Shown here: positions 1-38,755 of the stretch, in pieces
How the letters are laid out: each line of letters starts with the position of its first letter
Numbering within the stretch: position 1 is the stretch's first letter
NCBI GenBank assembly: GCA_012521995.1
Contig: JAAYLH010000109.1
Coordinates: 1 to 38,755, forward strand
Reading direction: 5' to 3'
Source of the DNA: Bacteroidales bacterium
GTDB taxonomy: Bacteria; Bacteroidota; Bacteroidia; Bacteroidales; UBA7960
DNA: 38,755 nucleotides
The notes under the pieces: model-generated
What the model was told of the DNA's origin: nothing
The model's input: only the letters and a program-made list of their open reading frames with translations
Database searches by the model: none
Program-made: the position numbers and the translations under genes

Positions 1-563
1 ATGGGGTCGTAGTTGATGGAGATGTCGCTGTCGTAAACCACCGCATAAACGGTTTCGCCCACCAGCATAGCCAGTCCGGTGGCGCGAAGGGGGGTTACAT
101 TGGGAATTTCGTCAAGCAAGACCTCAGGGTCGTCTCCTGATGCACCCAGGCCGGGTCCGGGAGTCAGGTAGTTCTGTAACCCATTATTGGTGGGGCCGGC
201 ATTGATCCAGGTGTTCAGAATGGTCTTAGGGGCAAACCAGCCTTCATCACCAACCTGACCGGTAAAAAGCTCAATGGTTTCGCCAATGTTCTCCTGGAAA
301 AACTTCAGCGGCTGACGCTGGCCAACGTCTGCAATGTTGTCGTTGACATCCGCCGAAGAAAAATTATTGGGCTCGTTGCCATTGTCAATGCTGTCTTCAT
401 CGATCAACAGGAAAACGATTTCCGAATTGTCAAAAGGCTCGCCGTTGATGTTTTCGTCGTCGGGGTTGGCGCTCTCATCCGTACAGGCTGAAAGTCCTGC
501 CACCAGGGCGCTCATGAAAAATAAACGGAACCAGAATCTTGTATTTAAGAAGATTGATTTCAT
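1..563 (-). CDS. Hypothetical lipoprotein, truncated at the window edge
   Basis: The reading frame is open from an ATG at 561-563 to base 1, giving 187 complete codons without a stop, so the C-terminus lies outside the window. The protein begins MKSIFLNTRFWFRLFF and has a lipobox ending LSAC with the lipidated Cys at residue 27, so it should be anchored in an envelope membrane. The mature part is acidic, rich in Asp, Asn and Glu, and looks like a soluble secreted domain. I do not recognise a family. The strand and frame are well supported by the signal sequence; the function is unknown. Confidence 0.75.
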   Translation of the reverse strand, partial: MKSIFLNTRFWFRLFFMSALVAGLSACTDESANPDDENINGEPFDNSEIVFLLIDEDSIDNGNEPNNFSSADVNDNIADVGQRQPLKFFQENIGETIELFTGQVGDEGWFAPKTILNTWINAGPTNNGLQNYLTPGPGLGASGDDPEVLLDEIPNVTPLRATGLAMLVGETVYAVVYDSDISINYDP

Positions 564-813
564 GTGTTTTAAGTTGAATATTTATAATAATAATAAACGC
601 TGAAGAGGGCTAATTGTTTGCAATAGCCTTTTTCTTTCAGGGATTATAAAAAACCAGATGTCTGATGGAGTGATGCGTGATGATTAAAATGGAGAAAAAT
701 CCCTGAACAGTGAATTCCTCAAAATCAGGGGATCAGTTGAAACTGATTATTCTGGTCGTTATTGTAGTTTTCCAGAAGACCTGCGTTTTTTATCAATGCT
801 TTTTGTCCCCCCT
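564..813. other. Intergenic, no gene seen
   Basis: AT-rich stretch upstream of the lipoprotein gene that starts at 563. It lies between that start and the creatininase-like remnant. I found no ORF with recognisable protein character and no clear hairpin. It probably holds the lipoprotein promoter, but I could not pick a convincing -33/-7 pair. Confidence 0.4.
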
Positions 814-1047
814 TTATTCATACATTTTTTCGGGATCGATTGTACAGATTTCCAGGATCAACTCAGCAACCTCTGAAGCCAACTCCAAAAAATGCTGCTC
901 ACCCTTTCCTTGGGTGACAGGCCCGGGGTTTTCCACTCCAGTATCCTCAGTCACCAGGGGTCATTTCCGCTCGATCCAGACCCAGCCTTTGCGGAAAGCC
1001 CTGATTTTCAGGGCTCCCCATATGCTGGCCGCAGAGAATGGGTTAGG
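814..1047 (-). pseudogene. Creatininase-family amidohydrolase remnant (C-terminal end only)
   Basis: Read on the minus strand, one frame gives two blocks separated by an in-frame TGA at 961-963. Before the stop is KIRAFRKGWVWIERK; after it come VTEDTGVENPGPVTQGKGEQ and a helical tail ending DPEKMYE. From memory this matches the C-terminal end of creatininase-family proteins of Bacteroidota, where a Trp followed by a TxDTGxGxPxxAT-like segment and an acidic tail is usual. The stop falls where that Trp would be, consistent with a TGG to TGA change. The metal-binding N-terminal two thirds are absent, because the Pmp3-family gene begins immediately upstream. Most likely a decayed fragment. A short expressed ORF from a GTG after the stop cannot be excluded. 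Confidence 0.5.
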
Positions 1048-1048
1048 C

Positions 1049-1204
1049 TTACTTTTGCTTATTAAGGATCACCAGGGCGGCAATCACCCCAGGCACCCAT
1101 CCCGCCAGGGTCAGCAGGAACACAATCAGGACGGAGCCACAACCCTTGTCAACCACTGCAAGAGGTGGAAAAAATATGGCCAGCAGGACTCTCAGCAAGG
1201 ACAT
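1049..1204 (-). CDS. YqaE/Pmp3 family small membrane protein
   Basis: A 51-residue protein starting MSLLRVLLAIFFPPLAVVDK and ending VIAALVILNKQK. It has the hallmarks of the Pmp3/UPF0057 (YqaE) family: an N-terminal hydrophobic helix with FPPLAV, the conserved GCG motif (residues 21-23), a second helix, the GWVPGVIAA motif, and a length of about 50 residues. Family members are two-helix plasma-membrane proteins linked in yeast and plants to membrane potential and salt or cold stress; bacterial roles are poorly known. The gene is short enough to be missed by length-filtered annotation. It abuts the creatininase-like remnant just downstream. Confidence 0.9.
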   Translation of the reverse strand: MSLLRVLLAIFFPPLAVVDKGCGSVLIVFLLTLAGWVPGVIAALVILNKQK

Positions 1205-1259
1205 GTGATTAACTTTTCCGGTTCAGCATGAGATGCTTGTGTTTATTTATCAGAAGCGG

Positions 1260-1286
1260 GCTGATTTTTTTAAAAAAGGAATCAGC
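1260..1286 (-). terminator. Possible hairpin terminator after the TrmO-like gene
   Basis: GCTGATT and AATCAGC form a perfect 7-bp stem. It can extend through T and A runs with a two-base bulge. It lies 126-152 bases past the stop of the TrmO-like gene and just upstream of the Pmp3 gene. No strong U-tract follows, so the terminator role is tentative. Confidence 0.3.
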
Positions 1287-1411
1287 TTTCAACTGTCTTT
1301 CCCAAAGCAAAATAAAAAAAAACCTGACAGAAGGAGGAAAAATCTGGTTCCCGAAAAGGGGTTTTTGAGACAGAAAAGCATTGGTGACTTATTTTGATCA
1401 GATGAAGATTG

Positions 1412-1930
1412 TCAGCTGAAGCGATCATCAGATCTGACTTCGTTGGGGTTGCCTGTTATTCTGTTGATCCATCCGCTTTTTTCAATCTTGTGAATGTCGA
1501 ATTGGGCAACATAGGGTTTGATGTCCAGCAGGGGGGTGCCATCGAGCATGTCCACATTTTCCACCTCCAGGATGTTGTCGTGGATGCTGATGAGTTTTAC
1601 CACTGAAAGCCCAATGGCATTGGGCCTCCTGGGCGCCCGGGTGGCAAATATTCCGTGGGGCTGGTTGTCAAGGAAGGGGATTACCTGCAGATCAAAACCT
1701 TCTGACCGGTGAAATTGATAGATCAGGTGGATATGGGAAAAATGCTCAAGATCGAGCAAGCCCTTAATAAACCTTTTCTTCAGTACAATGATTCCTTTAA
1801 TTCCTTTCGACCCGCTGGACTGGACGGGCATCCCTTCCTTGCTTTTGAAAGGGGTTTGGATGGTTCCGATGGAGTTGAATGTAATGGCCATTTTTTTATC
1901 CAGTTGAATCGGATTTATTTCTGAACTCAA
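1412..1930 (-). CDS. trmO: tRNA m6t6A37 methyltransferase TrmO-like (TsaA/UPF0066)
   Basis: A 172-residue protein with the UPF0066/TsaA beta-barrel signature. The diagnostic ATRAPRRPNAIGLS motif lies at residues 97-109, preceded by FSHIHLIYQFHR at 64-75. In characterised members (E. coli TrmO/YaeB) the enzyme uses S-adenosylmethionine to N6-methylate t6A37 in tRNA-Thr. The length matches the short single-domain form and lacks the C-terminal extension of the E. coli enzyme. Residue 14 (MAITFNSIGTIQTPF) is an equally good start because the family core begins there. The gene stands alone on its strand. Family assignment is secure; exact tRNA substrate is inferred. Confidence 0.88.
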   Translation of the reverse strand: MSSEINPIQLDKKMAITFNSIGTIQTPFKSKEGMPVQSSGSKGIKGIIVLKKRFIKGLLDLEHFSHIHLIYQFHRSEGFDLQVIPFLDNQPHGIFATRAPRRPNAIGLSVVKLISIHDNILEVENVDMLDGTPLLDIKPYVAQFDIHKIEKSGWINRITGNPNEVRSDDRFS

Positions 1931-2240
1931 ATATAGGAGAAAATAAGCGATTTTATATGGTTAATGTGTTTTCAATAAACCTTTTACATAGAATGAAAAC
2001 ATAAATTTATTTGCCATTTCCCTGCCAGAGTCCCGCCATGGTCCTGTACAGGAAGTCGTGGTAAGAACCTCATTAGAGCATGGTACGAGCATGGTGTAAT
2101 CATTAGGTAAAAAAATAAGATTTAAGATCAAATTTATAAGACAAAAAACCGGTTGTTTACAGGGTCTGATCACTTTTTTTTAGAGGTGGAGGGATGGTAT
2201 TTTTTTATACTTTACATTTGCCAGAGAAAAACTATCCACC
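1931..2240. other. Intergenic with palindrome and tandem 11-nt repeat
   Basis: AT-rich region between divergent genes. It contains the perfect palindrome TCCTGTACAGGA at 2042-2053. Two adjacent 11-nt copies, GAGCATGGTAC (2076-2086) and GAGCATGGTGT (2087-2097), match at 9 of 11 positions. A 70-codon ORF on the minus strand covers this stretch but has no recognisable domain. No other gene is seen. Confidence 0.4.
2213..2220 (+). promoter_or_regulatory. Candidate -7 box for the C_GCAxxG_C_C gene
   Basis: TACATTTG matches the Bacteroidota -7 consensus TAnnTTTG exactly and lies 20 bases before the start codon at 2241. I could not find a convincing -33 TTTG at the usual spacing. Confidence 0.3.
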
Positions 2241-2687
2241 ATGACGGAAAGACAAAAGAAAGCAGAAGCTGCCTTCCTGAAAGGCTACAACTGTGCGCAG
2301 TCGGTATTGCTGGCCTTTAACGAGGATATTGGGATTGAGGATGAGACCCTGCTGCGCATCTCCTCGGGCTTTGGCTCGGGGATGGGCCGCATGCAGGAAA
2401 CCTGCGGGGCGCTCACGGGCGGCATGATGGTGATCAGCTATCTCCATGGCAAACATAAACCCGTGGACCCTGCCTCGAAGGAACGTTCCATTGAGATGAT
2501 CAGCGCTTTTGTTAAGGCTTTCAGGAAAAAACACAAGCAGGCCAACTGTTTCGACCTGCTGGGACTTGACCTGGACACTGAAGAGGGCCGGGAAAGGCAA
2601 AAGAAAGAGCCTTCCTTTAAAAAGAAATGCACTTCCTATGTGACCGATGCGGTAAACATCCTTGAACGTGAGATCTTGCAACTGTAA
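2241..2687 (+). CDS. C_GCAxxG_C_C family redox-type protein
   Basis: A 148-residue soluble protein showing the Cys pattern that names the family: GYNCAQSV (Cys18), CGALTGG (Cys55), then single Cys residues near 102 and 130 in CFDLLG and CTSYV. The GCAxxG element appears here as CGALTGG. These proteins have a conserved Cys set and are suspected redox or metal-binding proteins; none is well characterised to my knowledge. There is no signal peptide, so it is probably cytoplasmic. A strong intrinsic terminator follows at once, so the gene appears monocistronic. Confidence 0.88.
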   Translation: MTERQKKAEAAFLKGYNCAQSVLLAFNEDIGIEDETLLRISSGFGSGMGRMQETCGALTGGMMVISYLHGKHKPVDPASKERSIEMISAFVKAFRKKHKQANCFDLLGLDLDTEEGRERQKKEPSFKKKCTSYVTDAVNILEREILQL

Positions 2688-2699
2688 GGAAAAAAAGAT

Positions 2700-2728
2700 A
2701 AAGGGCCTTTCCGGGGGCCCTTTTTTTT
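2700..2728 (+). terminator. Intrinsic terminator after the C_GCAxxG_C_C gene
   Basis: AAAGGGCC pairs with GGCCCTTT across a short loop, and the right arm runs into eight T residues. It starts about a dozen bases after the stop codon. This is a textbook rho-independent terminator. Confidence 0.85.
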
Positions 2729-2879
2729 GAAACCGAATGCCGGTCTTTTCGCCCAGGCATTACTATCCTGAAAATTATCACGCTGCCAGAATAGGCCCGA
2801 AGGAAATAGCCCTCATTGGGGATGGCCAGCAGGGTAATTTCTGTCCCTTCATCCTTGTTTGGTGGCGTACGCAATTAAA

Positions 2880-2914
2880 GTGGCCTGAAGATTTTTATTG
2901 GGTCTTCAGGCCAC
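2880..2914 (-). terminator. Hairpin downstream of the DUF2147 gene
   Basis: GTGGCCTGAAGA and TCTTCAGGCCAC form a perfect 12-bp stem with an 11-base loop. It lies 29 bases beyond the stop of the DUF2147 gene. The minus-strand sequence after it (CTTTAATT) is only a weak U-tract. It may stabilise the 3' end rather than terminate. Confidence 0.5.
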
Positions 2915-2942
2915 GTTGAAGATATCGTAACAGGGATAAGCC

Positions 2943-3398
2943 TTACTGGCGGATGGCCCTTTCGCGGGTCCAAATGGAGTTGCGACCCAGCATGCGCATG
3001 CCCATGACATAGCCGCGGAGCACCAGTTTGTTGTTGCCGTCGAGCTTCATAAAGGCGGTATAGGTCTTCCCGTTGTCGGGGTCATAAATGGTGCCGCCCG
3101 ACCATTCTTTCTTTCCACTATCGTAGGAGAACCCTTTAAGGATTTGCAGGCCGATAAGACGCTGCGTCTTCAGGTTGTCCTTGGGGTTTTCTTTATCGAG
3201 TTTTGGCCTTCCGTTCTCGTCCAGGGGTTCATTGAGCCAAACGATCTTACCCAAAAACTGGCCGTTGGAAGCTTTTGTGATTTCGATCTGCGAGGTTCCT
3301 TCTTCAGTAAGCCAGATGCCCAAAATGGCATCGGCCTGGGCAAAGATGGGCAGGCTGATAAACAGGGCCACGACCATCAGCAAGAGTTGTTTTTTCAT
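2943..3398 (-). CDS. DUF2147 family exported protein
   Basis: A 151-residue protein starting MKKQLLLMVVALFISLPIFA with a clear signal peptide cleaved near AQA. The mature region shows the DUF2147 pattern: an early GIWLTEEGTSQIEI strand, GKIVWLNEP, a central region with NLKTQRLIGLQILKGF, then GTIYDPDNGKTYTAFM and LRGYVMG...GRNSIWTR at the end. The family forms a small lipocalin-like beta barrel, exported and common in Bacteroidota and Proteobacteria; its ligand is unknown. An upstream in-frame start would add 26 residues that spoil the signal peptide, so the start at 3398 is preferred. Confidence 0.88.
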   Translation of the reverse strand: MKKQLLLMVVALFISLPIFAQADAILGIWLTEEGTSQIEITKASNGQFLGKIVWLNEPLDENGRPKLDKENPKDNLKTQRLIGLQILKGFSYDSGKKEWSGGTIYDPDNGKTYTAFMKLDGNNKLVLRGYVMGMRMLGRNSIWTRERAIRQ

Positions 3399-3520
3399 AA
3401 ACGTGTTTTTTTGGTGAATAGGTTTTGTATTGCCGGAAAAGACCTTTTGAATCAGAAGTCTTTTTGCGCATTTCAAAATTAAAAAAATAAATGTTTAAAA
3501 CAAGCGTAGTGAAGCGAGTC

Positions 3521-4372
3521 TCAAATATCGGCCATTTTGTTGAAAAGTGCCTCAAGATCAGATTCTAAGGCCTGGTCGTGCTTCACGAGATATTGGATAA
3601 GGGCTTCTCCACCCGAGTAAAAAGCGAGGCGGCTGAAGGTTCCAGAGCGCCCCACCAGGTTTTTTTCAAGGCCGAGTAGTGACCTGAGTTTGTTTTCGAT
3701 AAAGAGGGCAAAGCCTTCTTTCCATTGCTGCCAGATCATGTACTGGTAGTCGAAGGGGCTGAGCATCTGCTGCAGGGCCTTGCGATTCAGCCAGATGGCC
3801 TCCTCATCGCCGATGTCAAGGGCACGCACCAGCCTGCGGTAGGTCTCTTCCACGCTTTCATTGCTGTAAGGAAATGGATGGTTCATTTCCCACATGTAGT
3901 CCTGCTTCAGAACCGCGTGCTGAGCGAGGGGCAATTGTTCACGCAGGGCAGGTTCCACCGTTTCCCATTGTTGACAGTGAATGAACTCGTGAAAGATGGT
4001 GACATAACCCAAGGGGGAATCAAAGACATCCCCGGTGACGATGCAAGCGGCCTTTCCCCCGTAAAAGTCGAGCGGGAAGGCCGCCCGAACCCCTTCAGGC
4101 ACTTGCATGTTTGCGGGTGCGTGTGCCACCAGGCGGTATTGGGTTTTAGTAGAATCAAGGTCAAAGACAAAGAATTGCCCGTCCTGGGCTATGGCAATAG
4201 GGTAAAGGTTGCTGACAAAGGGATGCACCCCCTTGAGCCGGTCACGGTATTCAAAGACCCGCACCAGGGGCTCTTTATACTGCCGGGACATAGCCTCGGG
4301 AGTGACCAGGGGTGCCCCCGCCAGTTGTCCCATCAGCAGCATGGAAAGAAAAAACAGTTTCAGTGGTTTCAA
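3521..4372 (-). CDS. Secreted protein with HExxH motif, possible metalloprotease
   Basis: A 283-residue protein with a signal peptide (MKPLKLFFLSMLLMGQLAGA). At 128-132 it has HEFIH, the HExxH zinc-binding motif of gluzincin-type metallopeptidases, preceded by the strand and helix GYVTIF. Downstream acidic candidates for a third ligand are Glu176 in the ESVEETYRR helix and Glu226 in GFALFIENK. The rest does not match a family I can name. It may be an envelope-localised peptidase or an inactive relative. It is not in a tight operon: about 120 bases separate it from the DUF2147 start and about 220 from the dipeptidase gene. Confidence 0.65.
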   Translation of the reverse strand: MKPLKLFFLSMLLMGQLAGAPLVTPEAMSRQYKEPLVRVFEYRDRLKGVHPFVSNLYPIAIAQDGQFFVFDLDSTKTQYRLVAHAPANMQVPEGVRAAFPLDFYGGKAACIVTGDVFDSPLGYVTIFHEFIHCQQWETVEPALREQLPLAQHAVLKQDYMWEMNHPFPYSNESVEETYRRLVRALDIGDEEAIWLNRKALQQMLSPFDYQYMIWQQWKEGFALFIENKLRSLLGLEKNLVGRSGTFSRLAFYSGGEALIQYLVKHDQALESDLEALFNKMADI

Positions 4373-4590
4373 GGCTTGTTTTTTTCAAATGTACGCCAAA
4401 GAAGAGGAAAAGTCAAATTCAAATCCCTGTTTGTGAAGCTTCCCGAAACGGGATTGCCTCGAAGGATTCTTTGGCTTTTTCGTCGGGTAAACAGGGGAAG
4501 AACTTGGATTTTTTGCCTGTAAAAAAGCAGAAGCCCTGCCAGGGGTGGGCTCCTGACAAGGCTTGTTGCTATTTCGGGGCAAATCGTCCG

Positions 4591-5832
4591 TTAACTTTTG
4601 CCTGTGATTCGTTCATTCTCCCTGAACACGCGCATAAAGTTGCCGGACCAGATCTTCTCGATGTCTTTTTTGCTGTAGCCGCGCCTTACAAGTTCGAGGG
4701 TGATATTACCCATTTGGGTCACATCATAACAGTCTTCAAGGGCACCACCGCCGTCGAAATCGGTGCCAATACCCACATAGTCAATGCCAATGAGGTTAAC
4801 GATATGGTCAATGTGGTCGATCAGGTCGGATACCGTTGCCATGGGAGCGGGGTACTTGCGATTGATCTCATCCCACATATTGCGCAATTGGTCCATTTCA
4901 TCATCCGAAAGGAGTTCGCGATCGGGAAAAGCGGCTCGCATGGCAGCAAAGGCCGAGTCGCGCTGGGCATTGGCGGGCAGGTCCTTCACATAACTGCTCA
5001 GCACGCACATTTGTATGACGCCGCCGTTTTCGGCCAGGGCCAGCAGCATTTCATCGTTGAGGTTTCGGGGGTTATCGCAGATGGCCCTTGCGTTGGAGTG
5101 GGAGGCAATGACAGGTGCCCGGCTTAGCTCAAGTACATCATAAAATGCCTTATCGGAAATATGGCTCACGTCTACCATCATCCCCAGGCGGTTCATTTCC
5201 CTGACCACTTCCTTCCCGAATTCGGAGAGTCCGTTGTGGAGGGGGCCCCCTTCATCGGTGGAGGAGTCGCAAATCTGGTTGTTCCTGGTATGGGAGAGGG
5301 TGATGTAGCGGGCGCCCATATCGTAATAGGCTTCGACCATGGACAGGTCCTCTCCGATGGGATACCCGTTTTCAAGGCCGATATAAATGGCTCGCTTGCC
5401 TTCTTCCTGCAGGCGGTAAGCGTCCTCGGGAGTCAATGCCAGTTCGGCTTGCTCGGGATGTTTCTCAAGGGTTTGGTGAACCACGTCGAAGATGGCATTG
5501 GCTTGTTCTTTGACCCGTTTATAGGCATCGGGGCCCAGGGGACCCTGGCCAAGGAATACGGCAAAGAAAGCTGCATCCTGCCCGCCTTCCACCATGCGGG
5601 GAAAGTCGATCTTTCCACCGCGTGCGTAAGGATCATTGCGCTTGCTGATGTCAAAACCGCTGCGCATCATCCGCAAGGGGGTGTCGGTATGGCTGTCAAG
5701 GGTTAGCACCTCCTGATGGATGGCCTGGGCTTTTTGCGCAAGCTTTTCTTCGGAAGGGGTGCAGGAAAACATCAGGATCGATAAGGTGATCATGGAGATC
5801 AGAGACAGGAAAGGGGATCGTTGCATGGGCAA
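4591..5832 (-). CDS. Membrane dipeptidase (peptidase M19), lipoprotein
   Basis: A 413-residue member of the renal dipeptidase family, which hydrolyses dipeptides with a binuclear zinc centre. The expected ligands are visible: His48 and Asp50 in DSHTDTP, bridging Glu154 in GLENGYP, His224 in VDVSHIS and His245 in IASHSNAR, with the late Asp358 in GIGTDFDGGG. The signal peptide ends in a lipobox (LMFSC, Cys24), so the enzyme is lipid-anchored in the envelope. An insertion near 285-335 is longer than in minimal family members. It lies 73 bases downstream of a membrane protein gene and may be the last gene of the TetR-led operon. Substrate is inferred; some relatives act on D-amino-acid or cysteinyl-glycine dipeptides. 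Confidence 0.92.
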   Translation of the reverse strand: MPMQRSPFLSLISMITLSILMFSCTPSEEKLAQKAQAIHQEVLTLDSHTDTPLRMMRSGFDISKRNDPYARGGKIDFPRMVEGGQDAAFFAVFLGQGPLGPDAYKRVKEQANAIFDVVHQTLEKHPEQAELALTPEDAYRLQEEGKRAIYIGLENGYPIGEDLSMVEAYYDMGARYITLSHTRNNQICDSSTDEGGPLHNGLSEFGKEVVREMNRLGMMVDVSHISDKAFYDVLELSRAPVIASHSNARAICDNPRNLNDEMLLALAENGGVIQMCVLSSYVKDLPANAQRDSAFAAMRAAFPDRELLSDDEMDQLRNMWDEINRKYPAPMATVSDLIDHIDHIVNLIGIDYVGIGTDFDGGGALEDCYDVTQMGNITLELVRRGYSKKDIEKIWSGNFMRVFRENERITGKS

Positions 5833-5905
5833 ATAATTTTAAGCGGTAAATGTAGAAAATTTTATTTTCTCACCCAACGGCTCTTTACAATAAATGGCTG
5901 AATGC

Positions 5906-6460
5906 TCATTTTCTTTTCAGAAATGCGATAAGCCCAAAAATGGCCAATCCAATGACGAGCAGAATGCAAATGATCAGCAACACCCACTTGGCCATTCCCA
6001 TCAGGGAGGTGTACCCTGCCAGGGCATTGCTTTGTTCGGGGAAAGCCCTCAGCATGGAAAGGATGCCTGCATTCTCCAACAGGTCAAACAGCATGGCCGC
6101 CAAGGGGAGTAGGTTTAGTTTTTGCAGTGAGGACCCTCCAAGCCCATTCATTTTCAGCAGCCAGCTATTGATGAGGGCCAGCAGCCCGCCATAAACAAAG
6201 GGAAACAGGATGTCGCCGGCCAAAAGGGTGGTAATATATCCTTGCCTGCCCGCTTCGCCGTATTTAAAAAGCAGGAAGTGGGCCTGGTCGGGACTGAAGC
6301 CAAAGAGGGTATCGAGTATGGGGTGCTCCGTGCCGGGGCCGAAATGGGTTATGAGATAGGGAAACAGGAACTGCTGGAAGGCCACCAGCAAGGCTATCAG
6401 GATCAGAATGTTTAGTCCGATGGCCTGCCTGATAAGCCAGTTAGAAAAGCGTGTGATCAT
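5906..6460 (-). CDS. Four-helix integral membrane protein of unknown family
   Basis: A 184-residue protein with four predicted transmembrane segments, at roughly residues 14-36, 79-102, 115-135 and 157-181. It ends in a basic tail (FLKRK). A hydrophilic loop of about 40 residues (HFGPGTEHPILDTLFGFSPD) separates helices 1 and 2 and is rich in Phe, Gly and Pro. I do not recognise the family. It starts 3 bases after the LolA-like gene, so co-translation with the export operon is likely and it may be an accessory subunit. Confidence 0.75.
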   Translation of the reverse strand: MITRFSNWLIRQAIGLNILILIALLVAFQQFLFPYLITHFGPGTEHPILDTLFGFSPDQAHFLLFKYGEAGRQGYITTLLAGDILFPFVYGGLLALINSWLLKMNGLGGSSLQKLNLLPLAAMLFDLLENAGILSMLRAFPEQSNALAGYTSLMGMAKWVLLIICILLVIGLAIFGLIAFLKRK

Positions 6461-6463
6461 TGT

Positions 6464-7210
6464 TTATCGTCTTAGAGATGCTTTGCTGAATATGTGATCG
6501 GGGATGTCCTGGTTAAATTGGATGCTGGTGACATTAAACTCGGTGCCGTCACCTTGCTTAAGCATATCCTTGAACACCATTTTGGTGGGATACCAGCGCC
6601 CCTCTATTTGCTTCACTTCCGAAAGGGTGGTGCGCTTCAACAGTTGCCCGCTCTTGGCAAAAAGCTCTTCCAGCAGGGGCACATAACGCTCACTGTCGAT
6701 CCATATTCTGCGTGAGTCATAGGCAAGATCTGATGCCTTTGCTTTCAACTGCAATACATAGGTGGGGCGACCGTTAATAATCTCCGTACCGTTTAGTGTT
6801 GCTGTATAAACATCCGTCAGCTTATGGTCCTCCATCATATCCTCATAAGAGAGGTCAGAGCCCATCACCGACTGGCGGAGCATATGCCCCGAGATCTGAA
6901 TGATGCGGTCAGTGGCAGGGGAGTAGATCCAAAGCTGGTTTTCAAGTTTCAGCATCTTGGTACCCGCCTCACGGGGAGGGGAGAGGTATTCGGAAAAGGC
7001 TTGCCTGTCGCCCACAGCAAAGGTGCGCACCGTCATTGTACGGCTACCTCGTCGCCCGTGAATGGTCATGCTCGATTCAACGATGCTGTTCTCCGAATAC
7101 ATATTGCGGTCAACGCGGTCAAGGATCTCATTGGCCGTGGGCTGTGCCATACCTGTTAAGGCAAACAGGCTCAAACCCAAAAGCAAAACAGCGGTTTTAA
7201 ATTTTTTCAT
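6464..7210 (-). CDS. Outer-membrane lipoprotein-sorting protein, LolA-like
   Basis: A 248-residue periplasmic protein with a signal peptide (MKKFKTAVLLLGLSLFALTGMAQ). The mature part resembles the LolA-like family typified by COG2834: ANEILDRVDRNMYSENSIVE at the start, then strands with MTIHGRRG, a LWIYSPATDRIIQISG segment, ILDR-type helices and SEVKQIEGRWYPTKMVFKD near the end. These fold as a half-barrel that carries acyl chains of lipids or lipoproteins. A longer start at 7231 adds seven residues (MKNEKGK); I prefer 7210 because AAGGG lies just upstream and the signal peptide is cleaner. It follows the permease gene, fitting a carrier that accepts cargo from the ABC complex. Confidence 0.88.
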   Translation of the reverse strand: MKKFKTAVLLLGLSLFALTGMAQPTANEILDRVDRNMYSENSIVESSMTIHGRRGSRTMTVRTFAVGDRQAFSEYLSPPREAGTKMLKLENQLWIYSPATDRIIQISGHMLRQSVMGSDLSYEDMMEDHKLTDVYTATLNGTEIINGRPTYVLQLKAKASDLAYDSRRIWIDSERYVPLLEELFAKSGQLLKRTTLSEVKQIEGRWYPTKMVFKDMLKQGDGTEFNVTSIQFNQDIPDHIFSKASLRR

Positions 7211-7239
7211 TTTTCCCTTTTCATTTTTCATTTTTCAAA

Positions 7240-8514
7240 TCAGGCCTCCAGTTCTTTAAACAGTTTGGCTGTCTGCCGCTTGTAAATGCCAATGCCTGAA
7301 AGTGCTGTGCCAATTACCGTTGACAGTACCCCCGGAATGAAGCCCAGGTAGAATGCGGGAGGCGTGATGCGGCAGCGGATGGCGTTGGGCATCATCATGG
7401 AGGCTCCGTCCATCATTCCCTCAATATTTATGCCATGGGTTTCCATGTACCAGGCCAGCAGCAAGCCCAGGGCTGTGCCTATCACTGAACCGACAATGCC
7501 AATGATGATTGACTCATAGATCATGCTGCGGTAAATGTGACCCTTTTCTTCTCCCATGGCCAGGCGGATGCCCACCTCACCATATCGCCTGAGGCCACCC
7601 AGCAAACCTGCGTTCCATAAGACGAGCCCCATGGCGATGATAAAGATAAGCGAAATGTATTTGGCCCAAATGTCGGCCATTTGCACGTAGGTGGCCATGC
7701 TGCCCTGCTGGCTCAGGGTTTTCATCACAGGGGCATACTCATCAGGATCATCTTTATAGCCTGCGTTGAAGGCTTTAATGGTATCATAGGCGCGTTCATC
7801 ATCATAGAAGCCGTCACCGAAAAACCCAATGATTTCTCCCGCAGCATCCTGCATGTCGAGGGCCAGGCGCACGTCCTCAATATCGGCGATAAGGGTGCCC
7901 CTGTCGAGTGTTTCTACACCGAAGGAGAGGGTCCCTGCTACGGTGAAGTTGTGCATGATCATACTGCCATTCATGCTCGAGCCGATGAAAGTGATTTCCT
8001 CGCCAGGCTCAACAAGCATCTTCTGTGAAAAGGCCTCGCTGATCAGGACCTCGCCGGCTTCCTTTGGCAGGGATCCCCTCACCAGTACCCGTTCAAATTC
8101 CAGGCGTTTTACTTCCCGGGTGTTTTCTGAAAGAAGATCCAGGCCCATACCCACAGCAGGACCCTGGGCGCGGGTTTGGCCCGACTCATCAGGGATGTCT
8201 AGCAGCCCTCCGAATTGGATGCGCTCGGCCCATTCCATGCCTGGAAATAGCAGGGAAAGTTCCTCCCTCAGGGCAGAGACCTCCAGCAGGGCGAGGTCGT
8301 TGGGCAGCTGGTTCATTTCTTCAGCATAAGCGCGGGTCATTACCTTTACGTGGCCATGGGTAAACCTGGCGTTGAGTTCAATGGTCTCGCCCATAAAGCC
8401 CGTGATGTAAGCTTGCATCCACACCGTAAGGAATACCCCAATGGTCACCACGATAATGGGCAGGCGGCTGCGGCTTTTGTCGCGTATGAGTCCCTTGATC
8501 AGAAATTTTATCAT
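7240..8514 (-). CDS. ABC transporter permease, FtsX/LolE type (second subunit)
   Basis: A 424-residue permease with one N-terminal transmembrane helix (about 18-38), a large periplasmic domain (about 40-285) and three C-terminal helices (about 290-310, 335-360 and 385-412). This is the MacB/LolC/E topology. The cytoplasmic loop after helix 2 reads RRYGEVGIRLAMGEEKGHI, the usual FtsX-family coupling segment contacting the ATPase. Its start overlaps the upstream permease stop by 4 bases (ATGA), implying translational coupling. The partner permease differs strongly, suggesting a heterodimer like LolC-LolE. Cargo is not known; lipoprotein or lipid extraction is inferred from the LolA-like neighbour. 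Confidence 0.9.
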   Translation of the reverse strand: MIKFLIKGLIRDKSRSRLPIIVVTIGVFLTVWMQAYITGFMGETIELNARFTHGHVKVMTRAYAEEMNQLPNDLALLEVSALREELSLLFPGMEWAERIQFGGLLDIPDESGQTRAQGPAVGMGLDLLSENTREVKRLEFERVLVRGSLPKEAGEVLISEAFSQKMLVEPGEEITFIGSSMNGSMIMHNFTVAGTLSFGVETLDRGTLIADIEDVRLALDMQDAAGEIIGFFGDGFYDDERAYDTIKAFNAGYKDDPDEYAPVMKTLSQQGSMATYVQMADIWAKYISLIFIIAMGLVLWNAGLLGGLRRYGEVGIRLAMGEEKGHIYRSMIYESIIIGIVGSVIGTALGLLLAWYMETHGINIEGMMDGASMMMPNAIRCRITPPAFYLGFIPGVLSTVIGTALSGIGIYKRQTAKLFKELEA

Positions 8515-9686
8515 TGCAGTTTCCCCCTTAAAGCTTCAGTAGGATTCATTTTGGCAATCTTTCGCGAAGGCAGGTAACTGACAACGGCCGTGGTAATCAG
8601 CACCAGCAGCACCGTTGAAATCACCAATCCGATTGTATAAACAGGGTAAAGGGTCTGCGCCATGGCCATGCCAAAATCGCTGGCATCCATGGGCAGGGTC
8701 CAGCCAACCTTGGCTTGCCAGTACAGGATTGGCAAACCATAAATGGAGGCAGCAATGGCGGCCAGAACGGCATGCATGGTGCCTTCCACAGTAAACAGCC
8801 CCACCACCTCCCTGCGGGTATAACCCAGGGCTACATAGGTGCCGATTTCCTTCTGTCTCCTGAAAATAGAAAGTATCTGGGTATCGAAGATGGCCAGCAT
8901 GGCCAGCAAAAGCAAAATGCCATACAATATGGTCTGCGCCGTGCTTTTGGTTTTGATTAGTTCATCCACCTGCCTGGTAAGCACCTCTTTGGGCTTCAGG
9001 GTCCAGCCGGTTAATTCAGCCCTGGGCGCTTCGGGGTCGCGGTAGCTGAGTATGGTGGCGTGGCCTTCCAGCAGGGTCAGCTCTTCAAGCCGTTCGAGGG
9101 GGATGTAGACCTGCCCCGCTTCAACCCCAGGCACATTGGAAGAAAAGATGTCGACGATGAGGATCTCAGCCGCATCAAAGGTGCCGTTGGCATCGCGCCA
9201 GCGTATTGTAACAAGGTCGCCTGTTTCCAGCTTGTTGCTGCTGGCCATCAACAGCCCAATAAAGGCAGGGATGGCATCCACCACGGTATCCAGCTTTTCC
9301 GTGGGGAGCTTCCATATGCTCTGCCCGCTGCGGATGCCCCTGATGGTGACGCCTTGCATGCGTCCATTGGGGAATATGTGCCCGGGGATGAGTAAGGTGG
9401 GCTCCATATCGCCAGCCTCAATTTCAGGCATCACCTCTGCGGGAATGAGCGCATGGCTGATGTCGAGTGTCAGCGGATCGAAGGGGTCATAGGTTTCCTG
9501 CCAGTATTGCCCTCCTGCGATCTCGTATTGGGTCATGTCGGTTTTTGCCTGGTGATCCCAGCCTACCATAATGCCTTTAATCCAGATGATCACCACAAAG
9601 GAAAAGGAAAGCACCAAAACGTTCAGCCAGGTTCGCAGCCCGGCCCCGATCAGGTTTCGGTATGCCAGTTTTATTGCGAGTAACAT
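8511..9686 (-). CDS. ABC transporter permease, FtsX/LolC type (first subunit)
   Basis: A 391-residue permease with a first transmembrane helix near 20-42 (LNVLVLSFSFVVIIWIKG), a periplasmic domain to about 255, and three C-terminal helices. The loop FRRQKEIGTYVALGYTRREV after the second helix is a characteristic FtsX coupling segment. The tail SYLPSRKIAKMNPTEALRGKLQ is typical of MacB/LolC permeases. It lies 12 bases downstream of its ATPase and overlaps the next permease by 4 bases, so the three form one transcriptional unit. Confidence 0.9.
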   Translation of the reverse strand: MLLAIKLAYRNLIGAGLRTWLNVLVLSFSFVVIIWIKGIMVGWDHQAKTDMTQYEIAGGQYWQETYDPFDPLTLDISHALIPAEVMPEIEAGDMEPTLLIPGHIFPNGRMQGVTIRGIRSGQSIWKLPTEKLDTVVDAIPAFIGLLMASSNKLETGDLVTIRWRDANGTFDAAEILIVDIFSSNVPGVEAGQVYIPLERLEELTLLEGHATILSYRDPEAPRAELTGWTLKPKEVLTRQVDELIKTKSTAQTILYGILLLLAMLAIFDTQILSIFRRQKEIGTYVALGYTRREVVGLFTVEGTMHAVLAAIAASIYGLPILYWQAKVGWTLPMDASDFGMAMAQTLYPVYTIGLVISTVLLVLITTAVVSYLPSRKIAKMNPTEALRGKLQ

Positions 9687-9698
9687 GGGTACGGTCTT

Positions 9699-10391
9699 TT
9701 AATGGTTGCGTATGATTTCTTCATTGTCTACCTTGCCATCCAGCAAAAATATCTTGCGGTGGAGGTAATTGATTACCTTCTCGTCATGCGTAGCGAAAAG
9801 GAAAGTAGTGTTCAATTCCTGATTCAGGTTTTCCATCATTTTCAGGATGTTGTGCGAGTTGGCCGCGTCCAGGTTTGCGGTGGGCTCATCGGCAAGCACC
9901 AGCGAGGGCCTTTTTACCATAGCCCTGGCAATGGCTACACGCTGGCATTCACCACCCGAAAGCTGCGGGGGTTTGGATTGCACCTTATCGGTCAGGCCCA
10001 CCCATTCCAGGGCATCCATGATCATCTTTTTTCGTTCTGTCACGTTTAGCTTCAGTAAAAGCAAGGGGAACTCCACGTTCTCGTACACAGTATGCACCTG
10101 CAACAGGTTATAGCTCTGGAAAATGAAGCCAAGGCTTTCTTTGCGCAACTGAGCCGCTTCTTTCTGGTTAAGCTTCCCTATGGCCCTGCCCAATACGGTT
10201 ACCGAGCCTTCCGTAGGCACATCCAGCGAACCTATGATATTGAGCAGGGTGGTCTTTCCCGATCCGCTTGGCCCGATCAGCCCCGCAAACTCCCCCTTCC
10301 CGAAGTTCAGGTCTACACCCCTGAGGGCCGTAAATTCGCCCTTCCCCATCGGGAAGCGCTTTACAAGGTTTTTTATCTCAATGATTTCCAT
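9699..10391 (-). CDS. ABC transporter ATP-binding protein (LolD/MacB type)
   Basis: A 230-residue ATPase with all expected motifs: Walker A GPSGSGKTT at 40-48, Q-loop Gln92 in FIFQSYNLL, signature LSGGE at 144-148, Walker B LVLADEPT at 164-171, D-loop ANLD and the switch His in FATHDEKV. The SYNLLQVHTVYENVEFPL segment is typical of the LolD/MacB/FtsE subfamily that powers FtsX-type permeases in mechanotransmission rather than substrate translocation. It is 12 bases from the first permease gene and 52 bases from the upstream barrel gene. It energises the neighbouring permease pair. Confidence 0.95.
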   Translation of the reverse strand: MEIIEIKNLVKRFPMGKGEFTALRGVDLNFGKGEFAGLIGPSGSGKTTLLNIIGSLDVPTEGSVTVLGRAIGKLNQKEAAQLRKESLGFIFQSYNLLQVHTVYENVEFPLLLLKLNVTERKKMIMDALEWVGLTDKVQSKPPQLSGGECQRVAIARAMVKRPSLVLADEPTANLDAANSHNILKMMENLNQELNTTFLFATHDEKVINYLHRKIFLLDGKVDNEEIIRNH

Positions 10392-10443
10392 GGCGGTTGT
10401 TTTTGGTCAAAAAGCATAAAGGTCTATTGAAAAACCCCGGTTT

Positions 10444-11607
10444 TTAGTGATTATACACAATCATGAGTTGAAACCCCTTGCCTGCAAACATTTGTGCACC
10501 TTCCGACTGCTGTGGCAACTGGAAGGAATCGGGGTTCCAGAACCCCATCAGGTAAAAGGTGAAACGGTTCATTTGCCGCTGCCAGTTTGCAAAGGAGTAG
10601 AAGTTTTTATGAGTCCAGTCGTAATACAGGATGGTGCTGATATTGTCGAAAATGCTGAAGGGGTAGGAAAAGGAAGTGGCCGAGAAATGGGTGTTGTTTT
10701 TAAAGGCAAAGGGTTCGTTGTCATATGAAAACAGAAGCTGCTCCACGATCATGTGCAATCCGTTTCCCAGGTTGAAGGTATAATCCGCGCCCAGGTTCAG
10801 GATTTCCTGATTGGTGAATTCTTGTACGTCCAATCGCTTGTTAATCCAGGTGCCTTCCAGCCAAAGTCCCACTTCCACATCCAGCTTGACGTCAAATCCA
10901 TAGCGGTTTTCAGGAATGTTATCAATGGAGGGGACGCTCCAGTAGGGGATAGAAAGATCAGCCTTTCGATGGTGAAACGTCAGGGCGGCTTCCCCCCGGG
11001 GCACTGGCATCTGAAATCGTCCCCCGAATTCAGGGGTTTTCTTTGTCGTGGTGCCAAGCTCCCAAGTCTTAGGCCCTTCATTGCCATACAGCCCCCACAG
11101 CCAAATGTTGGCGTTATTCAAAAAGAAGTATCTGCCCAGCAATCCCCACACCCCGTCGGTCAGTTGAAGAGGGTCGCGCGGGTCCACCTGGTCAAACCAC
11201 ATCAGCGGCCTGAGCATCGTGGCTGAACCGAAATTGATCTTTTGCAAGCCCAGCCTCAGCTCAAACTGATCGGTGGCAAAACGTCCCCAGGCACGGTAGG
11301 GTTTGATCTTGCCGTCTGTGCTCAAACTATCGAACGGATGAAGGCCACCCTGCCCGCTGATGTTTGCGGAAAATTCTAAATCAAATTGTTTCCCGCCTTC
11401 TGGCAGCAACTTGAAATCAAATTGGGGAATATAGCGGGCCCCCATCCACAGCGGCAAATCATTACCCGGGTTCACATTGGCCCAGGCCGATGCCTGCCCC
11501 TGGAATCCAAAAGCCTGCTGGCCGCTGCCTTTATCAACCAGCAGCAAGACCAACCCCAATAATAAATAGGTCTTTTTAAACAACATTTTATCCGTTTCTT
11601 TTCTCAT
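10444..11607 (-). CDS. Outer-membrane beta-barrel protein of the TetR/ABC operon
   Basis: A protein of about 387 residues with a signal peptide (core LFKKTYLLLGLVLLLVDKG, cleaved near SGQQ). The mature region consists of alternating amphipathic strands with many aromatic residues, such as YRAWGRFATDQFELRLGLQK and NRFTFYLMGFWNPD. It reads as a porin-like beta barrel of 14 or more strands. I do not recognise a named family. The chosen ATG at 11605-11607 has AAGGG about 8 bases upstream inside the end of the tetR gene; an ATG at 11586 is an alternative. Only three bases separate it from tetR. It could be the outer-membrane end of the export route. Confidence 0.8.
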   Translation of the reverse strand: MRKETDKMLFKKTYLLLGLVLLLVDKGSGQQAFGFQGQASAWANVNPGNDLPLWMGARYIPQFDFKLLPEGGKQFDLEFSANISGQGGLHPFDSLSTDGKIKPYRAWGRFATDQFELRLGLQKINFGSATMLRPLMWFDQVDPRDPLQLTDGVWGLLGRYFFLNNANIWLWGLYGNEGPKTWELGTTTKKTPEFGGRFQMPVPRGEAALTFHHRKADLSIPYWSVPSIDNIPENRYGFDVKLDVEVGLWLEGTWINKRLDVQEFTNQEILNLGADYTFNLGNGLHMIVEQLLFSYDNEPFAFKNNTHFSATSFSYPFSIFDNISTILYYDWTHKNFYSFANWQRQMNRFTFYLMGFWNPDSFQLPQQSEGAQMFAGKGFQLMIVYNH

Positions 11608-11610
11608 CAC

Positions 11611-12216
11611 TCAACCCTTACTGCTCATCGCTCCTTCCTCCCTGGGTATAATTCCAAAAGTGAATAATTTGGCCAGCTCCATCACCAGCTCCTGCGGAGT
11701 AGCGTACATATGAAGCATGGCAGGGTCAGAAAGCAGTTCGCTGATCTTGGTGGAGACAATAAAAAAGGCCTCAGGCTTAAAATCTTTGCGAAACCAGCCC
11801 TTACGCTGTCCGATCTTAAAGTCTTTTATGATCTCTTTCCAAACCAATCGGGTCTTCTCCTCTACATAAGCAGGGAGTCCCTTCTCTGGCCGGTTGTAAA
11901 AATCCTGCAAAAACTCACTGCTGATGTCGTTGGTCCCCTCCATCTTCATCTGCAGGATTTTTTGCATCTTTTCCTCAGGCGTTGTTTCTTTATCCGACAT
12001 GATTTGCTTGAACTGGGCGATGCCCTCATCAACCACCTGATCATAAACGGCTTTGGCCAATTCGGTCTTGTTGTCGAAATATCTGTAAAAGGTCATTTTG
12101 CTCACCAAAGCCTTGTGGCAGATCTCTTCCACGGAAACTCGCTTCAACCCGTGTTTCCAGAAAAGCTCCTTCGCACTGCCTAAAATGGCCTGGTATTTCC
12201 TGCTGGTCTTCTTCAT
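11611..12216 (-). CDS. TetR/AcrR family transcriptional regulator
   Basis: A 201-residue protein with the N-terminal TetR DNA-binding domain: an ILGSAKELFWKHGLKRVSVEEIC helix pair, then the recognition helix VSKMTFYRYFDNKTEL at residues 38-53. The C-terminal 140 residues are the variable ligand-binding and dimerisation domain. It is the first gene of the minus-strand envelope operon. By analogy with the family it likely represses that operon and itself, and possibly the divergent TonB receptor gene 126 bases away. Inducer unknown; a hydrophobic compound or envelope-derived lipid would fit the exporter context (inference). Confidence 0.93.
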   Translation of the reverse strand: MKKTSRKYQAILGSAKELFWKHGLKRVSVEEICHKALVSKMTFYRYFDNKTELAKAVYDQVVDEGIAQFKQIMSDKETTPEEKMQKILQMKMEGTNDISSEFLQDFYNRPEKGLPAYVEEKTRLVWKEIIKDFKIGQRKGWFRKDFKPEAFFIVSTKISELLSDPAMLHMYATPQELVMELAKLFTFGIIPREEGAMSSKG

Positions 12217-12238
12217 TTAGAATGATACAATTTTTTTA

Positions 12239-12277
12239 TAAAGTTACGAAAATATTTTTATGCACAATACATCGTAA
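12239..12277 (-). promoter_or_regulatory. Candidate promoter and operator region for tetR operon
   Basis: On the minus strand a TTG (12265-12267) and TAACTTTA (12239-12246) are separated by 18 bases, close to the Bacteroidota -33/-7 pattern with TAnnTTTG varied at the last base. An inverted repeat TTACGA (12244-12249) / TCGTAA (12272-12277) straddles it and could be a regulator site. This is pattern matching only. Confidence 0.35.
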
Positions 12278-12341
12278 TAAAAAAAGTATCTTTAATTTTT
12301 AATGAGAACATCTCAGAGGTTTGTTTGTTATTTTTTTACGA

Positions 12342-14438
12342 ATGTGTAAAAAACTATTATCGGTTTTATTGTTCCTTCTTATCGTCCTGCACGTCGGGGC
12401 CCGGGAAAATGATCCACCACCGCCAGAAGAACTGAGCCTGGAGGAGGTTGTGGTGTCGGCATTTAACTCTTCACGCAGGCTGCTTTCCATGCCGGGTTCA
12501 ATGACCCTGATTCCTTCGGGGCAGATCGAGGCTGAAAATCCTCTGACGGTATTGCCCCTGCTGCAACAGTCCAGCGGGGTCTATGCCCATTCGGGCACCC
12601 TGAGCACCAGCCGCATCACCATCCGTGGCATAGGGGCGAGGGAGCCCTATGCCACCGGGAAGATCAGGGCGTATTTCAACAACATACCCCTCACGAACGG
12701 GTCGGGCGTTTCCATTATTGAACACATTGACCCCACAATAATTGAGCGGATGGAGGTCATCAAGGGCCCCGCCACCAGCGTCTATGGGGCCGGACTGGGG
12801 GGCACCATCAACATCCTTGCCCGCCAGCCTGCCCTGCGCCCGGGTGGGGTCACAAATGCTACTCAGTTGGGTTCCTTTGGGCTTTTCCGCAATAGTATTT
12901 TGCTCGATGGATCACGGAAGGCTCTTTCGGGCAGCTTGGTGTACAGCAATACTTCGATGGATGGCTACCGCCAGAACAGCGAATACCGCCGCAATGCCCT
13001 GACAGGCATCGGGCAGTTCAGCTTCAGCCAAAAAACCCGTGGTACTGCCCTGGTCTATTTCTCCGACATGAAGGGATACATCCCCAGTTCCATCGACAGC
13101 CTTACTTTTATGCAGAACCCCCGGGCTGCTGCTGCAAACTGGCTGAACGTAAGAGGATTCGAGGATACGCGAAAACTGCTTGCCGGACTCTCTGTCCAGC
13201 ACCAGCTCAATACTGCATGGCAACTTGATTTCAGCTTGTTTGCCACCCTGCACAATGAGATGGAACGCCGCCCCTGGGATTTTCTTTTCGAGGACCGCGA
13301 GAGTGCAGGCACCCGTATCCGGGCTTCCTGGTTCCGGCAATCGGGACTGTTTCAGTGGCAAATTACGGGTGGTGGGGAGTTGTTCTTTGAAGATTTTCGC
13401 TACAAAACCAATGAGCACGACACGGAAGCGGGCCAGCAGGGCGGCCTCATCAGCCGCAACCGTGAGGAGATCCGCTTCTTCAATGTCTTTTTACAAACTG
13501 ACCTCGACTATGATAGATTGACCCTTTCCGGTGGAATAAACCTCAACTCCAACCGGGTGAACTATCGAGACCTGCTTCAGGCAGGGGGGATAGATCATTC
13601 AGCCATTTATAATTACGGGCTCATCCTGAGTCCCCGCCTGAGCGCCAATTACCGATACAACAACCTCCACGCAGTTTTTGCCACCCTCAGCCACGGCTTC
13701 TCACCCCCCTCCATTGCCGAAACCCTCAGCCCGGATGGATTTGTAAACCTGGATATCCTGCCTGAGAAAAGCTGGAATGTGGAAACCGGGTTCAGAGGAA
13801 GTCTCCTTCGTAACAGCTTGTTTTACGACCTGGGCCTTTACCGGATGCTGGTCAGGGACCTGCTGGTGGCAGCGCGCGTGGGACCTGATGCCTGGGTGGG
13901 AAAAAATGCCGGCAGCTCGGTGCACCAGGGCATAGAAGCCGAGATCAGCGGAAAGCTATTCAAGGCCTGGGTGCCTGCACAGCATTGGTATGCCCTGGAT
14001 GAAGCCGGCTGGCGACTGGCATACAGCCTCAACCATTTCCGGTTTAAAGAGTTTGCCGATCAGGGAGTGGATTTTTCGGGTAAGCAGATTCCCGGGGTGC
14101 CCGGCCAGTTTCTTTTCACCGGCATTTCTATAAATCTTGCTGGGGGAATTTACGGAAGGACTGATTTAATCCTGTCGGGTCGCATGCCGATGAATGATCT
14201 CAACACCCGTTATTCCGACGCGTATCACGTTTTAGACTTAACGCTGGGTTACCGTAAGGCTTTTGGAAAATGGGAACTTGACTTCTACGGATCGATCAAC
14301 AACTTTACCCGCCAGCATTATGCTTCCATGATCCTTGTCAATGCACCTTCCTTTGGCAATGCCATGCCGCGCTATTATTATCCCGGCCTGCCCGTCAACT
14401 ACGCACTGGGGCTGCGGTTAGCTTACCTCAGAAACTAA
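12342..14438 (+). CDS. TonB-dependent outer-membrane receptor
   Basis: A 698-residue receptor with a signal peptide (MCKKLLSVLLFLLIVLHVGA). A TonB-box-like LEEVVVSAF at about 34-42 is followed by a plug domain: MPGSMTLIPSGQIEAENP, ITIRGIGAR, then RMEVIKGPATSVYGAGLGGTI, the classic plug end. The remainder is a 22-strand barrel with frequent aromatic strands. The profile resembles siderophore/haem-type receptors (FecA/FhuE-like), not SusC, since the N-terminal carboxypeptidase-like domain is missing and the size is too small. There is no adjacent lipoprotein partner. It is divergent from tetR and could share its regulation. Substrate unknown; a ferric chelate or cobalamin-like ligand is a guess. 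Confidence 0.92.
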   Translation: MCKKLLSVLLFLLIVLHVGARENDPPPPEELSLEEVVVSAFNSSRRLLSMPGSMTLIPSGQIEAENPLTVLPLLQQSSGVYAHSGTLSTSRITIRGIGAREPYATGKIRAYFNNIPLTNGSGVSIIEHIDPTIIERMEVIKGPATSVYGAGLGGTINILARQPALRPGGVTNATQLGSFGLFRNSILLDGSRKALSGSLVYSNTSMDGYRQNSEYRRNALTGIGQFSFSQKTRGTALVYFSDMKGYIPSSIDSLTFMQNPRAAAANWLNVRGFEDTRKLLAGLSVQHQLNTAWQLDFSLFATLHNEMERRPWDFLFEDRESAGTRIRASWFRQSGLFQWQITGGGELFFEDFRYKTNEHDTEAGQQGGLISRNREEIRFFNVFLQTDLDYDRLTLSGGINLNSNRVNYRDLLQAGGIDHSAIYNYGLILSPRLSANYRYNNLHAVFATLSHGFSPPSIAETLSPDGFVNLDILPEKSWNVETGFRGSLLRNSLFYDLGLYRMLVRDLLVAARVGPDAWVGKNAGSSVHQGIEAEISGKLFKAWVPAQHWYALDEAGWRLAYSLNHFRFKEFADQGVDFSGKQIPGVPGQFLFTGISINLAGGIYGRTDLILSGRMPMNDLNTRYSDAYHVLDLTLGYRKAFGKWELDFYGSINNFTRQHYASMILVNAPSFGNAMPRYYYPGLPVNYALGLRLAYLRN

Positions 14439-14442
14439 AAAA

Positions 14443-14661
14443 CTATTTCTCTTTTTCCCTTTCTTCCTGCTCCTTACGTAGTCTTTTTCTCCAGAGGTAA
14501 TAAAAAAACACGACCAAAACGGGAATGACGATAAAAAGGACAATATTGCCGGGTGTCTCAAAGAAACGCACCGGCTCATTTTTTGTGGGGAAATGCGTGG
14601 GCGTCTGGCTAAAAGCCGCTATGGACTGAAGAAACAGAAAAAGGATTAACAGGATTCTCAT
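14443..14661 (-). CDS. Small exported membrane protein
   Basis: A 72-residue protein with a signal peptide (MRILLILFLFLQSIAAFSQ), a short soluble segment, one transmembrane helix at about 40-59 (NIVLFIVIPVLVVFFYYLW) and a highly charged basic/acidic tail (RKRLRKEQEEREKEK) in the cytoplasm. I recall similar small single-helix proteins in Bacteroidota genomes but know of no assigned function. It converges on the TonB receptor gene with only 4 bases between stops and lies 76 bases downstream of the aldolase gene. Confidence 0.7.
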   Translation of the reverse strand: MRILLILFLFLQSIAAFSQTPTHFPTKNEPVRFFETPGNIVLFIVIPVLVVFFYYLWRKRLRKEQEEREKEK

Positions 14662-14737
14662 GGGGTTTTTCTATCAGGGTTTCATTAAATTAACATACTG
14701 GGAAAAGGAAGGTTCACCATCAGGGGAAAAGCCCTGC

Positions 14738-15619
14738 TCAGAGGAGCTCTTCCATCAGGCGCATCAGTTGTTCCTTGTTTTCCTTTTTAATGGGGAGAAG
14801 AGGTCGCCTGGAAGTGCCCCCATAAAGGCCCAGGTGATCCATGGCTTCCTTCAGGGCCGGAACCCCCCATTGACGGGTGACAGCCAGGTTCAGGGCCACG
14901 ACCTTTTTCTGCAGGGCTTCAGCCTCCTCCAACTTTCCCTCCCTGAACAATTGATAGATCTCAATGCATTGTGCCGGGGCAATATTGGCCAGGGCGGCAA
15001 TGCCTCCCACGGCGCCCAGCTTCAGGGCAGGCAAAAGGAAGCCCGCCGAACCGGCCAAAACCTGGAAGCCCGGCTTGGCATCACGGATGATTTGCTCCAT
15101 TTTCTCCAGCTTGCCTCCCGAGTCCTTCAGACCAATGATGTTGGGATGGGCTGCAATGGCCAGGATGGTCTCCGCATTCATATCCAGCCCGCTGTTGGCG
15201 GGCATATTGTAAATGATCACTGGGATGGTGGAAGCCTCGGCCACGGCAGCATAATGGCTCACCAGCGCCTCCTGGTCGAGCTGGCCTTTGTAATAGGAGG
15301 GATTGAGCACCAGCACGGCATCAGCCCCTGCTTTCCCGGCCTCGCGGGTCAGCTGGATGGTATCGCGGGTCGACTCGCAACCTGTCCCCGCCAGCATCAG
15401 CTTCCCGGGCTCTATGGCTTCTCGCGCCGCATAAAAAGCCTCCAGCTTTTCCTTGTGGTCAAGCATCACCAGCTCCCCATTGGAGCCCAGCACCAGGAAT
15501 CCGGATAATTCATAGCGGCTGAGGTTATGAATGTTTGACCTGAGCTTGTCGGGACGCAATCGCTCCTCCTTATCGAAAGGCGTGGTAAGGGGAGGGAAGA
15601 TGCCATGAAGATCGATCAT
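14738..15619 (-). CDS. DapA/NanA-family aldolase, 4-hydroxy-2-oxoglutarate aldolase-like
   Basis: A 293-residue class I aldolase of the dihydrodipicolinate synthase family. The Schiff-base Lys165 lies in IIGLKDSGG and the catalytic Tyr137 in VIIYNMPANSG. The substrate loop is GSNGE at 45-49 rather than the GTTGE of DapA. Several segments match animal HOGA1, the 4-hydroxy-2-oxoglutarate aldolase, better than DapA: LAGTGCEST at 76-84, FQVLAGSAGFL, LGAVGG-ALAN and a C-terminal MDHLGLYGG. The likely reaction is cleavage of 4-hydroxy-2-oxoglutarate to pyruvate and glyoxylate, or a related 2-oxo acid. Its neighbour 86 bases upstream encodes a GhrA-like reductase that could take the glyoxylate. Family is secure; the exact substrate is inferred. 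Confidence 0.88.
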   Translation of the reverse strand: MIDLHGIFPPLTTPFDKEERLRPDKLRSNIHNLSRYELSGFLVLGSNGELVMLDHKEKLEAFYAAREAIEPGKLMLAGTGCESTRDTIQLTREAGKAGADAVLVLNPSYYKGQLDQEALVSHYAAVAEASTIPVIIYNMPANSGLDMNAETILAIAAHPNIIGLKDSGGKLEKMEQIIRDAKPGFQVLAGSAGFLLPALKLGAVGGIAALANIAPAQCIEIYQLFREGKLEEAEALQKKVVALNLAVTRQWGVPALKEAMDHLGLYGGTSRRPLLPIKKENKEQLMRLMEELL

Positions 15620-15705
15620 TGCTGTATTGTGTTTTTCTTGCGAATATAAGGCAAAAGGAATTCGCTTCCTTTTGGGTGACGAATCTTTTTTCTTTTACGC
15701 TCAGC

Positions 15706-16635
15706 TCAGTAACCCGCTTCCCTGTTTACCATGTTTAACAGGGGTTCTCCGCGAAGGGTGCGGTAATAATTTTCCAGGATTTGGGGAGCTACTGAATCCG
15801 GGTCCGTCAGGCTCGCATTATGGGGGGTCATTTGAATTTTGTGATGACTCCAGAAAGGATGCTGAGGCGAGAGGGGCTCTTCCTGGAAAACATCCAGGCT
15901 GGCGCCATCCAGGTGGCCTGAATCGATCACTTCTATGAGTTCTTCATCCACTACATGCCCGCCCCGCCCCACATTGATAACCCAAGCTCCTGCGGGCAGC
16001 ATGGTCAGGTGTCCCCGGTTCAGGATGCCTTTGGTTTCCGGGGTCAAAGGCAGCAAGCAAACGAGGATATCAGTCCGGTTCAGGAAGTCCTTCATTTGCT
16101 CTTGCCCAAAGAATTTCCGGTAGCCTGAAGGCTGTCCTTCAGTCCTGCTCCAGCCCAAAACATTAAATCCGACCTTCAATAAAGCAGTGGCCACGTGATG
16201 GCCGATGACCCCCGTGCCCATGATGCCTACCCTTAGCTGTCCCATTCGCAGGTAACGCTTTTTCTTCCAGACCTTTTGCTGTTGCTGCTCTTGAAAAAGG
16301 CGCAGGTTCTTCATCCGACTCAGAATCAAGGCCAAAACAAACTCATACATATCCTGCGAAAGCATGGGGTCAATGATTCGCACGATCCGGATGTGTTGCG
16401 GGATGTCGGGGTCTTTCATAAGGTGATCCACACCCGCCCCCATCGATGAGATCGTCTTCAGATTCGGGAATTCCTTGCAGATGCCCGGACGATGATTCCA
16501 GGCCAGGGCAAATTCAACCTTACCCGGATCTTTAACTTCCTGCTGAGTGAGGATTTCAACCTCCGGGCCGGCCTTTTTTAGGGCAGCTATCCAGGGTTGC
16601 AGTTGCAGGGTTTCACTCACGATGACAAGAGCCAT
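15706..16635 (-). CDS. Glyoxylate/hydroxypyruvate reductase A-like D-2-hydroxyacid dehydrogenase
   Basis: A 309-residue NAD(P)-dependent enzyme. The Rossmann motif is GIMGTGVIG at 138-146. The catalytic triad is visible as Arg224 in INVGRGGHVV, Glu252 or Glu253 in DVFQEEPL and His272 in MTPHNAS. It aligns well from memory with E. coli GhrA, including the MGAGVDH region, the LLPLTPETKGILN stretch and the family's ending in GY. GhrA reduces glyoxylate to glycolate and hydroxypyruvate to D-glycerate. It starts 3 bases after the CDP-alcohol transferase stop and sits upstream of the aldolase. It should detoxify or recycle aldolase product (inference). Confidence 0.9.
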   Translation of the reverse strand: MALVIVSETLQLQPWIAALKKAGPEVEILTQQEVKDPGKVEFALAWNHRPGICKEFPNLKTISSMGAGVDHLMKDPDIPQHIRIVRIIDPMLSQDMYEFVLALILSRMKNLRLFQEQQQQKVWKKKRYLRMGQLRVGIMGTGVIGHHVATALLKVGFNVLGWSRTEGQPSGYRKFFGQEQMKDFLNRTDILVCLLPLTPETKGILNRGHLTMLPAGAWVINVGRGGHVVDEELIEVIDSGHLDGASLDVFQEEPLSPQHPFWSHHKIQMTPHNASLTDPDSVAPQILENYYRTLRGEPLLNMVNREAGY

Positions 16636-16638
16636 AAT

Positions 16639-17226
16639 TTATTCTTTTTCCTTTTTTAATAACCAGTATAATCCCTTTACGCCCGATTTTATGTCATCAA
16701 GCCTGAGCAGCACCAGGATCTTTTCAATATAGGCTATCACGCCCAAACCCACAGCCAGGTAATACAACCACGGGATAAACCCGTAAATAAAAAGGACTAT
16801 GAAGAAAAATCCCTGCAGATAACCAGAAGTCACGGCTGAATAAAGGTGAAGCCCCGGAACCTTTTTAAAGCGGTAAAAACCAATGATGTAGCTCAGGATC
16901 AATACGGCAATGAAAAGGTACAGCAGCCAGGCGTGGGGGGCAATCTCAGCCCATTTGAATTTGAAAATCCCGAACAGGGCCATGATATATATGCCCATAT
17001 CCGCCAGGTTGTCGAGCGCTGCTCCGAAACGGGTCTGCAGCTTGAAGTAGCGTGCAATATTTCCGTCCAGGATATCTGTGATCAGGCTGGCACTGATCAG
17101 GATGGCAAACAACCATTCCTTGCCAAGGATTCCCAGCACCAGCAGCACCGGAAAACTGAGCAGCCGCAACAGGCTTAAAGTGTTGGGCACATTCAGGATG
17201 TTTTCTTCGCGGACCATTATTTTCAT
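16639..17226 (-). CDS. CDP-alcohol phosphatidyltransferase (second copy)
   Basis: A 195-residue membrane enzyme with about six helices and the full CDP-alcohol signature: Asp51, Asp54-Gly55, Ala58-Arg59, Gly68, Asp72 and Asp76 in DILDGNIARYFKLQTRFG and the following ALDNLAD. These enzymes transfer a CDP-activated lipid or alcohol phosphate with CMP release, as in PgsA or PssA. Head group and acceptor cannot be read from the sequence. It resembles the first-copy enzyme at 19674-20249, including the shared ending KGLYW(L/V)(L/I)K, so they are paralogues. It lies 18 bases after the lipid-kinase-like gene and 3 bases before the reductase. Confidence 0.9.
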   Translation of the reverse strand: MKIMVREENILNVPNTLSLLRLLSFPVLLVLGILGKEWLFAILISASLITDILDGNIARYFKLQTRFGAALDNLADMGIYIMALFGIFKFKWAEIAPHAWLLYLFIAVLILSYIIGFYRFKKVPGLHLYSAVTSGYLQGFFFIVLFIYGFIPWLYYLAVGLGVIAYIEKILVLLRLDDIKSGVKGLYWLLKKEKE

Positions 17227-17244
17227 CAGAAAAGCATTTATGTA

Positions 17245-17919
17245 TTATAGAAAAAGGAGCAGCATGAAAAGAACGCTGAGGGGGATCAGCAGGTTATCCA
17301 ATCCCCTCCAGCTGAACAACTCAGTCAGGGTACTCACCAGGGCAATGCCCAGGGCAAGCCAGAAAGTCTTGAAATCGAACACCATCCTGTTGAAATACAA
17401 GGCAAGGATACTGATGATGAAACTTGAAACAAAAAATGAACCCGATCCCAGCCAGGTCTTTTTCAGCTTCCTGCCCGAAATATGAATATGGCTGTTATAC
17501 TGTTGAAAGTTTAGCCCCAGGATCCCTGCCATGGGGTCGCAAATGGCCAGGATCAGCATCGGCAGGATGAACAGAAACTGGTTGCCCAGCTTAATGGAGA
17601 TAAGAAAAGTAATATATATAGCCACCGGGAGCATATAGCTTCCCACCGATTTGCGGTCAATGTCGTGAATGGATTTTAACTGGGTGCCGTGCCGGCTGAT
17701 GAACAGGATGATAAAGAACCCCACCGCCATAAAAAGCACACACCAATGGTCGTTGAAGAGGTAGGGGAAAGTTATGGTCGAAAGGGTGGCGGTGAAGTGG
17801 GCAAACTTGCGGGTGATCTCTCCCTTGATGCCCAGCCTCCTGTATGTCAGCTCATTGAAAATCAGTAAGAGCGTAATGCCTATAGAAAACAGGATGGTTA
17901 GAACGATTTGGTTTACCAT
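17245..17919 (-). CDS. CTP-dependent lipid kinase-like protein (dolichol kinase/DGK1 type)
   Basis: A 224-residue polytopic protein with about seven helices. It carries the motifs of the SEC59/DGK1/VTE5 group: RKFAHF at 37-42, CDPMAGILG at 127-135 and GRKLKKTWLGS at 149-159. In characterised members these use CTP to phosphorylate dolichol, diacylglycerol or phytol. The same superfamily includes CDP-transferring enzymes, so annotation as a phosphatidate cytidylyltransferase is also common. Here it sits 20 bases after a genuine cdsA-like gene, which makes a kinase step that precedes CDP activation plausible. Substrate is unknown: diacylglycerol, polyprenol or another lipid alcohol. Confidence 0.82.
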   Translation of the reverse strand: MVNQIVLTILFSIGITLLLIFNELTYRRLGIKGEITRKFAHFTATLSTITFPYLFNDHWCVLFMAVGFFIILFISRHGTQLKSIHDIDRKSVGSYMLPVAIYITFLISIKLGNQFLFILPMLILAICDPMAGILGLNFQQYNSHIHISGRKLKKTWLGSGSFFVSSFIISILALYFNRMVFDFKTFWLALGIALVSTLTELFSWRGLDNLLIPLSVLFMLLLFL

Positions 17920-17939
17920 TTCTGCGATGTTTTAGGTTC

Positions 17940-18659
17940 TTAAAAGAGTCCGACCAGCGCGATCCAGGCGCCCCCTGCGATCAGGCTGTCAAAACGGTCA
18001 AGAAATCCCCCGTGTCCGGGAATGAGATTGCTGTAGTCCTTAACCCGGTATTTTCTTTTGTAATAAGAGGTCAGAAAATCGCCGATAAAGGCAAACAGGA
18101 TGATTCCCAAAGCCAGTTGTATGGCTTTCAGGGCAGTGGCTTCAACCAGGCCCCTGATCAACAGGGTGCTCAGGATGGCAATCAAAGCCCCGCCGAGCAG
18201 TCCGCCCCAAGTCTTGTTGGGACTCACCCTTGGAAAAACCTTTCGCCGCCCAAAAAGCTGCCCCGAGATCTGGCTGAAACTGTCAAAGATGGAGAGCACC
18301 AGGAAGGTGAACAGCACCAGCCCTGAAGAGAGCTTGCTGAACCGCAGAAAGCCCAATGAAAACAGGACCAGCAACAAAATCGACAGGGCGAAAAAGGCCT
18401 TATGCGAGAAGCCCGATTTCCAGAACAGTCGCGTGATCTCGATGAGGCCCATCCCCACGATAATGATGGCCAGGATGTCAAAAAAGTAAGGATTTAAAAC
18501 GATGCTGAAAAACAAAAGGTTGATGATCACAAAATAACTAACCAACTTCATATAGCTTTTCCTGGCCTCAGGGGCTTCCTTGCGGCGGTTGATCAGGTAG
18601 AAGCCAATGCCCCCCAGCACGAAATAACAGAGAATAATGATGTAAATGTTCTTAACCAT
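17940..18659 (-). CDS. cdsA: Phosphatidate cytidylyltransferase
   Basis: A 239-residue polytopic enzyme with the CDS signature near its C-terminus: YYKRKYRVKDYSNLIPGHGG at 199-218, followed by FLDRFDS. The preceding metal-binding segment SPNKTWGG is at 146-153 and Asp126 (LSIFDSF) is a further expected acidic residue. It makes CDP-diacylglycerol (or a related CDP-lipid) from phosphatidic acid and CTP. It is 41 bases downstream of the TauE gene and 20 bases upstream of the lipid-kinase-like gene, all in one direction. At 239 residues it is on the short side for CdsA. Confidence 0.92.
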   Translation of the reverse strand: MVKNIYIIILCYFVLGGIGFYLINRRKEAPEARKSYMKLVSYFVIINLLFFSIVLNPYFFDILAIIIVGMGLIEITRLFWKSGFSHKAFFALSILLLVLFSLGFLRFSKLSSGLVLFTFLVLSIFDSFSQISGQLFGRRKVFPRVSPNKTWGGLLGGALIAILSTLLIRGLVEATALKAIQLALGIILFAFIGDFLTSYYKRKYRVKDYSNLIPGHGGFLDRFDSLIAGGAWIALVGLF

Positions 18660-18700
18660 TCAGCGATCCAATCATTTTTCGTGTTCAAAATAACAAACAA

Positions 18701-19498
18701 TCAACCAACGATCATGACAATGCCAATAAAGGCCATAGCCAGGGCGTACCATGACTTGATCCGGCCTTCAGCGGTGCCCAAGCTGATTCCTGCAAGCAGC
18801 CTGGGGCCTGAAAAAGCTCCGATGGCGGCCCCGAAAGACAGGAAGTAAACCAGCGTCAGGTCGATCTGCCCTACCAGGAAGTGTGCCCCCAGGGCCGAAA
18901 CCGTATTCACAAATATAACCAATAAGGAAGTCCCGACCACCATTTTGATGGGCAGCCGAAGAGCAAACAGTCCTGCCAGCACCGGTGCCGTGCCGCTCGT
19001 GCCAAAGGTCCCTGTCACGATTCCTGCCAGGAATCCATAGACCGAACCCAGCAGGTTTTTTTTCGCAGACGAGCTTTCCGGGATGACCTCATCCCTTTTG
19101 ATCTTTCTCTGGTCGCGGACATTGTTAATGAACATATGCAGGGCCAGGAGGATGGAATAAGCCCCGAAGGTGACTTTCAGCTGTCCGGGTGTCAACAGCC
19201 CTGTGATCCCTGCTCCCGTAAGGGCTCCCACGATCCCGGCCACCCCGAAAATGATGCCCGTCCTGATGTCCATATTGCCTTTGCGGTAATGCCCCACCGA
19301 GCCCACCAGGCATATGGGAAGGGTGGCCGCCAGCGAAGTGGCAACGGCCACCTGGGCATCTATCCCAAACAACAGAATCAGGATTGGCGGGAAAAAGAAT
19401 CCGCCCCCGCCCCCGATCATACTGGCCAATAAACCAATGATAAAGCCCACCAAAGGCAAGCAGAGATAGGAATACTCAAACGAACTGTGAAATATCAT
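18701..19498 (-). CDS. TauE/SafE family sulfite/organic-anion exporter
   Basis: A 265-residue permease with eight predicted transmembrane helices in two repeats. Repeat one begins GFIIGLLASMIGGGGGFFFPPIL-type with the Gly-rich loop (split here as GLLASMIGGGGGF and FPPIL), and repeat two has GFLAGIVTGTFGTSGTAPV. This pseudo-twofold pattern defines the TauE/SafE (TSUP) family, linked to export of sulfite, sulfoacetate or other small anions. Its position between a CDP-alcohol transferase and cdsA on the same strand is unusual. Role in the neighbourhood is unknown. The gap of 175 bases upstream may hold its own promoter. Confidence 0.9.
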   Translation of the reverse strand: MIFHSSFEYSYLCLPLVGFIIGLLASMIGGGGGFFFPPILILLFGIDAQVAVATSLAATLPICLVGSVGHYRKGNMDIRTGIIFGVAGIVGALTGAGITGLLTPGQLKVTFGAYSILLALHMFINNVRDQRKIKRDEVIPESSSAKKNLLGSVYGFLAGIVTGTFGTSGTAPVLAGLFALRLPIKMVVGTSLLVIFVNTVSALGAHFLVGQIDLTLVYFLSFGAAIGAFSGPRLLAGISLGTAEGRIKSWYALAMAFIGIVMIVG

Positions 19499-19673
19499 AG
19501 TGGCGTTTTCCCGAAGAATGCATTGGGAGAAAAACGCTCAGGAAAAAAAGGTTCCCTGAATTTTTCACCCAGGCACGATTCCTTTTATTGATCCGAAAGG
19601 TAGATAATTTTTTTGAATATAATCATGCATAGGGGAGGGTTCAAACCCAAAGCAAATGCCATCTCATTCATTT

Positions 19674-20249
19674 TCAGGCTTTCTGTTCTTTTATCACCCA
19701 GTAAAGCCCCTTGGCGTTTGAGCGCAATTCGCTGAGGATGAACTGGATGATCAGGTGCTCAATGGCGGCCAGTATCCCCCAGATCACCATGAAATAGTAC
19801 AGGGGCGTGATAAACCCAATGGTGAAAAGGATGATAAAAAAGAAGGCCTGGATGTAGCCCCCGATCTTGAACGAATACAGGTGAAAGCTGGTCAGGCGGC
19901 CAAACTTGATCAGAGAAAAAATAATCATCAGGACCATCAAAACAAACCATAACACAAAGCTGTGTATGTGGGGCAGGAGATTGTCGAGCTTGAAAACTAC
20001 GATGCCCAGAAAGGCCAGCAGATAGGTGAAATCGTCGGCAATGGAATCGAGCTTGGCCCCAAACTCAGTGACCATATTTAACCTGCGGGCAATGATCCCG
20101 TCAGCCACATCCGTCACCAGGTTGATGACCAGGAAAAGGGCAAACAAACTTTCCCTGCCCGAAAGAATGAAATACAAGATCAAGGGGAACATCGCCAGCC
20201 TGTAAAAACTCAGCGCGTTGGGAATGGTGAGGATTTCTTTCTTATTCAT
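19674..20249 (-). CDS. CDP-alcohol phosphatidyltransferase (first copy)
   Basis: A 191-residue membrane enzyme with the signature Asp47, Asp50-Gly51, Ala54-Arg55, Gly64, Asp68 and Asp72 (DVADGIIARRLNMVTEFG, followed by AKLDSIAD). Start chosen at the ATG at 20247-20249 because AAGGAAG lies just upstream and NIPN/TIPN-type family starts follow (ILTIPNALSFYR); the ORF runs 19 codons further without support. The protein ends SNAKGLYWVIKEQKA, like the second copy. It likely attaches a head group to a CDP-activated lipid. It is the most upstream gene of the lipid block. Confidence 0.9.
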   Translation of the reverse strand: MNKKEILTIPNALSFYRLAMFPLILYFILSGRESLFALFLVINLVTDVADGIIARRLNMVTEFGAKLDSIADDFTYLLAFLGIVVFKLDNLLPHIHSFVLWFVLMVLMIIFSLIKFGRLTSFHLYSFKIGGYIQAFFFIILFTIGFITPLYYFMVIWGILAAIEHLIIQFILSELRSNAKGLYWVIKEQKA

Positions 20250-20497
20250 TGAGCTTCCTTTCCAAGCCTTGACCGAAAAAACAAAAGCGAACCTTCCTCT
20301 GAACAAATTTATGCATTTATTCTCAAACCTACTCCCGGTTTCCTGCTGGGTTCCAGTGCTGCTTTCGCAAGATTACAATCACGGGTAGCCTTCAGCATGG
20401 ATAAACACCTTCCACTCCTTCTAAAGCCGGGTAGGCAGCCAATGGATTGAAAACTTCGCTCCTTGACTTCCCCCTGGTTCCGGCAGGGATGTTTACC

Positions 20498-20513
20498 GAA
20501 CCTTTACAGGGCC
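20498..20513. repeat. Leader-like motif preceding 11-nt array
   Basis: GAACCTTTACAGGGCC occurs here, 21 bases before the first array. A copy lacking one T (GAACCTTACAGGGCC) occurs at 33423-33437, 29 bases before the inverted-repeat array. Both are in the same orientation relative to their arrays. This shared association is why I treat the two arrays as one family. Confidence 0.6.
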
Positions 20514-20534
20514 ATTCCATCTCCTAGGGTAAAA

Positions 20535-20644
20535 CGTAGTCAACACGTATTTTAAACGGATCTAACACGTATTTTAAACGTATTTTGTACGTCTAAGGTA
20601 CGTCTAAGGTACGTGTTAAGTACGTCTAATCTACGTTTAAAGTA
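20535..20644. repeat. Ten-unit tandem array of degenerate 11-nt repeat
   Basis: The stretch divides exactly into ten 11-base units with no gaps. Every unit begins CG and ends A, nine of ten read CGT, and nine of ten have T at position 5. Units 6 and 7 are identical (CGTCTAAGGTA); units 2 and 4 are identical (CGTATTTTAAA); the last is CGTTTAAAGTA. The consensus is about CGTnTnnnnTA. The period is close to one helical turn. Many units contain TAA or TTAA, so reading is blocked in most frames, which argues against coding. It resembles the unit CGGTTAAACTA of the array at 33467-33528. Confidence 0.85.
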
Positions 20645-20793
20645 GGGCCCGGATGCGACCCTGAATGAGCCCGGGAATATTCAGACATGTGTGTTGGAAA
20701 AGATTAATTTTTGACCAGTTTCTTTGACTACTGGAATGGAGGAGGGGGGGAAATGCCCCGGGTTTGCCTATTGGGGTGAGGCACGGCAAAGAA

Positions 20794-20823
20794 GGGGCTG
20801 AGCCAGCAATTGGAGTCAGCCCC
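20794..20823 (-). terminator. Intrinsic terminator after the beta-galactosidase gene
   Basis: On the minus strand GGGGCTGA pairs with TCAGCCCC across a 14-base loop and is followed by TTCTTT. It lies about 90 bases beyond the GH2 stop codon. Confidence 0.6.
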
Positions 20824-20910
20824 CTTTGGTTTTTATTTGTTTCTCTGAAATCAGGGCAAGGAAGCCTGTTCTGATGATGCTGGCGGAGAAATCAAAAGAA
20901 CCCGGAATAA

Positions 20911-24168
<3,258 letters not shown>

Positions 24169-24423
24169 TTATAGATGAGTAATTTTCCCGTGTAAAAATA
24201 GCGATTTGTTTTCTTCCACAGAAGGTTGAAGTCGCAGGATAATGGCCGGTTCAGGGAAGAATTCAAAAAAGATGGGTGCAGGCAGGAATCCGTCCATGAA
24301 AAATATTTTTGCATTCACGCCCTCTTTTTCAATCGGTTTTTTTACATACTTTTAAGCCTGATTTTGAAGCCCCGGAAATCGACAGGGACCGCTAATAAAA
24401 ACAAACCAAAAACGCAATTAGAT

Positions 24424-26265
24424 ATGATACTGCAAGCAATAGACTGGGTCGTTGTGGCAATCTTTTTTGTGATCCTGTTGACCATAGGATATCTTGCCTC
24501 GCGGCAGGCGGGAAAAAGCACTACGAATTTCTTTCTTTCGGGCCGCAATATGCCCTGGTGGCTTTTGGGGGTGTCGATGGTGGCCACGACCTTTTCGGCC
24601 GATACGCCCAACCTGGTGACCGATATGGTGCGTACGGGGGGGGTGGCCAGCAACTGGTTGTGGTGGGCTTTCCTGTTGACAGGCATGCTGACGGTCTTTG
24701 TCTATGCCCGGCTGTGGAACCGCTCGCAGGTGATGACCGACCTTGAGTTTTACGAATTGCGCTACAGCGGTAAGATGGCAGCTTTCCTGAGGGGTTTCCG
24801 GGCTATTTACCTGGGCTTCTTTTTTAACGTGATGGTGATTGCCAGCGTTTCATTGGCCTTCATTAAGATTGCCGGGGTGATGATGGGGATCAAGCCGGCC
24901 CCGGCTTTGATCATTGCTGCCGTTATCGTAGTATTTTACAGTGGCCTGGGAGGATTGAAGTCTATCCTGTGGACCGACCTGTTCCAGTTCAGCTTTGCGA
25001 TGTTTGGAGCCATTGTGGCAGCCGTGCTGGTGGTGAAATCACCCGAGGTGGGTGGCCTGTCGGCCTTGTTCGCTCACCCCAGCGTGGCCGATAAGCTTAG
25101 CTTTGTGCCCAGTCTCTCGCAACCCGAATTGTTCTTGAGCGTCTTTCTCATACCCATCGCGGTGCAGTGGTGGGCGGCCTGGTATCCCGGGGCGGAACCC
25201 GGCGGGGGAGGCTATATTGCCCAGCGGATGCTCTCGGCAAAGAATGAAGACCATGCCGTGGGCGCCACCCTCCTGTTCAACTTCTTTCACTATGCCATTC
25301 GCCCCTGGCCATGGATCCTGGTGGGCCTTGCCTCGCTGATCATATTCCCCGACATCCAGTCGATGGTCAATGAATTTCCGGATGTTTCCACACAATATAT
25401 CCAGAATGACTTCGCCTATCCCGCGATGCTGAGGGAGTTTCTGCCCGCGGGCTTGCTGGGCCTGGTGGTGGCCTCGCTCATCGCCGCCTTTATGTCGACC
25501 ACGGCATCACAACTCAATTGGGGTTCTTCTTACCTGGTGAATGATTTCTACGGCAGGTTCTATAACCCAAAAGCCACTGAAAAGCAGAAAGTGGCCTTCG
25601 GAAGGTTTAGCACGGTTATGCTGATGGTGTTCTCGGTGCTGCTGGCCCTGGTGCTGCAAAATGCCCTGCAGGCCTTTCAGTATCTGCTGATGATTGGAGC
25701 AGGCACTGGGCTGATCTATATCCTGCGCTGGTTCTGGTGGCGCATCAATGCTTATTCGGAAATGGCAGCCATGGTCGCCGCAGGGGTATTCTCCCTGATT
25801 TTCATCCTGATTGAAAACTTTGGCCTCACCCGCCTGGATAACACTATGGTGGAGGTGTTGGGCTTCACCACCTCCATGACCTACTGGAACATCATTAAAT
25901 TTGTGGGGGTGACCTTACTGACCTCCATCTCGTGGATTGTTGTCACCTTCCTTACCCATCCCATCAGTGAAGAAACCCTCAGGAATTTCTACCGTAAGAT
26001 CCGTCCCGGCGGGCCCGGATGGAAGGCTGTGGTGGAACGGGCGAGGGCTGAAAATGTTGAGCTGGTCAAGGAATCAGACCTCCGCTGGGATGTGCCTACC
26101 GGAATCCTGTGTATGGTCTTTGGCGCCATGGCCATTTACAGCTTGCTGTTCTCCATCGGGAGCTTCCTTTACGGCAAATACGACCAGATGGCGATTATGA
26201 TTGGCATCACGGTGGTTTCTGCCTTCCTGCTGCTGAAATCGTGGAAAAAGCTGAAGTCGAAATAA
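24424..26265 (+). CDS. Sodium:solute symporter (SSS family) for a sugar
   Basis: A 613-residue transporter with about 14 transmembrane helices. The start is the ATG at 24424 (MILQAIDWVVVAIFFVILL); upstream in-frame extension is hydrophilic and lacks support. Recognisable SSS features are GRNMPWWLLGVSMVATTFSADTP in helix 1 (split as GRNMPWWLLG and VATTFSADTP), the SGLGGLKSILWTDLFQF element after helix 6, and MSTTASQLNWGSSY in the helix 8 region bearing Na+-site Ser/Thr residues. The family imports sugars, amino acids or anions with Na+. Given the NahK-like kinase 50 bases downstream and GH109, GH2 and GH53 nearby, an amino-sugar or galactose substrate is likely. Confidence 0.9.
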   Translation: MILQAIDWVVVAIFFVILLTIGYLASRQAGKSTTNFFLSGRNMPWWLLGVSMVATTFSADTPNLVTDMVRTGGVASNWLWWAFLLTGMLTVFVYARLWNRSQVMTDLEFYELRYSGKMAAFLRGFRAIYLGFFFNVMVIASVSLAFIKIAGVMMGIKPAPALIIAAVIVVFYSGLGGLKSILWTDLFQFSFAMFGAIVAAVLVVKSPEVGGLSALFAHPSVADKLSFVPSLSQPELFLSVFLIPIAVQWWAAWYPGAEPGGGGYIAQRMLSAKNEDHAVGATLLFNFFHYAIRPWPWILVGLASLIIFPDIQSMVNEFPDVSTQYIQNDFAYPAMLREFLPAGLLGLVVASLIAAFMSTTASQLNWGSSYLVNDFYGRFYNPKATEKQKVAFGRFSTVMLMVFSVLLALVLQNALQAFQYLLMIGAGTGLIYILRWFWWRINAYSEMAAMVAAGVFSLIFILIENFGLTRLDNTMVEVLGFTTSMTYWNIIKFVGVTLLTSISWIVVTFLTHPISEETLRNFYRKIRPGGPGWKAVVERARAENVELVKESDLRWDVPTGILCMVFGAMAIYSLLFSIGSFLYGKYDQMAIMIGITVVSAFLLLKSWKKLKSK

Positions 26266-26285
26266 GTAAACCCCAATGCATTGCC

Positions 26286-26302
26286 TCAGGCCCGGGGCCT
26301 GA
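26286..26302. repeat. Perfect palindrome between symporter and kinase genes
   Basis: TCAGGCCC and GGGCCTGA flank a single G, so the two arms match over eight bases. It lies in the 50-base gap between the symporter stop and the kinase start. With no T-run it is more likely an intercistronic RNA stem or operator than a terminator. Function unassigned. Confidence 0.4.
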
Positions 26303-26315
26303 ACGCTGATTAGAA

Positions 26316-27383
26316 ATGAATGTCTTAAGCCTGAAAAGGATCGCCCGGGAGTTTTTCCATTCCAGATCCGTCGCCGAAATCTTCCCTTTCGGGGAAGGGC
26401 ACATCAACGATACCTTTAAGCTGACCCTCGTAGGGGTGCAGGAAGCCTATATCCTGCAAAGGATCAATACCGCCGTGTTTAAGGACCCAGAGGGTCTGGC
26501 CACGACCCATCTGAAAATCCAGGAGGCCTTGTCGGGGCAAGATCATCCGCTGGAGATTGCTATACTGATCCCTGCCCCCAATGGAAAGTTGATCCATTTT
26601 GATGAGGATGGGAATGCCTGGCGCATGACCTCCTTTATCGGGGATTCCCATACCGTGGAAGTGGTGGAGGAACCCTGGCAAGCCTATGAAGCGGGAAGGG
26701 GATTTGGATGGTTCAACAAGGTTTGCTACCCTTTGGATGCCCGCGATTTTAAGGAAGCTATCAAGGACTTTCAGAGCGTATCCTTCAGGATGTGGCAACT
26801 GGATGAAGCGGTGAAGAATAATTTGGCTGGGCGCCTGGCATCGGTGAAGGACATCGTGGCATTTTATAAGGATCGCCAGGAGGCCTTTGGCCTTATGGAA
26901 AAACTTGCGAATGAAGAGGTTATCCCTTTGCGGGTCGTGCACAACGATACGAAGATCAACAACCTGTTGTTCCGGGGCCAAAAGGCCGCTGCGGTGATTG
27001 ACCTCGACACGGTGGGGCCGGGCATCCTGCATTACGATTACGGCGATGCCCTGCGAACGGGTGGCAACACTTCAAGCGAAGATGAACGGGACCTCGGGAA
27101 GGTTGACTTCAATATGGAAGCCTTTGAGGCATTCAGCCGGGGGTATATGGAACAAATCAGGGACTTTGTAACAGAGGCCGAGAAAGATTATCTTTACCTG
27201 GCTCCACGACTGATGGCTTTCATTATGGGGATCCGTTTCCTGGCCGATTACCTGAATGGGGATGTGTATTACAAGACCGCTTATCCCGGGCATAACCTCA
27301 GTCGTAGCAAGGTGCAGAAAAAATTGATCGAGCGAATGGAAGCCAGGGAGGATGCAATGAAAGAAATCATTGCCGGTGCCTAA
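26316..27383 (+). CDS. N-acetylhexosamine 1-kinase-like phosphotransferase (APH fold)
   Basis: A 355-residue kinase of the aminoglycoside/choline phosphotransferase fold. Residues include the glycine-rich loop FGEGHINDTF near 25-34, the catalytic HND (209-211) in VVHNDTKINN and the metal-binding Asp229 in VIDLDTVGPG, followed by HYDYGDALRTGG. These match N-acetylhexosamine 1-kinase (NahK) of the lacto-N-biose/galacto-N-biose pathway, which phosphorylates GalNAc or GlcNAc at C1 using ATP. The symporter upstream and the GH109 enzyme downstream support a GalNAc substrate, but other sugar or amino-alcohol substrates are possible. Confidence 0.85.
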   Translation: MNVLSLKRIAREFFHSRSVAEIFPFGEGHINDTFKLTLVGVQEAYILQRINTAVFKDPEGLATTHLKIQEALSGQDHPLEIAILIPAPNGKLIHFDEDGNAWRMTSFIGDSHTVEVVEEPWQAYEAGRGFGWFNKVCYPLDARDFKEAIKDFQSVSFRMWQLDEAVKNNLAGRLASVKDIVAFYKDRQEAFGLMEKLANEEVIPLRVVHNDTKINNLLFRGQKAAAVIDLDTVGPGILHYDYGDALRTGGNTSSEDERDLGKVDFNMEAFEAFSRGYMEQIRDFVTEAEKDYLYLAPRLMAFIMGIRFLADYLNGDVYYKTAYPGHNLSRSKVQKKLIERMEAREDAMKEIIAGA

Positions 27384-27484
27384 GCCACTGCAAGGATAGG
27401 GAGCGGCCTGCCACCAGGGGAAGGGTTCGTTTCTTTAGGAAAAATGGAATGGAAAGAGAATTCACCAACAATAAGAATCTTATC

Positions 27485-28897
27485 ATGAATAAAAGACTGA
27501 ATCAATTTCTGGCGACAGCCCTGATCTTCCTGATGGCTGGATTATTTGGCTGTAATACCAATAGGGAACAAAAAGAAGATAAGCTTTTTGAGGCCAGGGA
27601 AGTGTTTGAAGCCCCTGAGCGTCCTGCCGGGCAGAAGCATGTGCTGGAGCTGCGGGCTGAACCTATTGACACGGTGCGCATCGGGCTGATTGGCCTTGGG
27701 ATGCGCGGGCAAGGCGCCGTCCACCGCCTCAGCTTTATTGAAGACGCCGTAATCGTGGCCATGGTGGATGTGGTGCCCGAAAACGTAGAACGCGCGCAGG
27801 AGACCCTTCGCCAGTTGGGGCGTCCACAGGCGGATAGCTATACCGGGTCCGAAGACTGGAAGGCTGTCTGCGAACGTAATGACATCGACCTGATCTACGT
27901 GACAACACACTGGGATCTTCATGCGCCCATTGCGATTTATGCGATGGAACACGGCAAACATGTGACGACAGAAATCCCTGCCGCCCTGACCGTCCAGGAA
28001 GCCTGGCAATTGGTCAACACTGCCGAGAAGACCCGCCGCCATATGATGATGCTCGAAAACTGCAATTACGATTTCTTTGAGATGGCCACCCTTAACATGG
28101 CCCAGCAAGGCTTGTTCGGCGAACTGGTGCACGCCGAAGGGGCCTACATCCACGACCTGCGCTCGATGTTATTTGCCCAAGAGGGCGAGCCTGGTCACTA
28201 CTGGGATATGTGGCGCCTGAAACACAATGAAACAAGAAACGGGGCCCTCTATCCGATGCACGGACTGGGACCTCTGGCCCACGCCCTGAACATCCACCGC
28301 GGGGATCGCATGGAATACCTGGTGTCGGTGTCAAGCGGGCAGTTTGGCCTTACGGAATATGCGAAAGATAAATTCGGCGAGGATTCAGAGTATGCCCAGC
28401 GTAATTTCAAAAGGGGAGATATGAACACCACCATTATCAAAACCCTCAAAGGCAAGACCATTAAGATACAGCACGATGTGACCAGTCCCCGTCCCTACAG
28501 CCGCATTCATATGCTGAGCGGAACCAAGGGCTTTGCCCAGAAGTGGCCAAGGACAGGCATTGCCCTTGAGCCCAATGCCCACAGCTATTTGTCGGATGAG
28601 GCCCTGGATTCCCTCTTACAAGTTTATGAACATCCCCTTGTGAAGGAAATTGGCGAAAAAGCCCGGCAAGTGGGAGGACACGGCGGGATGGACTTCATTA
28701 TGGACTACCGCTTGATCTATTGCCTGCGCCACGGCCTGCCCCTCGATCAGGATGTCTACGATGCAGCTGAATGGTCTGCCGTCATTGAGTTATCGGAAGT
28801 TTCTGTGGCCAATCAGGGGATGCCTGTAAAAATCCCTGACTTCACACGGGGGGCTTGGGATGAATTGAAGGCCGTCACTTATTATACGGCAGACTAG
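27485..28897 (+). CDS. GH109-like glycosidase (Gfo/Idh/MocA fold), lipoprotein
   Basis: A 470-residue protein. The start is placed at MNKRLNQFLATAL because it gives a proper lipoprotein signal ending AGLFGC (Cys23). The Rossmann NAD motif GLIGLGMRGQG is at 67-77. Family-typical segments follow: VTTEIPAALTVQEAW, ENCNYDFFEM, YPMHGLGPLAHALNIHRGD, GGHGGMDFIMDYRLIYCLR and a VYDAAEWS stretch. Glycoside hydrolase family 109 enzymes hydrolyse alpha-N-acetylgalactosaminides by an NAD-dependent redox-elimination mechanism. Some members differ in substrate, so the exact glycoside is inferred. It lies in the same direction as and just after the kinase. It probably supplies GalNAc. Confidence 0.9.
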   Translation: MNKRLNQFLATALIFLMAGLFGCNTNREQKEDKLFEAREVFEAPERPAGQKHVLELRAEPIDTVRIGLIGLGMRGQGAVHRLSFIEDAVIVAMVDVVPENVERAQETLRQLGRPQADSYTGSEDWKAVCERNDIDLIYVTTHWDLHAPIAIYAMEHGKHVTTEIPAALTVQEAWQLVNTAEKTRRHMMMLENCNYDFFEMATLNMAQQGLFGELVHAEGAYIHDLRSMLFAQEGEPGHYWDMWRLKHNETRNGALYPMHGLGPLAHALNIHRGDRMEYLVSVSSGQFGLTEYAKDKFGEDSEYAQRNFKRGDMNTTIIKTLKGKTIKIQHDVTSPRPYSRIHMLSGTKGFAQKWPRTGIALEPNAHSYLSDEALDSLLQVYEHPLVKEIGEKARQVGGHGGMDFIMDYRLIYCLRHGLPLDQDVYDAAEWSAVIELSEVSVANQGMPVKIPDFTRGAWDELKAVTYYTAD

Positions 28898-28924
28898 CTT
28901 TTTCATTGGACTACAACCAGGACT

Positions 28925-29992
28925 TTAATCCTTGTAAACCTGTAAAACAGGTAAAGCCCGTTTGCTGAAATTCCAGAAGGCCTGATTTTCCCAGGTCGAG
29001 CCATTGGTGGCGTTCTCGCCCTTGTAGCTGATCCATTCTGCGCCCCAGTAGCAAAATCCCAGGCCGTCTTCCACATCCAGCATGATTTCCTTGATGCGCT
29101 GCACGTAGGCTTGCTGACCTTCGGGGGTGGCCGGAAATTCGCTCAAAAGTTGATTGTTTTGCCCGATCACATTGTTGGTCCAGTCGTTCCACTCCAGCGT
29201 AAAGGGGTAGGAGGTCTCGGCGATGAAGACTGGCTTGCCGGTCTGGCTGACCACCTGTGCCAGGCTTGCCCGCAGGGCCGCCAGGTCTTTGCCGTGCCAG
29301 TAGGGGTAATAGGAAATCCCTGCGATGTCGTAATCGAGGGAAGTGAAGTTTGAGAAAAAGGTACCGGCGTATTCGTGCCCTGCATAATGCAGGATGATTT
29401 TGGTGGCGGGGCTTTCATCCCTTACCGCCTGTATGCCGTGGCTGATCAGCTCGCGCATCTGTTCAGGCTGGTCATAGCGTCCCTCAGGCCACAACAGCCC
29501 GCCATTGATCTCGTTGCCGATCTGGATGTATTCGGGCTCAATCTCGTTTACTACCCTGGCCGTATAGGCATAAACGCTGTCCTTCAGTTGTTCGTAAGTG
29601 ATGCCTTCCCATTGTGCGGGCTTCGTCTGATGGCCCGGATCCGCCCAGGTGTCGCTGTAATGCAGGGCGATCATCACCTTTAAACCCATCGCTTTGATTT
29701 CTTCCGAAAGGGCTTTCACCGAAGCAAAGCCGGAGGTCGGGCTTTCCGGATCTTTCCAAAGCCGCAGGCGGATGACATTCACCCCGGCCTTCTTGAGGGT
29801 GACCAGCATGTCTTCCTGCTGCCCGTCGGCGTTGCGAATCACCACACCGCTCTGCCTCACCTCGGGGAGGAAAGAAATATCAGCGCCTTTGATTTCCAGC
29901 AACGGCCCTTCCGGTACTTCCGGGCCATCGTCATCAGAACAGGAAAGAAAGGCAAAAACCAACAGCAGCATCAAGCAGAGGATGTTTTTCAT
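28925..29992 (-). CDS. Arabinogalactan endo-beta-1,4-galactanase (GH53), lipoprotein
   Basis: A 355-residue lipoprotein: MKNILCLMLLLVFAFLSC gives a lipobox with Cys18. The catalytic TIM barrel is easily recognised by GADISFLPEV (36-45), VNVIRLRLWKDP, ALHYSDTWADPGHQ, IQIGNEINGGLLWPEG with acid/base Glu161, GISYYPYWHG, and AETSYP with nucleophile Glu259. GH53 enzymes cut beta-1,4-galactan in pectic arabinogalactan. It converges on the GH109 gene with 27 bases between stops. The start at 29992 is preferred over nine extra upstream codons that precede the signal peptide. It suggests a pectic galactan diet in addition to GalNAc glycans. Confidence 0.93.
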   Translation of the reverse strand: MKNILCLMLLLVFAFLSCSDDDGPEVPEGPLLEIKGADISFLPEVRQSGVVIRNADGQQEDMLVTLKKAGVNVIRLRLWKDPESPTSGFASVKALSEEIKAMGLKVMIALHYSDTWADPGHQTKPAQWEGITYEQLKDSVYAYTARVVNEIEPEYIQIGNEINGGLLWPEGRYDQPEQMRELISHGIQAVRDESPATKIILHYAGHEYAGTFFSNFTSLDYDIAGISYYPYWHGKDLAALRASLAQVVSQTGKPVFIAETSYPFTLEWNDWTNNVIGQNNQLLSEFPATPEGQQAYVQRIKEIMLDVEDGLGFCYWGAEWISYKGENATNGSTWENQAFWNFSKRALPVLQVYKD

Positions 29993-30029
29993 TGAATGGC
30001 TTTTTGCAAAGGTAATCAAGCTGGCAAAA

Positions 30030-30830
30030 CTAAAGGATCTTCAAAAAGTAATCGGCAGCAAAGCGAAAAATAGGCTGTTCGCCTTTCCCGTAAAGGCTCA
30101 GGGTATCCCATCCCAGCTCATAAGTCGCGATCGTTTCCACTTCTTCCAGGAATTTGCGCTCCAGTTCCATATCAGGGCAAGCCATCAAAGTCGAGACTAC
30201 CTGCGAAAAACGTATGCTGTCGCTGCCCTCCAATTTGAAACGGCCCATGATGTTGTTGCAGCCCGCATTGCCCGAAAAACGCCCTTCCTCCTCGTGAAAG
30301 ATCAGCGAAGGAAACCTGAAATAAGCTTCTTTCATAACGAAAGGCTTTTCTTCCGCTTCAATAAGCCTCCAGGTCCTTCCCGAAAGGCTTTCAGGTACTT
30401 TTGCAAGGATGTAATGGGAGGCCAGGTCCCCGGTGATCCGGTTCCCGTCCATATCCAGGTGGAAGAGCTGGTTTTCGCCCACCTGGTACCGACCCGATGC
30501 CCCGCTTCCTTCCGGCAGTTCCAGGGCGATCTTCAGGCCTGCTTCATCCCAGCTGAAGCGGCCCTTGTGTTCAAACACCTGCTCATCCTTGCCCAGGTAT
30601 TTCGTCTGAAGGACAAAGGTGTCATCGTAATAAAGCCTGATGACCGTCTCAATGCCTTCGCAGTCGGCGCAGGGCAACAGTCCGTAATAGGTGCCCTGCC
30701 AGTCGAGGGCGTTACGGCTGGTGTCACCAACGGGAGTAGACTTATCCCTGGTTTTTCTGCCGCTTTCATTGCAACTTGTTTGAGCCAGCACCAGGGCGGT
30801 CAGGGAAAGAATTAACAGAATTCGTTTCAT
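30030..30830 (-). CDS. NlpE-META domain lipoprotein
   Basis: A 266-residue lipoprotein with lipobox AQTSC (Cys20). An N-terminal NlpE-like domain has QGTYYGLLPCADCEGIETVI, with the CxxC pair at Cys54 and Cys57. A C-terminal META domain contains FSGNAGCNNIMGRF and STLMACPDMELERKF. NlpE in E. coli senses outer-membrane and copper stress through such a domain, and META domains occur in heat-shock HslJ-type lipoproteins. The combination in one chain is known in several phyla. The function here is inferred to be envelope-stress related. The gene lies 37 bases upstream of the galactanase in the same direction, though the two roles look unrelated. Confidence 0.85.
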   Translation of the reverse strand: MKRILLILSLTALVLAQTSCNESGRKTRDKSTPVGDTSRNALDWQGTYYGLLPCADCEGIETVIRLYYDDTFVLQTKYLGKDEQVFEHKGRFSWDEAGLKIALELPEGSGASGRYQVGENQLFHLDMDGNRITGDLASHYILAKVPESLSGRTWRLIEAEEKPFVMKEAYFRFPSLIFHEEEGRFSGNAGCNNIMGRFKLEGSDSIRFSQVVSTLMACPDMELERKFLEEVETIATYELGWDTLSLYGKGEQPIFRFAADYFLKIL

Positions 30831-31124
30831 GATTGATTGGTTTTAAGTAATGATTAAATAAACAAACAAAAAGCCCCATTTGTTTTACTTTTTATAACGA
30901 AATGGAGGGTTAGGAATTGCTTTTTTCAAATCAATTTCAATGCCTTGAATGACTTACATAGCCAATTATCCCTAAATTTGTTTAAGCGCTGTTCGGATGG
31001 CAGATCATAATCACCGCTTGCCCTGATTCACCGAACAACAGGTTAAGCCACTCAGCATTAACACCTTAACAATATTTCTTTTCCGATCATTTCAACATTG
31101 TAAATCCTATAAATTTTCTGCACG

Positions 31125-31511
31125 ATGGAAAGCATTGCCCCGAATATTTTTGTAAATAACCTTCCTGAGACCATTGCGTTTTACCAAAAGCTGGGTTTCA
31201 GCCTGGGGGCCACAGTGCCCGATGAAAGCCCCTTCATCTTTGCGATGATGAGCTGTGGCGAAGTCGTGTTTATGTTTCAAACCTTCGAAAGCCTGGGCGA
31301 GGATTTGCCCGAAATCAGCCGGCGCGACGGGGGCTCCCTCGTCTTATACATCAAAATCGATCACATCAGGAAATTTTTTGAGGATATCAAAGGCCAGGTG
31401 ACCATTCTGAAAGGCCTGGAAACCACCTTTTACGGGGCCACCGAGTTTTCCATCCTCGACAACAACGGCTATGTGCTTACCTTCGCCGAGGATGAACAAC
31501 AAGAAAAATAG
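31125..31511 (+). CDS. VOC family (glyoxalase/bleomycin-resistance) protein
   Basis: A 128-residue protein with the VOC fold: IAPNIFVNNLPETIAFYQKL opens the first beta-alpha-beta unit, FQTFESLGED lies in the middle, and LDNNGYVLTFAEDE closes the second. Conserved metal ligands are not obvious beyond Glu residues, so a binding or isomerase role is uncertain. Members include glyoxalase I and antibiotic-binding proteins. It lies 44 bases before the MtnA-like gene on the same strand, so it may belong to that unit. Confidence 0.8.
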   Translation: MESIAPNIFVNNLPETIAFYQKLGFSLGATVPDESPFIFAMMSCGEVVFMFQTFESLGEDLPEISRRDGGSLVLYIKIDHIRKFFEDIKGQVTILKGLETTFYGATEFSILDNNGYVLTFAEDEQQEK

Positions 31512-31555
31512 GGTGCAACATCTGTGCCTGTGAATACAAATGTAAATTGAGGGTT

Positions 31556-32665
31556 ATGAATGTAAACGGGAAAAACAGCCGCACCCTATGGTTAAAGGCA
31601 GACGATGAGCAGATCGTGCAAGTCATCGACCAGCGCCATCTTCCGCACCATTTTGTGGTGGAGGACCTGCGCTCGCTCGATGATATGGTCATGGCCATCC
31701 GTGATATGCACCTGCGTGGTGCAGGGCTGATCGGGGCCGCGGCAGGCTTTGGAATGTACCTGGCCGCCCTCGAAGCCCCGCATGACAGCTCCTACGATCA
31801 TTTTATGAAGGAGGCAGGCCTGCGCCTCCAAGCCACCCGTCCCACGGCCGTTAATCTTTCCTGGGCCGTAGACCAGCAACTTAAAGCCCTGCAGGCAGGA
31901 AAAAGCCCTTCAGAAAAAACTACCATAGCCCTGAATACTGCCCAGGTGATCGCCGACAGCGATGCCGAAAGCTGCCGGCAGATCGGCCAGCATGGCCTGC
32001 CCCTGATAGAAGCCATCAGCCGCAGCAAAGGCGGGGCGCCCGTGAATATCCTGACCCACTGCAATGCAGGCTGGCTGGCCTTTGTGGACTACGGCACGGC
32101 CACTGCGCCCATTTATGCTGCCCATCAAAAAGGCATTGCCGTCCACGTCTGGGTCGATGAGACCCGCCCGCGCAACCAGGGCGCCAGCCTCACTGCCTGG
32201 GAACTCGGCCAGCAAGGGGTTCCGCATACCATCATCACCGACAATGCCGGGGGCCACCTGATGCAACACGGCCTGGTCGACCTGGTCATCGTCGGCTCCG
32301 ACCGGACTACCTTTACCGGCGACGTGGCCAACAAGATCGGCACTTACCTGAAAGCCCTGGCTGCCAAAGATAATGACATCCCGTTCTATGTGGCCTTGCC
32401 GTCCTCTACCATCGACTGGGAGCTGGAGGACGGGCTGCGGCAGATCCCCATTGAGCAACGGGGCGAGGAGGAAGTGAAATACATCGAAGGCCTTTGCGAT
32501 GGGGAGATCCGGAAAGTGCTGCTGGCACCTGAGGACAGCCCCGCCGCCAATTTTGCCTTCGACGTCACCCCCGCACGACTGGTCACCGCCCTCATTACCG
32601 AAAGGGGGATTTGCAAGCCTGACAAACAAAGCATCCTCGCATTATTTCCCGAAAGGAAAAGCTGA
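31556..32665 (+). CDS. mtnA: S-methyl-5-thioribose-1-phosphate isomerase-like (MtnA/DrdI family)
   Basis: A 369-residue protein with the RGA motif (54-56), NILTHCNAG with catalytic Cys169, and VGSDRTTFTGDVANKIGTY with catalytic Asp249; it closes with FAFDVTPARLVTALITERG, the standard MtnA ending. This family isomerises the aldose 1-phosphate of methylthioribose to the ketose (ribulose) form. The same fold also includes 5-deoxyribose 1-phosphate isomerase (DrdI), and the two cannot be told apart from this sequence. The gene starts at ATG 31556 after a TTG-extended ORF. It is followed by a class II aldolase gene with one base between stop and start. This fits methionine salvage or the DHAP shunt. 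Confidence 0.87.
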   Translation: MNVNGKNSRTLWLKADDEQIVQVIDQRHLPHHFVVEDLRSLDDMVMAIRDMHLRGAGLIGAAAGFGMYLAALEAPHDSSYDHFMKEAGLRLQATRPTAVNLSWAVDQQLKALQAGKSPSEKTTIALNTAQVIADSDAESCRQIGQHGLPLIEAISRSKGGAPVNILTHCNAGWLAFVDYGTATAPIYAAHQKGIAVHVWVDETRPRNQGASLTAWELGQQGVPHTIITDNAGGHLMQHGLVDLVIVGSDRTTFTGDVANKIGTYLKALAAKDNDIPFYVALPSSTIDWELEDGLRQIPIEQRGEEEVKYIEGLCDGEIRKVLLAPEDSPAANFAFDVTPARLVTALITERGICKPDKQSILALFPERKS

Positions 32666-32666
32666 A

Positions 32667-33266
32667 ATGGACGAAGGCTACATCAAGTTCAACTGTCAAT
32701 GGATCAAGGCGGAACCCCTGCCCGCGGTGATGCTTGAAGGCCTGAATGCCTGGCGGGAAAAACTTTTTGCCCTGGGGCTGGTGGGGATGTATGATGACGG
32801 GATTGGCTTTGGCAACCTCAGCATCCGCCATCCCCACAAGGGCTTTATCATCACGGGCTCGGCCACCGGCGGGCTTCAACAGCTTGATGAGCTGCATTTT
32901 ACCCTGGTCAACGAATACAACCTTGAGCATAACAGCCTGATTTGCAAAGGCCCCATCATTGCCTCCTCCGAATCGCTATCGCACGCGGTCATTTACGAGG
33001 CCTCGCCTTCCACCGGCGCCGTCATCCACGTGCATCAAACAGAAATGTGGAAACGCCTGATAAATAAACTCCCCACTACCCGCCCCGAAGTGAGTTACGG
33101 CACCCCCGCCATGGCCCGCGAGATCCTGCGCCTCTTCCGCGAAAGCGAACTTGAAAAGGAGAAGATCCTGGTGATGGGCGGCCACCCCGAAGGCATCATC
33201 ACTTTTGGCCAAAACCTCGAAGAGGCAGCAGACATATTGCAGAGGCACTTGCAAAACAGCAAATGA
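32667..33266 (+). CDS. Class II aldolase/adducin family protein
   Basis: A 199-residue protein with zinc ligands His121 and His123 (AVIHVHQTE) and His173 (GGHPEGI), catalytic acid candidate Glu102 (SSESLSHAV), and the GFGNLSIR/ITGSATG substrate loops at 48-54 and 62-68. In this family fuculose/rhamnulose phosphate aldolases split a 1-phosphate ketose into DHAP and an aldehyde, while MtnB dehydrates methylthioribulose-1-phosphate. Adjacency to an MtnA-like gene suggests substrate 5-methylthioribulose- or 5-deoxyribulose-1-phosphate. Whether it is an aldolase or a dehydratase is unresolved from sequence. It is translationally adjacent (one base gap) to the isomerase gene, so they are co-expressed. 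Confidence 0.85.
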   Translation: MDEGYIKFNCQWIKAEPLPAVMLEGLNAWREKLFALGLVGMYDDGIGFGNLSIRHPHKGFIITGSATGGLQQLDELHFTLVNEYNLEHNSLICKGPIIASSESLSHAVIYEASPSTGAVIHVHQTEMWKRLINKLPTTRPEVSYGTPAMAREILRLFRESELEKEKILVMGGHPEGIITFGQNLEEAADILQRHLQNSK

Positions 33267-33269
33267 TTT

Positions 33270-33288
33270 GAAAACCCCCGGGGTTTTT
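33270..33288 (+). terminator. Terminator-like hairpin after the class II aldolase gene
   Basis: AAAACCCC, a single C, then GGGGTTTT and a further T. It lies three bases after the stop codon at 33264-33266. The loop is very short, so folding may use fewer pairs. Confidence 0.5.
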
Positions 33289-33466
33289 CAGCAAGAAGAA
33301 AACCCATTCCATTGCTTTACCTTCGCTTTATTCATCTGATGGAAAAGAAACAATAAGCTGTTGATTATCAGGTTTTTGATGGAATATATCCCCCAAAGTT
33401 TTTTGGTTTTCTGAAAGAGAAAGAACCTTACAGGGCCGTTTTTTGCCTGGTTCATGTTCAAGGATA

Positions 33467-33528
33467 AACCGTAGTTTAACCGTACTTTAACCAATTACAA
33501 TTGGTTAAAGTACGGTTAAACTACGGTT
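33467..33528. repeat. Perfect 30-bp inverted repeat built from 11-nt units
   Basis: The left arm is 33467-33496 and the right arm 33499-33528; they match at all 30 positions, separated by the two bases AC. Read inward the right arm holds direct copies of TACGGTTAAAC, and the left arm carries the reverse complement. The unit CGGTTAAACTA resembles the CGTTTAAAGTA unit of the array at 20535-20644. As RNA this would form a very long stable hairpin between convergent genes. It is preceded at 33423-33437 by the same leader-like motif found before the other array. Confidence 0.9.
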
Positions 33529-33609
33529 AAACTCCCTGGATGATTCGATTCTGCTCCCTACCAGGACCAGGAGAAGTCTCAGGGGAAAATGAAAAGAAGG
33601 GATGTGGGT

Positions 33610-34371
33610 TTAAGGGCGGTATTGAATTTCGCGTTCCACAAGCTCGGCGGGATTTCCTTCTTCGAAGGTCACCTTCCGGGTCCAGTTGCCGGTGGCATCC
33701 CAATCATAGGTAAACCGGAGGGATTTCAGGGCCTTGCCATCGGCGTCGCGTTCGGTTTGCGTGGCCATATAGCCCTGGGCGTTAAAGGTATATTCAACGG
33801 TTTTCAGCAATTGTCCCTCGCGGCTGTAACGCCGGTTTGTGGCGGGGTTGCCTGCTTCATCGTAGGTGTAGGTGAAGCGCATGTTCAGGGTTCCGTCGCC
33901 CAGGAAGGTGTAATCTTCAATCACCCGCCCCAGGTCATCATAAATGTAAATGAACCGCTTTTCGGGGATGCTGTCGGGCGAATAGCTCTGGTCTTCAATC
34001 AGTTGTCCGTGGCCATTGTAATAATACTCGATCCAGCGGACCATTTTCCCCTGTCCGTCGGTCAGGGTCAGGCGGGCTCGCTGGTTTTGGGCGTTGATGT
34101 CATAAACATAACGATTGCCGGGGCGCCCGTCGGCGTGGGTCATCTGGTCGTGGAGCTTGTTTCCGTGTTCATCCAGGCGGCTGACATAGGTAAGTTTGAG
34201 ATCGCCCTTTTTCCAGCCAGTGCCCTCGGGGAAGGCTTCATAAATCCTGTCGGTAAAGGAGGCAATGTTTCCTTTCTGATGGCGGTCGCGCAGGATGGCC
34301 TTTTGCCCCGTCGCAGGCCCTGCGGCCAGCCCTGACAGCAAGATAATCAGAACAATATGCTTGATTTTCAT
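33610..34371 (-). CDS. Exported YD-repeat-like protein
   Basis: A 253-residue protein with a signal peptide (MKIKHIVLIILLSGLAAGPATGQ). The body shows repeated YxYDxxGxx strands (YVYDINAQNQ, YYYNGHGQLIED, YIYDDLGRVIED, YTYDEAGNPATN, YTFNAQGYM, FTYDWDATGNWT). This is the YD/RHS-like beta-strand repeat seen in extracellular wrapping proteins, here short and without toxin or RHS core. Likely periplasmic or secreted. The upstream ORF extension overlaps the molbindin region and the start at 34371 is supported by the signal peptide. Function unknown. Confidence 0.75.
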   Translation of the reverse strand: MKIKHIVLIILLSGLAAGPATGQKAILRDRHQKGNIASFTDRIYEAFPEGTGWKKGDLKLTYVSRLDEHGNKLHDQMTHADGRPGNRYVYDINAQNQRARLTLTDGQGKMVRWIEYYYNGHGQLIEDQSYSPDSIPEKRFIYIYDDLGRVIEDYTFLGDGTLNMRFTYTYDEAGNPATNRRYSREGQLLKTVEYTFNAQGYMATQTERDADGKALKSLRFTYDWDATGNWTRKVTFEEGNPAELVEREIQYRP

Positions 34372-34642
34372 GTCTTTATAAAATTGGTTGTGGGTTGGAA
34401 ATTTACGAATCGCTTTCCCTGGTGGCTTCCAGGTTTTTTTTCCTTTTGGAAACATAAGGATTTCAATTAAACAGCCCCTTCCGGGAAAAGTTCGTGAAGC
34501 CGGGAATATTTTGGCTGATTTCCGGATTCGGTCCGGGGGCCGGGTTTTGGATAATACCCCGAAAACAAAGCCTGCCCGGCAGAAAACTTTTTCCCTGCCC
34601 GGGGTGTTTACCTTTTTTAGAAAACAGAAAAATAGAAATGTT

Positions 34643-34852
34643 ATGAAACTGAGTGCAAGAAACCAGATCAAGGGGACCATTACCAATATTGTGATCGGAA
34701 GCGTAATGGCCAAGGTACAGGTTGACATTGGCAACGGCAACATCCTCAACTCGATGATCACCATCGACAGTGTAAAGGAGCTAGACCTGAAGGCCGGCGA
34801 TACGGTTTATGCGGTCATCAAGTCAACCGAGGTAATGATTGGAAAGGAGTAA
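34643..34852 (+). CDS. Molbindin/TOBE-domain small protein (Mop)
   Basis: A 69-residue protein starting MKLSARNQIKGTITNIVIGS and matching the Mop/TOBE molybdate-binding domain: the SARNQIKGTI start, VMAKVQVDIG strand, LDLKAGDTVYAVIKST and VMIGKE end. Such small proteins assemble as hexamers that store molybdate or tungstate. There is no modABC transporter in the window. A hairpin at 34872-34902 follows the gene and may act for it as well as for the tRNA. Confidence 0.85.
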   Translation: MKLSARNQIKGTITNIVIGSVMAKVQVDIGNGNILNSMITIDSVKELDLKAGDTVYAVIKSTEVMIGKE

Positions 34853-34871
34853 GCGGGACTAAAAAAACAAC

Positions 34872-34902
34872 AGCCACTTACAGGCAAACCTGTTAAGTGG
34901 CT
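34872..34902 (-). terminator. Intrinsic terminator for the tRNA (probably bidirectional)
   Basis: AGCCACTTACAGG pairs with CCTGTTAAGTGGCT with one bulged base. On the minus strand it is followed by TGTTGTTTTTTT, the U-tract for the tRNA transcript. On the plus side it follows the molbindin stop but the T-run is weak. Confidence 0.7.
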
Positions 34903-34911
34903 GATTTTCTG

Positions 34912-34985
34912 TGGGCCCAGCTGGGCTCGAACCAGCGACCAACTGATTATGAGTCAGCTACTCTAACCAACTGAGCTATGGGCCC
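34912..34985 (-). tRNA. tRNA with CAT anticodon (Met, or Ile2 after lysidine modification)
   Basis: A 74-base cloverleaf reads on the minus strand. The acceptor arms are GGGCCCA and TGGGCCC, the D-arm contains AGCTCAGTTGGTTAGAGT, the anticodon loop is CTCATAA with CAT in the middle, and the T-arm is CTGGTTCGAGCCCAG. The discriminator is A and no CCA is encoded. The anticodon stem pairs GCTGA with TCAGT. CAT is elongator Met or minor Ile; identity elements were not resolved. Confidence 0.92.
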
Positions 34986-34996
34986 CGGAAAAGGCG

Positions 34997-35004
34997 TATC
35001 TTTG
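34997..35004 (+). promoter_or_regulatory. Candidate -7 box upstream of the HAD gene
   Basis: TATCTTTG fits TAnnTTTG and lies 73 bases before the HAD start codon. The matching -33 would fall inside the tRNA gene, and no good TTG is there, so support is weak. Confidence 0.25.
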
Positions 35005-35022
35005 CCTTTTGTTTTGGGATTG

Positions 35023-35054
35023 CAAATTTACGCAATAAACCCGATTGCCTCCAA
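35023..35054 (-). promoter_or_regulatory. tRNA promoter candidate (-33 TTG, -7 TAAATTTG)
   Basis: On the minus strand TTG (35052-35054) and TAAATTTG (35023-35030) are separated by 21 bases, matching the Bacteroidota pattern closely. The tRNA 5' end at 34985 lies 37 bases downstream, leaving a short 5' leader to be trimmed. Confidence 0.5.
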
Positions 35055-35076
35055 CATTTTTGCATTTTTTTCGGCT

Positions 35077-35733
35077 ATGGAACCCATTCGCAACATCATA
35101 TTTGATCTGGGCGGGGTGCTTTACAACATTGACTACCACGCCACCCTGGATGCTTTTAAGAATATGGGCATTCGTGATTTTGACAGGCTTTTTAACCAGG
35201 CTGCGCAAAACGATTTGTTCGACCGTTTCGACAGGGGAGCGGTTTCGCCCGAAGGCTTTCGCGCAGAGATCCGCAGCCTGACAGGACTGGACTTGAGTGA
35301 CCAACAGATCGACGATGCCTGGAATGCCATGCTGCTCGACTTCCCGCCCCACCGCATCGACTTGCTCGAGGGCCTCAGGAGCCATTACCGCCTCTTCCTG
35401 CTGAGCAACACCAACGCCATTAATTTCCCGGTTTTCCAAAAGCATATGAAGGAAAATTTTGGGTTTGAAGATATCGATCCCTTTTTTGAAAAGACCTATC
35501 TTTCCTATCGCATCGGGCATCGCAAGCCCGAGCGCGAAGCGTATGAGCTGATCCTGAGGGAAAATGAACTGGTGGGTGAGCAAACCCTCTTTGTTGACGA
35601 TACGCTGCAGCACGTGGAAGGCGCGCGCAGGGCAGGTTTGAAGGCCGTGTGGCTTAATCTGGAACAGATGGAGGTCACCGATCTGTTTAACTGGCATTAC
35701 CAGCTTCGTCCTGAGGTGGCCGATCTGTTGTAA
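35077..35733 (+). CDS. HAD superfamily phosphatase (YihX-like)
   Basis: A 218-residue HAD hydrolase. Motif I is FDLGGVLYNID with nucleophile Asp10; the second Asp of the usual DxD is Gly, as in the YihX/epoxide-hydrolase-N-domain subgroup. Motif II is LLSNTNAI, motif III has the Lys in HRKPEREAY, and motif IV is FVDDTLQHVEGA. E. coli YihX acts on alpha-glucose 1-phosphate; the substrate here is unknown. The start at ATG 35077 is preferred over an in-frame extension that runs into the tRNA. It overlaps the convergent DusB gene by 47 bases. Confidence 0.85.
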   Translation: MEPIRNIIFDLGGVLYNIDYHATLDAFKNMGIRDFDRLFNQAAQNDLFDRFDRGAVSPEGFRAEIRSLTGLDLSDQQIDDAWNAMLLDFPPHRIDLLEGLRSHYRLFLLSNTNAINFPVFQKHMKENFGFEDIDPFFEKTYLSYRIGHRKPEREAYELILRENELVGEQTLFVDDTLQHVEGARRAGLKAVWLNLEQMEVTDLFNWHYQLRPEVADLL

Positions 35734-36697
35734 AGTCTGCCGTGGCAATTTCGTCGAGCACGTCATACAGCTCGCTGAGTTCGGGCGTGGTGACGAGTTT
35801 CATCCTGTAAGGTTTGAAATTTGGGATTCCCTTGAAATAATGGCTGTAATGCCGCCTCATCTCAAACAGGGCAAGTTTTTCTCCCTTCCATTCCACCGAC
35901 AATTCGATGTGTTTCCGGCACACTGCCAGCCGCTCGCGGATATCGGGCTGGGGGAGGGTTTCGCCTGTGTCGAGGAAATGGCTGATTTGCCTGAAAATCC
36001 AGGGGTTTCCGATGGATGCCCTGCCCACCATAAGGCCATCTACCCCATAGTTTTCCAGGACTGCCAGGGCAATTTCAGGACTGGTGATATCACCATTTCC
36101 GATGATGGGGATGTGCATGCGGGGATTGTTCTTTACCTTGCCGATGAGGGTCCAGTCGGCCTGCCCGCTGTACATCTGGCAGCGGGTTCGGCCATGGATT
36201 GCCAGGGCAGCGATGCCGCAATCCTGCAAGCGTTCGGCAATATCGACGATGTTCTTGCTTTTCTGGTCATAACCCAGCCGGGTCTTTACGGTGACGGGCA
36301 GATCGATGGCTTGTACGATGCGGCGCGTCATCTCCACCATTTTGGGCAAATCGTTCATGATGCCTGAGCCGGCCCCCTTAGAGGCCACTTTCCTGACAGG
36401 ACAACCGAAATTGATGTCCACGAAGTCGGGCCTGGCTGCTGCGGCCACCAGGGCAGCTTTCACCATGGCCTCGGTATGTGCCCCAAAGATCTGGATACTG
36501 ACGGGGCGTTCGCCTTCGCTGATGTCGAGTTTCACGAGGCTCTTGCCCGCTTCGCGGATGAGGCCGTCGGCAGAGATGAATTCGGTATAGACCCAGTCGG
36601 CCCCCATTTCCTTGCAGAGGGCCCGGAAGGGCGGATCGGTGACGTCCTCCATAGGAGCCAGGATCACCGGCTGCCGGTCAAAACTGACAGGGCCCAT
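35687..36697 (-). CDS. dusB: tRNA dihydrouridine synthase (DusB type)
   Basis: A protein of about 336 residues beginning MGPVSFDRQPVILAPMEDVT. It has the TIM-barrel FMN signature: VDINFGCPVRKV with the catalytic Cys (about residue 99), KTRLG, AIHGRTRCQMYSG, PIIGNGDI and GVDGLMVGRASIGNPW. It reduces uridine to dihydrouridine in tRNA using NADPH and FMN. An in-frame ATG at 36751 would add 18 residues; neither start has a clear RBS, and the shorter matches typical family starts. Its 3' end overlaps the HAD gene by 47 bases, tail to tail. Confidence 0.92.
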   Translation of the reverse strand: MGPVSFDRQPVILAPMEDVTDPPFRALCKEMGADWVYTEFISADGLIREAGKSLVKLDISEGERPVSIQIFGAHTEAMVKAALVAAAARPDFVDINFGCPVRKVASKGAGSGIMNDLPKMVEMTRRIVQAIDLPVTVKTRLGYDQKSKNIVDIAERLQDCGIAALAIHGRTRCQMYSGQADWTLIGKVKNNPRMHIPIIGNGDITSPEIALAVLENYGVDGLMVGRASIGNPWIFRQISHFLDTGETLPQPDIRERLAVCRKHIELSVEWKGEKLALFEMRRHYSHYFKGIPNFKPYRMKLVTTPELSELYDVLDEIATADFTTDRPPQDEAGNAS

Positions 36698-36808
36698 TTT
36701 GACTGGCTGTAATACCCTAAAAGGTCTGGATATGGGTTTCAAGACATTCAATAAGTTTTATTATTTTTACCGCCTGTAAAGACTACAAAAATAAGAGAAA
36801 ACTATTAT

Positions 36809-37750
36809 ATGGAAGACCGGGGCGTACTGGGCGGGGCACACCCTGCAGCAAAACTCATTTTACTGGCCTTGCTGGCCCTGGTGGGTTTGTTTTTCACCAT
36901 GATCATAGGGCTGCTTGTGGCCATGCCTTTTTTCGGCAACGACATCACCGGCATGGTGTTGCAGGGTGAGGGGATCAACCTGGCGGAGAACCTGAACTTC
37001 AGCCGTTATTTTCAGACGCTGAGCCATATTGGCCTGTTCGTGGTGCCTGCACTGATATTTGCCTTGTTGGTTGGCCGAAGGCCTTTGCTGTATCTGAAGG
37101 TCAGGCGGCAGCCCCTGCTGTTGTCGCTCCTGGTGTCGGCCCTGATCATGATTGTTGCATTGCCCCTGGTGAATTACCTGATGGAAATCAACCTGAAGCT
37201 TTCATTGCCACCTTTCCTGGAAGGCCTTGAGGAATGGATGCGGAGCGCTGAAGATGGGGCTGAGGAGGTTACCAAAATGTTTCTGGAGGTGACCACCTGG
37301 CAGGGACTGCTGTTCAATTTGTTTATGATCGCCGTCATCCCCTCCATTGGCGAGGAGTTTATCTTCAGGGGCATAGTGCTGAAGGTGTTCAGACAATGGT
37401 TCAGGAATGTGCATGTGGCCGTATGGATATCCGCCCTCTTGTTCAGCGCAATGCATATGCAGTTTTTTGGGTTTCTTCCAAGGCTGCTGCTGGGGCTGGT
37501 GCTGGGGTATCTCTTTGTTTGGAGCCGCAACCTGTGGATCCCTATCTTTGCCCATTTTTTCAACAATGCTGCTGCCGTAATCTTTTATTTCCTGCACCAC
37601 AACGGATACATCAACCTTGATATTGAGGAGGTGGGGCTGGGTGCGGGAGCCCCATATTACGCGATGGCAAGCGTCGTCCTGCTGATAGCCCTGTTTTTTT
37701 ATTTAAGAAACTATGAGCAGCGACACGAAAAGAGGCTAGCCTTCGATTGA
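36809..37750 (+). CDS. CPBP family intramembrane metalloprotease
   Basis: A 313-residue protein with about eight transmembrane segments and the CPBP/CAAX-protease motifs: EEFIFRG near 191-197 (motif 1), FSAMHMQ near 212-218 (motif 2) and HFFNN near 250-254 (motif 3). These Glu, Arg and His residues are the likely zinc or catalytic set. The family processes membrane peptides and bacteriocin leaders; the bacterial substrate is unknown. It overlaps the convergent YihY-like gene by 15 bases. Confidence 0.9.
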   Translation: MEDRGVLGGAHPAAKLILLALLALVGLFFTMIIGLLVAMPFFGNDITGMVLQGEGINLAENLNFSRYFQTLSHIGLFVVPALIFALLVGRRPLLYLKVRRQPLLLSLLVSALIMIVALPLVNYLMEINLKLSLPPFLEGLEEWMRSAEDGAEEVTKMFLEVTTWQGLLFNLFMIAVIPSIGEEFIFRGIVLKVFRQWFRNVHVAVWISALLFSAMHMQFFGFLPRLLLGLVLGYLFVWSRNLWIPIFAHFFNNAAAVIFYFLHHNGYINLDIEEVGLGAGAPYYAMASVVLLIALFFYLRNYEQRHEKRLAFD

Positions 37751-38755
37751 TTCGAGGTCTTTCAGCAAGAGGTTGTGAGCTGAGCCTTCAATTTTCTTTC
37801 CTATGGAGGCAATGGCCTGGCTGATCTGTTCGAGCGATTTGGTCTTCTTCACCACCATAAAGTCGATGCCCCTTCTTTCAAGGCGTTCAAGCACCATTTG
37901 CAGGGAGATCTGGTTGATGTCGAGGGCGGGCTGATAGCCGATTTCCTTTGATTTATCGAGCTGGACTTCACTTACCAGGTTGACATCACCCAAGTCGTTC
38001 AGCGCCATACGAACCAGTTTGTTGGGTATCTCGAGCTTGTGGGCGATCTGGGAGGAGTTGGGTGCAGTCTTGCCTTTCTGGAATTGATCAATCAGCATAT
38101 GCATGATGTAAATGGAGATGATTTTCTTGTTGAGGAAACTGATGTTTTGTGATTCTACATCGAATTCATAGTTCTCGACGTTTTGATAAGCATAGGATAT
38201 TTCGGCACCCAGCAGCACCACCAGCCAGCTTATCTGCATCCACATCAGCAGCAGGGGCAAGGCGGCAAAGCTCCCGTAAATGGCATTATAGCGCGACACC
38301 CCGATCTGGAAAAAGATGTAGCCCCACTGTACGACCTGGAAGAGGGTCCCTGCAATGATCCCCGCCACCATGGCAGAGCTGAATTTCACTTTTGTATTGG
38401 GCATCACCATGTAGAGGATGGAAAGCATAAGCCAGATGAGGAGATAAGGCACCAGCCTGACCATGAAAAGCAGCACGGGGCTAAGGAAACTCAGGAACTC
38501 GAGGTTGTTGCTAAACTGGCTTACCTGGGTGTTTAGAAAAACCGTTGCGGCGCCCGACATAATCAGAAACAAGGGGGTAATGAAGATCATGGCAAAGTAA
38601 TCGCTGAGCATGCGGGTCCAGTCGCGTAGTTTGTTCACCTGCCAGATGTCGTTGAAGGAAAGCTCGATATTGCGCATGACCTGAAAGATGGTATAGAGCA
38701 GGATGGCCAGGCCCACGCCCGCCACCACGCCTCCGCTGGTGGTTTGCAGTATGGA
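37736..38755 (-). CDS. YihY/BrkB family membrane protein, 5' end outside the window
   Basis: The frame is open to base 38755, giving 340 codons including the stop, so the N-terminus is missing. Visible parts are four or five transmembrane helices with the family's ALPLLLMWMQISWLVVLLGAE-type segment (here split as AALPLLLMWMQ and WLVVLLGAEISYAY) and NDIWQV near the start. After about residue 205 there is a soluble region of some 130 residues with a winged-helix-like stretch (SSQIAHKLEIPNKLVRMALN). YihY proteins were once called RNase BN, which is wrong. A C-terminal soluble extension is common in Bacteroidota members. Role is unknown. Confidence 0.88.
   Translation of the reverse strand, partial: SILQTTSGGVVAGVGLAILLYTIFQVMRNIELSFNDIWQVNKLRDWTRMLSDYFAMIFITPLFLIMSGAATVFLNTQVSQFSNNLEFLSFLSPVLLFMVRLVPYLLIWLMLSILYMVMPNTKVKFSSAMVAGIIAGTLFQVVQWGYIFFQIGVSRYNAIYGSFAALPLLLMWMQISWLVVLLGAEISYAYQNVENYEFDVESQNISFLNKKIISIYIMHMLIDQFQKGKTAPNSSQIAHKLEIPNKLVRMALNDLGDVNLVSEVQLDKSKEIGYQPALDINQISLQMVLERLERRGIDFMVVKKTKSLEQISQAIASIGKKIEGSAHNLLLKDLESIEG

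Follow-up and report, generated by a model that had tools for sequence, protein, structure and literature searches.

The window, that is, the whole 38,755-nt stretch of DNA analysed here, carries members of an intergenic repeat that is dispersed over at least 97 places in the genome (G000), divided among three related families (46 in A, 21 in B and 30 in C/D), and is built of 11-nt units that run in two facing arms in a fixed register. The usual debate over dispersed palindromes in bacteria is whether they are selfish DNA or RNA hairpins. Here the spacing and seven of the 11 letters are kept, the spacers are free and the arms of the long family show no covariation, which suggests an array that is read by a protein. 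We tentatively favour, at slightly under an even chance, a selection-kept array of sites for a DNA-binding protein that is used in local chromosome organisation or insulation and spreads by copying. In that case both the full set of sites across the genome and the protein that reads them are still to be found, and the array itself could be used as bait for the binder.

The window array and its surroundings

A first-pass annotation had described ten gapless 11-nt units at 20535-20644, and direct reading of the sequence agrees: units 1-5 from 20535 are CGTAGTCAACA, CGTATTTTAAA, CGGATCTAACA, CGTATTTTAAA and CGTATTTTGTA, and units 6-10 are CGTCTAAGGTA, CGTCTAAGGTA, CGTGTTAAGTA, CGTCTAATCTA and CGTTTAAAGTA. 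As it had also stated, all ten units start with CG and end with A, nine of the ten have T at position 5, and two pairs are identical (units 2 and 4, units 6 and 7). Tandem Repeats Finder reports a period of 11 over 20545-20586 and 20587-20644. What had not been noticed is that the register flips at ~20588. The period of the supposed single tandem array is exact, but the array is actually an inverted pair, with two arms that face each other, each with about five ACGTANNTNAN units; a simple tandem array was rejected on reading the copies side by side, because the register inverts at the centre. Similarly, the CG singled out as the invariant element is indeed constant, but the conserved motif is ACGTANNTNA, more than CG.

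The left arm of this family-A element (20534..20588, plus strand) has five 11-nt units in the ACGTANNTNAN frame, and the right arm (20588..20647, minus strand), the one nearer the family consensus, has five oppositely oriented units ending in TACGT and, as its last, a degenerate unit. The core, taken as the whole lag-11 self-similar stretch, covers 20528..20656 (no strand assigned). Rfam 15 at gathering score returned only one tRNA for the window and no match to the array.

The array lies in a gap of 661 bp between a gene of the CDP-alcohol phosphatidyltransferase family (PF01066; 19674..20249, minus strand), the start of which faces the array, and a family 2 glycosyl hydrolase gene of the beta-galactosidase type (20911..24156, minus strand), the end of which faces it. 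By eye, a G+C-rich hairpin (20794..20823, minus strand) is present between the beta-galactosidase gene and the array and is possibly the terminator of that gene; a simple terminator scan listed none in this gap. A second element, of family B and absent from the first-pass annotation, is found at 33467..33528 (no strand assigned), with perfect 30-bp palindrome arms, a 2-base centre and units of the form CCGTA(G/C)TTTAA. It is probably in a convergent gap, because the 55-aa ORF to its left is probably spurious. The window also contains a heptamer tandem array, TTTTTCA in five copies, at 7203-7237.

Copies in the genome, in relatives and in other taxa

The 46 family-A copies comprise 33 from the first search and 13 from a later one, and the 30 C/D places are those at E 0.01 or better, 27 of which are covered by direct comparison with the C core. 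L032 and L035 were taken out of C, both being family A. Six C copies (L202, L207, L215, L218, L223 and L225) were left out of the pairing, flank and target-site-duplication analyses because one copy was kept per identical 50-bp core. They are included in the gene-context count, as are the 13 later A copies; the C set used there has 30 loci, including two of family A and L195, which is outside the E 0.01 list. When copies are aligned side by side, ACGTANNTNAN units stand on the left and their reverse complements on the right, over an element of ~120-250 bp. By eye, different unit types are joined in one 11-nt register at L230, L231 and L304. The composite array at L304 (G000:C63:47000-50100), where CCATCTCCGTA-type units are joined to GTTTAACCG, is perhaps a further family.

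A pattern of four ACGT cores has 157 matches in the genome when spaced at period 11 and none at period 12, and the period-11 pattern is not chance. In a sample of 438,755 bp (20 stretches of 20 kb at positions chosen blind to sequence on 20 contigs, plus the window), which is not fully random because hits of family A or B had already pointed to the 20 contigs, lag 11 gave 9 stretches at 8 places (threshold 29/44), and lags 8, 9, 10, 12 and 13 gave 0 or 1 stretch each; lag 7 also gave 9 stretches, a separate heptamer class. Peaks occur at lags 11, 22 and 33, and the flanks around the elements show no periodicity. Eleven of the 15 strongest long palindromes in the sample are 11-periodic, and a twelfth has its best lag at 11, at background level only.

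No predicted gene, as called with a home-made ORF caller, holds an element centre. The gaps of 91 of 95 elements could be typed (50 tandem, 34 convergent and 7 divergent). Compared with 290 background gaps in a 400-kb sample (206 tandem, 41 convergent, 43 divergent), convergent gaps are enriched (p 4e-6) and divergent ones not significantly low (p 0.11), whereas compared with the 34 gaps of at least 300 bp, divergent gaps are scarce (p 4e-4) and convergent ones not significantly enriched (p 0.20). Convergent gaps free of arrays have a median of 57 bp, and the four that bear one span 328-767 bp. The flanking genes are ordinary, with 150 proteins falling into small clusters only, the largest of 7. 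The polarity of family-A elements has no link to gene direction (14 of 25), which is what sites in DNA, rather than in RNA, would show, and with regard to replication polarity, element orientation has no link to local GC skew (18 of 46 positive).

Other features were seen beside some elements. At three places, L022 and L029 (family A) and L049 (family B), elements of this genome lie just upstream of DUF6266 genes (PF19781), and by eye the start of a DUF6266-like protein lies downstream of element L068 in the related genome G003. In family A, terminator-like hairpins are often found by eye ~175-200 bp from the centre; the array lies beyond them. Such hairpins (L009-L040; GAGGCCGTCTC...GAGGCGGCCTC type, with a run of T residues) are alike between unrelated genes and are possibly a separate repeat family. 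The idea that the element is larger, with inverted ends at about 200 bp, was considered and rejected, the similarities looking by eye like intrinsic terminators of the flanking genes; a few copy pairs do share longer flanks.

Searches in relatives were made for families A and B. At the orthologue of the window site in G002, the matched stretches are 127 bp apart and there is no array. In G003 the beta-galactosidase gene is missing at this site, and the site of the window's family-B element has no array and also lacks the next gene. G001, of the same genus, gave no copy with family-A queries and no B match within an 18-kb query. Some arrays are shared by G002 and G003 at orthologous sites, and in one such pair the difference is exactly one 11-nt unit; other places in these two genomes are similar in the element only (L069/L076, 244 bp at 95%; L288/L070, 165 bp at 91%). 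Judging from these sequence comparisons, copies have moved within the genus. A lag scan of 36 stretches from relatives including G001-G003 (402,544 bp, threshold 28/44) found no lag-11 array.

Farther afield, G027, which belongs to another family, has five places with facing arms in the same layout, the units fitting ACGT, T8 and A10. The first-pass annotation had made its reading depend on the pattern recurring in this genome and in relatives. That reading survives, because the pattern recurs at at least 97 places here and in G002, G003 and G027, but only 3 of 295 genomes in the class, the present one among them, have the four-core pattern, and phylum-wide spread is not supported. Among named genomes, the five-core pattern gave at least 111 stretches, and 54 of the 80 matches listed have Bacteroidota in the title; the matches listed are mostly plain tandem arrays, and a genome often has several loci that share one unit. 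Rumen and gut Bacteroidales (L083-L162, e.g. RGIG9891, RGIG8161 and RGIG7370), for example, have plain ACGT arrays of period 11, each genome using one unit at several loci. The 56 pattern loci in other taxa are from Bacteroidota (53) and Ignavibacteriales (3). The convergent excess is not seen there, since only 2 of the 23 loci typed, with a codon model trained on this genome, are convergent (13 tandem, 8 divergent).

One family-A element used as a query had no match in a search for a phage or plasmid source. Viral contigs contain 41 stretches with the five-core pattern, most of them, by eye, of other units. Three near-identical viral stretches (L325, L326 and L335) look by eye like family A; two read ACGTAGTTNNN-like period-11 units beside a hairpin and the third is the reverse complement.

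Constraint on the units and its possible causes

Within the unit, information is concentrated at positions 1-5, 8 and 10, with little at 6, 7, 9 and 11, in a profile built from units that were picked by positions 1-5, 8 and 10 themselves. In a profile search that allows indels, 66 family-A arms (3,956 aligned bases) showed not a single one, and the same search recovered 162 of 198 planted single indels; the 11-bp spacing is thus kept, as the first-pass annotation had held. At four orthologous loci of G002 and G003, with the pair L065/L066 trimmed because of poor alignment, 8 of 300 motif positions, 17 of 152 free positions and 83 of 1148 flank positions differ (motif versus free, p 3.5e-4). 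Labelling by the other genome gives 1/258, 13/128 and 94/1214, respectively. A neutral simulation with identical labelling had a mean of 7.8%, and the observed 2.7% was never reached in 300 runs. Six of the 8 motif changes sit in the pair L062/L072, without which the counts are 2/218, 11/110 and 32/783. From these four loci, the motif positions appear to be under purifying selection. Gene conversion would have made the free positions uniform as well.

This constraint is best read, as suggested earlier, as the mark of a protein on one face of the DNA, since in orthologues the motif varies less than the free positions and the flanks, but the binder is as yet putative and the binding is what we infer. 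Each unit would be a site read at ACGTA (positions 1-5), T8 and A10 by a sequence-specific DNA-binding protein, which may bind along one face with a protomer every 11 bp, such that two facing filaments would form a dyad complex in the gaps between genes. The most likely use would be local chromosome organisation or insulation between transcription units, and the element would also multiply by copying, as REPs and MITEs do. A chromosomal site system, with ~100 facing ten-site arrays per genome that lie between transcription units and on which an oligomerising protein takes one site per 11-bp turn and so anchors or organises the nucleoid, the sites being copied, seems to us doubtful. A general chromosome function is not indicated, because G001 gave no family-A copy and most genomes of the class lack the pattern.

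The element could instead be a selfish, non-autonomous MITE- or REP-like repeat with an 11-bp minisatellite, moved in trans and of no function to the host, which is a real possibility, if not a probable one. Its gene context would then reflect the loss of copies that hit genes or promoters; in one variant, the main rival in mechanism, the moving enzyme would itself read the unit motif. Copies at unrelated sites are near-identical (up to 100% over 60-67 bp), and this, the element-only similarity between places in G002 and G003, the lack of an array at the window site in G002 and the failure to find any copy in G001 all agree with selfish spread. The length (50-1000 bp in MITEs), intergenic position, copy number (at least 97 places) and absence of a transposase inside are also those of MITEs. 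The element ends are, by eye, of a weak CC-TTTCA type. Against a selfish repeat stands a motif that is kept in place at orthologous loci while the free positions and flanks change. The lack of signs of a mover also speaks against it: no 5-base direct repeat was found as a target-site duplication at a fixed offset beyond the array, a search that variable ends would escape, and the only Y1 transposase gene found in the genome (L214, G000:C20), which lies 154 bases from a contig end, is not flanked by such an array as a RAYT partner would be, the palindromic repeats around it being, by eye, of another type.

Conservation of a hairpin, in RNA or as a DNA cruciform, with the 11-nt period equal to one A-form turn, is improbable. 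It would suit families B and C, which are perfect or near-perfect palindromes, fold as RNA far better than their shuffles (z -9.6 and -10.3) and have arms that covary at few positions, in B those numbered 6 and 9, which are free. Template switching at palindromes is another process that could maintain the symmetry of B and C. Over the whole arm, however, pairing in B is only z 1.3 above shuffles, and in C, at z 4.3, the best shuffle exceeds the observed value and the covariation signal is partly that of sub-families (L058 was left out of the pairing analysis). In family A, pairing at the spacer positions is 0.491 for an element's own arms and 0.474 and 0.471 for shifted or foreign ones, that is, without covariation, and an RNA hairpin was rejected for this family; a pairing z of 13.1 obtained with freely chosen centres was discarded, the phases differing between elements and the shuffle thus being invalid. 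The window family-A element does fold as RNA moderately better than its shuffles (z -3.7 and -2.7), which counts against the protein-site reading. A polarity indifferent to gene direction also argues against the hairpin. One family-A arm is nearer the consensus, with pairwise identities at free positions, which played no part in choosing that arm, of 0.74 versus 0.52 (17 copies) and, in a second group, of 0.53 versus 0.35 (29 copies, a few A1 copies misgrouped); the greater degeneracy of the other arm also weighs against the protein-site reading.

Very unlikely, in our judgement, is a sequence-independent site of bending or wrapping, for example by gyrase or a nucleoid protein, in which CG and T.A steps alternate per half turn, an idea that draws on the site preferences of gyrase. 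The conserved CG and T.A are half a turn apart, different unit types share one register (by eye) and convergent gaps are in excess over all gaps, but this excess loses significance against gaps of at least 300 bp and a bend would not need letters as specific as the conserved ones.

Comparison with known systems

The unit of the repeat in parC of plasmid R1 is likewise 11 bp. The centromere parC is a single plasmid locus bound by ParR, with its own par genes, unlike the ~97 chromosomal places with inverted arms found here (PMC4949242). The TAACTGA direct repeats of Beggiatoaceae, for which a post-transcriptional role has been proposed, are similar in forming many sets of short intergenic direct repeats per genome, but have a unit of 7 nt rather than 11 (PMC4679880). 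REP families tagged GTAG or CGTC are described as having stems of 5-13 bp and a tag tetranucleotide, with GTAG tied to RAYT (PMC3733652). They share with our elements a short, palindromic and dispersed nature and a position mostly between convergent or unidirectional genes, but have no 11-nt array (PMC3733652), and the RAYT link was not seen here.

Facing 11-nt arrays in Bacteroidota were not found in the open-access literature, most subscription journals being outside the search. The nearest published element found in the order is BrickBuilt, a MITE of Porphyromonas gingivalis with 23-nt direct repeats and 19 copies in one strain, which has a leader, a tail and inverted-repeat ends resembling insertion sequences (PMC4596501). 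The 23-nt unit is not found in our elements, where the unit is 11 nt and the lag analysis has no peak at 23. They also differ in their two facing arms, their ~97 places and their conserved register, and resemble BrickBuilt in that both are Bacteroidales minisatellites of variable repeat number within a dispersed intergenic element (PMC4596501).
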